Of a stretch of DNA of 41,753 nt, positions 1-41,753 are shown piece by piece; within the stretch, counting starts at the first letter, position 1, and each line of letters begins with the position of its first letter. The stretch is from Terriglobia bacterium (lineage in GTDB: Bacteria; Acidobacteriota; Terriglobia; UBA7540): contig DASTAW010000025.1 in the NCBI GenBank assembly GCA_035712365.1, positions 1 to 41,753 of the forward strand, read 5' to 3'. A program made the translations under genes and the position numbers. Under the pieces are notes generated by a model. The model searched no databases. It was not told the DNA's origin and saw nothing but the letters and a program-made list of their open reading frames with translations.

Positions 1-1
1 T

Positions 2-664
2 AACATCCTGGTAAAAGGCAATGAGATCTATCAGAACAATTATGCCGGCTATTCTTATGACTGGGAAGCCGGCGGGGCCAAGATCGGCTCCTATTCGACG
101 CACGTGACCTTTGACAGCAACTACGTGCATGACAACAAGGGGCCGGGGTTGCACGGGGATATCGGCTGCGATTATTTCGTTTTTGAGAACAACCACACGG
201 CGCGGAATGTGGGCAGCGGCATCCATTGGGAAATCAGCTACCATGCGGTGATCCGGAACAATCTGATTGAAGACGACGGCTTTTCACCGGACGGAACCAC
301 GTTCTGGTACGGAGGCGGGATTCTGGTGTCAAACTCCGAGAACGTGGAGGTCTACGGCAATACGGTGAAGGATTGCATGAACGGAATCGGAGGGACTCAG
401 GCAGACCGCGGAACCAACGCCAGGACGGGCGCCACCTATAATCTTAAGAACCTCTACGTCCACGACAACACCATCACCCAGAACACGGGCTCCGCGGCCG
501 GAATTGTCAAGTCTTCAAAACTCGATAACTCTGTGTTTACCTCCTGGAACAACCGCTTCGACAAGAATACCTATCACTTGGGGGCGTCATCAGGAAAATA
601 TTTTGAATGGTTGAATGCCGCGGAAACACTTACGGCTTGGGAAAGGCGCGGCTGGGACCAGTAG
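2..664 (+). CDS. Right-handed parallel beta-helix protein, C-terminal part (5' end outside window)
   Basis: The reading frame is open from the first full codon of the window, so the N-terminus is missing and the visible 220 residues are a C-terminal part. The protein shows recurring short strands with asparagine turns, for example NEIYQNN, SNYVHDN, ENNHTARN, RNNLIEDDG, YGNTVKDC and HDNTITQN. This is the signature of right-handed parallel beta-helix repeats of the pectate-lyase/NosD type. Proteins of this fold are usually secreted and bind or cleave polysaccharides, but no catalytic residues can be assigned here. It lies just upstream of a polysaccharide biosynthesis block in the same direction, so a role in modifying or degrading the same polymer is plausible inference. 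The first ATG in the window (104) is internal to the repeats and is not taken as the start. Confidence 0.8.
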   Translation, partial: NILVKGNEIYQNNYAGYSYDWEAGGAKIGSYSTHVTFDSNYVHDNKGPGLHGDIGCDYFVFENNHTARNVGSGIHWEISYHAVIRNNLIEDDGFSPDGTTFWYGGGILVSNSENVEVYGNTVKDCMNGIGGTQADRGTNARTGATYNLKNLYVHDNTITQNTGSAAGIVKSSKLDNSVFTSWNNRFDKNTYHLGASSGKYFEWLNAAETLTAWERRGWDQ

Positions 665-759
665 CCACCTGAACAAGCAGTCAACGCCATTGGCGGCTTT
701 TCTGTTTGTCCATTTCGATCGCAGAGAGTCGCTCTATTGAACCTGTTGAGAGGTTGACC

Positions 760-1599
760 ATGATCACGACAGCCAGAAGCGTCCCGGTTTCCCCGAACGT
801 CGCTAGGCCTCAGGCCGGAGGCCCGCCGCCCCGCATCGTTACGACGAGCTGGGACGACGGCGACCCCCTTGACTTCCGGATCGCTGAAATGCTTCATGCG
901 CGCAAACTACCTGCGACGTTTTACGTTCCCATCACGGGACACCACGGCGCCCGTGCGCTTGGCCGAAGTGAATTGCGGACACTCAGCAAGGAGGGTTTTG
1001 AGATCGGCGGACACGGATTTTCACACCTCATTCTCCCTCAATGCTCCAGAAAAGTTGTCAGGCAGGAAGTTGAAGTCTGCAAGCATAGTCTTGAAGACAT
1101 CCTGGGCAAAGAGGTGCGCATGTTTGCTTACCCTCGCGGACGCCACAGCACTGTGGCAGTCCGGTCTGTCAAGCGCGCAGGGTACGCCGGCGCCCGGACG
1201 ACGGAGATGTTTTCTCTGGACCTCCATTTCGACCCTTACCGGATGCCAACCACCATCCACGTCTTTCCACACTCAAAATCAGAGTACCTGCGCAACATGG
1301 CAAGGGCCGTGGATGTGGGGAAGGCATGGAAATACCTCCGGCAATTGTGGCACGTGAAAAGCTGGGTGGAGCTGTCCAAAGTCCTGTTTGATTCCACGAT
1401 GCAGGAGTGCGGTGTTTTTCACCTTTACGGCCATTCCTGGGAGATTGATGAGTTGGGGCTCTGGGATGACCTCGAAGAGATCCTGGACTACATTTGCAAT
1501 CGAAAAAACGTCCTGTATTTGCCGAATAGCGAAGCCTTGGCGTACCGAACGGTCAGACGCTTCCTGCCTCTCAAAAACCACTGCGCGCTGGAAGGATGA
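760..1599 (+). CDS. Polysaccharide deacetylase (NodB-like)
   Basis: This is a NodB-homology carbohydrate esterase of about 279 residues, a family that removes N- or O-acetyl groups from polysaccharides using a metal ion. The sequence shows the first family motif as TTSWDDGD (two Asp near residues 32-33), and the metal-binding His pair as HGFSH (residues 85-89) in the context EIGGHGFSH. FAYPRGRHS matches the later Tyr-Pro-x-Gly motif, and a conserved His near the end is seen in LYGHSWE. I chose ATG 760 because GAGAGG at 748-753 sits six bases upstream; a TTG at 706 would extend the protein by 18 residues without a ribosome site. No signal peptide is visible, so it may act in the cytoplasm or be exported by another route. 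The stop overlaps the start of the next gene (ATGA), indicating translational coupling with the glycosyltransferase. Confidence 0.9.
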   Translation: MITTARSVPVSPNVARPQAGGPPPRIVTTSWDDGDPLDFRIAEMLHARKLPATFYVPITGHHGARALGRSELRTLSKEGFEIGGHGFSHLILPQCSRKVVRQEVEVCKHSLEDILGKEVRMFAYPRGRHSTVAVRSVKRAGYAGARTTEMFSLDLHFDPYRMPTTIHVFPHSKSEYLRNMARAVDVGKAWKYLRQLWHVKSWVELSKVLFDSTMQECGVFHLYGHSWEIDELGLWDDLEEILDYICNRKNVLYLPNSEALAYRTVRRFLPLKNHCALEG

Positions 1600-2840
1600 A
1601 AATTCTTCTCGTACATAACGAATACCAGCAGCCAGGCGGCGAAGACACCGTCTTCCGGCTTGAGCACCAGCTCCTTTCGAGCTTCGGACACCGCGTGGTG
1701 ACTTACAGGCGCACCAATCTTGAGATTAATGGCTATTCGACTATTCGGCGTCTGCTGATGCTCAGGCAAATGGCGTGGGCCGAGGATTCGAAGCGCGACG
1801 TAGCCAGTATCCTCAGGCAAGAGAAACCTGACGTTGTCCATGTCCATAATACTTTCACGCAAATTTCCCCCTCCATCTACACAGAGTGTGTTGCCGCCGG
1901 GGTGCCGGTGGTGCAAACCCTTCACAACTTTCGACTGCTTTGTCCCGCCGCAACATTTTATCGCGACGGCCGCGTCTGCGATGAGTGTGTTACCCACGGT
2001 CTTGGACGAAGCATTTTGCACGGATGCTATCGAAATTCCCGCTGCTCGACAGCAGCCGTCACCGCGATGCTGGCGGCGCACCGAAGACTCGGGACCTGGA
2101 ACCGTAAGATTACGTCCTACATTGCACTGACAGAGTTTGCCCGGCAGCAATTCATCAGGGGAGGACTTCCGAGTGGGAAAATCCACGTGAAACCCAACTT
2201 TGCGGCTCCCGACCCGAATCAGGGAACGCAAAGCGGCGGCTATGCCATCTATGTGGGGCGCTTGTCGCCAGAAAAAGGGCTGTCAACCTTGCTGCACGCA
2301 TGGCATCGCCTCAGGAACAAGCTTCCGCTTCACATTGTGGGTGACGGTCCTTTGCGGCCGGAGTTGAACAAGTATGTCGAGCAAAGGGGGCTGTCGTCGG
2401 TCCGCTTCATGGGCCGGTTGGATCACGCGGAAACCCAGGAGGCCATCAAGGAGGCACGTTTCCTCATCCTGCCCAGCGTGTGCTACGAGAATTTTCCCAT
2501 GACCATTGTGGAAGCCTTCGCCGGCGGAACTCCGGTGATTTGTTCCCGCCTGGGGGCTATGCGTGAAATTGTGACGCACCAGCGCACCGGTCTTCATGTC
2601 GATCCGAGCAGCAGTGAGCAACTCGCGGACAGCGTCGCCTGGGGATGGGATCACGCCCCGCGCATGCGAGCCATGGGGATGGCCGCGCGGCGGGAATTCG
2701 AACTCAAATACACTGCTGAAAGGAACCATTCGCTGCTGATGGATATTTACCAGCAGGCTACACAAAGGCCGTGCGCGCCGGATGTGCAGTCCCATCCTCA
2801 GACTGAAGCATTGGAGACGTCCAATCCTGGCCTCTGCTAA
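1596..2840 (+). CDS. Glycosyltransferase family 4 (GT-B fold)
   Basis: The 414-residue product begins MKILLVHNEYQQPGGEDT, a typical GT4 N-terminus with the glycine-rich loop that contacts the acceptor or donor. Around residue 305 it carries the GT4 donor-binding pattern E-x7-E, seen as VEAFAGGTPVICSRLGAMRE. YVGRLSPEKGL matches the start of the C-terminal nucleotide-sugar domain. A cysteine-rich insert with CDEC and further Cys near residues 128-150 is also seen in a subgroup of these enzymes. It would transfer a sugar from a nucleotide donor to a growing lipid-linked or polymer glycan at the inner membrane face. The start codon overlaps the stop of the deacetylase gene, and the next glycosyltransferase follows closely, so this is a polysaccharide operon. 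Donor and acceptor cannot be deduced. Confidence 0.92.
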   Translation: MKILLVHNEYQQPGGEDTVFRLEHQLLSSFGHRVVTYRRTNLEINGYSTIRRLLMLRQMAWAEDSKRDVASILRQEKPDVVHVHNTFTQISPSIYTECVAAGVPVVQTLHNFRLLCPAATFYRDGRVCDECVTHGLGRSILHGCYRNSRCSTAAVTAMLAAHRRLGTWNRKITSYIALTEFARQQFIRGGLPSGKIHVKPNFAAPDPNQGTQSGGYAIYVGRLSPEKGLSTLLHAWHRLRNKLPLHIVGDGPLRPELNKYVEQRGLSSVRFMGRLDHAETQEAIKEARFLILPSVCYENFPMTIVEAFAGGTPVICSRLGAMREIVTHQRTGLHVDPSSSEQLADSVAWGWDHAPRMRAMGMAARREFELKYTAERNHSLLMDIYQQATQRPCAPDVQSHPQTEALETSNPGLC

Positions 2841-2859
2841 TCCAAAATTGCCGATACCC

Positions 2860-3636
2860 ATGACTACTGCGTACAAAAATCAGATGCCAGTCTTTCGTGT
2901 TCTTGGAGTGCCTGTCAACGCAATCCAGATTCCCGGGGCCATTGCAACCATGGAGGGTTGGATCCGCAAGCGGGCCGGAACTCATTTTGTAACGGTCACG
3001 GGGATGCACGGCGTTGTAGAGGCGCATCACCATGACGCGTTCAAAAACATCTTGAACTCGGCGGACATGGTTGTTCCGGACGGAATGCCGCTCGTCTGGA
3101 TGGGGCGAAGGCACGGATTTAGGATGCCCCGCCGGGTGTACGGCCCTGAGCTGATGGAAACATTCTTCAAGCAAACGGGAAGCCGCTACAGCCATTTCTT
3201 CTATGGCGGAGCCGAAGGTGTGGCTGATCTGCTAGCCCGCAAAATGCAGCTTGAATATGGCATCAGAATCGCCGGCACGTTTTGCCCGCCTTTCCGACGG
3301 CTGACCTCGGAAGAAGAGTCGGAGGTCGCGGGGATGATTCAATCGGCCGCGCCAGATGTGCTCTGGGTGGGCCTGAGCACGCCGAAACAGGAAGAGTGGA
3401 TGTGGTCCTTCCGTGAAAGAGTTGGCGTGCCCGCGATGGTGGGGGTTGGGGCCGCATTCGATTTCCACACGGGGAGGGCCAGGCAGGCGCCCGTTTGGAT
3501 GCGTGAAAACGGGCTGGAATGGCTCTTCCGCCTGGTTTCAGAGCCGCGCAGATTGTGGCGCCGCTATCTGGTTTACGGATCGCAGTTTATCTGGAACGTC
3601 AATCTGGAAATCCTCAAACTCAGAAAATTCAATTAG
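2860..3636 (+). CDS. WecG/TagA/CpsF family glycosyltransferase (GT26)
   Basis: This 258-residue protein belongs to the WecG/TagA/CpsF family, membrane-associated enzymes that add N-acetylmannosamine(uronic acid) or related sugars to undecaprenyl-linked intermediates. The family pattern is visible as VLGVPVNAI near the start, then TVTGMHGVVEAHH, and ADMVVPDGMPLVWMGRR near residues 68-84. FYGGAEGVADLLA and VGLSTPKQEEWM (the conserved glycine-rich segment) and VGVGAAFDFHTGRARQAP follow. I prefer ATG 2860; an in-frame ATG at 2782 would add 26 residues and overlap the upstream gene by about 60 bases, and neither start has a clear ribosome site. The gene lies between a GT4 enzyme and a sugar epimerase, fitting assembly of an exopolysaccharide or cell-wall glycopolymer. 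Confidence 0.92.
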   Translation: MTTAYKNQMPVFRVLGVPVNAIQIPGAIATMEGWIRKRAGTHFVTVTGMHGVVEAHHHDAFKNILNSADMVVPDGMPLVWMGRRHGFRMPRRVYGPELMETFFKQTGSRYSHFFYGGAEGVADLLARKMQLEYGIRIAGTFCPPFRRLTSEEESEVAGMIQSAAPDVLWVGLSTPKQEEWMWSFRERVGVPAMVGVGAAFDFHTGRARQAPVWMRENGLEWLFRLVSEPRRLWRRYLVYGSQFIWNVNLEILKLRKFN

Positions 3637-3654
3637 CCGACAAGGAGGCACAAT

Positions 3655-4671
3655 ATGGACTGGAAAAAGTGCAACGTCTTGGTTACAGGTGGAGCTTCAT
3701 TCATTGGCTCGACCCTGGTTGATGCCCTGCTGAGGAAGGGCGCAAAAGTGCGTGTGGTGGATGACTTGAGCAGCGGAAAGCTTGAAAACATCGCCACTCA
3801 CGTTATGGACCAGAAGGTGGAGTTCATGGAGAATGATCTCCGCGAACCGGGCGTTGCCGAAAACGCTGTCAAAGGAATGGATGTGGTGTTTCACCTGGCC
3901 GCCGACCATGGCGGGCGCGGCTATGTGGACCTGCATCAAGCGGCCTGCGCGTCAAACCTTATGTTGGATGGGGTGGTCTTTCGTGCCTGCCACAAGGCGC
4001 AAGTTGGCAAAGTGGTGTATGCCTCATCCGGCTGCGTCTACCCCAACTATATTCAGACCGACCCGGACCAGATACTCTATCTCACCGAGGATTCGGCCGG
4101 CCCGCCCTATGATGCGGACAATATGTACGGGTGGGCTAAGCTCATGGCCGAGATGACGCTCCGCGCCTATTCCAAGGAGTATGGCTTAAAGTCTGCTTCC
4201 TGCCGCTACTTCACTGTTTACGGGCCTCGTGGCGTCGAGAATCATGCTGTCATCGCCATGATCGCCCGCGCCTTCGTGAAGCAGGACCCGTTTGTTGTCT
4301 GGGGTACCGGGGAACAGATTCGAAACTGGACTTACATCGACGACATCGTCAGCGGCACCATTCTGGCGGCGGAGAAGATTGACGATGGCACGGCTGTGAA
4401 CCTCGGCACAATGGAGCGCATCCGAGTGATTGATGCCGCCAAGGAAATCCTGCGGTATATGGGGCACGAGGCGCGGATTGAACCCCATCCGGAAATGCCA
4501 ACAGGCCCTTACAATCGCGTGGCCGACAACTCACTGGCCAGGAAGCTGTTGGGATGGGAGCCGAAGATGATGTTCATGGACGGCCTCCACCGGACGATCG
4601 ACTGGTATGTCTCCGCCAGAGAGCAGGAGCAGGTAGCATCCACCCTGGAAGGGATGCTGACAGAGAGGTAA
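3655..4671 (+). CDS. NAD-dependent sugar epimerase/dehydratase (extended SDR)
   Basis: The 338-residue product is an extended short-chain dehydrogenase acting on a nucleotide sugar. The NAD-binding loop is TGGASFIG (residues 11-18), a variant of TGGAGFIG. The catalytic triad region is seen as ASSGCVYP (near residues 122-129) and YGWAK (Tyr158 and Lys162). A strong ribosome site, AAGGAGG, stands just before ATG 3655. The closest familiar groups are UDP-glucose 4-epimerases and GDP-mannose 3,5-epimerase-like proteins, but the substrate cannot be fixed from sequence alone. As last gene of the plus-strand block it probably supplies an epimerised nucleotide sugar for the two glycosyltransferases upstream. 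The stretch GRGYVDLHQAACASNLMLD is typical of the NAD/sugar interface. Confidence 0.92.
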   Translation: MDWKKCNVLVTGGASFIGSTLVDALLRKGAKVRVVDDLSSGKLENIATHVMDQKVEFMENDLREPGVAENAVKGMDVVFHLAADHGGRGYVDLHQAACASNLMLDGVVFRACHKAQVGKVVYASSGCVYPNYIQTDPDQILYLTEDSAGPPYDADNMYGWAKLMAEMTLRAYSKEYGLKSASCRYFTVYGPRGVENHAVIAMIARAFVKQDPFVVWGTGEQIRNWTYIDDIVSGTILAAEKIDDGTAVNLGTMERIRVIDAAKEILRYMGHEARIEPHPEMPTGPYNRVADNSLARKLLGWEPKMMFMDGLHRTIDWYVSAREQEQVASTLEGMLTER

Positions 4672-4685
4672 GTGCCTCCTACTGC

Positions 4686-4718
4686 GGGGAAGGTGGTTCC
4701 CCAGGCCATCTTCCCTGG
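4686..4718 (+). terminator. Candidate double hairpin between convergent genes
   Basis: Just past the epimerase stop codon, GGGGAA (4686-4691) pairs with TTCCCC (4697-4702). Immediately after, CCAGG (4701-4705) can pair with CCTGG (4714-4718). The gap lies between convergent genes, where a terminator is expected. There is no T-run behind either stem, so an intrinsic terminator is only a weak possibility. The remaining 150 bases to the end of the tadG-like gene show nothing else I can name. Confidence 0.3.
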
Positions 4719-4867
4719 CTGCCAGCATTGCATCGCCAGCTTATTTCGGAGGTCGTTCTACGCTTCACCACAAGCGTGCTCGCGGCCTCTCGTTTGTGGC
4801 ACTCTCAGTTTTTCCCGCCTCAGATTCCCTACCGTCCCCATATCACCTACGTAACCCCAGCGTCAAC

Positions 4868-6358
4868 TTAATTGTGAATCAGTCGAATAGGGATGAATGT
4901 CCCTCCGCCCGGACTGTTGACGTTCGGTGTCCCTCCTGAGCCGCCTGTTCCGCACCCTCCAACCTGTACAACGACGGCATTGATTGTATCGGTAGTGGAA
5001 AAGTGCAGCGCATCTTGGAAAAACAGACTCATGTACCCCTGGACCGTGACCGTGCTTCCTCCCGGCGAAAGCGTGGATCCGTCGTACAACACTACGTTGG
5101 CATATGAATCGCTTGCTCCTTGAGGTAGTCTAAATTGATCACCGGCGTTGTATCCATATGGATTGTTCGCTCCCGCGATAACTGTGAAAGGTGATGCTGG
5201 GCTGCCGGTTGGACAAGATGCCTGGGCGTTGGCACCCGGCAGCGCGTACGGAGCACACATATAATCCTGCCCATTGTTCAGGCCATCGGGCAGGTTGTTG
5301 ACCACGCCGGTGGCGGGACACTGGCCGCTGCAACCGCCACCGCCGCAAGAGTGGATCAGGCAATCAACCCCGGCGTCTGTGGGGCCAACTTTCTTGCCGT
5401 TTAGAGTACTGAGGGTACCCGTGCAGGCAACAGACCGGGAAGCACATTCTCTGATGTACTGACTGTATGCCATGCCGCTCTGCGAGGTAAAGGCAATTGT
5501 GTACCACTGGCTTGGGACGGGGTTATTGAGATCGCTGTGCAGCACCCACGGCGCGCCGATATCACCGCTAGTCGGGGCGCATTCATTCAGGGATGAATCC
5601 CATACGCAATCGTTTGGATGGAGGGCGATGCCCGCATTAGGGCTCGTATTGGGATAGACGTAGTAGGACATGACCCATGGGGTAGATGTTGAGTACGTAT
5701 AGCCGGAAGGACAATCGCCCTGTGTAACACCGGTGCCGCCGCAATGACAGTTTGTGTTCGCCATAGAGGGGCTAATATCCGCGCGAACCGGGAAGTTGGG
5801 GTCGCAGTTCGGGACGATAAAAGGCTTAACGCAGCCCACGCCGACATTGGTGTTGGTTCCGCCGGGATTAAAAGCCTCGGCTGTGGCTGAGGCTGAAACG
5901 TTCATCGAGTTGATGCCGAAAATCTTGGCAAAAAATGTGGGCATGGCGTCACTGTGGGTTGAATCCCTGTAAACCGTGACCGTTATCTGTGGTTCCCCGC
6001 TTCCTCCGCTTGGAAGGACATCGTGACTATAATCAAATGCAGTGCCAACCGTGGAGGAGGTTGGTGCAAGCCCCATCACGGGGTTCTGGGCGGCCACGGC
6101 AATGGCATTCTGCGAGGCCAGAGTCTCGTCCGAACTGCCTGCCGTACAGCCGGTTGAAGTACAGTTATCACGAAATGCCTTCGCGCCCGCCAGCGCTGCG
6201 GCGTCTGCGGCACGTTGGCATTGCGCTCGGGCCAGGTAACCTGCCACCAGGTCAATCGAAAGTGCGCACATCCCTAGCATCATCACCAGGGAAGCGGCGA
6301 CGATAAGCAGCGTCACTCCCTTGTCATTTAAATCCAGCCTACTCGTTCTGAGTCGCAT
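4868..6358 (-). CDS. TadG-like Flp pilus-assembly protein, cysteine-rich
   Basis: This 496-residue protein starts with a short basic segment and one hydrophobic helix (about residues 14-38), then ARAQCQRAADAAALAGAKAF, the diagnostic Tad-like N-terminal domain (PF13400 type). Such proteins are anchored in the inner membrane with a large periplasmic or extracellular part and belong to Flp/Tad pilus systems. The C-terminal 300 residues are rich in Gly, Ser and Pro and hold roughly 20 cysteines, many in pairs such as NCHC, GGGGCSGQC and GGCG, implying disulfides. No von Willebrand A motif (DxSxS) is evident, unlike many TadG proteins. It is the last gene of a three-gene minus-strand operon, 23 bases after the preceding TadE gene. 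No TadA ATPase, secretin or prepilin gene is in the window, so the machinery must be elsewhere. Confidence 0.85.
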   Translation of the reverse strand: MRLRTSRLDLNDKGVTLLIVAASLVMMLGMCALSIDLVAGYLARAQCQRAADAAALAGAKAFRDNCTSTGCTAGSSDETLASQNAIAVAAQNPVMGLAPTSSTVGTAFDYSHDVLPSGGSGEPQITVTVYRDSTHSDAMPTFFAKIFGINSMNVSASATAEAFNPGGTNTNVGVGCVKPFIVPNCDPNFPVRADISPSMANTNCHCGGTGVTQGDCPSGYTYSTSTPWVMSYYVYPNTSPNAGIALHPNDCVWDSSLNECAPTSGDIGAPWVLHSDLNNPVPSQWYTIAFTSQSGMAYSQYIRECASRSVACTGTLSTLNGKKVGPTDAGVDCLIHSCGGGGCSGQCPATGVVNNLPDGLNNGQDYMCAPYALPGANAQASCPTGSPASPFTVIAGANNPYGYNAGDQFRLPQGASDSYANVVLYDGSTLSPGGSTVTVQGYMSLFFQDALHFSTTDTINAVVVQVGGCGTGGSGGTPNVNSPGGGTFIPIRLIHN

Positions 6359-6381
6359 CGTCTCCTCCCGGCATATCAGCG

Positions 6382-7062
6382 CTAGCTTCCGTTCGTAATG
6401 TTCTCCATTACGGCGTCGGACCTAAATATGTACTGGCCTGTAGGGCCGGTCGCACCCGGCACAAGAAGGCCGATAATCCTGCCAAACATAAAAGTGTACG
6501 GATAAGAAATCGTTACTTTCGTGCTTTTGATTGGGGAGGTTGTGTCATACGGGTTCGGCGTGTCATAAGCTTTGTAAATAACCAGGGTCACGTTGTTGCA
6601 CGCGTACGTCCAGGTCAGCACCGGCGCGAATGTAGCTGTTGCTGTACTTAGGCAGGCCCCCTGATTCAATCCGGCTGCCGTCAGGTAATTCGCCACGGTC
6701 TTCGCCGTCGCCTGGACTGCGCACGGCGTTCCGCTGCCGGGAGAATTGATGGTCCATGCCGTCGGGCAATCTGAATCGTTTAAGGGCGTGGAAGAAATGA
6801 GACGAGCTGCTTCTCGAGCTGTGTTGGACGTTATATGCTTGGTGTTGTAAGCTCGGGCAAAATCAATAATGCCCACGACCAGTACCAGCAACAGAGGTAA
6901 CGCCATGGCGAACTCAAGGAGTTCCGCGCCCTCGATGCCCCGGAACCCTGTCCGCAGAGGGCCCCGCCGCGCGTATGCCCAGACCGTACGCCTTTCACCA
7001 GGCTCTGAGGCACCAGTCCGGCTATTCTTATCGATTTTCTCGTTCCTGAATGACCCTTTCAT
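6382..7062 (-). CDS. TadE family pseudopilin
   Basis: The 226-residue product has a basic N-terminal stretch of about 45 residues, then IEGAELLEFAMALPLLLVLV and GIIDFARAYNTKHITSNTAREAARL. These match the TadE-like domain (PF07811): a conserved Glu in the E-x-x-L-x-x-P context before a single transmembrane helix, followed by an Ala/Arg-rich helix. TadE proteins are processed like type IV prepilins and act as minor pilins of Tad pili. The remaining 130 residues are polar, with a few cysteines, and probably extracytoplasmic. ATG 7062 is preceded by GAGGAGC at eight bases. It lies 37 bases after the first TadE gene and 23 before the TadG-like gene, so all three are likely cotranscribed. Confidence 0.88.
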   Translation of the reverse strand: MKGSFRNEKIDKNSRTGASEPGERRTVWAYARRGPLRTGFRGIEGAELLEFAMALPLLLVLVVGIIDFARAYNTKHITSNTAREAARLISSTPLNDSDCPTAWTINSPGSGTPCAVQATAKTVANYLTAAGLNQGACLSTATATFAPVLTWTYACNNVTLVIYKAYDTPNPYDTTSPIKSTKVTISYPYTFMFGRIIGLLVPGATGPTGQYIFRSDAVMENITNGS

Positions 7063-7099
7063 TTGAAAAGCTCCTCAAGTAACCTTTCAACTTGCAAAA

Positions 7100-7693
7100 T
7101 CAGGGGCAAGTCGGTTGGCCAGTCGCACCATCGACAGGCTGATTTTCCATGCGCATCGTCACGCTCGTCGCAATATTAATTGTCGAAGCGTTTAAGGACG
7201 TAAACGGAATGGCAAGGCGGAGTGGGTACTTAAAGCTGACTTCTATTCCGCATTGCTGAGAGCTGGAGTCGCTTGTTGGATTCATCACCACGGCCTGCTG
7301 GCAAAGCGTCTGCTGTACCACTGTGTTGTTTGGGTCAAGATGCGATGCAAGAAGCGAGGGAGCGACGTAGTTTGTGAATTCGTAAGTTGGGTTTGATATA
7401 CAAGCCGGAGAACTGGTGGTTCCTGCAGAGGTGTATGTTTCCATCGTTTGATTTGCGCCGGGATTGCAGGTTGCGCAACTGGGCAGAACAGCGTAACGTG
7501 CCCCTTCCCGGGCAGCGCGCGTAATGGTTTCATAAACGTTATAAGCCCGTCCCAGCCAGACCGTTCCCAAAAGCAGCATCATCAGGATAGGAATGACCAA
7601 AGCGGCTTCGACGAGTTCGGCGCCTGATTCTTCTCTCCATCTCCTGAAGGATATGGCGCCAGGCAGGACCGAGATTCGAGGATATGCGACCAT
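7100..7693 (-). CDS. TadE family pseudopilin (first gene of Tad trio)
   Basis: A second TadE-type protein, about 197 residues from the chosen start. The hallmark segment is ESGAELVEAALVIPILMML, then LLGTVWLGRAYNVYETITRA and AREGARYAV. The conserved Glu before the transmembrane helix is present. I chose ATG 7693 because GGGAGGGAAG directly precedes it. A longer frame beginning with TTG at 7807 is open but has no ribosome site, and its extra 38 residues look non-coding. The extracytoplasmic part carries the pair CATC and several other cysteines, as in the two downstream proteins. Having two different TadE proteins plus one TadG is a common minor-pilin arrangement. The gene heads the operon; the nearest good promoter is about 500 bases upstream. 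Confidence 0.88.
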   Translation of the reverse strand: MVAYPRISVLPGAISFRRWREESGAELVEAALVIPILMMLLLGTVWLGRAYNVYETITRAAREGARYAVLPSCATCNPGANQTMETYTSAGTTSSPACISNPTYEFTNYVAPSLLASHLDPNNTVVQQTLCQQAVVMNPTSDSSSQQCGIEVSFKYPLRLAIPFTSLNASTINIATSVTMRMENQPVDGATGQPTCP

Positions 7694-8189
7694 CTTCCCT
7701 CCCATTACAGGCGCTCGGGAAGCACGAAGGGCAGAATTGGTTACAGAATTACCCTTGTTACAAACAAGTCCCAAATGTGCAACCCAACTGCGTGTCGATA
7801 CTGCCAAACCTGGCGGAAAACGATGGGGCGTGAGGATTAGCGATCGTGATGGAAACGATAGTGTAACGTCCGCACGTCTTCCGCTCGAGGCCTCTGAATT
7901 TCCGCGACTTCACGAACTAAATCGTCATGCGAGTAGTTGTCTCCCCTCGCAATGTGGCATGCTCAGCGACACACCGGAGGCCTTATGAGCGCACTTCGGT
8001 TCCCGGCATGGAGCATGATCAGATTCAGGTCGAGTGCGCCCACGCGGAGGTCTCCCGTGTCAGCCATTCCGGAAGCGCTATTCGCGCCCGTAATTCCGCG
8101 TTTCGCCCGTCGTCGAACGTTGGCGAGTTGCGTACCGCCCGCAGGAAAGCAGGCGAACGCAAAACGTACAATTGAAGGTAGACACGCCT

Positions 8190-8217
8190 AATATACACCC
8201 TGGAGTCTTACTGTCAA
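8190..8217 (-). promoter_or_regulatory. Sigma-70-type promoter toward the tadE operon
   Basis: Read on the minus strand, TTGACA (8217-8212) is followed after 16 bases by TATATT (8195-8190). A second TTGACA lies seven bases further upstream. This is the best minus-strand promoter match in the gap. Transcription would begin near 8183, some 490 bases before the first tadE start. It abuts the palindrome TCAATGcCATTGA, which could be an operator. Confidence 0.6.
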
Positions 8218-8220
8218 GTG

Positions 8221-8269
8221 TCAATGCCATTGATAACTTATAAGTGAGCAGTTCTAAAAATAACACTTG
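8221..8269. promoter_or_regulatory. Palindrome cluster, possible operator
   Basis: Two perfect palindromes stand side by side: TCAATG-C-CATTGA at 8221-8233 and ACTTATAAGT at 8236-8245. CAAGTGT at 8215-8221 and ACACTTG at 8263-8269 form an inverted pair around them. The cluster touches the -35 region of the minus-strand promoter, a position typical of an operator or activator site. No matching regulator is encoded next to it. Confidence 0.4.
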
Positions 8270-8403
8270 TTCAATGGCGGCATTTAATACACTCCGCCTC
8301 GATTCGCCTCTCCGTCGTCCCATCGGCACGCCCCTGTAGAAAACCACTCCGCACAATTACCTGATGGCAGCCTTCAGGCGCAAAGCCGACGTCGGCGAGA
8401 TGG

Positions 8404-8637
8404 TCAGGCGCAGAACTCGTTCACTTCATTGGGGATGTAGAGCACTGCGGCCAACAGGTCCCAATTTCCGTTTACGCTAAACATAGGGTCCCCTGAGTTT
8501 GAAAGGCCGGCAAAGTGAGGCCACACGAACCCAGAGATCTCATCAGCCGGCATGGCTCGGAAGGGACCGTGGGCCTCCGAAGTGAGCGATGGGAGCTTCA
8601 CTGACTCGATCTGCTGGTTCTGGTACAATGCCCACAA
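8404..8637 (-). CDS. Possible small hypothetical ORF or gene remnant
   Basis: An uninterrupted minus-strand frame of 77 codons from a TTG at 8637 that directly follows an in-frame stop. Its composition is more protein-like than the surrounding frames, with ADEISGFVWPHFAGLSNSG and NWDLLAAVLYIPNEVNEFC. There is no ribosome site and no recognised family. It could be the tail of a decayed gene. It lies opposite the promoter area of the sigma-factor gene and does not belong clearly to either neighbouring operon. Confidence 0.2.
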   Translation of the reverse strand: MWALYQNQQIESVKLPSLTSEAHGPFRAMPADEISGFVWPHFAGLSNSGDPMFSVNGNWDLLAAVLYIPNEVNEFCA

Positions 8638-8655
8638 TTACTTTGTGGTTATAAT
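8601..8655 (+). promoter_or_regulatory. Candidate promoter(s) of the ECF sigma/Lia-like operon
   Basis: CTGACT (8601-8606) and TACAAT (8624-8629) are 17 bases apart and form a fair sigma-70 match. A perfect TATAAT lies at 8650-8655 without a good -35 partner. Either would yield a leader of about 45-75 bases before the TTG start at 8708. No GGAAC-type ECF -35 element was seen here, so autoregulation by the ECF factor is not supported. Confidence 0.35.
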
Positions 8656-8707
8656 CGGCCGCAACTTCGGCTAGGGACCGGCCGTTATTGCTCCCAGGAG
8701 AATTCCG

Positions 8708-9262
8708 TTGGACTCGGACTTGGAGCTGGTCAAACGCTGTCTCAGGAGAGAAGATGCGGCTTGGGAGGCATTGCTCCAGACGCATACCTACAGGGTTTAC
8801 AATCTGTGTTACCGTTTCACCGGCCGTTCTGAGGACGCTGAGGACTTGACGCAGGAAGTCTTTATTAAGGTTTTTCGGACCCTCAAGAGCTATGACCCAC
8901 TCCAGGCGAAATTTGCCACGTGGGTCAGTCGAATCGCCCGGAACCACCTGGTGGACCATTACCGCCGAACACGAGGGGACCGTGTGACCTCTGTGCTGGA
9001 CGACCAGATGCCCATCGCGGACGCTTCCTCAGGCGGGAATCCCGAAAGCAGTGTGGAATCACGCGAACGCAGCGAAAAACTCCGGACAGGACTCAGCAAG
9101 CTGTCGCCCGATTTGCGTGAGGCGGTCATCCTGCGAGACCTGCAGGACCTGGACTATGCCGAAATCGCCCAAGTCCTCCAAATACCTGAGGGGACGGTAA
9201 AGTCCCGGATCAACCGCGGACGATTGGAACTGGCGCGGGCTTTAAAACGTATGGATAAGTGA
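8708..9262 (+). CDS. ECF-type RNA polymerase sigma factor
   Basis: The 184-residue protein has the two-domain layout of extracytoplasmic-function sigma factors. Region 2 spans about residues 22-90, with AEDLTQEVFIKVFRTL for core and -10 recognition, and ATWVSRIARNHLVDHYRR. Region 4 spans about residues 130-182, with LSPDLREAVILRDLQ, then LDYAEIAQVLQIPEGTVKSR, the -35-binding helix-turn-helix. Translation probably starts at TTG 8708, where AGGAG at 8695-8699 gives good spacing; no ATG fits. The gene is followed 16 bases later by a zinc-type anti-sigma factor, which should hold it inactive until an envelope signal. The following four membrane-protein genes run in the same direction with short gaps, so they are likely members of its operon and perhaps its regulon. 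Confidence 0.95.
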   Translation: MDSDLELVKRCLRREDAAWEALLQTHTYRVYNLCYRFTGRSEDAEDLTQEVFIKVFRTLKSYDPLQAKFATWVSRIARNHLVDHYRRTRGDRVTSVLDDQMPIADASSGGNPESSVESRERSEKLRTGLSKLSPDLREAVILRDLQDLDYAEIAQVLQIPEGTVKSRINRGRLELARALKRMDK

Positions 9263-9278
9263 AGGCTGAAGAGGCGGG

Positions 9279-9935
9279 ATGATGACGCATCTCGAGGTCG
9301 AAAACCTGGCGAGCGATTACCTGGAAGGACAAATGGACCAGGCCCGTCGCGCGGAGGTGGAAGAACACCTGGCCAAATGCACTCCTTGCCGGGAGATCGT
9401 GTCCGATGTCCGTCTTGCCATTCAGACTTGCCGGTCGGCGGAAGAAATGATGCCGCCACCCTGGCTTGTGTCAAGGATCCGCCTTGCAACCATGGGTGAA
9501 GAGCGTACGGGCGTCGTGGAACAGGTCAACGCCCTGCTCCAGGCCATCCGGCAACCCCGTGTTGCGTATGCAGTGGCCATGACCCTGTTTTCCGTTTCTC
9601 TGATTGTCAACGTGGCAGGCCTCAATCTTCGAAACATCAGGATGGCGGACCTGAATCCGGCCACATGGGTCTATCGCGCCAACCGGGCCGGACACCTTCT
9701 CTACGCACGGGCCGAAAAATTCTACGACGACCTGCGGATTGTTTATGAAATCGAATCCCGCTTCCGGGGCGCTCAATCCGAAACCGACCATCAGGATAAG
9801 CAGACCGGCAAACCCGCTCCCTCGCAGGTGCGGCCATCGAGCACGGCCGGCCGCGGAGACGAGCAAATGGCCTCCACCCGAGTCAGCGCCGTTGGCCGGT
9901 ATGCTCAACTCGACCCAGGAGTAACAAACCGATGA
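9279..9935 (+). CDS. Zinc-finger (ZAS) transmembrane anti-sigma factor
   Basis: The 218-residue product has an N-terminal anti-sigma zinc domain with H-x3-C-x2-C, seen as HLAKCTPC (His30, Cys34, Cys37), preceded by a Leu-rich helix that typically contacts the sigma factor. One transmembrane helix follows at about residues 96-115 (VAYAVAMTLFSVSLIVNVAG). The last 100 residues are polar and would be outside the inner membrane. It should bind and silence the ECF sigma factor encoded immediately upstream and release it on signal, as in ZAS-type pairs. Two ATG codons stand in tandem at 9279 and 9282; the exact start is uncertain. The stop overlaps the next start in an ATGA arrangement, indicating coupling to the B-box membrane protein. 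Confidence 0.9.
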   Translation: MMTHLEVENLASDYLEGQMDQARRAEVEEHLAKCTPCREIVSDVRLAIQTCRSAEEMMPPPWLVSRIRLATMGEERTGVVEQVNALLQAIRQPRVAYAVAMTLFSVSLIVNVAGLNLRNIRMADLNPATWVYRANRAGHLLYARAEKFYDDLRIVYEIESRFRGAQSETDHQDKQTGKPAPSQVRPSSTAGRGDEQMASTRVSAVGRYAQLDPGVTNR

Positions 9936-10588
9936 AATGCGCTAATCACCCCCTCAGCGATTCCGTGGCTTATTGCGCACACTGCGGCAGACCGCTTTGC
10001 GAAACGTGCCGCCGCGAAGTAAAAGGGACATCTTACTGCGAGACCTGTCTGGCTGCACGGCTCCAGTCGCCGTTGTGGGGCTCCGGCGGCCAGGCCGGGG
10101 CTGCTTCGAGCCCCGGGGTGGCCCTTGCTCTTGGTCTTATTCCGGGCGTCGGAGCAATCTACAACGGGCAGATCGCAAAGGCCATTGTGCAGGTCTTGCT
10201 CTTCGGATCGATCATCGCTCTCGCCCACAGGGTTGGTGGCCCTCTGGGCCCAATTTTCGGGCTGGGAGCTTTCGTCTTTTATTTCTATATGGTGATTGAT
10301 TCGTACCAAACCGCTAAGGCCAGGCAGCTTGGCCAGCCCGCACCAGAATGGTTCGGCCTGAGCGATTTGAAAATGGATGCGCCCTTGGGGGCAGGCTTGC
10401 TGATCGTGCTGGGTCTGCTCTTTCTGCTGGACAATCTGGGCATTCCAATTTTTTCTGAGATTGGAAAGTTCTGGCCGGTACTCTTGATTGTGCTTGGCCT
10501 CGCTCTGCTCCAGAAACGCCTGGCCCACCATGAGGCGGTCCCCAGGCAGACCGACGACCAGAGGGGCAAGGACCCTGCGGGGCAGTGA
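9932..10588 (+). CDS. B-box zinc-finger membrane protein with TM2-like and LiaI-like segments
   Basis: The 218-residue protein starts with a compact zinc module: Cys3, His6, Cys15, Cys18, Cys23, Cys26, Cys36 and Cys39 match a B-box-type finger. A hydrophobic region follows with LGLIPGVGAIYNGQIAKAI (about residues 68-86), resembling a TM2 domain, and further helices to about residue 124. The C-terminal third has a helix pair with LLFLLDNLGIP and KFWPVLLIVLGLALL (residues 179-193), the signature of LiaI/LiaF-type (DUF5668) membrane segments. It starts inside the stop of the anti-sigma gene, so it is tied to sigma control. It may be a cytoplasm-facing zinc sensor or adaptor on the membrane; this is inference. 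The combination of the three modules is unusual. Confidence 0.8.
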   Translation: MKCANHPLSDSVAYCAHCGRPLCETCRREVKGTSYCETCLAARLQSPLWGSGGQAGAASSPGVALALGLIPGVGAIYNGQIAKAIVQVLLFGSIIALAHRVGGPLGPIFGLGAFVFYFYMVIDSYQTAKARQLGQPAPEWFGLSDLKMDAPLGAGLLIVLGLLFLLDNLGIPIFSEIGKFWPVLLIVLGLALLQKRLAHHEAVPRQTDDQRGKDPAGQ

Positions 10589-10681
10589 GGCCGCTGCTTC
10601 CGCGAGGGAGTCCCCACGCGAGCCAGGGCGGCCCCACTACGCCCAGGCAGGTAGACGGCAAAAGCGAAGAAGGACACGAGA

Positions 10682-10903
10682 ATGGAAAATCTGCCTGGCA
10701 TGGTCACAGCCCTGCTGCCAGTGCTGGCCATCCTGATGGCAATCGCGGTTGTGTGGATCGTGTTCTGGTATAAGGCAAGGCAGCGCGAGCTGGAGTTGCA
10801 GGAAAGTCTCCGACTGCGGGAATTTGAACACCTCCTACGGTTGAAGGAACTGGAACTTGAGATCGAGAAGGCGAGAGCGCGGGATCCGGGGAAGCCGGCC
10901 TGA
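10682..10903 (+). CDS. Small PspB-like membrane/coiled-coil protein
   Basis: A 73-residue protein with one N-terminal transmembrane helix (about residues 6-29, TALLPVLAILMAIAVVWIVF) followed by a charged heptad-rich helix (residues 32-68) ending in ELEIEKARARD. Length and architecture match PspB of the phage-shock response, which anchors PspA/PspC partners at the inner membrane, but no direct sequence identity is claimed. GAAGGA about eight bases before ATG 10682 supports the start. It sits between a LiaI-like and another LiaI-like gene downstream of an ECF sigma/anti-sigma pair, a context that fits membrane-stress signalling. Confidence 0.75.
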   Translation: MENLPGMVTALLPVLAILMAIAVVWIVFWYKARQRELELQESLRLREFEHLLRLKELELEIEKARARDPGKPA

Positions 10904-11003
10904 ACGTCCGCCGTCTGGAGCGAACGCACGGGCGTTCTCAACAGAGCGGCTGAGAGGAATCAGCCGGGTGGTACATATCTCAGGCGGGCAGAGGTAACTC
11001 TCA

Positions 11004-11240
11004 ATGGCAACCAACATTAATTCGGCACAAGATCGTCACGAACTCAGGCGCGCGCGCCGCATCCATGGGATAGGACTGGCGGGCCCGATTTTACTGGTCA
11101 CCCTGGGAGTCCTGTTTCTGATGGGCGAGTTTGTCCCATATTGGGGCGTCGGGAAAACGTGGCCGGTGCTACTGATTGTGTTTGGGCTTGCCAGGTTGAT
11201 TGAGTCCGCGTGGGCAGGAGGATCACCACCATCCCGCTAG
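11004..11240 (+). CDS. Small LiaI-like (DUF5668) membrane protein
   Basis: The 78-residue product has a basic N-terminus (RHELRRARR) and two transmembrane helices, at about residues 24-40 and 52-66. The second contains KTWPVLLIVFGLARLIES, the same W-P-V-L pattern found in the proteins encoded before and after it. This pattern is characteristic of LiaI/LiaF-type N-terminal domains (DUF5668), small membrane proteins linked to envelope-stress systems. No ribosome site of normal strength is seen; GAGGTAACTC upstream of ATG 11004 is the closest. The function is probably structural or regulatory within the membrane module; enzymatic residues are absent. Confidence 0.8.
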   Translation: MATNINSAQDRHELRRARRIHGIGLAGPILLVTLGVLFLMGEFVPYWGVGKTWPVLLIVFGLARLIESAWAGGSPPSR

Positions 11241-11278
11241 CGGCTTGCAGCCCTTCCTGAAGTTGCGGAGGATCGAAC

Positions 11279-12925
11279 ATGAGCACTTACCGGCACCATC
11301 GCGGTTCCATATTCTGGGCGCTCATCCTTGTGGCAATCGGCGCTCTCTTTCTATACCAGAATTTCAATCCTGCCGTTCGCCCCTGGTACCTGATTGCAAA
11401 GTACTGGCCGGTCTTGATCATCTTCTGGGGAGTGTCCAAGCTAATTGATTACTTTCAGGCCAAAAGCCACCCGGAAGCGCACCCGCGCAGCTTGTTTTCG
11501 GCAGGCGAAGTCGTTCTGCTGATCATCATTCTCATCATCGGAACTATCGTGTCAAAGACCCTCCTGAGACCCTGGGGAGAGTGGCCATCCATGATGGGCA
11601 TCAGCGATCAGCAATTTGCCGAAATGTTTTTCAACTCCTATACCTTCACGCAGCGGGTCTCCCAGGATATCGAGGGCCAGCCGCGCCTGCTGGTGGTAAA
11701 CCGCAGAGGCAACGTCGAAATTCGCGGGTCAGACCAGAAGAACATCGCGGCGGTCATCCAGGAAACGGTCTGGGCAGAGAATGAATCGGCGGCCAGAAAA
11801 ATTGCCGAGCGTCTGCAGTATCACCTGGCTCAAAACGGCGGGCAGTACGAACTGACCTCCAACCTGGACTCGCTTCCTTCCAGCGGTCGTGCCGTACGGC
11901 TGGATATGGTGGTCCACGTGCCTCAGTCCACCGCTGCGGAAGTTACAGTTGACGACGGTGATGTCACCGCCAGCGACCTGAAAGGCAACCAGACACTTAC
12001 TTCGCGACGCGGAGATGTGCGAGCGAACGAGGTCGAGGGAATGCTACAAATTCACAAGTCGAGCGGGACGACCTCGGTATCAAAGGTCGATGGCAGCGTG
12101 GAAATTGAAGGCAGGGGGGGAGACATCGGGGTCCGGGATGTGACGGGGTCCGTTACTGTGGAAGGAAATTTCTCCGGCGTCACGCGGTTTGAGAATATAG
12201 CCCAAACGCTGCGGTTCGATTCTTCCCGCACAACCCTGGCAACGCAAAAGCTTACCGGCAATCTCACAATGGACATGGGCAACCTGACGGCCAACGGGGT
12301 CGGCGGACCTTTCGAGCTTTCAACTCGGGATAAGGACATCCTTCTCGAAAACTTCAAACTGAACGTGAAGATCGTTAACAGCAACGGAGATGTCCGTCTC
12401 CAGACACTGACCCCGCCCACTCGCCCCATCGAGGTTGATCTAAAAAAGGGCGAAATCACATTGTCACTACCTGCCTCTTCAAATTTTCAGGTGGACGCCG
12501 TTTCCCACAACGGCGGCGTGAGCTGCGACTTCCCGGGATTGAATGTTTCAAAGGGACCGCCCATGCCCACCATCAAGGGATCCTACGGAAACAACGGCCC
12601 CATGATCAGGCTTTCTTCAACCTACGGAGGCATCCATCTTCTCCGCGTGCAGACGAAGTCAGCGCCAGCCACGTCTGCGACTGCCGCCAGCAAAGCTGAA
12701 TACCAAGCCGCCCCGTCGCCTCGGTCGTCGTCTGAGCCGCCGGCCTTGCTGCTCGCGGGCGGTCGAGAGCGTCGTCTTTCGAATCCATCACCTGCCTATC
12801 GTGTGAGACGAGCTATCGTCTCAAAAAATGACGGGAAGGAAATCTGGACGCAATCACCATCATCGATGGTGGTAATTCCATCGGCCACAAGGCCGGCGAT
12901 GCTGAAGGCCATGGCAATCCGGTGA
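11279..12925 (+). CDS. LiaF-like membrane protein with DUF4097 beta-repeat domain
   Basis: The 548-residue frame begins with LiaI/LiaF-type helices (about residues 10-26 and 43-52, with KYWPVLIIFWGVSKL), then a third helix at 77-92. From about residue 130 to 457 it has the repetitive beta pattern of DUF4097 (adhesin-like, LiaF C-terminal type): short strands with G-D-V/G-N-V turns such as RRGNVEIRG, RRGDVRANEV and GRGGDIGVRDV. This part should form a beta-solenoid outside the membrane. The last 90 residues are Ser/Ala/Pro-rich and likely disordered, and the final 43 overlap the end of aroA on the other strand by 130 bases. GGAGG before ATG 11279 supports the start. As last gene of the ECF operon it is a candidate sensor or effector of envelope stress. 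Confidence 0.85.
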   Translation: MSTYRHHRGSIFWALILVAIGALFLYQNFNPAVRPWYLIAKYWPVLIIFWGVSKLIDYFQAKSHPEAHPRSLFSAGEVVLLIIILIIGTIVSKTLLRPWGEWPSMMGISDQQFAEMFFNSYTFTQRVSQDIEGQPRLLVVNRRGNVEIRGSDQKNIAAVIQETVWAENESAARKIAERLQYHLAQNGGQYELTSNLDSLPSSGRAVRLDMVVHVPQSTAAEVTVDDGDVTASDLKGNQTLTSRRGDVRANEVEGMLQIHKSSGTTSVSKVDGSVEIEGRGGDIGVRDVTGSVTVEGNFSGVTRFENIAQTLRFDSSRTTLATQKLTGNLTMDMGNLTANGVGGPFELSTRDKDILLENFKLNVKIVNSNGDVRLQTLTPPTRPIEVDLKKGEITLSLPASSNFQVDAVSHNGGVSCDFPGLNVSKGPPMPTIKGSYGNNGPMIRLSSTYGGIHLLRVQTKSAPATSATAASKAEYQAAPSPRSSSEPPALLLAGGRERRLSNPSPAYRVRRAIVSKNDGKEIWTQSPSSMVVIPSATRPAMLKAMAIR

Positions 12926-14109
12926 TCGCCGTAGCTTGCGATTTCCGTCCCGGCCAATCGTTGGCGCCCTGGGACCCGCAACCCGTCAGGAAATTCCTCA
13001 ACCTTGGCGCCCATTCGGCGAAGGTTATCCGCCACGGCGGCGATTCGATCGCTTTCCTTCACACGCAGTTCTTGCGCCCCTCGAAAAACCAGCCCTTTCT
13101 CCGTCTGGGTGCCCAGAACCGCCAGCACGGGCAATTCGTCAATCAGGCCCGGAATAAGCCCCGCCGGGATGTCCCCGCCTTCGAGCGAACTGGCCTTCAC
13201 ACGAACACTTCCGACCAATTCTCCGGCGCGGCTATCACAATCCAGAATGCTGATATCGCCACCGATGGATTTGAGGAAATCGATGATTGCCGTGCGGGTC
13301 GGATTCAGTCCGATATTCTCGAAAGTAAGGTCGGATTCCGGGACCAGAAGGCCCGCCACAAGAAAGAACGCCGAGGAAGAAATGTCACCCGGCACCGTAA
13401 GGTCCTGCGCCCGGAGGTTACTGCGGCCTCGGATGAAGATTGCGCCTTCACGGCGGCCGATCTCGGCCCCAAACTGCCTGAGCGCGATTTCGCTGTGGTC
13501 GCGCGTCGGGCAGGGCTCAACGACTTCCGTCACTCCCTCCGCATAAACACCCGCGAATAGCACCGCCGTCTTAACCTGTGCACTGGCCACCGGCAGGTCG
13601 TAATGAATGGGGGCCAGGTTTCCTCCATCGATCGTTAAGGGTGGAAGATCGCCTTCGGAGGGTTGAATATGCGCCCCCATGCGTGTGAGTGGTTCGATGA
13701 TGCGCCTCATCGGACGCCGCGACAGGGAAGCGTCCCCGCCGATGACCGACCGAAAAGACTGGCCGGAAAGAATCCCCGCAAGCATACGGATCGTGGACCC
13801 CGAATTGCCAGCATCCAGCGAAACCGCCGAAGCGCGCAGCCCGTTGAGACCACCACCCTCGACCGTGACTTCGTTTCCTTGCCGGTCGATTTTCACTCCC
13901 AGCATTTTCAGGCAATCGAGCGTGCTCTGGCAGTCAACGCTTTCCGCGAATGAATGGAGATGGCTGGCGCCATCCGCAATCGCCGCCAGCATCGCATAAC
14001 GATGAGAAATGGACTTGTCGCCGGGCAAAGAGGCCGAACCGGCCAGGCCATTCGCGCGCCTAATAATCCTTGGTCTTCCGGAACTCAATGGGATGTCCCT
14101 TTCTGTCAC
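12796..14109 (-). CDS. aroA: 3-phosphoshikimate 1-carboxyvinyltransferase (EPSP synthase)
   Basis: The 437-residue product is a full-length AroA, which transfers the enolpyruvyl group of phosphoenolpyruvate to shikimate-3-phosphate, the sixth step of the chorismate pathway in the cytoplasm. Motifs are clear: LPGDKSISHRYAML near residue 28 (substrate-binding Lys/Ser/Arg), DAGNSGSTIRMLAG (PEP site), and RVKESDRIAAVADNLRRMGA near the C-terminus. The LPGDKSISHR plus GNSGSTIR form, rather than GNAGTAMR, suggests a class II-like enzyme, the type often less sensitive to glyphosate; this is inferred from motif memory. The start is GTG 14109 with no strong ribosome site. Its 3' end overlaps the LiaF-like frame by 130 bases in tail-to-tail orientation. 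Confidence 0.96.
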   Translation of the reverse strand: MTERDIPLSSGRPRIIRRANGLAGSASLPGDKSISHRYAMLAAIADGASHLHSFAESVDCQSTLDCLKMLGVKIDRQGNEVTVEGGGLNGLRASAVSLDAGNSGSTIRMLAGILSGQSFRSVIGGDASLSRRPMRRIIEPLTRMGAHIQPSEGDLPPLTIDGGNLAPIHYDLPVASAQVKTAVLFAGVYAEGVTEVVEPCPTRDHSEIALRQFGAEIGRREGAIFIRGRSNLRAQDLTVPGDISSSAFFLVAGLLVPESDLTFENIGLNPTRTAIIDFLKSIGGDISILDCDSRAGELVGSVRVKASSLEGGDIPAGLIPGLIDELPVLAVLGTQTEKGLVFRGAQELRVKESDRIAAVADNLRRMGAKVEEFPDGLRVPGRQRLAGTEIASYGDHRIAMAFSIAGLVADGITTIDDGDCVQISFPSFFETIARLTR

Positions 14110-14529
14110 TCGAGATCAGGAGCATGTTTCGCGAAGTCTGGCGCAACTTCTCAGCTTCCGATGAGCCGCGGCGGCCTGCCTCCGGTGGATGATGCAGCCA
14201 GATCCTCAGACTTATTTCCTCGCTGGATCAGCTCGCGCAAGTGCAATTTTCCTGCTCTTGCGGCCACGTCCGTCTGCTTGTACAGAACCACTCTGTCTTT
14301 CATCGAACGCGGAACCATGGGGCGAAAATCGCTTCGGGGCCACGACCCTCGGCAAGCTCAATCGCATGGGCAGTATAGCAGGAAACATGCTTCTTGCTGA
14401 CGGCATGGTTCAGTCCGCAGACCCATTCGGCCCTTTTCTCCTGGTCCTCAACATCAAGAATGATAGAATTCTGAAGGTGCTCAACTAGCAAGGGGAAAAG
14501 CTTCGAAACGCTCGTGCGAAGGCACTGGA
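14110..14529. other. 420-bp gap upstream of aroA with two coupled minus-strand mini-frames
   Basis: No firm gene. On the minus strand a 50-codon frame (14303-14151, starting MKDRVVLYKQTDVAARAGK) begins inside the stop codon of another frame (ending at 14300 with AIFAPWFRVR) in an ATGA overlap. Both have protein-like composition but lack ribosome sites and known families. A TATACT box near 14375 could serve a promoter for aroA, though no matching -35 was found. A tail-to-tail or decayed gene is possible. Confidence 0.3.
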
Positions 14530-15537
14530 GTGCAATCAACCCACTCAACAGAGAAGAACCTGAACAGCACAAGGTGCGTGGAACACCCCTCTGTTTCGAT
14601 AATCCTGTGTACCAGCGGCGGACGGCCCACGCTGATCCGGTGTCTGGAGGAACTCACCGCGCAGGCGCAGCAGTGCCCCAATTCTGAGGTCATCGTCGTC
14701 CTGAATCGAGCGGAAGACGCAGCATTCGCCAAGCTCTTGTCCCGGTTCCCTGTCCGGCTTCTTAACGAGTCGCGCCGTGGAGTCTCCGTTGCCCGCAACC
14801 ACGCTGTCCACCGCTCGAAGGGTGACATCCTTATTTTCGTGGATGATGACGTCCGGGTCAGCCCTGGCTGGCTGGCGGAGATCATCAAAGGCTTCGACGC
14901 CCCCAACGTCTGCTGCGTAACCGGACGCGTTATTCCGGCAGGATCGCCGTCACTGACCGCTGAACGCTCGGGCAGATACTACTCCAGCCTGCGTGCCCTT
15001 TCACCGTGGACCCTCGACGCCTCCAACCCCGGCTGGTATCAGCGCATCGTTGGTGAACCGGTGGGCTTTGGTTGCAACATGGCATTCCGCAAGAGCTTTC
15101 TCAAGAATTATTCGCTTTTCCCTCCAGACCTTGGGGCGGGATCGCTGATCGGCGGAGGCGATGAGTTTTACATGTATGTCCAGGTGCTAAAGCACGGCTT
15201 CAGAATTCGGCATAATCCGGCCGCGGCGGTGACGCACTACTTCGATAATAACGCCCAGAACCAGAAAGCCCGCAGCGCCCAGCTCTATGCGGGCAGCGTT
15301 GCTTTCGCTCTAAAACTCCTTATCGAGGAAAAAGGCTTGCGCCTGGCAACCGTCAGGTGGTTGCTTTCGGCTTTCAAAAGGCGTGCGCGCCGCGTCTGGG
15401 AGCAGAAGAAGATCACTTCGGAGCCGCAGGAACTCCTCTCGCCCGGCGAGAAGCTTCATGCCTACCTGCGCGGGCCAGGTGTTTACTGGAAGTCCCGGCG
15501 GTCCGGAATTTCAAAAACAGAGGGCCATGACCACTGA
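14530..15537 (+). CDS. Glycosyltransferase family 2 (GT-A fold)
   Basis: The 335-residue product has the GT2 fold: SVSIILCTSGGRPTLIRCLE near residue 22, a nucleotide-binding strand, then GVSVARNHAVHRSKGDILIF followed by VDDDVRVSPGWLAEI, where the DDD motif coordinates the metal and nucleotide sugar. FGCNMAFRKSF and the acidic GGGDEFYMYVQVLKHGF provide the acceptor site and catalytic-base region (ED/DE motif). The start is GTG 14530, with GAAGG seven bases upstream. It lacks transmembrane helices, so it likely acts at the cytoplasmic face, adding sugars to a glycan or lipid carrier. It stands alone and is not adjacent to the polysaccharide block at the left end. The GT2 subtype resembles rhamnosyl/glucosyl transferases, but the substrate is unknown. 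Confidence 0.92.
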   Translation: MQSTHSTEKNLNSTRCVEHPSVSIILCTSGGRPTLIRCLEELTAQAQQCPNSEVIVVLNRAEDAAFAKLLSRFPVRLLNESRRGVSVARNHAVHRSKGDILIFVDDDVRVSPGWLAEIIKGFDAPNVCCVTGRVIPAGSPSLTAERSGRYYSSLRALSPWTLDASNPGWYQRIVGEPVGFGCNMAFRKSFLKNYSLFPPDLGAGSLIGGGDEFYMYVQVLKHGFRIRHNPAAAVTHYFDNNAQNQKARSAQLYAGSVAFALKLLIEEKGLRLATVRWLLSAFKRRARRVWEQKKITSEPQELLSPGEKLHAYLRGPGVYWKSRRSGISKTEGHDH

Positions 15538-15677
15538 CCCTGCACAGGGGGCGTTGCCGCTTCAAAGCGACTGCCTCCATTTTCTGCCTCCAACGCATTG
15601 CGGCTTCTCGCGCTCCAGTCAGGCGCCATTGGTCCAAACCCCTGTTGTACAATGTTGAAAATCCGACGTGAGGCAGC

Positions 15678-16235
15678 ATGGATCGAGAACAGGCATGGAA
15701 GCTTCTGTGTGAATACACCAGGAGCGAGAATTTGCGGCGGCACGGCCTGGCCGTTGAGGCCTGCATGCGGGCGTACGCCCGAAAGTTTGGCGAAGATGAA
15801 GAGAAGTGGGCCGTAGTCGGACTCATTCATGACTTTGATTATGAGCTCTACCCGGACGCCCCGGACCACCCCTTGAAGGGCAGCGAGATTCTGACCAAGC
15901 TTGGATATCCTGAGGAGGTCCGCCGCGCTATTCTCGGCCACGCAGATTATGCCGGCGTGCCCCGCGACACACTGATGGCAAAATCGCTGTTTGCATGCGA
16001 TGAGCTCGCAGGCTTCATCACCGCCTGCGCGCTGGTAAGGCCCGACAAGATCCAAAGCCTCGAGCCTCGGTCCGTGCGAAAGCGGATGAAGGACAAAGCC
16101 TTCGCACGGACGGTGCGGAGGGAGGACATTATCGCAGGCGCGGGGGAACTTGGCGTCGACCTTGATGAGCACATCGAGTTATGCATCAAGGCCATGCAAA
16201 GCATTAGCGGTCAGCTTGGACTCAACCCTGCCTGA
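15678..16235 (+). CDS. HD-domain protein (HDIG-type phosphohydrolase-like)
   Basis: This 185-residue protein has an HD fold. Candidate metal ligands are His22 (LRRHGLAVE), His51-Asp52 (GLIHDFDYELYPD), His88 (ILGHADYAG) and Asp108 (FACDELAGF). The family removes phosphate from nucleotides or other phosphoesters, and this subgroup, with VVGLIHDFDYE, is widespread in bacteria as a predicted hydrolase without a known substrate. ATG 15678 is preceded by GTGAGGC. TACAAT at 15648-15653 may be a -10 element but no good -35 box matches it. It follows the GT2 gene by 140 bases and may be transcribed separately. No membrane segment or signal is visible. Confidence 0.85.
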   Translation: MDREQAWKLLCEYTRSENLRRHGLAVEACMRAYARKFGEDEEKWAVVGLIHDFDYELYPDAPDHPLKGSEILTKLGYPEEVRRAILGHADYAGVPRDTLMAKSLFACDELAGFITACALVRPDKIQSLEPRSVRKRMKDKAFARTVRREDIIAGAGELGVDLDEHIELCIKAMQSISGQLGLNPA

Positions 16236-16340
16236 CAAAGTCGTATAAGGAAAATGAAGGACACCGCTCCGCCCAGGTTTTTCAAAACCTCTTATTGCGG
16301 AAATATTAGGCTGGCAACTCAACGACAAGACAAGAGATGA

Positions 16341-16368
16341 CCCGGCAGCATGCGGTAGCGCCGCCGGG
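16341..16368 (-). terminator. Candidate terminator of the coiled-coil gene
   Basis: About 20 bases past the stop of the minus-strand coiled-coil gene, CCCGGC (16341-16346) can pair with GCCGGG (16363-16368). Read on the minus strand, the following 20 bases are half T (TCATCTCTTGTCTTG). The T-tract is interrupted, so this is only a moderate candidate. Confidence 0.35.
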
Positions 16369-16388
16369 CACAATTAGAATTGTTGGGG

Positions 16389-18212
16389 TTATGCTTTCTG
16401 CGGTTCCTTTGGACGCTCAGCATCCATAGCGGCACGGTCTGTAAGACGGAGGAGGCTGGCGGCCTGTGACAAACGGTCCTGCAGATCTCCGATTCGGTTC
16501 TGAATCGTGGTCCGCTGGTCTTCCAGGAGCGTACCTGTGAATTCCGCCACCTGCCGCTTGTAAGACTCGAGGGATTCTTTGATCGAGGCCTCGGCCCAGG
16601 TCGTCGTCTGGTGGGCCCATTGGTTCAGCAGCGTCGTGGCCGTGTTCACTTCCTTGTTAACCTTGCCGGAAAGGTCCTGAACAACCTGACTCGAGCCGGC
16701 CCTGATCTTATCGACCGCACTTGAGGAAGCCTCGGCAACGTGCTTCTGGACTTCCTCGAGCATGGCCCGGCGCTGCTCTTCCATGAACTGGCGCAGTTGC
16801 AGTTCGTAGTCAGCCGCCATGCCGGCCTGCAAGCCCGAAAGAGACTTTTGGATTTCGCTAACTTGAATGTCTGCAACCTGCTTAACATTCTGAGCATGCT
16901 GGTCGAGGGTCTTGCGGCTTAAATTCGCAATGCTTTCAACCATGGCTGTCGCCCGCTGCTTGTCAGAGGCCTTCAGATCCTCACCCAGATTTTTCAAGTT
17001 GTCGGACAGGCGTGTTGCGTCTCCAGCCATCGTATCCCGCGCCGATAAGGCAAAGTCGCTCACTTGCTTGCGGGCGTCTTCGACCATTGTCCCCATAGTG
17101 GATTTCAGTTCGCCCTTCGACTGAGCAAGGGCTTCTTCCAACCGCTGCCGCAACTGCGCAAGCGAGGCGCTCAAGGCATCCTGAGAGGCCTTCTGCACAT
17201 TGCTCATCATGTCTGCCGCGCTCTTCTGCTGCAACTCCTGGGCGGCGGCGGACAGCTTTACCTTAAATCCATTCACCTGAGCGTCGGCATAGGATTGGAA
17301 CTCCGTTTTCGAAGCAGCCGACAACCCTTCCATGTGAGATTTCAGGCCGCTGAGGCCCTCATCAGTCCTTGCGCGGCTGGCCGTTTCAATTTGCCTGGCG
17401 GCGTCCTGCACCGCAACGCCAAGCCGGCCATTAAAATCCTTCATGGCGCTTTCGGAACTCTGAGAACAGGCCGCTCTCGCCTGGTCTGACAATCCGGCTG
17501 TCAACGTCTGGATTTCATTCTTGATCGCCTCCACCTTGCTTTGGACGGCGCGTTCGGACTCCTTCATCACCATCGCAAGCTGCTGTTGGAAGCTGTTCTT
17601 AAGGCTATCCTTCACCTGCTCAACGTGAGGCTCAAGCGACTTCTGAAGTTCTGCCGGAATTGACGACACCGATCCTTCAGTCATCAGGCTGATCCACTCC
17701 GCAAAGTCTTTCATCTTGGCCTGCAGCACCTCTTCAGCCTGAACCTTGACTTGTTTCGCCAGTTCATCCTGTTCCGACTCCAGACGGGTCTTCAATTTTC
17801 CCCGAAACTCTTCCGCCAATCGGTCCATCCGCGATTGCATTTCCTTCTCAAGGGGCTCCAGCACCACAGAACTCTTGTCATGAACCTGTTTGGCGACCTC
17901 TGCCGCGGACTTTGAAGCGAATCCCTCTAGCTCGTTCCGAATCCTGTCCTTAAGCGTCTTGAAACCCAGCCGCAGTGACCCTTCCCCGTCCTTTTGCGAG
18001 CCAATCGCCATTCCCGGGAGTTCAATCCCTGACAGTTCCGCAACGGATCCCAGCAGGTCATGAAGGAGCTTCTGCGCCTGATCCAGTTGGTCCTGCCACT
18101 CGCGGCGGGCTTCGCGAATTTCGGAAAGCAGACCTTCCAGGTCCGATTGGGAGTGCTTTTGCCCTCCCCTTATTCCGCGCAACTCCTGCACGAGAGACAG
18201 TGGCGTATTCAT
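16389..18212 (-). CDS. Large soluble coiled-coil protein, unknown function
   Basis: A 607-residue protein that is almost entirely alpha-helical and heptad-like, with many Ala, Gln, Lys, Glu and Ser, and no Cys. No transmembrane helix or signal peptide is visible. The N-terminal 60 residues (SDLEGLLSEIREARREWQDQ) and C-terminal GDLQDRLSQAASLLRL are typical long coiled coils. In between are repeated segments such as KSAAEVAKQVHD, SESAMKDFNGRL and QDALSASLAQLRQRL, reminiscent of methyl-accepting or apolipoprotein-like helices, but without a signalling hairpin tip that I recognise. GGAGGGAAG directly before ATG 18212 is a strong ribosome site. It stands alone between two gaps. It might be a cytoskeletal or chromosome-organising filament; this is speculation. 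Confidence 0.85.
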   Translation of the reverse strand: MNTPLSLVQELRGIRGGQKHSQSDLEGLLSEIREARREWQDQLDQAQKLLHDLLGSVAELSGIELPGMAIGSQKDGEGSLRLGFKTLKDRIRNELEGFASKSAAEVAKQVHDKSSVVLEPLEKEMQSRMDRLAEEFRGKLKTRLESEQDELAKQVKVQAEEVLQAKMKDFAEWISLMTEGSVSSIPAELQKSLEPHVEQVKDSLKNSFQQQLAMVMKESERAVQSKVEAIKNEIQTLTAGLSDQARAACSQSSESAMKDFNGRLGVAVQDAARQIETASRARTDEGLSGLKSHMEGLSAASKTEFQSYADAQVNGFKVKLSAAAQELQQKSAADMMSNVQKASQDALSASLAQLRQRLEEALAQSKGELKSTMGTMVEDARKQVSDFALSARDTMAGDATRLSDNLKNLGEDLKASDKQRATAMVESIANLSRKTLDQHAQNVKQVADIQVSEIQKSLSGLQAGMAADYELQLRQFMEEQRRAMLEEVQKHVAEASSSAVDKIRAGSSQVVQDLSGKVNKEVNTATTLLNQWAHQTTTWAEASIKESLESYKRQVAEFTGTLLEDQRTTIQNRIGDLQDRLSQAASLLRLTDRAAMDAERPKEPQKA

Positions 18213-18676
18213 CTTCCCTCCAGTACTGCTTCTACCTTAAGCTCACAGGGTGCAAAGTGGAATGGATCAGGAACGCTGCGAAACAGGCATGGGTGGACCG
18301 ACGAATTTGGCTGCCGAACGGGTTCCGGCATTGGACACAGGTCTGTCATTAGCAACCATGCCTTCCCCCTCCCCGGCTGGCGCTCTGGCGATGAGTTAGT
18401 ATTGAATCAATAGCTCTGGTCGCACTATGACTCTATTCGCCTGTCAGACTTTACACAACTGTACCAAAGGACAGTTTTCGGACAGGGCGGTTAACTCTTG
18501 AGTCACCGTCACCTTCTATCAACCCCCAAGCCAATTATACACAGGAAAGGCAATTTGAAAAGAGTTTATTTTGCATTCTGCCGGTCTGCCCAAAAGGTTT
18601 CAAGTACTGGGAACCTCGATCATCTTCCCAAAGTGGGACCCAGGAACCGGGGAATCGGAATTCGAGAGTCTCCTGC
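18213..18676. other. 464-bp gap with an operator-like palindrome
   Basis: No convincing protein gene. The minus strand contains a weak promoter-like pair, TTGTGT and TAGAGT 17 bases apart, near 18430-18460, which would serve the coiled-coil gene. A perfect 13-base palindrome, TATTGA-A-TCAATA, lies at 18400-18412 between this and the gene and could be a repressor site. The rest, up to the end of the nuclease gene, shows only short random frames. Confidence 0.4.
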
Positions 18677-20074
18677 CTACGCTGTCCGCAGGACGGTTTT
18701 TTCAAGGTAGGCCGGAACCTCTGCGCGCCATCCCAAACTTGCTGCCAACTTCTGCTGAAGCGCAGTAGCTGCATGAAGTTCGCCATGAGTTACGAAGGTT
18801 TTTTCCGGCGCCGCTGGAAACTTTCCAATCCAGCTAAGAATCTCACCATAATCAGCGTGCGCGCTCATGTTCTCAATGGTTTCAACGTGGGCACGAACAG
18901 GAACTGGCTGGCCATGGATATTGACGAATTCGGCGCCTGACTGGATAGCCTGGCCCCGGGTTCCCGGGGACTGAAAGCCCACAAAAAGGATGGTGTTACG
19001 ATGGTCTGGCAGGCGCCTTTCGAGGTGATGGAGCACGCGGCCTCCTGTCGCCATTCCACTCGCCGAGATGATGATCATGGGAAATCCGTGCTCGTTCAAG
19101 GCCTTTGAATCTTCAACCGAGCGGTCGAAGTGGACGTTCGGCTGAGCAAAGAGTCTTCGCCCACCGACTTCCAGTTCCTCAATCTGTAAGTTATGGTCTT
19201 CGTGGTGCTTACGATAGAAGTCCGTCACATCAATGGCCATGGGACTGTCCACATGAATGGGCAGCTCGTGCATCAAGTTCTTCTGAATCAACTGCCGGAA
19301 CAGATAGAGCAGCTCCTGAGTGCGACCGATTGCAAATGCAGGAATAATGACGGAACCACCTCGAGCTGCCGTATTTTCTACGATTTGTGCCAGACGGGCG
19401 CGGAAGTCGTCTGTCGGATGCAGGCGATCACCATAAGTGGATTCGCAGACCAGGTAATCGACAGCCCCAGGCTCGGCAGGCTCCCGGATGATCAGTTGAG
19501 GGAATCTGCCAATGTCTCCGGAGAAAAGAATCTTGACCGTCCTCCCTGCCTCTGTAACAGTCACTTCCAGCATACGCGCCCCCAGGATGTGGCCGGCCCG
19601 GATAAATCTCACACTGAAATGCGAGGAAAGTTCCAAGGGCTTTGACTCATCCGCCGCCCGGAGTAATTCAAGGGATTTGGCCGCGTCATCCTGGGTATAG
19701 AGCGGGAGGGCAGGTTTGTGCTTGCTGAAGCCCTTCCTGTTGGCGTAGGAAGCGTCTTCTTCCTGCAGATGCGCGGAATCGGGCAGAGACAGGCGGGAGA
19801 GATCAACTGTAGCCGGCGAGGCCCAAACCGGGCCGCGGAACCCCTCCCTGACCAATCGTGGGAGATACCCTGTATGGTCGAGATGGGCGTGGGTGAGGAC
19901 CACCCAATGAATGCTGGCCGGGTCCACCGGAAACGGATTCCAGTTGCGCAACCGGAGTTCCTTGCCTCCTTGGAAAAGCCCGCAATCGACCATAAGCCGC
20001 TCGCCGGCGGCCTCCAGCAGGTATTTCGAACCGGTTACGGTCTGCGTCGCTCCAAGAAAGGTCAAGCTGGGCAT
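18677..20074 (-). CDS. Beta-CASP metallo-beta-lactamase-fold RNA nuclease
   Basis: The 465-residue product is of the archaeal/bacterial CPSF-like, YSH1-type metallo-beta-lactamase family. The zinc motif is THAHLDHTG (His62, His64, Asp66, His67); further ligands are in IRAGHILGARML and FSGDIGR. The beta-CASP part is marked by VCESTYGDRLH, FAIGRTQELLYLFRQLI, SASGMATGGRVLHHLERRLP and FVGFQSPGTRGQ, with the final His in ENMSAHADYGEIL. Such enzymes cut RNA as endo- and 5'-exonucleases, with roles in RNA processing and decay. The ATG shares one base with the TGA of the upstream mutase gene, so the two are translationally coupled, though they have no known functional link. Confidence 0.93.
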   Translation of the reverse strand: MPSLTFLGATQTVTGSKYLLEAAGERLMVDCGLFQGGKELRLRNWNPFPVDPASIHWVVLTHAHLDHTGYLPRLVREGFRGPVWASPATVDLSRLSLPDSAHLQEEDASYANRKGFSKHKPALPLYTQDDAAKSLELLRAADESKPLELSSHFSVRFIRAGHILGARMLEVTVTEAGRTVKILFSGDIGRFPQLIIREPAEPGAVDYLVCESTYGDRLHPTDDFRARLAQIVENTAARGGSVIIPAFAIGRTQELLYLFRQLIQKNLMHELPIHVDSPMAIDVTDFYRKHHEDHNLQIEELEVGGRRLFAQPNVHFDRSVEDSKALNEHGFPMIIISASGMATGGRVLHHLERRLPDHRNTILFVGFQSPGTRGQAIQSGAEFVNIHGQPVPVRAHVETIENMSAHADYGEILSWIGKFPAAPEKTFVTHGELHAATALQQKLAASLGWRAEVPAYLEKTVLRTA

Positions 20075-21687
20075 CAGATAAACACTGTCTCCTGGTAATG
20101 TCCAAAGACCCCGGCCAGTATGCCTGAGATTTCACCCACTGTTGAACAGGCTTTCGCTGCCTGCAAAATTGCCGGCATCAGGTTACGATCGCTCCGGGCC
20201 GTGGCTTCAACATCCCGCAGCGCGGCCTCTACCCGGGCACGGTCGCGGCGTGCACGAAGGCCTTGCAGCCGCTCCACCTGTTGCCGCTCGATTTCCGGGT
20301 CAATCCGCAGAATCGGGATACCCTGTTTGGGAACTTCCTGATAGCGATTCACGCCCACAACCACCTGAGACCCTCTTTCGAACTTCGCCTGGTATTCATA
20401 GGCAGCCTGCTGGATCTCTCGCTGGACGAACCCTCGCTCGATGGCTGGCAGCATTCCCCCCAGCGCATCAATCCTCGCCAGATATTCTTCGGCGGCGCGC
20501 TCAACGTCGTTGGTAAGCTTCTCGATGGTATAGGAGCCTCCGACAGGGTCCACGGTGTTGGTGACGCCGCTTTCATAGGCGATGATCTGTTGGGTGCGTA
20601 AAGCCAGCAAAGCAGAGCGTTCCGTGGGCAGCGCCAAAGCCTCATCCCTTGAATTGGAATGGAGCGATTGAGCTCCTCCCAGCACCGCGGCGAGTGTCTG
20701 CAGGCTCACGCGAACGATGTTCGTGTCCGGTTGCTGCGCTGTGAGGGTCGATCCACCCGTCTGGGCGTGGAAGCGGAATGCCCACGAGCGCGGCTCCTGC
20801 GCCCTGAAGCGCTCGCGCGTGATACGCGCCCACATCCGGCGGGCGGCACGAAACTTGCCAATCTCTTCCAGGAAATTGTTGTGCGCGTTCAGGAAAAACG
20901 AAATCCGCGGCGCCACTTCGTCCACAGCAAGGCCGCGTTCCATCGCCGCCGAAAGGTAGGCGATGCCATTCCCAAGTGTAAAGGCGATCTCCTGGGCAGC
21001 GGTGGCCCCGGCTTCTCGAATATGGTAACCGCTTACCGAAATGGTGTTCCACTCGGGCGCGTGCTCGCGGCAGAAAGCGACGATGTCTGTCACCAGACGC
21101 ATCGCGGGACTGGGCGGGTAGATATAGGTCCCACGGGCGATATATTCCTTCAGAATATCGTTCTGAACGGTCCCCGAAAGCCGCTTGAAATCTGCGCCCT
21201 GCTTTTCCGCCGTGGCGAAATAGAACGCAAGCAAAATCGCGGCCGTGGCGTTGATGGTCATGGAGGTGGAGACCCGGTCGAGCGGAATCCCCTCGAACAG
21301 CGCTTCCATGTCTTCGAGAGAATCAATCGCCACACCGGCCCGCCCCACTTCGCCGCGTGCCTGCGGATGGTCTGAATCAAGTCCGATTTGCGTGGGCAGG
21401 TCGAAGGCAACCGACAGCCCGGTTGTCCCTTTCGACAGCAAGTATCGGAACCGCTGGTTCGATTCCCGAGCCGAGCCAAAACCGGCGTACTGACGCATGG
21501 TCCAGAGGCGTTTGCGATACTGGCCTGGATAAATGCCGCGAGTGTAAGGATAGAGGCCTGGAAGGCCGAGGCCACGGCCGGGGTCAAACCCCTCCAGGTC
21601 TTCCGGCCGGTGGAAGTGGCGATCAGAAGCCGCGCCGGCTTCTGAGTTCAAGTCCGGTGTGTTTCTACTCTCGGGAGAATCGCCCAT
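20074..21687 (-). CDS. Methylmalonyl-CoA mutase, large (alpha) subunit of a split enzyme
   Basis: The 537-residue protein is the catalytic TIM-barrel part of an adenosylcobalamin-dependent acyl-CoA mutase. Family signatures are [72 protein letters not shown] and [17 protein letters not shown]. There is no B12-binding DxHxxG domain: the protein ends soon after [18 protein letters not shown], so a separate small subunit is needed and must be encoded elsewhere. The Arg in PPSPAMR corresponds by remembered alignment to the residue binding the carboxylate of methylmalonyl-CoA, favouring that substrate over isobutyryl-CoA. The usual TMY before the substrate channel is here GQY. It would interconvert methylmalonyl- and succinyl-CoA. 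The stop overlaps the nuclease start by one base. Confidence 0.9.
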
Positions 21688-21753
21688 CAGGATGAATAAA
21701 AGTCGTGCAGGTCCACACTAAACCTTGAAAACCCGAGACCAGTCGCCTGCGGA

Positions 21754-22002
21754 TCATCGCACGCTTCTGGCTTTCAGAAAAGAGTAAAGGCAGAAAATCA
21801 GCAGCAGGGCGGTGAAACTGGCAACCATGCCAAAGCCCCAGACTCCCTGACTGGGAACACGCTGATAGTCCTGCCACAACTTCAGCGAAACCGAAAGTCC
21901 GGCCAGGGTCAGAAACAGAAACAAGACTGCGATCAACAGGTGAAACAATTGCCGGGCACGGCAATACATCTGCCCCAGAAACGAGTTAGAGCTGACTGGC
22001 AT
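21754..22002 (-). CDS. Small two-helix membrane protein, unknown
   Basis: The product from ATG 22002 is 82 residues and has two hydrophobic helices, LIAVLFLFLTLAGLSVSLKL near residues 22-42 and GMVASFTALLLIFCLYSF near residues 58-76, with a short polar loop WQDYQRVPSQG between them. The frame stays open upstream to 22137, but that part is not membrane-like and overlaps the promoter of the divergent gene, so I favour the shorter form. No ribosome site is obvious; GAGG lies about ten bases upstream. The family is not recognised. It is 66 bases ahead of the mutase gene on the same strand and may be cotranscribed with it. Confidence 0.55.
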   Translation of the reverse strand: MPVSSNSFLGQMYCRARQLFHLLIAVLFLFLTLAGLSVSLKLWQDYQRVPSQGVWGFGMVASFTALLLIFCLYSFLKARSVR

Positions 22003-22093
22003 GATCTGAAGGCCTCTTCCGACGGAACAGGTCAACATTTCGATGGTAAAGCCAACGCTTTCCCGCGTCAATGTCCGCCTACTGCATGCTTCC

Positions 22094-22123
22094 TTGACAC
22101 TGCCGCACGGTGAAACATAGAAT
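22094..22123 (+). promoter_or_regulatory. Strong sigma-70-type promoter
   Basis: TTGACA (22094-22099, perfect -35) and TAGAAT (22118-22123) are 18 bases apart. Transcription would begin near 22130, about 30 bases before the CTG start inferred for the following gene, and divergent from the small membrane protein gene. Confidence 0.65.
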
Positions 22124-22161
22124 GCAAAGAGGGGCAAAAATCAGAGCAAAAAGGGTGCTTT

Positions 22162-22461
22162 CTGGAGCTTGACGACAACTTCAAACACCTGATCAAGGAA
22201 CTCGGTCAGGCAATTAACGAATCACTGGCGGACTCTGCCAACATTTCTGAAGTCATGGGCCGCATCCGGGCCGCCGGATATGACCTTTTTCTGGTTCTGG
22301 AAGTCACGATCGGGTTTAACAAGCAAGGCGAAAAGAGCACGACGCATCGCCAGGACCTGCCAGCGGAAATCAATCCCAACCAGCCGGATTTTCTTCTTAC
22401 CAGTGAGGACGCGCAGTTTCTGCGATCACTCAGAATCGTAGTCGAAAAAGAGAACGAATAA
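22162..22461 (+). CDS. Small soluble protein, probably starting at CTG
   Basis: A 99-residue protein with a helical N-terminal part (ELDDNFKHLIKELGQAINES, then LADSANISEVMGRIRAAGYD) and a beta-rich C-terminal part (YDLFLVLEVTIGFNKQ, PDFLLTSEDAQFLRSLRIVV). The frame has no ATG, GTG or TTG between the promoter at 22094-22123 and ATG 22255, which lies well inside the conserved-looking helix. CTG 22162 has AAGGG six bases upstream and is the best start; use of ATG 22255 would give only 68 residues and a 125-base leader. I do not recognise a named family, although similar small cytoplasmic proteins seem familiar from Acidobacteriota. A sequencing error at the start codon is an alternative explanation. 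Confidence 0.65.
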   Translation: MELDDNFKHLIKELGQAINESLADSANISEVMGRIRAAGYDLFLVLEVTIGFNKQGEKSTTHRQDLPAEINPNQPDFLLTSEDAQFLRSLRIVVEKENE

Positions 22462-22525
22462 GCCCGTTCACCACGTCCGGACGCGGCGGGGAGAGCGAAC
22501 GAAGCAGAACGCCGTCTCCGCTCCC

Positions 22526-22555
22526 TTGACAACCCTTTCCGAGCGCGCCTACGAT
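22526..22555 (+). promoter_or_regulatory. Sigma-70-type promoter of the Memo-family gene
   Basis: TTGACA (22526-22531) and TACGAT (22550-22555) are 18 bases apart. Transcription would start near 22562, about 12 bases before ATG 22574, leaving just enough room for the GGAG site at 22564-22567. The TTG of the -35 box itself opens a longer frame, which is therefore rejected as the start. Confidence 0.55.
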
Positions 22556-22573
22556 TTGCACATGGAGCCTGCA

Positions 22574-23389
22574 ATGGTGCGTACACCCGCCGTAGCCGGC
22601 CGTTTCTATCCTCGACAGCGCGAAGCCCTTCTCCATGATGTAGGCCAGCACCTGCAGGCCGAATCGGGCGACCAGGCGAGGTTCGATTCTGCCATCGGAT
22701 GCGTGGTGCCTCACGCCGGGTATATGTACTCCGGGCACGTTGCCGGGGCCGTCTACCGCCTGCTGCCGGCCCGCTCGCGCTACATAATCCTGGGTCCGAA
22801 CCATTGGGCCCGTGGAGCGCCGTTGGCGGTCATGTCACAGGGCTGCTGGCTCACTCCTCTGGGACAGGTGGGAATTGACACGGAACTCGCCAGGCAAATC
22901 CGCGAAGGGTGTCCCATGCTGTCCGAAGACTCCGAAGCTCATGAAAGTGAACATTCGATCGAAGTCCAGCTTCCCTTTCTGCAGCGTTTATCCGCCGCCC
23001 TCCGGTTCGTTCCCATCGCCATTGCGACGGTCGAGTACGATTTTCTTGAGCAACTGGGCCGGGCGGTTGCGGACGCAATCCGGCATTCAACGGAACCCGT
23101 CCTGATGGTCGCCTCCAGTGATTTGAACCACTACGAGCCGGACATGGTCACCCGCGAGAAGGATGACAGGGCCATCGCGAGAATTCTTGAGCTCGATCCT
23201 GCGGGACTGCTGGAGGTGGTCCGCGAGGAGGATATTTCAATGTGCGGCTACGCGCCGACGATTGCCATGTTGACGGCTGCAAAGGCGCTGGGCGCTCACG
23301 AAGCCCGCCTGATCAGGCACGCAACTTCCGCAGACACGGGCGGCGATGCGCATTCAGTGGTCGGTTACGCCGGAATTATCATCGAGTAG
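22574..23389 (+). CDS. amrB: AmmeMemoRadiSam system protein B (Memo family)
   Basis: The 271-residue product is a MEMO1/AmrB homologue. The family pattern begins MVRTPAVAGRFYP and continues with VVPHAGYMYSGHVAGAVY (residues 44-61), ILGPNHWARGAPLAV, SEHSIEVQLPFLQ and VASSDLNHYE. These hold the His and Asp cluster that resembles the class III ring-cleaving dioxygenase metal site. In many bacteria and archaea amrB lies next to AMMECR1 (amrA) and a radical SAM gene (amrS), and the three act together in an unresolved reaction; neither partner is adjacent here. I prefer ATG 22574 with GGAG six bases upstream over ATG 22562, which has no ribosome site. The product should be cytoplasmic. Confidence 0.9.
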   Translation: MVRTPAVAGRFYPRQREALLHDVGQHLQAESGDQARFDSAIGCVVPHAGYMYSGHVAGAVYRLLPARSRYIILGPNHWARGAPLAVMSQGCWLTPLGQVGIDTELARQIREGCPMLSEDSEAHESEHSIEVQLPFLQRLSAALRFVPIAIATVEYDFLEQLGRAVADAIRHSTEPVLMVASSDLNHYEPDMVTREKDDRAIARILELDPAGLLEVVREEDISMCGYAPTIAMLTAAKALGAHEARLIRHATSADTGGDAHSVVGYAGIIIE

Positions 23390-23432
23390 CCGGGGCGGTG
23401 GTTTTTACATCCGTCCGATCAATCCAATCGAA

Positions 23433-25379
23433 TCAGTGGTGCGGACTGTGCTGACCACCTCCGCCTGACTGCCCCCCACCGCCTCCACCCATGCCGCCGG
23501 CGTTGCCTCCGCCCATGCCGGCACTTCGTCCTCCACCGCCCATACTGCTGCTGCGTATCTCTCCGCCCATCTGGCCGGAGGACCGGCCCATACTCTGACC
23601 CTGGCTCTGACTGCGGCCGAATCCGCCCGAAGGACGGGCTGCCGAGGAGGACCGGTTCACGCCCTGCTGCGATCGGTTTGAAATCCTGTTCATTTCCTGC
23701 GTCTGCCGGCGCGCACGGGCGTTCTCCATCCTCTGTTCCCTTTGCAACATTCTTTCCTGACGGAAATCCGGCATCTGGCGTTGCTGGAAGGCGCGAACGC
23801 CTGCCGCATTCCCGACGGGCTGGGCCGATGGAAGAAGCGAGTTCGAGTTACGCACGGCGCCGGAGTTAGCCCCAAGGTCCGAAATCGGGATGGAAGTTAA
23901 TGCTCTGGCGTGGTTTGCCGGAATCGAGCCCGACCGGCCCCGGATGAGCATATCGTTGTTTATCGCCGGCCCGGACCGATTGACAAACCGGCGCGTCTGC
24001 TGGTCGAAGACGGCAGGCGCGTGGGGCTGTACGTCCCAGGCTCCGTGGACCGTACTCTGCGAAAAGATCCTGATCGGCGCAGCGCCAGCACGGCGGACAC
24101 GAAGCCCTGAGACCCCGCCCGTTTCTGTTGCCGAAATCGCAGCGGAATGATCGACCGGAGACCCTGGCAATCGCACGCTGCGTGTGAGTGGCAGAGTGGG
24201 TGATTCAACCTGATGTCCGTTGAAGGGATCAACCCGCACCACATCTCGAGGCAATATTGGCCGCCCACCCTGAAACGTATTGCTGCTCACCGCGACTGAG
24301 CAGATCTGGCCTCTTGGGCAATTCATGGGCGTGTTGGCAGCGCCCGTACGGGACCTGGGAGTCCAACTGACCCAACCTGGGCCCTCGTACCATGTCACCA
24401 GAGCAGGCGACCAGGTGGAGAAATTACCGGGCAGCCAGCACCAACCCGTGCCCGCCGGGTAGATCCAACTTCCGTAATGGAAAGGCAGCCAGCCCCAAGG
24501 TTCGCCCGAAATCCAGGTGTAGCCGAAGCCGGGGTACCAGGACCAGCGCCCGATCGAGTAGGGCGACCACCCGGCTCCCATGGCGGGCGACCAGCAGTTC
24601 CCTGCCCCGGGCAAATAGTTCCACGCGCCGAAATAAGACAGGTCATTCCAGCCGTAGAGCGACCTGCCTGCGGAAAGGGAGCCTTCTTCCGGCCCCGCCT
24701 TGTTGGCGGCAACCACCGTAGTTTCCTGACGCTTGTCCACCCATTGATCCCAGGCATCTTCGGTAACTCCTTCCGTCACCTGGAAAGCATTGGGGCCGCC
24801 GGGCGCAATTTCAAGAACATGGTTCGCCGCAACGGTTGCGCTGCCTTGGGAGCTCTGGACCGCCACATCGCCCTTGAAAACCTTCATTTGCTGGCCGCCC
24901 TCGTCAGAGTCAATGCGAAACATTGCTTTGGCCGTGGCGTCATAGGTTGAACCCCCAGCAAGGACTTCGTAGACGTCATCACGCTCGGGCGTAACCGCAA
25001 AAGTGGCGTAACCCTTGGCGAGGGTCAGGTGGTTGATCTTGCCGCCGTCAGGAGCGAGCGCGAGGCTGGTGAAATCAAGCTCACTCGACTGGCCCAGGCG
25101 CGCTGTGGAGCCGTTCTCAAACTCCACTTCCGCAAAACTGTTGGCATCCGTAGCCAGCTTGAATCCCTGCTGGATGGGCGTGTTGACAAAAGCGTTTGCC
25201 CATTGGTCAGCATCGGGACGGTACATGGTGACAGTACCTTCCACAAAGCTGAGCCTGACAATGCGAACCTGAGAACTGGACTGGGCTGTGGCGGGAGCAG
25301 CCTTCAGTGTTAATGCGACGAGTGTTGCACAAAGCAGGAGAAATAGCCAGTAACCCCTTGGCGACCGATCGACCTTCAT
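23433..25379 (-). CDS. Secreted FecR-domain protein with Trp-rich (DUF6600-like) region
   Basis: The 648-residue product starts with a signal peptide (WLFLLLCATLVALTLKAAPA, cleavage near residue 32). A FecR-type beta domain follows (about residues 38-190), with VRLSFVEGTVTMYRPD and FAEVEFENGSTARLGQSSEL, then a region of repeated Trp/Gly/Tyr motifs (about 238-340: GYTWISGEPWGWLPFHYGSW, CWLPGNFSTWSPALVTWYEG), as in DUF6600 proteins. The C-terminus is Arg/Gln-rich, then a run of Gly, Ser and Met ending in QHSPHH. GGAGG before ATG 25379 supports the start. It is predicted to be exported, but the function is unknown; the Trp-rich repeats may bind polysaccharide or the cell wall. It is a lone gene, with no FecI/FecA-like partner. 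Confidence 0.85.
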   Translation of the reverse strand: MKVDRSPRGYWLFLLLCATLVALTLKAAPATAQSSSQVRIVRLSFVEGTVTMYRPDADQWANAFVNTPIQQGFKLATDANSFAEVEFENGSTARLGQSSELDFTSLALAPDGGKINHLTLAKGYATFAVTPERDDVYEVLAGGSTYDATAKAMFRIDSDEGGQQMKVFKGDVAVQSSQGSATVAANHVLEIAPGGPNAFQVTEGVTEDAWDQWVDKRQETTVVAANKAGPEEGSLSAGRSLYGWNDLSYFGAWNYLPGAGNCWSPAMGAGWSPYSIGRWSWYPGFGYTWISGEPWGWLPFHYGSWIYPAGTGWCWLPGNFSTWSPALVTWYEGPGWVSWTPRSRTGAANTPMNCPRGQICSVAVSSNTFQGGRPILPRDVVRVDPFNGHQVESPTLPLTRSVRLPGSPVDHSAAISATETGGVSGLRVRRAGAAPIRIFSQSTVHGAWDVQPHAPAVFDQQTRRFVNRSGPAINNDMLIRGRSGSIPANHARALTSIPISDLGANSGAVRNSNSLLPSAQPVGNAAGVRAFQQRQMPDFRQERMLQREQRMENARARRQTQEMNRISNRSQQGVNRSSSAARPSGGFGRSQSQGQSMGRSSGQMGGEIRSSSMGGGGRSAGMGGGNAGGMGGGGGGQSGGGGQHSPHH

Positions 25380-25481
25380 GGCGCACCTCCGCGGCTGGCT
25401 TAGGGAAACCCCTCTTAATAATACATCAGGCGGGGGAAGGTTAATATCAAAATCAGAGGTTCCTCAGGGCTATGGCCGGCG

Positions 25482-26204
25482 TCAGCGATGCCCTGCCTTA
25501 TTTGAGGTGTAGCCGTCCTGGATGCGCCGGATGATGTCCGCCGCCCGCACCTGGGCGATGTGAAGGTACTGCGAATTGCCGGCGATCTTTTTCAGGATCG
25601 GAACCATCAGCTCGGGATCGACCAATTCCTTGTTGTCGAGATCGATCTCGATCCTTGTCAGGGCGGAAGGCAGGCCGAGCACGTCATACCTGGAAGAATA
25701 CTCGAGGGTCCCTATATGTTGCTCGACGTCTGCAATGCCCTCAAAAACCGTCGTAAGGTCTTGCGCGCGCTTGTTCCGCGTGTAGTTGAACTGGACCTTG
25801 TTTTCCTGGCCGTTATGGCGGTAGATGAAGGTCTTCATTCCCAGATTGGCGACGTTCTTATTGCTCTCCAGATTGAGTGAGCGGAAATCGCCGAGCGCGC
25901 CCGCCATCTGAAACAGAGTCGCTGTGGTCTCGGCAGAAAGCTTCAGGGCACGGGGCTTGGGAGGTTCGTTCAACTGCCGGCCGTCGTAGGTACCATCGCC
26001 ATTCTCGTCCACCGTCACCGAGGTGTACTCCGGCAGGCTGCCCTTCATCACTTTGGTGTAGGTCAATACAGCAGGGCCGCCCGTCCCCTGTGCCGGAAGC
26101 GCAGGGCTGGGGAGAAGTCCGAGCGCAAAAAAACATACGCTCAAGCGAAGGATGTGCCGCCGGAGTCCGCTACAAAGACTTGGTGAAATTGGACCCTGCT
26201 CCAT
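25482..26204 (-). CDS. Secreted protein of unknown function
   Basis: From ATG 26204 the product is 240 residues, with basic residues and a hydrophobic helix (ILRLSVCFFALGLLPSPALPA, about residues 18-38) typical of a signal peptide. The mature part has an Asp-rich turn (DENGDGTYDG), then FNYTRNKRAQDL and a C-terminal helical piece with VPILKKIAGNSQYLHIAQV and RAADIIRRIQ. I do not recognise a family. The frame remains open to 26333, but the added residues are Arg/Ala-rich and look like shadow sequence from the opposite strand. No ribosome site precedes the chosen ATG. The gene lies 153 bases after yebC in the same direction. Confidence 0.7.
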   Translation of the reverse strand: MEQGPISPSLCSGLRRHILRLSVCFFALGLLPSPALPAQGTGGPAVLTYTKVMKGSLPEYTSVTVDENGDGTYDGRQLNEPPKPRALKLSAETTATLFQMAGALGDFRSLNLESNKNVANLGMKTFIYRHNGQENKVQFNYTRNKRAQDLTTVFEGIADVEQHIGTLEYSSRYDVLGLPSALTRIEIDLDNKELVDPELMVPILKKIAGNSQYLHIAQVRAADIIRRIQDGYTSNKAGHR

Positions 26205-26357
26205 GCCGAAAGCTACGGCCGCTCGAGATATTGCCGGCGCAGCCATCCGCCGGACGGCGCGCTTCCGTGGCGGAAACCCGTCTACATCTGCCCCTAATCC
26301 CGGCCATCGAAAGAAGGCCCGTGCAACAGGCAATCGGCGTTGCTCTTGTGTGCCTTC

Positions 26358-27116
26358 TCAGCCACTTCGCTGAGCCAGCGATTGCAGTTCCGCGTCCTCG
26401 ATATCAAAGTTGGCGTAGACGTGCTGGACGTCTTCATGCTCGTCAAGCTCATCCATCAGCCGCAGCACCTGGTCCGCTGGTTTACCTGAGATTTTCACCT
26501 GGGTCTGAGGGACCATTGAAAGCTCCGCTGCCGCCGGCGTAATGCCCGCCTTGTTGAGTGCCTCGATGACCTGCTGAAAATTCTCGACCGGACTGAGAAT
26601 CTCCCAGTTTTCGCCATCTTCCCTCATGTCGTCAGCCCCGGCCTCGGTAATCAGTTCCAGCAAGGCATCTTCCTGCGTCCTGGATTTTTCGACCACGATG
26701 TATCCGCGCTTGCTGAAGATCCACGTTACGCACCCTGTTTCGCCCAGGTTCCCGCCGTGCTTCGAGAGAATGTGTCGAAGCTCTGCAAGCGTGCGGTTAC
26801 GATTATCCGTGGCAATCTCCATAATCAGGGCGACGCCGCTCGGCCCATAACCTTCGTACACAATCTCTTCGTATTGCACGCCCGGAAGTTCGCCCGTACC
26901 CCGCTGGATGGCGCGTTTGATGTTGTCGGCGGGCATGTTTACCGCTTTGGCGTCAGCGACTGCGGACCGCAGACGCGGATTTGTGTCGGGGTCGCCGCCT
27001 CCGATGCGGGCCGCCACAGCGATTTCCTTGATCAGCTTGGTAAAGAGCTTGCCTCTCTTGGCATCTGCTGCGCCTTTCTTATGTTTGATGGTTGCCCATT
27101 TTGAATGGCCCGACAT
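26358..27116 (-). CDS. yebC: YebC/PmpR-family DNA-binding/translation factor
   Basis: The 252-residue product is a complete YebC-family protein: [20 protein letters not shown] at the N-terminus, [20 protein letters not shown], then [14 protein letters not shown] and [20 protein letters not shown], with [17 protein letters not shown] in the middle. YebC was described as a transcriptional regulator (PmpR) and more recently as a ribosome-associated factor that helps translation of polyproline stretches; this is established for homologues. It is cytoplasmic. The gene is on the same strand as the M48 protease and enolase genes, 217 bases behind them, and may have its own promoter. The upstream gap contains ATGGAA-TTT-TTCCAT (27183-27197), a small palindrome of unknown role. 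Confidence 0.96.
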
Positions 27117-27333
27117 GTGATTCTCTTCCTCTGTCTACCTGCCGCCGGCGCAGAGTCCGATAAGCAGACTCAGCAGCCGACTATGGAATTTTTCCATTTT
27201 CAACCTCGAAATCTTACCACATTGTTGGCCTGCAAGCCACGGCTTCTTGGCCCGCGGATTGTCCCTGCCGCCACTGCACGCGCGCGCTGAAAGCGGGGCC
27301 ATGGCTGTTCGCCGCGCCGGGGCCTTCCCCTGT

Positions 27334-28230
27334 TCAGCGCGCCGGTTGCTGAGGGGCAGGTTTCGGGGCAGGAGGCATGCTTTGGAGCCGCTGCTTCACG
27401 GCTTCAAATTCCGGGCTGTCTGTCTTCCCATCCTTTTTCGGGCCCAGCCTGGGAATTTCCTCCTCAACGTTCTTGATGCGGTTCCCCGGGCTGGGGTGAT
27501 CGGAAAAGAACTGGATCGTCTGCTGCGGGTATTTCTGTTGAATGGTCCCGAAGAACTGGGCCATGGCGTAGGGATCATATCCCGCGCGGTAGAGTATGTA
27601 AGTTCCCACCGCGTCCGCTTGCGACTCTGCTGAGCGGGAATTGCGCAGAAGGATTGAATTCACGCCGAAGGTCAACCCCAATTGCGCCAACTGGCTTGCG
27701 AGGCCCGAGCTCTGGCCAAGCAACCCTGCCAGTATCGAAAGCGGCGCCTGCGCCAGCACCGTTTCAGACGCCTGGTGCGTGCCGTGACGCATTACCACGT
27801 GGCCTTCCTCATGGGCAATAACTCCCGCAATCTGGGCCTCATTCTGCGCGGCTGCAATGGCGCCCCTGTTCACATAAATAAATCCGCCTGGCAGGGCAAA
27901 AGCATTGATCTCCGGACTGTTCACCACGTTGAAAGTCCACGCGTATTTTGTCTCACCCGACTGATTGGGAGCGATCTTTGCAAGCCTCCTTCCGAGGTTG
28001 TTCACATAACCGGTCACCTGTGCATCCCGGACCAGCGGAAGCTGCTTGTCCGCCTCCTGCGAAGCCTGCTGGCCTACCTCGACGTCCTGCGCGGGAGAAA
28101 AAAGGTTGAATCCGGGCCGGAAGTTCAGCCCTTCGACGGCAAGCAAAAGCACAGGCGACAGCACCACCAGCGCCACTGTCAACAGTCCAGCAATTTCTCC
28201 ACGTCGCAGTTTCGATTTCAGAGGTTTCAT
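27334..28230 (-). CDS. M48 family zinc metalloprotease (BepA/LoiP-like)
   Basis: From ATG 28230 the product is 298 residues, with an N-terminal hydrophobic helix (about residues 14-32, LLTVALVVLSPVLLLAVEG) that anchors or exports it. The catalytic motif HExxH is HEEGH (His140-His144) in VIAHEEGHVVMRHG, and the third ligand is in SRSAESQADAVG (Glu201). NSPEINAFALPGGFIYVNRG is the M48 substrate groove. It should act in the periplasm in outer-membrane protein quality control, as known for BepA/YfgC and LoiP. The frame is open up to 28353, but this extension would overlap the enolase gene and lacks family similarity. It follows enolase by 91 bases on the same strand. Confidence 0.92.
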   Translation of the reverse strand: MKPLKSKLRRGEIAGLLTVALVVLSPVLLLAVEGLNFRPGFNLFSPAQDVEVGQQASQEADKQLPLVRDAQVTGYVNNLGRRLAKIAPNQSGETKYAWTFNVVNSPEINAFALPGGFIYVNRGAIAAAQNEAQIAGVIAHEEGHVVMRHGTHQASETVLAQAPLSILAGLLGQSSGLASQLAQLGLTFGVNSILLRNSRSAESQADAVGTYILYRAGYDPYAMAQFFGTIQQKYPQQTIQFFSDHPSPGNRIKNVEEEIPRLGPKKDGKTDSPEFEAVKQRLQSMPPAPKPAPQQPAR

Positions 28231-28321
28231 TCGACGCTCGCAATCCGAATGGCGGCCCGGCAGCGAGGCGCATGGGCGCACGCAAGCACGGATGCAACTC
28301 TCGTCCGAGCTTATACTGCCA

Positions 28322-29623
28322 TTAACCGGCTTTCGCCTCAAGGAAGCCGTCAAAAACTTCCGCCCCCCGGTATGAGGCGTGAGGGCCCAGATCCTCCTCG
28401 ATTCGGATAAGTCGGTTGTATTTGGCCAGCCGTTCGGAACGCGTGATGGCCCCCACCTTGATCAGCGATGCCCCCGTCGCCACCGCCAGATCAGCAATAA
28501 AACTGTCCTCGGTTTCACCGGAGCGCGCGCTGATCACAGGCTGGTAGCCGTTGCGGCGCGCCAGGCTGATGACCTCCAGAGTCTCGGTCAAGGTCCCGAT
28601 CTGATTGATCTTCACCAGGACCGCGTTGGCGATCCCCTCTTCGGTCCCTCGCGCAAGCCGGTGCGCATGGGTCACGAAGAGGTCGTCGCCGATCAACTGG
28701 CAGCGGTCGCTCAGGCGGTCGGTCAATTTCTTCCAGCCGTCCCAGTCGTCTTCATCCAGCCCGTCCTCAATGGAAAGGATCGGATAGTGGTCCACGCAGT
28801 TGGCCAGCCGTTCGACCATATCCTCCGCGCTCAGATCTTCGTCCGATACCTGCAAGTGGTACTTCCCCTGCTCGTAAAAGTGGCTTGCCGCCACGTCCAC
28901 TGCAATGGCGGCATCACGGCCTGGCTGGAGCCCTGCGCGTTCGATCGCTTCAACCATGATGCTGAAACCCGATTCATTGCTTTCCAGGGCCGGCGCATAT
29001 CCGCCCTCATCGGCCACGCCTGGGCGGTAAACGCCTCGCTCCTTCAGGACCTCCCTGGCCGCGCGATACACCGCGTTCACGTCGGCCAGCGCCGCGGAGT
29101 AAGTCTTGGCCCGCAACGGAACCATCATGAAGTCCTGGAAGTCAATGTTTCCGCCGCCGTGAATTCCGCCGCTCATGATGTTCACCATGGGGACCGGCAA
29201 TTCATTGGCCCCAGCGCCTCCCAGATACCGGTAGAGCGGCAGCCGGGCGGAACCCGCAGCCGCGCGGGCCACCGCCATTGAAACCCCCAACACCGCGTTG
29301 GCGCCAAGCCGCCGCTTGTTTGGAGTCTGGTCGAATTCGATCAGAGTGTTATCGATATGCCTTTGGTCAGACGCTTCCAATCCGGCAAGCACCTGGGGAA
29401 TCTCCCACTCAACACTCCTGACCGCCTTCGTCACTCCTCTGCCGCCGTAGCGGTCCAGTTCGCCGTCACGAAGCTCCACCGCCTCATGCGTGCCTGTTGA
29501 CGCTCCGGCCGGGACCATCGAAACCCCGGTTGAGCCGTCTTCCAGCGCCACTTCAACTTCCAGCGTCGGATGGCCTCGTGAATCAAGGATTTCACGGGCG
29601 TAGGTCCGGAGAATTTTCGCCAT
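28322..29623 (-). CDS. eno: Enolase (phosphopyruvate hydratase)
   Basis: The 433-residue product is a full-length enolase, which interconverts 2-phosphoglycerate and phosphoenolpyruvate in glycolysis. Motifs include AREILDSRGHPTLEVEV at the N-terminus, PAGASTGTHEAVELRDG (mobile loop), VADEGGYAP, the metal site in ILSIEDGLDEDDWDGW, GDDLFVTH, the catalytic Lys in NAVLVKINQIGTLTE, and SARSGETEDSFIADLAVATG. AGGAG five bases upstream of ATG 29623 confirms the start. An APH-like kinase gene lies 25 bases upstream and an M48 protease gene 91 bases downstream, all on the minus strand, so enolase is probably in an operon with them. The product is cytoplasmic and may be part of the degradosome. Confidence 0.97.
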   Translation of the reverse strand: MAKILRTYAREILDSRGHPTLEVEVALEDGSTGVSMVPAGASTGTHEAVELRDGELDRYGGRGVTKAVRSVEWEIPQVLAGLEASDQRHIDNTLIEFDQTPNKRRLGANAVLGVSMAVARAAAGSARLPLYRYLGGAGANELPVPMVNIMSGGIHGGGNIDFQDFMMVPLRAKTYSAALADVNAVYRAAREVLKERGVYRPGVADEGGYAPALESNESGFSIMVEAIERAGLQPGRDAAIAVDVAASHFYEQGKYHLQVSDEDLSAEDMVERLANCVDHYPILSIEDGLDEDDWDGWKKLTDRLSDRCQLIGDDLFVTHAHRLARGTEEGIANAVLVKINQIGTLTETLEVISLARRNGYQPVISARSGETEDSFIADLAVATGASLIKVGAITRSERLAKYNRLIRIEEDLGPHASYRGAEVFDGFLEAKAG

Positions 29624-29648
29624 CGATACTCCTGTCCATCCAAAGCAA

Positions 29649-30662
29649 TTATGTTTGCTTTACGTATTGCGCCAGCAACTCGAGCGCCGCCTCGAATGCC
29701 GCTGGCCGCTCGATGAGCAGGCGGACGGCCGCGCGCCGGACCCGGGACTTGACGCCCTCGTCACGGATGTATTCCACCGGCGACTTGCCATCCATCCGGG
29801 CCAGCATGAGCCCGCCGAGGTGCCGCAGGGTCATGGCCTCAAAATCCACCGTCTGTGCGCCCTGGAGTCCAGCCGCCAGCGCCTGCCAGAACTTGCGCGC
29901 CGCCCGGAAATAGCGCTCCGCGTATTGCGGCTGATGAAACGACTTCAGCATCAGGTGATTCAGCAGAAACCCGGAATCGAAAGCCGGGTCGCCCCAGTGA
30001 ACCACCTCAAAATCGATCAGGAAAATGTTGCCGCCGCGTACCAGCATGTTCTTCGGGCTGTAGTCGCCGTGAACAAGCGAACTCTGGATCTTCCACGAAT
30101 CCTCGATGAGCTGTTCCAGGGCCTCACGAGCCTGCGGGCGCCGCGCTGCCGTGGTGCGGTAATAAGGATCGATTCTAAGCTCGTCAAACACCGTCCGATC
30201 GGCGAATTGTTGCTGGAATGCCGGCTTCTGCTGGCTGGCCTTGATCATGGCGGCCAGCATCCCGCCCGCTCGCTCGGCCACTTCCATGCTAACGCGTCCA
30301 TCCAGCAGAGATTGCTTCCAGACCACCGAACCCTCCGGCGCGGCGGTCATCACGAACAGAAAGTTTGCGCGATCCACCAGGACCACCTTGGGCACTGCGC
30401 CGTCCAGAATGGGGCCAAGCGACCGGATGGCTGCCGCCTCGCGGAATATCCTGGTGCGCTGTGAAGTCCAGTCGTCCTTCACACGGAGCCTGCCGAGCGA
30501 TTGCTTGGCCACCCAGCAGACGCCTGGCCCCTCGACGAGCGAAACAAAGTTTGAAACACCGCCGCCAAGTTCCCGGACCGAGAGCGCAGCCGGATTAGCG
30601 GCCATGCCGCGCTCCGCAAGATAGGCGGCAAGGCTTTCCGGTGTCAGTTGAGATTCCGGCAT
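29649..30662 (-). CDS. APH-family phosphotransferase (aminoglycoside/choline kinase-like)
   Basis: From ATG 30662 the product is 337 residues and shows a protein-kinase-like small-molecule kinase fold. Lys53 in VAKQSLG is the ATP-binding Lys; the Brenner motif is LVHGDYSPKNMLV (His198, Asp200, Asn205), and the metal motif is FLIDFEVVHWGDPAFD (Asp217). The family includes aminoglycoside phosphotransferases, choline and homoserine kinases and methylthioribose kinase; the overall pattern is nearest the methylthioribose kinase or general APH class, but the substrate is not determined. The start is ambiguous: GGAG is 11 bases upstream, and the frame is open to 30776. It stands just upstream of enolase, 38 bases after a small zinc-ribbon gene, in one transcriptional direction. 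Confidence 0.85.
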   Translation of the reverse strand: MPESQLTPESLAAYLAERGMAANPAALSVRELGGGVSNFVSLVEGPGVCWVAKQSLGRLRVKDDWTSQRTRIFREAAAIRSLGPILDGAVPKVVLVDRANFLFVMTAAPEGSVVWKQSLLDGRVSMEVAERAGGMLAAMIKASQQKPAFQQQFADRTVFDELRIDPYYRTTAARRPQAREALEQLIEDSWKIQSSLVHGDYSPKNMLVRGGNIFLIDFEVVHWGDPAFDSGFLLNHLMLKSFHQPQYAERYFRAARKFWQALAAGLQGAQTVDFEAMTLRHLGGLMLARMDGKSPVEYIRDEGVKSRVRRAAVRLLIERPAAFEAALELLAQYVKQT

Positions 30663-30700
30663 GGCAACGAGAGCTCCGCCGTCGGCCCGGGGATTTCGCC

Positions 30701-30934
30701 TCAAACCCGATTTGCGGCCTGCCCCGTCGCGTCCAGCCGGTCGAGCAGGCGGTAACGCGCGCCGCACTTCAGGCATTGTATTTCGCGACGAGACATCGCC
30801 CCGGCAACCGGCGTGCTGCCTGATAGACTGGCCAGCCCGAAATGGCCATCGGGCGATGCGTAATACTCAAACATCATCTGGTTGCACCGTGAACAAAACT
30901 GCCGCCGGTGGTTGACGCGTGGCGCTTCGTTCAA
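30701..30934 (-). CDS. Small zinc-ribbon protein (TTG start)
   Basis: A 77-residue protein with two CxxC knuckles: FCSRCNQMM near the N-terminus and IQCLKCGARYRLLD near the C-terminus, separated by about 40 residues with FEYYASPDGHFGLASL. This is a compact zinc ribbon. It starts at TTG 30934, preceded by AGGAGGGG at ideal distance, so the start is well supported even though the frame is open further upstream. It is the first gene of the minus-strand run leading to the APH-like kinase and enolase, and it is divergent from the molybdoenzyme gene. A role in nucleic-acid or protein binding is likely, but unknown. Confidence 0.75.
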   Translation of the reverse strand: MNEAPRVNHRRQFCSRCNQMMFEYYASPDGHFGLASLSGSTPVAGAMSRREIQCLKCGARYRLLDRLDATGQAANRV

Positions 30935-31041
30935 TCGCTCCCCTCCTCCGCATCTTGCGCCAGAACCATTCCGACCAGACTCCGCCCTTCGCGGTATCAT
31001 AAAACTTCCTGGCTGCGGTCGACATCTCATAACATAGCACC

Positions 31042-32058
31042 ATGGAACGGCGAACTCTGATTATCGGAGCGGTTGCGGGCGGCATCGGCCTGGTGGAATA
31101 TGCCTTCACCTCGCGCTGGATGAACGGCATGCGTGATCCCGCCGCGCTCTCCGTAAAGGCCTACGAACGCTTTGGCGCTCAGGCCGCTTTGATGGCCATT
31201 ACGCCCAATGACGAGTTTTACCTGACTTCCAAAGGCGCGGCGCCCGCCGTGGACCGCGACAACTGGCAGCTCAAGTTTGACGGACTCGTCGAGCGTCCCT
31301 TCACTCTCAACTTCCAGGACCTGCTGAAGCTGCCGAGAATCGAGAAGGTTTACACGCTTGAGTGCATCTCGGATACCGTGGGCGGCACGGCCATCGGCAA
31401 TGCCAAATGGACCGGCACGCCGCTGAAGCCCCTCCTCCAGCGGGCGGCCCCTGCGGGCGACGCCACCCATGCGGCCCTCCATGCCGCCGACGGGTTCTCC
31501 ACCGGCCACACCCTCGAACGCCTCTGGAATGAAGAAAACTTCATCGCCTGGCAGATGAATGGCGCAGACCTCGCGCCCATTCACGGCTATCCGGTCAGGC
31601 TCTTTATCCCCGGCAAATACGGCATGAAGCAACCCAAGTGGGTAACGCGCATCGAGTTGTTGAAGAAGCCCCACCTGGGTTACTGGGAAAGCCGCGGCTG
31701 GTCTGACGACTGCGAGCGCTGGGCGCACGCGCGATTCACTGATCTGAAAGACGGCGCCAGAATCTCCGGGCGCAACTTCGAGTTTGCCGGCTACGCCGTG
31801 GGCAACCTGAACGGCATCCGGTCGGTTGAAATCAGCTTCGACGACGGCAAAACCTGGCGACCGGCAGCCATCTTCAGCAACCCTTCGCCCATTGTGTGGA
31901 CCTTCTGGCAGTACACGTGGGTGAACCCCATGCCCGGCAATTACCGCGTTCGGGCTCGCGCCATCGACGGCAAAGGCCGCGTCCAGGGGCCGCAGCCGAC
32001 TTCCACCTTCCCAGACGGCGCCACGGGCCAGCAGGTTTTGACCGTCACCGTCGCCTGA
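31042..32058 (+). CDS. Sulfite-oxidase-family molybdopterin oxidoreductase
   Basis: The 338-residue product has the sulfite oxidase fold. The molybdenum-binding Cys is in YTLECISDTVGG (Cys108). NWQLKFDGLVERPFTLNFQD is the N-terminal beta part, and IHGYPVRLFIPGKYGMKQPK with WVTRIELLKK forms the cofactor-binding core. The C-terminal 120 residues (FAGYAVGNLNGIRSVEISFD, DDGKTWRPA) match the Mo-co dimerisation domain. Residues 3-4 are Arg-Arg and are followed by a hydrophobic helix, a shortened Tat-like signal (ERRTLIIGAVAGG), so it probably works in the periplasm or at the membrane. It may oxidise sulfite or reduce another sulfoxide-type substrate (MsrP-like); the substrate cannot be assigned. 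No cytochrome partner is adjacent. Confidence 0.92.
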   Translation: MERRTLIIGAVAGGIGLVEYAFTSRWMNGMRDPAALSVKAYERFGAQAALMAITPNDEFYLTSKGAAPAVDRDNWQLKFDGLVERPFTLNFQDLLKLPRIEKVYTLECISDTVGGTAIGNAKWTGTPLKPLLQRAAPAGDATHAALHAADGFSTGHTLERLWNEENFIAWQMNGADLAPIHGYPVRLFIPGKYGMKQPKWVTRIELLKKPHLGYWESRGWSDDCERWAHARFTDLKDGARISGRNFEFAGYAVGNLNGIRSVEISFDDGKTWRPAAIFSNPSPIVWTFWQYTWVNPMPGNYRVRARAIDGKGRVQGPQPTSTFPDGATGQQVLTVTVA

Positions 32059-32090
32059 CCGCAATCGCCGCGCGCTCCCTCATCTCCAGA

Positions 32091-32240
32091 CTATTTGCCC
32101 AGGTATTTCTCAGGCTCTTTGTCAAACTTTGCCTTGCAGCCGGACGCGCAGAAGTAAATGGTCTGGCCCTTGTACTGGCTGGTGGCCGCCGCCTTCCCAG
32201 ACTCGATCGTCATCTTGCAAACCGGGTCAATGACTTTCAT
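32091..32240 (-). CDS. Small YHS-domain (metal-binding) protein
   Basis: A 49-residue protein that is a complete YHS domain: VIDPVCKMTIESG with one Cys, then YKGQTIYFCASGCKAKFDK with two Cys, and EPEKYLGK at the end. YHS/TRASH-like domains bind soft metals such as copper and are often fused to copper ATPases or used as small metallochaperones. The start at ATG 32240 has a perfect AAGGAG site five bases upstream. It is convergent with the molybdoenzyme gene, 32 bases apart. A minus-strand promoter is not clear in the upstream gap. It is a good candidate for a free-standing metal-sensing or trafficking protein. Confidence 0.88.
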   Translation of the reverse strand: MKVIDPVCKMTIESGKAAATSQYKGQTIYFCASGCKAKFDKEPEKYLGK

Positions 32241-32430
32241 AACGCTCCTTTCCACCGGAACGATCATGGGGCATGATTGCCCTTTTCAGAATAGACGATT
32301 GAATCATGAGAACACCAGCGACGATGTGACGCTCCGGGGGGTAAAGGGGAAGATAAAAACGACGGACCGGGTTAGAAGACCCCTGAGGATGGGGAAAGGC
32401 TAGAAGGAGTGGCGGGCCGGAGCCAGGACC

Positions 32431-32640
32431 GGGTTTTCGGTTTGTTTTTGGTCCGTTTTTTGGCCCTCCAATGTTTTCAATAAGATCGGTAGCTTTGTTT
32501 TTAGGTTCGTTCCGGTTTGTTTTTTCCACAGCTACGCGTTTTCAACAACTTCTCCGCTTTGTTTTCCGGTTTGTTTTTGGCTATCCATGTAGCCTTTCCC
32601 TTTGTTTTCAATATCTTCTCCGCTTTGTTTTGCAAAAAAC
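32431..32640 (+). repeat. T-rich degenerate tandem repeat, period about 65 bp
   Basis: Three units begin with GTTTTCAA: 32473, 32538 and 32604 (spacing 65 and 66). The core is GTTTTCAA(C/T)A-x-CTTCTCCGCTTTG followed by TTTT in units 2 and 3, and a diverged copy (GTTTTCAATAAGATCGGTAG) in unit 1. CGGTTTGTTTTT recurs at 32438, 32513 and 32567. On the other strand it is a purine-rich AAAACAAAGCGGAGAAG pattern. No known element matches, and no cas genes are present. It may be a mobile or structural DNA repeat. Confidence 0.75.
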
Positions 32641-32757
32641 GTGTTTTTTTGTCCCATTTTGTCTCTTTTAGTCCCGGAAAACTCGATGCTCGCAGGCATT
32701 ATGGGAAGACTACCATGCTAGGCCAGAAAAGTCAAGAAAAATCGGCGGGAGAGGCTG

Positions 32758-32793
32758 GAAGTCAGGAGCCAGAAGTCAGGAGTAAGAAGTCAG
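32758..32793 (+). repeat. 14-bp tandem repeat, about 2.6 copies
   Basis: GAAGTCAGGAGCCA (32758-32771), GAAGTCAGGAGTAA (32772-32785) and a partial GAAGTCAG (32786-32793) stand head to tail. Repeats of this sort are simple-sequence-like and seem to recur in some GC-rich genomes; that statement is from memory. Confidence 0.75.
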
Positions 32794-32830
32794 CGGCGGG
32801 TCAGTGCTGTAGATTTTCCCGATGATTGCT

Positions 32831-32888
32831 TCAGCGGCTGAAGCCGGCTGGATGGAGGCGCGACGAACGCCGGAGCTGAGGCTCCGGC
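32831..32888. repeat. REP-like double palindrome
   Basis: TTCAGC-G-GCTGAA (32831-32843) is followed by GCCGGAGC-TGAG-GCTCCGGC (32869-32888), an eight-base stem with a four-base loop. Paired palindromes like these resemble REP/BIME-type elements in intergenic DNA. They end 38 bases after the sirtuin stop and could also act as its transcription end, without a T-run. Confidence 0.6.
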
Positions 32889-32925
32889 CTCCTAAGGAAC
32901 CGTATCCTTGGCGGAGAACTGGGCG

Positions 32926-33705
32926 TCAGCAGACACCGTTGAGCGAAAGGCGTTTCCTGATTTCTTCCAGGACCTCCCCTGCTTTTCCCTGTAGTTTCAC
33001 ATCGACGTATTGCGTCAGCACGGTTGGATTGGGATTGATCTCCACCAGCAGGGCGCCTGAACGTTTGGCCCGCAGGGCCCAGTCGCCGATGTAGGAGAAG
33101 GTTGCTTCGGTGCCGATCACCAGCGCCACATCAATCCAGCTCTGGTGGAAATAGTCATCGATCTGGGCGCGGGGGGCGGTGGGGAGAGATTCACCGATCC
33201 AGACCACGCCTGGCCTCAGGAGCGCACCACAGGCGCACGTAGGCGGAAGTCCTGGCAGGGGCACCCGCCGGTCTTCATAAGTGTTGCCATCTGCGAGGCA
33301 GGTTACACGCCAAATGGAACCATGAATGTGGACCACGCGGTGACTGCCAGCCCGTTCATGAAGGTCGTCCACGTTCTGGGTGATGATGAACACGTCGCGG
33401 ACCGGACCTTCAAGCCCCGCCAGCACGTGGTGTGCAGGGTTGGGTGAAGCGCTGGCGATGAGGCCGCGGCGATAGTCGTACCACTCCCACACCAGCCTGG
33501 GGTCTCTTCTGAAGGCTGAGAAAGTTGCAAGCTCGGCCGGATTCAGGGACCTCCACCATCCGCCCTCACCCCGAAACGTTGGAACGTTGCTTTCTGCTGA
33601 CACCCCGGCGCCGGTGAGGACCAGTACATTTCTGGCATCCCGAAGTTTTTGGACAACCGTGGCCAGTTCGGGAGTAATCGCCCGGCTTTGAGCTGCGTTT
33701 GGCAT
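32926..33705 (-). CDS. Sir2-family (class III-like) NAD-dependent deacylase
   Basis: From ATG 33705 the product is 259 residues. It shows LTGAGVSAESNVPTFRG (residues 30-46, NAD loop), ITQNVDDLHERAG, and HIHGS with catalytic His128. The Tyr76-x-x-Arg79 pattern in WEWYDYRRG is the class III signature that allows removal of succinyl and malonyl groups as well as acetyl. ALLRPGVVWIGES and VALVIGTEATF continue the fold. The zinc module has only three Cys (Cys136, Cys157, Cys159); one usual position is replaced in TCLADGN, resembling CobB of E. coli. The frame is open up to 33810, but the extra residues show no homology. No clear ribosome site precedes ATG 33705. Confidence 0.93.
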   Translation of the reverse strand: MPNAAQSRAITPELATVVQKLRDARNVLVLTGAGVSAESNVPTFRGEGGWWRSLNPAELATFSAFRRDPRLVWEWYDYRRGLIASASPNPAHHVLAGLEGPVRDVFIITQNVDDLHERAGSHRVVHIHGSIWRVTCLADGNTYEDRRVPLPGLPPTCACGALLRPGVVWIGESLPTAPRAQIDDYFHQSWIDVALVIGTEATFSYIGDWALRAKRSGALLVEINPNPTVLTQYVDVKLQGKAGEVLEEIRKRLSLNGVC

Positions 33706-34018
33706 GGAGGAATGATTATTGTAACTCAATTGCGCCAATCTGGAGCCGGTCGGCACGGCGAGAATTTGCGTGTGGCCCTGTGCTGTCCACCGGCTGAGAA
33801 CGGCGCGCACGAACAGGCGCGGCTTCGCAAATCAATGGACCCGCGAACCGAGGACCTTTATTCAGTAACCAGTCCGGCAACATGATCGCCCCTGGACCGT
33901 TTGAATTCAGTCACAATACCCGCGGGCTATTGCTGCCTTTCACCCTTGAAAATTCAGGTTGACTGCGGCCGCGAACCAGAGTATAGTTGCCGAATCTATC
34001 ACAAAAAAGGAGAAGCCC
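33706..34018. other. Divergent gap between sirtuin and PilZ genes
   Basis: This 313-base region holds the plus-strand promoter of the PilZ gene at 33959-33987 and the leader of the divergent sirtuin gene. TATTCAGTAACCAG and other short AT-rich bits occur, but no minus-strand promoter with both boxes could be picked. No gene fits. Confidence 0.5.
33959..33987 (+). promoter_or_regulatory. Sigma-70-type promoter of the PilZ gene
   Basis: TTGACT (33959-33964) and TATAGT (33982-33987) are 17 bases apart, a five-of-six match in each box at ideal spacing. Transcription would start near 33994 and leave a 25-base leader with AAGGAG before ATG 34019. The TTG of the -35 box opens a longer frame, so that start is discarded. 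Confidence 0.65.
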
Positions 34019-34318
34019 ATGCCTGCCGTAATGGGAGGTAAGTTTCCCCAATTGGACCGCGCCCCGCGCGTCCACAAGACGCTGCCTATGACCGTGCGGG
34101 AGGTTTCTGCTGAAAGCGCCAGGAGATCATCCGGCGCTGTCCTCGATCTTTCCGACCACGGCCTCAGGGTGGTGACTGGAAAGGCCCTGCAGGAAGGCCA
34201 ACTGGTCAGCGTGCTGATCAGCGAGACCGGAATGTGTTTCAAACGGTGCCGCGTGATCTGGGCTCGCCCCTTCCGGCAATCGCAACTGAGCGAGGCAGGC
34301 CTGGAAGTTTTGAGATAG
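34019..34318 (+). CDS. PilZ-domain protein
   Basis: A 99-residue protein with the PilZ layout: a basic N-terminal stretch (RAPRVHKTLPMTVR), then GAVLDLSDHGLRVVTG, which corresponds to the D/N-x-S-x-x-G motif, and LQEGQLVSVLISE with CRVIWARP later. PilZ domains bind cyclic di-GMP through an RxxxR plus D/NxSxxG pair; the second motif is visible, while the RxxxR pattern is poorly defined, so binding is uncertain. AAGGAG seven bases before ATG 34019 supports the start. It is a single-domain protein and likely acts as an adaptor linking cyclic di-GMP to motility or polysaccharide secretion. It is driven by its own promoter. Confidence 0.8.
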   Translation: MPAVMGGKFPQLDRAPRVHKTLPMTVREVSAESARRSSGAVLDLSDHGLRVVTGKALQEGQLVSVLISETGMCFKRCRVIWARPFRQSQLSEAGLEVLR

Positions 34319-34506
34319 GCGGGCCCGCTGCTTCATCGTTTTTACCCAGCAGGTTGATTTCACACTTCATCGCTCCGGCACTGGATGCGGCGCTGATGAC
34401 TGCGCGTCTCATCGCCGGAGTGGCGCCCTCTCCTGCCTCGCCTGCGCGGATGCCGGGAGAGGCCGCATATTCAAGGGGCGTTGCTTCACGTCGCGGCCCA
34501 GTCGGC

Positions 34507-34902
34507 TCAGGCTGGCTCCGCCGATACGGTTGCCGCAGACTGCCGTGCCGCCGGTTTCGCGGGAGCCAGCGCCAAGAGCACCACGCCGATGACCACGAGC
34601 AGGGCCGAGCCGATAAGAAAGCCGTCGCGCTGACTGGGAATTTTCAGCCCCAGCAGCGACATCACGAGGGCATGCGCGAAGCTCGACCAGGCGGCAAAGG
34701 CAATAAGCGCACGATGGGCGGATGGATCGCGCGCCGCGAGCAGCAGGAAGACTCCGAGCGTGGCATACAGGCTCATCATCATGGTGTCGCCTGTGTCCGA
34801 CTGGTCCGGATGCAATATGCCGCCAGCCACAGGAAGGACAGCCGCCAGAAAGAGCAGTCCCACTACAACCAGCACAACCTTGAGGGCGCGTTGTCGGTCC
34901 AT
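34507..34902 (-). CDS. Four-helix membrane protein (DUF6632-like)
   Basis: From ATG 34902 the product is 131 residues and has four predicted transmembrane helices: ALKVVLVVVGLLFLAAVLPV, MMMSLYATLGVFLLLAA, ALIAFAAWSSFAHALVMSLL and FLIGSALLVVIGVVLLALA. The C-terminus is Ala/Pro-rich. AGGAGG four bases upstream of the ATG is a strong ribosome site. The pattern resembles the DUF6632-type group of small integral membrane proteins; no function is established. It runs convergently with the PilZ gene and is separated from the cupin gene by 100 bases. Confidence 0.75.
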   Translation of the reverse strand: MDRQRALKVVLVVVGLLFLAAVLPVAGGILHPDQSDTGDTMMMSLYATLGVFLLLAARDPSAHRALIAFAAWSSFAHALVMSLLGLKIPSQRDGFLIGSALLVVIGVVLLALAPAKPAARQSAATVSAEPA

Positions 34903-35002
34903 TGTGCCTCCTGTTGAATCGGTTTGTTTAGAGCAAACGTCTCCCGCCACAAAACCCAGTCTGACATCGCGGGCCGAAGGGTCCGCTATACTGCGCGGCG
35001 CC

Positions 35003-35302
35003 TCAGTGTTTCAATTCGATCTGGAGCAACTCGAAAGGTTTCTTGCTTCGGCTCTCGGGCAAGTGCTCGGTGGCCTCGAAAAACATCGTCTGTCCGGCTT
35101 TGACGTCAAAGTCTTCGGATTTGCCGTCAGGATACGTGAAGCGTCCCTCGCAATCAGTGAGAAATACGGTCACGCTCTTGGGGTGTCCGTGCATCCTGGA
35201 CTTCTCGCCGGGCGCGTACCGGATGCGGATCACGCGCACGTCGTCGTTCTCGAATTCCACTTTGTAGTGTTTGGAGTCCACTTTCACGGGATCATGCGCC
35301 AT
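35003..35302 (-). CDS. Small cupin-domain protein
   Basis: A 99-residue single cupin. The beta-barrel metal motif is seen as RMHGHPKSVTVFLTD (His38, His40), and a second motif region is FEATEHLPESR (His80). VDSKHYKVEFENDDVRVIRI and YPDGKSEDFDVKAGQTMFF are cupin strands. Small cupins like this bind metal and small ligands; some are isomerases or oxygen-dependent enzymes, others storage or sensing proteins, so a precise function cannot be given. AAGGAG seven bases before ATG 35302 supports the start. It is divergent from the gamma-glutamyltransferase homologue, with about 240 bases between them. Confidence 0.88.
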   Translation of the reverse strand: MAHDPVKVDSKHYKVEFENDDVRVIRIRYAPGEKSRMHGHPKSVTVFLTDCEGRFTYPDGKSEDFDVKAGQTMFFEATEHLPESRSKKPFELLQIELKH

Positions 35303-35539
35303 GGGTTTTCTCCTTTCGGAAGAGTGCCTGTGTGGTATTGTCCGCGAGAATATCACAGCACCCCGCAAGGCGCAACGTACCCTATCGAAACGTGATAGAA
35401 CGTTGTCTGGAAAGGTCGGTTCTGGAAACCCCGCGAGGGATTTTCAGGAAAATAACCTTGCCCGTTGGCGCCCAAGTGAGCGTATATTTTCAATTCCCGG
35501 AAACCCAGGAAGTGAATTCCGGGAGACGGCCTTGTTGAC

Positions 35540-37291
35540 ATGGCGCGGCGGAAATCCACGCGCCCGATGGAGCCATTTGACGTGCGCAAACTTTTTTCGA
35601 TCACATTAGTTTACCTGCTGGTCAACGTGCCGCTGGCACGCGCCCAGGCGACTCTGCCTGCGGCATCCGGTCAGTCCGCAGCGGCCGTCGCACGCGGACC
35701 GAGCGTGGCATCGGGCAGCCAGGGCGTGGTTGTCTCTGGCAAACCGGCCGCGACGGCTGCAGGAATCAAGATTCTGAAAGCGGGCGGGAACGCTGCCGAT
35801 GCCGGGGCCGCCACACTGCTGGCGTTGTCAGTCACCTACGTGGGCGCATTCTGCGTGGGAGGCGAGGTGCCCATTCTTGTCTACAGCGCCGACAAGAAAA
35901 ACGTGAAACTGCTGGAAGGGCAAGGAGAGGCGCCGCGCGATCCAAAGGCCATCGCCTGGTACATGAAGCACGGAATCCCGGGCAACGGCGACGTGAAGGC
36001 GGCGGCCGTTCCCGGCATGCTGGACGCCGTGGTGACCCTTTTGAAGCTGTACGGGACCATGAGCTTCGAGCAGGTCGTCCAGCCCACGCTGGCGATCCTG
36101 GATGCTGGCGGCCCCACCTGGTATATCGATACCGGAGATCGGCAGAGGATTGAAACGGGCGTACACTGGCAGGCCGATCTGGCCGTGACCTTCCGCAAAC
36201 TGGTGGACTCCGAGAGGGCGGCCAAAGGTACGCGCGAGCAGAAACTGCAAGCTGTGTCAGACCGGTTCTACCGAGGAGACATCGCGGACGCTCTGGAGGC
36301 CTGGTATATCGGAAAGGGCGGTTTTCTGCGTAAGGTGGACCTGGCGGCGCACAGGACGCCCGTTGTGGATCCGCTCGTGACCACTTATCGGGGTTATACG
36401 GTTTATAAGCCCGGTCCGTTGACGCAGGGTCCTGTCCTTTTACAAACGCTGCGTTTGCTCGAAGGCTTCGACCTGAAGAGGATGGGCTTCCTTTCGGCGG
36501 ATTACATCCATACGGTGGTCGAAGCGGAGAAACTGGCCTTTGCGGACCGCGACGAATATTATGGCGATCCGAATTTTGTTAAGGTGCCGATGAAGCAACT
36601 GCTCTCCGATAAGTACACCAGGATGCGGCGGGCGCTGATCGATCCGAAGAAGGCGTCTCTGGAGCTGCGACCGGGCGATCCCTACAACATGAAACCCACC
36701 AGGCCGCCGACGATTACCGGCCCGTGGCACGGCGGGACCACGGTGATGTGCGTGGCCGACAAGTGGGGCAACGTGATTGCGGCGACTCCCAGCGGCCTGT
36801 CGAGCACGGCCGGAGTGGCCGGCCATACGGGCATCATCCACGGCAGCCGGCTGAGCAGCCTGAACACCTTTCCCGGCACTCCCAACGTGATCGAGCCCGG
36901 CAAGCGGCCGAGAATCACGCTGAGCCCCACGCTGCTGTTCCACAATGGCCGGCCGGTGATGGCGATCTCGGTGGCGGGCGGTGACCAGCAGGACCAGGCA
37001 GCCCTCCAGGTGATCCTCGCTTATGTCGATTTCGGCATGACGCCCGAGCAAGCATTCAACGCGCCACGCTTCTCCACAAGTCACTTCGTCGGCTCGTTCA
37101 GCCAGGACCGCCCGCGACTGGGCAGCCTGACGGTACCCAGAAGCGTGGGTGCCGCCGTCGAGGCGGACCTGAGAGCGCGCGGGCATGTTGTGAGGCTTGG
37201 CAGCGGCAGGGTCGGTGGCGTGGCGCTGATCGGCATCGATCCCAGGACAAAGGCAGATACGGCGGTCGGACCGGCCGCCGGAAAGATGTAG
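35540..37291 (+). CDS. Gamma-glutamyltransferase family protein (exported)
   Basis: The 583-residue protein has an N-terminal signal (LFSITLVYLLVNVPLARAQA, cleaved near residue 36). The Ntn-hydrolase fold of gamma-glutamyltransferase is seen in GGNAADAGAATLLALSVTYVG and PGMLDAVVTLLKLYG of the large part. The autocleavage site is WHGGTTVMCVADKWGN: the nucleophile should be Thr400 or Thr401. PGKRPRITLSPTLLFHNGRP and SVAGGDQQDQAALQVILAYV belong to the small subunit. The usual GSPGGS motif is replaced by SVAGGDQQDQ, so substrate preference may differ. It would act in the periplasm on gamma-glutamyl compounds or related amides. The start is uncertain: ATG 35540 has no ribosome site and ATG 35567 would still keep the signal. 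Confidence 0.88.
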   Translation: MARRKSTRPMEPFDVRKLFSITLVYLLVNVPLARAQATLPAASGQSAAAVARGPSVASGSQGVVVSGKPAATAAGIKILKAGGNAADAGAATLLALSVTYVGAFCVGGEVPILVYSADKKNVKLLEGQGEAPRDPKAIAWYMKHGIPGNGDVKAAAVPGMLDAVVTLLKLYGTMSFEQVVQPTLAILDAGGPTWYIDTGDRQRIETGVHWQADLAVTFRKLVDSERAAKGTREQKLQAVSDRFYRGDIADALEAWYIGKGGFLRKVDLAAHRTPVVDPLVTTYRGYTVYKPGPLTQGPVLLQTLRLLEGFDLKRMGFLSADYIHTVVEAEKLAFADRDEYYGDPNFVKVPMKQLLSDKYTRMRRALIDPKKASLELRPGDPYNMKPTRPPTITGPWHGGTTVMCVADKWGNVIAATPSGLSSTAGVAGHTGIIHGSRLSSLNTFPGTPNVIEPGKRPRITLSPTLLFHNGRPVMAISVAGGDQQDQAALQVILAYVDFGMTPEQAFNAPRFSTSHFVGSFSQDRPRLGSLTVPRSVGAAVEADLRARGHVVRLGSGRVGGVALIGIDPRTKADTAVGPAAGKM

Positions 37292-37573
37292 ATAAAATTA
37301 TGAATTCTGAATTTTGAAGGATGAAACGTGGCTGGGACAGACGCTTGCTCTACAGTGTCTGCGTCTTCGCGGGGCAACAGGTTCTTCTTGAAACTGTGTT
37401 CCCAGTCCGTTGGCAACTCGCAAAGTAACTTACCGCAACTTGGCCGGCGCACCGCCCCGCTCTAAACCGCCAGCTTCGCTGATCGCAGGCATTGAAAAAC
37501 AACGCCTGCGCCAGCCTCGGTCCCAAGGAGAGTCGACCGAACAGCCGCAATTCGTCACCGTGCGCGGACCATT

Positions 37574-38932
37574 ATGGATATCGGGGCTTCACAAATCGCG
37601 ACCCGGCAAGCGCCCGCCATCCGGGCGACACGCGTGCGATGGGCGATCATCGGGATGCTTGCCATCATCTCCGGCACCACCTACATGGACCGGCTCAACC
37701 TGGGGATCGCCGGAAAATACATCCAGGAAGAATTTGCTTTCAGCAATCAAACGATGGGCTGGATCCTGAGCGCATTCGTTCTCGGATATGCGCTTTTTCA
37801 GGTGCCGGGCGGCTGGGCGGGTGACAAGATCGGTCCCCGCCGCATGCTGACATTTGCCATCGTCTGGTGGTCTGTGTTCACGGCCTTGACGGCGCTGGCT
37901 CCGCAATTGCCGCTGGCGGGTTGGTTCAGTGTGGGATGGTCATTTGCGATTGTGCGGTTCCTGATCGGAATGGGCGAATCGGCCGCTTACCCAAACTCTG
38001 CCAAGATCGTCTCCTACTGGAGCGCCGCGGGAAACCGCGGCGCGGCCACCAGCGTGTTTATTGCAGGATTGGGCGTGGGGGGCGCGCTCTCGCCGTTGGG
38101 AATTACCTGGGTCATGTTGCATTGGGGCTGGCGCGCGTCATTTTTCCTCTGTGCGGCCCTGGGTGGCATCGTGGCGATCGCATGGCATCTTTATGCGAGA
38201 GATCATCCTGAAGAACACCCTCGAGTGAATGCGGAAGAACTAAAGCTTATTTATAACGATGAAGGAAAAGGCGGAATCGCGGTCCGGAGGAAAACAAATC
38301 ATAAACCCGCCATTCCCTGGAAAGCGATGCTCAAGAGCCGTTCCGCGTGGGCCCTGATCCTCAGCTATTTCTTCATCGCCTATCCCGCCTATATCTACTA
38401 CACCTGGTTTTTTATTTACCTGATGAGGGTCCGCGGCCTTAGCGTGGTTCAAACCGGCCTGTGGGGCTCTACGCCCTTTATCGCCATAATTCTGCTCGCG
38501 CCCGTGGGAGGATGGCTTTCTGACCGGCTGGTCGCGAGGATCGGCGTCCGGCGCGGGCGCCGCGATGCCATCTGGATCGGCGTGGCACTCTCAGCCATCA
38601 TGCTGCCTGCGGGTGGCTATGTGGCCAACAACACGCTGGCCATTCTGCTGCTGGCGGGGGCCTCAGGCTTTAACCTGTTTGCCACCACCATATGGTGGGC
38701 CGCTTGCAATGACATCACGCCGAACTTTTCCGGCTCGCTCTCCGGGCTGATGAACATGTCGGGAAATCTTGGCGGGTGGCTTTCACCGATTCTGACGGCG
38801 GCGATCTTTACGCGTTTCGGCTGGAATGTGGCGTTCGACTTCGCCGGATTGATGACCCTCGCGTCCGGGTTGCTGTGGGTGCTGGTCAGGGCAGACGAAA
38901 CGCTCGAAAGAAGGCCGCCGTTGCCAGCCTGA
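37574..38932 (+). CDS. MFS transporter, anion:cation symporter type
   Basis: The 452-residue protein has 12 predicted transmembrane helices and the MFS motif A in GGWAGDKIGPRRML. ISGTTYMDRLNLGIAGKYIQ, GMGESAAYPNSAKIVSYW and GNRGAATSVFIAGLGVGGAL are characteristic of the anion:cation symporter family, which includes hexuronate (ExuT), glucarate (GudP) and 4-hydroxyphenylacetate carriers. It probably imports a sugar acid or aromatic acid with protons; the substrate is not predictable. No ribosome site precedes ATG 37574, so the start may be slightly off. The 282-base gap upstream holds a stem with CGCAGGC at 37484-37490 and GCCTGCG at 37504-37510 and a 13-base loop, of unknown role. It is convergent with the DUF4337 gene. 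Confidence 0.92.
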   Translation: MDIGASQIATRQAPAIRATRVRWAIIGMLAIISGTTYMDRLNLGIAGKYIQEEFAFSNQTMGWILSAFVLGYALFQVPGGWAGDKIGPRRMLTFAIVWWSVFTALTALAPQLPLAGWFSVGWSFAIVRFLIGMGESAAYPNSAKIVSYWSAAGNRGAATSVFIAGLGVGGALSPLGITWVMLHWGWRASFFLCAALGGIVAIAWHLYARDHPEEHPRVNAEELKLIYNDEGKGGIAVRRKTNHKPAIPWKAMLKSRSAWALILSYFFIAYPAYIYYTWFFIYLMRVRGLSVVQTGLWGSTPFIAIILLAPVGGWLSDRLVARIGVRRGRRDAIWIGVALSAIMLPAGGYVANNTLAILLLAGASGFNLFATTIWWAACNDITPNFSGSLSGLMNMSGNLGGWLSPILTAAIFTRFGWNVAFDFAGLMTLASGLLWVLVRADETLERRPPLPA

Positions 38933-38976
38933 AAAGCGCCGGCCGGGCATGGAAGCCCGCAGTCAAATCGCGGCGG

Positions 38977-39519
38977 TCAATGCACCCACGCGGAACTGAT
39001 GGCCACCAGGAGTCCGGCAAGCGCCAGCACGGAGCCCATCCCCCAGAACAACTGCTTGCGGGTGATCAGCGTGATGGAGGTAATCACCAGCGCCGCCTCC
39101 AGCAGCACCTCGCCCAGGTCGAGGCGGGCGCCCTTGGTCTCAGAGTGCAGCGCATCGGCCTCAAAGTCCTCCGCGCGCTTCCGCGTGTCGCTCAGGCTCT
39201 TCTCATAGCGCTGGACGTCGGCGCCATACTTCTGCTCGAACTTTGCAGCCTCGGCGGCGTTCTTGACGGGCATGACGGAGTAGAGGTCGATAAAGAGCTG
39301 GTCGTTGTGCCGGCGAATGTTCCGGGCCTGGTATTCTGCCCAGGAATCCGCCGCCTTGGTCTCGTCAAGCAGCGTGTTCGTGTGGGCGCGATGGCCAAGC
39401 ACGGAAATGGCGGCAACCAGCACGGCCAGCACCGACATGGTGAAAGTGGCGCCCACCAGGCGCGATTCCTCGCGCGCCTTCTCGGCGTGCTCGTGCAGTT
39501 CGTGGATAGCCTCGGACAT
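38977..39519 (-). CDS. DUF4337-family membrane protein
   Basis: From ATG 39519 the product is 180 residues, beginning MSEAIHELHEHAEKAREES, then one transmembrane helix (ATFTMSVLAVLVAAISVLGH). A long charged helix region with LLDETKAADSWAEYQARNI follows, and another two helices near the C-terminus, LGEVLLEAALVITSITLI and FWGMGSVLALAGLLVAI. This is the DUF4337 layout, a family of unknown function in Acidobacteriota and other Gram-negatives. The frame is open up to 39621, but that part is not similar. The coiled region between helices suggests an oligomer on one membrane side. It is convergent with the MFS gene. Confidence 0.85.
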   Translation of the reverse strand: MSEAIHELHEHAEKAREESRLVGATFTMSVLAVLVAAISVLGHRAHTNTLLDETKAADSWAEYQARNIRRHNDQLFIDLYSVMPVKNAAEAAKFEQKYGADVQRYEKSLSDTRKRAEDFEADALHSETKGARLDLGEVLLEAALVITSITLITRKQLFWGMGSVLALAGLLVAISSAWVH

Positions 39520-39776
39520 AAAGCCAAACCTCGTTTGCGGTCCATAGCAGAACTCCGGTGCAAGGGACCGGCAGTCCACTAAAATACACTGGAGCCGTTC
39601 CCAACACAACTTATGAAACATCGGAGTGTGGGGAGTCAGGTTGCGGCCTGAAGTTCGTGGGGCGCCAGCCCTACCCCTTCCACTTTGAGAAACGCACGGT
39701 TAAAATTCAACTGCGATTTACCCGGTGTGGCAATCTTGAAAACTCAATTTCCAATTTCAACGGGGTGAGGTGACTT

Positions 39777-40646
39777 ATGGCATGTAATCCGGAAACGTTA
39801 AAGCACGTTCCGCTTTTTGCGTTGCTGGACGACGATGAGGCAGCGGTGCTGGCCGGCCAGGTGGAAGAGAAAAAGTTCGCTCCCCGGCAGCGCATCTTCA
39901 AGATCGGCGATGCGAGCGGGCCGGCCTACGTGGTTGTAACCGGGCGCGTGCGGCTGACGACCGTAGACCAGGACAACCAGGAAGTTGTAGTCGATGAGCC
40001 GACGCACGGAGAATTCTTCGGGTTTGCGTCCATGCTGGAGCAGACTCCGCACCAGACCAGCGCCATGGCCGTGGAAGAAGTGACATGCCTGGAGGTGAGC
40101 CGCGACGATATTGCGGTGCTGCTCGAGCGGAAGCCGATGGCCGGCATGGATATGTTGACCGTGTTGGGACGCCAGTTCCATGCCTCGCAGCGACTGGTGC
40201 GCAAGCGCTCCACGCGCAACGCAAATGAAATGATCGAGCAACGGGCCACCTTCGGCGCACGCATCGCCGACCGGGTGGCGCAGTTTGGCGGATCGTGGAT
40301 ATTCATCATTATATTTTTGCTGGCGCTGGTCGTTTACTCCACCACCAGCATCTGGATGGGGTCGAAATCATGGGACCCTTATCCGTTCATCCTGCTCAAT
40401 CTTTTTCTATCCATGCTCGCGGCCATTCAGGCGCCCGTCATCATGATGAGCCAGAACCGCCAGGACGCCAAGGACCGGCTGCGTGGCGAACTGGATTTTG
40501 ATGTCAACCGCCGGTCCGAGGCGCAGATCCAGGGGCTTGCCCGCAAGTTAAACCTGCTGGGCGAACAGATGGGCGACATGGAGGAAATGCTGAGAGACGC
40601 AACCGAGCGAGGCGGCGGCAGCACGGTCCCAACTTCCACTTCCTGA
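39777..40646 (+). CDS. Cyclic-nucleotide-binding domain fused to DUF1003 membrane domain
   Basis: The 289-residue protein has an N-terminal cNMP-binding domain (about residues 10-125: HVPLFALLDDDEAAVLAGQV, FKIGDASGPAYVVVTGRVRL, EPTHGEFFGFASMLEQTPHQ, VEEVTCLEVSRDDIAVLL). A C-terminal DUF1003 part follows (about residues 155-260), with two transmembrane helices at 173-194 and 202-223 and the motif YPFILLNLFLSMLAAIQAP, then SQNRQDAKDRLRGELDFDVN. GAGGTG before ATG 39777 supports the start. The protein is probably an inner-membrane sensor in which ligand binding alters the membrane domain. The ligand is not known: the phosphate-binding cassette is not well conserved (GEFFGFASML), so cAMP binding is uncertain. 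Confidence 0.9.
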   Translation: MACNPETLKHVPLFALLDDDEAAVLAGQVEEKKFAPRQRIFKIGDASGPAYVVVTGRVRLTTVDQDNQEVVVDEPTHGEFFGFASMLEQTPHQTSAMAVEEVTCLEVSRDDIAVLLERKPMAGMDMLTVLGRQFHASQRLVRKRSTRNANEMIEQRATFGARIADRVAQFGGSWIFIIIFLLALVVYSTTSIWMGSKSWDPYPFILLNLFLSMLAAIQAPVIMMSQNRQDAKDRLRGELDFDVNRRSEAQIQGLARKLNLLGEQMGDMEEMLRDATERGGGSTVPTSTS

Positions 40647-40766
40647 CCGCCGCTTCTGCCGCGATTGGGTCCGTTTTCTCAAAAATGCGCCGACAGGTGT
40701 CGATAGTTGCCAGATCCCATCGTGTAGACAGGCCAGGGGAGTAAATGGGCCGGGGAACGTTCCTAA

Positions 40767-41753
40767 TCACTTGCGCAATGTTGCGCGAGGTCCGCTGGGG
40801 ACGTTGCTCACCCGCAAGGTTAATGAACCGACCGTCTTCCCCCCGGCCGCCGCACTGAAGTGGATCTCCTGCCACTCCGGCCGGTTGCCATCGGGAGCCG
40901 TAAAGATGGCCGTGATGGGATAGGTGTCGTGCGCATCAACCGGATAGACTGCGGACCCTGACTCCTCTTTCCATCCCGAAGGCAGCTCTGCCGTCAGGCT
41001 GATTTTCTGCGCGGAGTCCGAGTCGTTTCGGATGATGATGGGAACGCTGACTTCCATTCCAGGGCCGACGCCGGCTTCCGGCGGATAGAGAGAACCAATG
41101 TGCTCCAGGCCGTGCGCCATCCAGAACTGGCTATAAAAGAGATAGGGACCGCCGAGCTCGATCGACACGCCCTCGTGGCTTTCCGGCTGATAAGCGGGCA
41201 TCCCAGGATACGGAAGGGGTCCGGGAGTGATGCCATCGAAAATATCTCCAGTCGTGGACCCACCCACCAGCGACTTGCCCAGGATGAACTGGACCGGGTG
41301 CTTGAAGTGGTCCACCGCGGCCTTGTAGACGGCTTCCCTTCCTTCGGGGCCCGCATCTTCCTGCGTCTGGTGGTAGCTCAGTTCCGTGGCCCCAAGTTCG
41401 TAATACGGGACGTGCTTCGAGGGGGAAACCGTCGTGCTCGGGTACACCGGCCCCTGGCCTTCAATCCAGTCGTGGTGCCGGGCATTGGTGAAGAAATAGA
41501 TCTTTTGGGGCTGCCAGGGGCGCAAGCCTTCCGTCAGATTGCCGATCAGCTTGTAATTCTCAGGCGCCGCAACCTGCTCAGGAAACACGAGCGGGTTGCC
41601 CGCCAGGTCGAAAGCCTCGTTGGCGATGACGGACGCGGCCTGATGATCGCCGTGGTTCTCGCCATCCGCATAATCCGGCAGCCAGGTGATGATGACTTCG
41701 GGTTGGGTGAGGCGGACATAGCGCACGGCCCGCCAGAGCGCCGCACCGTGGTT
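40767..41753 (-). CDS. PIG-L family deacetylase with C-terminal Ig-like domain (5' end outside window)
   Basis: The visible 328 residues are the C-terminal part of a GlcNAc-PI de-N-acetylase (PIG-L) type protein; the frame runs off the right edge (NHGAALWRAVRYVRLTQPEV). The zinc-binding HxxD-type site has its second half in ENHGDHQAASVIANEAFD; the first half is in the missing part. The later region includes FFTNARHHDWIEGQGPVYP. About 95 residues at the C-terminus, with GPGMEVSVPIIIRNDSDSA and AELPSGWKEESGSAVYP, look like a NEW3/Ig-like beta domain that often binds glycans. The family removes acetyl groups from N-acetyl sugars or related compounds, and export is usual, but no signal can be seen here. 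Confidence 0.88.
   Translation of the reverse strand, partial: NHGAALWRAVRYVRLTQPEVIITWLPDYADGENHGDHQAASVIANEAFDLAGNPLVFPEQVAAPENYKLIGNLTEGLRPWQPQKIYFFTNARHHDWIEGQGPVYPSTTVSPSKHVPYYELGATELSYHQTQEDAGPEGREAVYKAAVDHFKHPVQFILGKSLVGGSTTGDIFDGITPGPLPYPGMPAYQPESHEGVSIELGGPYLFYSQFWMAHGLEHIGSLYPPEAGVGPGMEVSVPIIIRNDSDSAQKISLTAELPSGWKEESGSAVYPVDAHDTYPITAIFTAPDGNRPEWQEIHFSAAAGGKTVGSLTLRVSNVPSGPRATLRK

Follow-up and report, generated by a model that had tools for sequence, protein, structure and literature searches.

A patch of repetitive DNA in the genome of a Terriglobia bacterium (G000, 4.67 Mb in 65 contigs) belongs to a bounded, dispersed element which occupies at least 40 places in that genome, is mostly preceded by a sigma70-like promoter pattern, tends to lie in the same sense as the surrounding genes and is nearly restricted to one bacterial family. 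The element is tentatively interpreted here as a lineage-specific, multicopy family of non-coding RNA genes, each bearing an array of binding units. The copy from which the analysis started lies in the window, the whole 41,753-nucleotide stretch of contig C25.

At this copy, the motif GTTTTCAA recurs at positions 32473, 32538 and 32604, with spacings of 65 and 66, and CGGTTTGTTTTT-like blocks are placed between these units. A 28-nt block is present in two copies with 93% identity and in a third, diverged copy (Table 1). The first-pass annotation, which had described a T-rich repeat with a period near 65 bp, a block shared by two units and a diverged form in the third, was therefore right about the repeat; Tandem Repeats Finder did not report the 65-nt period. 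The strand asymmetry that it pointed out is also confirmed. In 200-nt windows the patch has a G+C content of 0.41 to 0.47 and an AT skew of about -0.51, against a G+C content of mostly 0.55 to 0.67 and much smaller skews in the surroundings. The bounds it gave, 32431 to 32640, are too narrow, and the whole element extends from about 32736, at the promoter, to about 32400. The annotation had read the T-rich plus strand; the functional strand is probably the minus strand, on which the body is A-rich and its units combine ACRAASC sites with TTGTTGAAAAC-like cores. On the promoter side lies a mini-repeat beginning GAAGTCAGGAGC; similar CTGACTTC/CTGGCTCC repeats are found directly upstream of several other copies, and another dispersed repeat, CATACCGGAACTTCTCACTTTGCAGCGAC, directly upstream of some.

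Table 1. Features of the element copy in the window and of its surroundings.
Feature	Position	Strand	Remarks
Promoter CTTGACTTTTCTGGCCTAGCATGGTAGTCT	32707-32736	-	sigma70-like TTGACT-N17-TAGTCT; -35 TTGACT at 32735-32730, 17-nt spacer, -10 TAGTCT at 32712-32707
Inverted repeat CTA-N6-TAG over the -10	32710-32721	-	in most copies, by eye; includes 1 of the 11 CTAG of the window
Leader, short (type A)	32660-32706	-	leaders elsewhere up to about 270 nt
A-rich body, about 205 nt, three units of about 65 nt	32451-32659	-	nhmmer profile of the family
Unit 1 AAAACAAAGCGGAGAAGATATTGAAAAC	32604-32631	-	
Unit 2 AAAACAAAGCGGAGAAGTTGTTGAAAAC	32538-32565	-	
Unit 3, diverged AACAAAGCTACCGATCTTATTGAAAAC	32473-32499	-	
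Seven ACRAASC sites	32439-32628	-	32622-32628, 32568-32574, 32556-32562, 32514-32520, 32504-32510, 32492-32498, 32439-32445
3' tail, ending at CTAG 32400-32403	32400-32450	-	
14-nt tandem mini-repeat GAAGTCAGGAGCAA, promoter side	32758-32793	+	distinct dispersed repeat, upstream of other copies too
YHS domain protein gene, 49 aa, downstream	32091-32240	-	co-directional
Sir2 family gene, upstream	32926-33810	-	co-directional; longest frame, start may be nearer 33705

Matches to the element were found at no fewer than 40 places in G000 (43 pieces at E <= 0.01), a lower bound since 40 of 53 first-look candidates were scored. The 16-mer AAAACAAAGCGGAGAA, with at most one mismatch, matches this genome 46 times, against 0 for its reversed control; together with the recurrence of the whole element, this places the repeat beyond chance. 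The copies examined comprise the 40 places in G000 and the best-scoring ones of G002 (18) and G001 (16), and 64 of these 74 have a full body. Ten of the 40 copies in G000 (L031, L033, L035, L036, L048, L049, L082, L083, L087 and L090) are no more than about 500 nt away from a contig end, so that the element seems to break the assembly there.

The promoter pattern TTGAC-N17..19-TAGNC occurs within 330 nt upstream of 62 of the 67 bodies with enough sequence in G000, G001 and G002, and in none of 65 control stretches. Among the five exceptions, three loci of G000 and G001 (L030, L110 and L114) are promoterless and have orthologous flanks, and in L030 and L114 the body directly follows the end of a gene; the promoter of L086 falls in part beyond the measured stretch, and that of L041 is a one-base variant. 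A looser pattern, with up to two mismatches, matches G000 genome-wide 25 times versus 14 for the reversed control. Nineteen of these 25 matches are at the 40 element places, a proportion that becomes 19 of 21 among those with at most one mismatch. The leaders that follow differ among copies in type and length. The tetranucleotide CTAG is rare in the window, with 11 occurrences observed against 154 expected, a 14-fold depletion. It is found at the promoter (32718) and often at the 3' side (32400) of the element. Of 72 copies, 33 have a CTAG within 50 nt past the body; the subsequent 50-nt bins contain one in 0 to 2 of 71 to 72 copies, except for 6 in the 100-150 bin. A terminator hairpin at the 3' CTAG was considered and rejected, since the 35 windows around it fold hardly better than controls (z of -0.31 versus -0.13). 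The form GGCTAG past the body is commoner with convergent next genes (9 opposite, 7 co-directional), and CTAGCC occurs mostly with co-directional next genes (11 versus 1 opposite); 5 copies have both forms. The suggestion in the first-pass annotation that the repeat could be a source of small RNA is rendered plausible by the promoter before 62 of 67 bodies, the transcripts themselves being a prediction from these signals.

Each full body contains 5 to 9 ACRAASC-like sites, 7 of them in 32 of the 64 bodies, compared with 0.10 per 200 nt in the flanks. Across the 64 bodies the sites are spaced mostly by 10-12 or 42-44 nt. The trinucleotide AAA shows a period of 10.5-10.75 nt, with values of 0.72 and 0.69 versus 0.14-0.15 in shuffled bodies. 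Further peaks appear at 8.25 and 13.25-13.5 nt, indicating that part of this periodicity may stem from the 65-nt repeat itself. The bodies look non-coding. The three frames are open in only 9, 4 and 13 of the 64 bodies, which makes a coding peptide unlikely; stops and one-nucleotide length changes are found in most copies, and one base of variation among bodies is seen in the spacing of the second and third cores. Pooled folding of the 64 bodies from G000, G001 and G002 with RNAalifold gave no pair, and separate folding of the bodies of each genome gave weak structures (-4.2 to -11.2 kcal/mol). A wedge-model calculation puts the strongest curvature predicted anywhere in the window at this copy, with 112 degrees at 32643. 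Curved DNA, another early suggestion, applies to this copy; as a conserved trait of the family it was rejected, because the mean maximum of the 64 bodies is 65 versus 58 (sd 16.5) in shuffled ones. Rfam has no match in the window at the gathering score. A search of 9 loci at E <= 1 returned two matches, both sub-threshold, one of which is inside the guaB gene of L094. The other, to DUF805b RNA (L032:1466-1496; 23.9 bits, gathering 35.6, E 0.0087), lies on the element strand, shortly 3' of the body of one copy.

Genes around the copies were called with a simple ORF scorer; the orientation counts for G000, G001 and G002 leave out genes shorter than 180 nt and any call that overlapped the body. 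In tandem gene contexts, elements point with rather than against the genes in 13 versus 3 cases in G000, 9 versus 2 in G002 and 8 versus 2 in G001. The pooled count is 30 versus 7 (30/37, p 0.0002), in which orthologous loci are counted repeatedly; G000 alone gives p 0.02. Four copies in these three genomes point at a convergent gene. The bias is complete in G003, where 25 of the 40 loci are tandem with the genes and none against them, the others being divergent (11), convergent (1) or missing a gene call on one side (3). The genes downstream of the element are a housekeeping mix in G000, including HrcA, SHMT, GidA, DNA ligase, GAPDH, RuvC and Lon, and likewise a housekeeping mix in G003. No common function emerged among the downstream genes scanned with Pfam, which were the YHS gene of the window and 19 of the 24 other listed genes in G000, and those at 20 of the 40 loci in G003. 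In 2 of 5 orthologous sets, by eye and among the output inspected, the next gene has its own conserved promoter-like stretch between the element and its start. The guaB gene keeps the promoter TTGACG-N17-TAAAAT in G000, G001 and G002; yet the 900 nt before the gene are free of the element in G001, and the G000 contig stops 215 nt before it. These promoters make the element look like a separate unit and not the leader of the next gene. No similarity was detected downstream of the body among 30 copies.

The element is also present in both other genomes of the genus that were searched. A degenerate unit pattern, AACGAASCNNNNAASTTRTTGAAAA, with one mismatch allowed, has matches in 22 of 39 genomes of the family, in 13 of 18 genera. 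The maximum per genome is 71, in G003, and G016 has 38; the reversed pattern has 0 in every family genome. In a sample of 297 genomes from the phylum, the pattern was found in the own genome and, as a single match, in one other (1 of 296 others), and the reversed control again had no match. Copy numbers for G001, G002 and G014 are lower bounds, at most 18 candidates having been scored per genome. Viral contigs contain no exact match to the unit pattern, so that no phage carrier of the exact pattern was found. The first-pass annotation had proposed a special element and a search of its unit against this genome and related ones; that search finds the repeat neither single-copy nor unconserved, and a special, repeated and conserved element is what it reveals.

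Among the listed matches the unit core differs by species, being GAAGCCGCTAAG in G016 and GAAGCCACCAAG in G003. GGA is present in most units of G000 and G002 and absent from both of these cores. In G016, 9 of 10 fetched loci, those bearing the CGCT unit, have a promoter that is strong but of another kind, with a score of 13.1 versus 9.8 (sd 0.95) in shuffled sequences. Here 8 of 9 copies fold an anti-unit with the unit before or the unit after it (shuffle z -2.0 to -5.6), so that two exclusive hairpins are possible; L151 forms neither hairpin and L150 is of another type. The order of unit 1, inverted anti-unit and unit 2 at L149 and others of the loci L148-L157 has a switch-like look. Two unit types are found in G003. 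The GAAGCC type (19 loci) lies between two co-directional genes at 16 of 19 loci and has on average no promoter signal behind the unit (9.77 versus 9.71 shuffled, 18 scorable loci), L193 being an exception with a good promoter. Most units of this type should therefore sit within operon mRNA; their downstream genes include those for Mur-ligase, Proton_antipo_M, histidinol dehydrogenase and UvrD. The second type, a single ACCGG unit (21 loci), is found upstream of predicted gene promoters, with a best score of 11.05 versus 9.47 (sd 0.92) shuffled. At ACCGG loci (e.g., L169, L175 and L196), TGTA arrays are seen 40-160 nt before the unit, with 43 sense TGTA versus 5 TACA. Hfq matches are present in the carriers G000, G001, G002, G003 and G016 and in 37 of 39 family genomes, non-carriers included, so Hfq does not single out carriers.

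Positions of the element persist between species, as 12 of 18 fetched G002 copies have flanks in common with element sites of G000. Differences exist as well. The site downstream of fumC holds an element in G001 and G002 and lacks it in G000, and upstream of guaB an element is present in G002 and absent in G001. Of G001, G002 and G003, G001 alone yielded the Sir2 gene, in a different neighbourhood. The sequence of the bodies does not follow their positions. The 18 pairs with orthologous flanks have a body identity of 0.771, non-orthologous pairs from different genomes 0.764, and copies from one genome 0.82 and 0.81. Orthologs are more similar than the non-ortholog mean in 9 of the 18 pairs, and more similar than either paralog mean in 2. 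For 56 of 64 bodies the closest relative comes from the same genome, and a tree of the bodies has 6 label changes versus 26.1 when shuffled (0 of 200 as low; bootstrap not settled). The G001 and G002 copies had been picked by similarity to the G000 copy, a choice that should work against species separation. Since copies that share a site between species resemble each other no better than unrelated copies do, the element seems to be homogenised separately in each species, a case of concerted evolution. The base following the ACRAASC site is C at 48 of 66 sites counted in G001, compared with 3 of 240 for G000 and 0 of 107 for G002. This G-to-C change makes up four of five diagnostic columns, carried by 77-89% of G001 copies, and the fifth column is another change. 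A base change common to most sites of one species suggests either homogenisation or a partner that recognises the sequence. Copying seems to involve whole units, because the G001 loci L112 and L115 have one entire unit in common that starts exactly at the -35. This unit includes a leader stretch resembling the gene end beside the L114 body. As to the early suggestion of a mobile remnant, some mobility is likely, given the difference at fumC and the unit common to the two G001 loci; no transposase common to the carriers was found, nor any terminal repeat at the window copy.

Candidate movers were sought among the carriers. Reverse transcriptase (RVT_1) has matches in 18 of 39 family genomes, some carriers included, and none in G000, G001, G002, G003 and G016. 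Y1_Tnp has matches in G000, G001 and G002 and none in G003 and G016 (98% and 96% complete), despite their 71 and 38 unit matches. Neither enzyme is common to all carriers, and both were rejected as general movers; carriers lacking one or the other indicate that neither family is generally needed. At the window copy there are no terminal inverted repeats of the kind found in a MITE, the sole inverted pair around it (17 nt, 88%) having one arm in the tail and the other within the body. By eye, no obvious target-site duplication is seen at L112/L115, and a reading of the empty fumC site in G000 did not reveal where the element's ends would fall.

Several known systems resemble the element in part. 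CRISPR arrays have direct repeats of about 28 nt spaced by about 65 nt, and so does the element; unlike them, it has only two or three units, and an alignment of the 64 bodies shows similar sequence between the units, where unique spacers would be expected. CsrB/RsmZ and CrcZ are sponge RNAs with repeated protein-binding sites, which in the CsrB/RsmZ type are ANGGA motifs in loops and in CrcZ-like sponges are A-rich repeats bound by Hfq. The predicted RNA is similar in offering several copies of a short single-stranded motif on one molecule. It differs in occupying dozens of dispersed loci instead of one or few, in that GGA does not occur in the units of every species (the motif is missing from the G016 and G003 cores) and in lacking conserved loops. 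An A-rich motif is also reported to be bound by Crc (PMC3003667). NgncR_162/163 of Neisseria are described as sibling sRNAs of a multicopy family (PMC9973317). The putative genes discussed here likewise form several similar copies per genome, but with a much higher copy number, a body made of a unit array, variable leaders and concerted evolution across species. REP elements are given as palindromes of 20-40 bp (PMC3733652), and REP/REPIN elements as mobilised by RAYT (Y1) transposases (PMC3733652, PMC3116915). They share with the present element a short extragenic repeat, many copies and lineage-specific versions. The element is far longer, has its own promoter and a sense bias, and two of its carriers lack Y1_Tnp; the bodies of G000, G001 and G002 have no palindrome in common, and only G016 differs in this respect through its unit/anti-unit hairpin. 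Retroelements and retrons require a reverse transcriptase, for which the five carriers named above have no match. Among the entries listed by literature searches, none mentions the element.

The RNA interpretation may be outlined as follows. Nearly every copy would start at its own sigma70-like promoter and give rise to a short, A-rich, largely unstructured RNA, from the minus strand at the window copy. Along this RNA, ACRAASC sites and TTGTTGAAAAC-like cores would be arrayed in a 65-nt register, and the molecule might serve as a binding platform for an RNA-binding protein or a pairing partner. It could work as a sponge made in many copies, or as a landing element within neighbouring transcripts; in G003 the unit appears to be carried within operon mRNAs. 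In favour of this interpretation are the 40 or more copies, the promoter before nearly all bodies, the sense orientation, the GAAGCC units of G003 that mostly have no promoter behind them, the mostly closed reading frames, the base change in G001 and the presence of Hfq in the five carriers named. Copies would be gained and lost between species and homogenised within a genome. A broader version, in which high-copy non-coding RNA genes and mRNA-embedded units are used across the family and read by a dedicated, co-evolving RNA-binding partner as an RNA regulon over tens of unrelated housekeeping transcripts, is rather unlikely. Against an RNA role in general stand the lack of a fold in the pooled bodies, the lack of a terminator, the presence of Hfq outside carriers and the lack of a common downstream function. 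The 10-12-nt spacing and the AAA period would also fit DNA binding, and the ACCGG type of G003, upstream of predicted promoters, fits a role at the DNA level as well.

These last observations lead to the main rival, which we consider unlikely: ACRAASC sites about one helical turn apart in the DNA would be recognised by a nucleoid or regulatory protein specific to the family, with the promoter as no more than a neighbour or as its target. The 42-44-nt spacing, the AAA periodicity above that of shuffles, the inverted repeat seen by eye over the -10 and the base change common to most G001 sites agree with such an array. It accounts poorly for the sense orientation in 25 of 25 tandem cases in G003 and for the GAAGCC loci, most of which have no promoter behind the unit; curvature is not common to the family, and the additional periodicity peaks leave room for an effect of the 65-nt repeat. 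Still less probable is a selfish short repeat, MITE-like or REP-like and free of host function, that kept a promoter as an aid to spreading. Dispersed copies, a quarter of those in G000 close to contig ends, the unit of L112/L115 beginning at the -35 and the presence/absence differences at fumC and guaB are in line with it, but the persistence of 12 of 18 G002 copies on G000 flanks, the orientation bias, the pattern of RVT_1 and Y1_Tnp absence, the missing terminal inverted repeat at the window copy and the viral contigs devoid of exact unit matches argue against it.

A cis-acting 5' leader, providing the next gene with an alternative promoter and a regulatory leader, is very improbable. The co-directional bias in tandem contexts (30 versus 7 and 25 versus 0) would suit it; however, next genes in two of five orthologous sets have their own promoter-like stretch by eye, guaB keeps its promoter without an element in G001, similarity ends with the body, 7 tandem copies are reversed and 4 face a convergent gene. 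We give almost no credence to chance low-complexity or curved DNA, or to a coding or CRISPR-like repeat. The A-richness, the 28-nt direct repeats some 65 nt apart, the strongest predicted bend of the window and the few bodies with open frames could invite these explanations, which are countered by the copy number against a 16-mer control of 0, the stops and one-nucleotide changes in most copies and the likeness of the stretches between units. Copy number and conservation, in particular, make chance unlikely.

Even if it were only a repeat, the family would still define an element that is absent from Rfam and may break assemblies, and would be an instance of dispersed intergenic sequences evolving in concert in carriers that have neither a reverse transcriptase nor a Y1 transposase in common. 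If transcribed, it would constitute an unusually numerous non-coding RNA gene family for a bacterial genome. The phylum Acidobacteriota is poorly cultured. The base change in most G001 sites makes a trans-acting partner of the element directly searchable.
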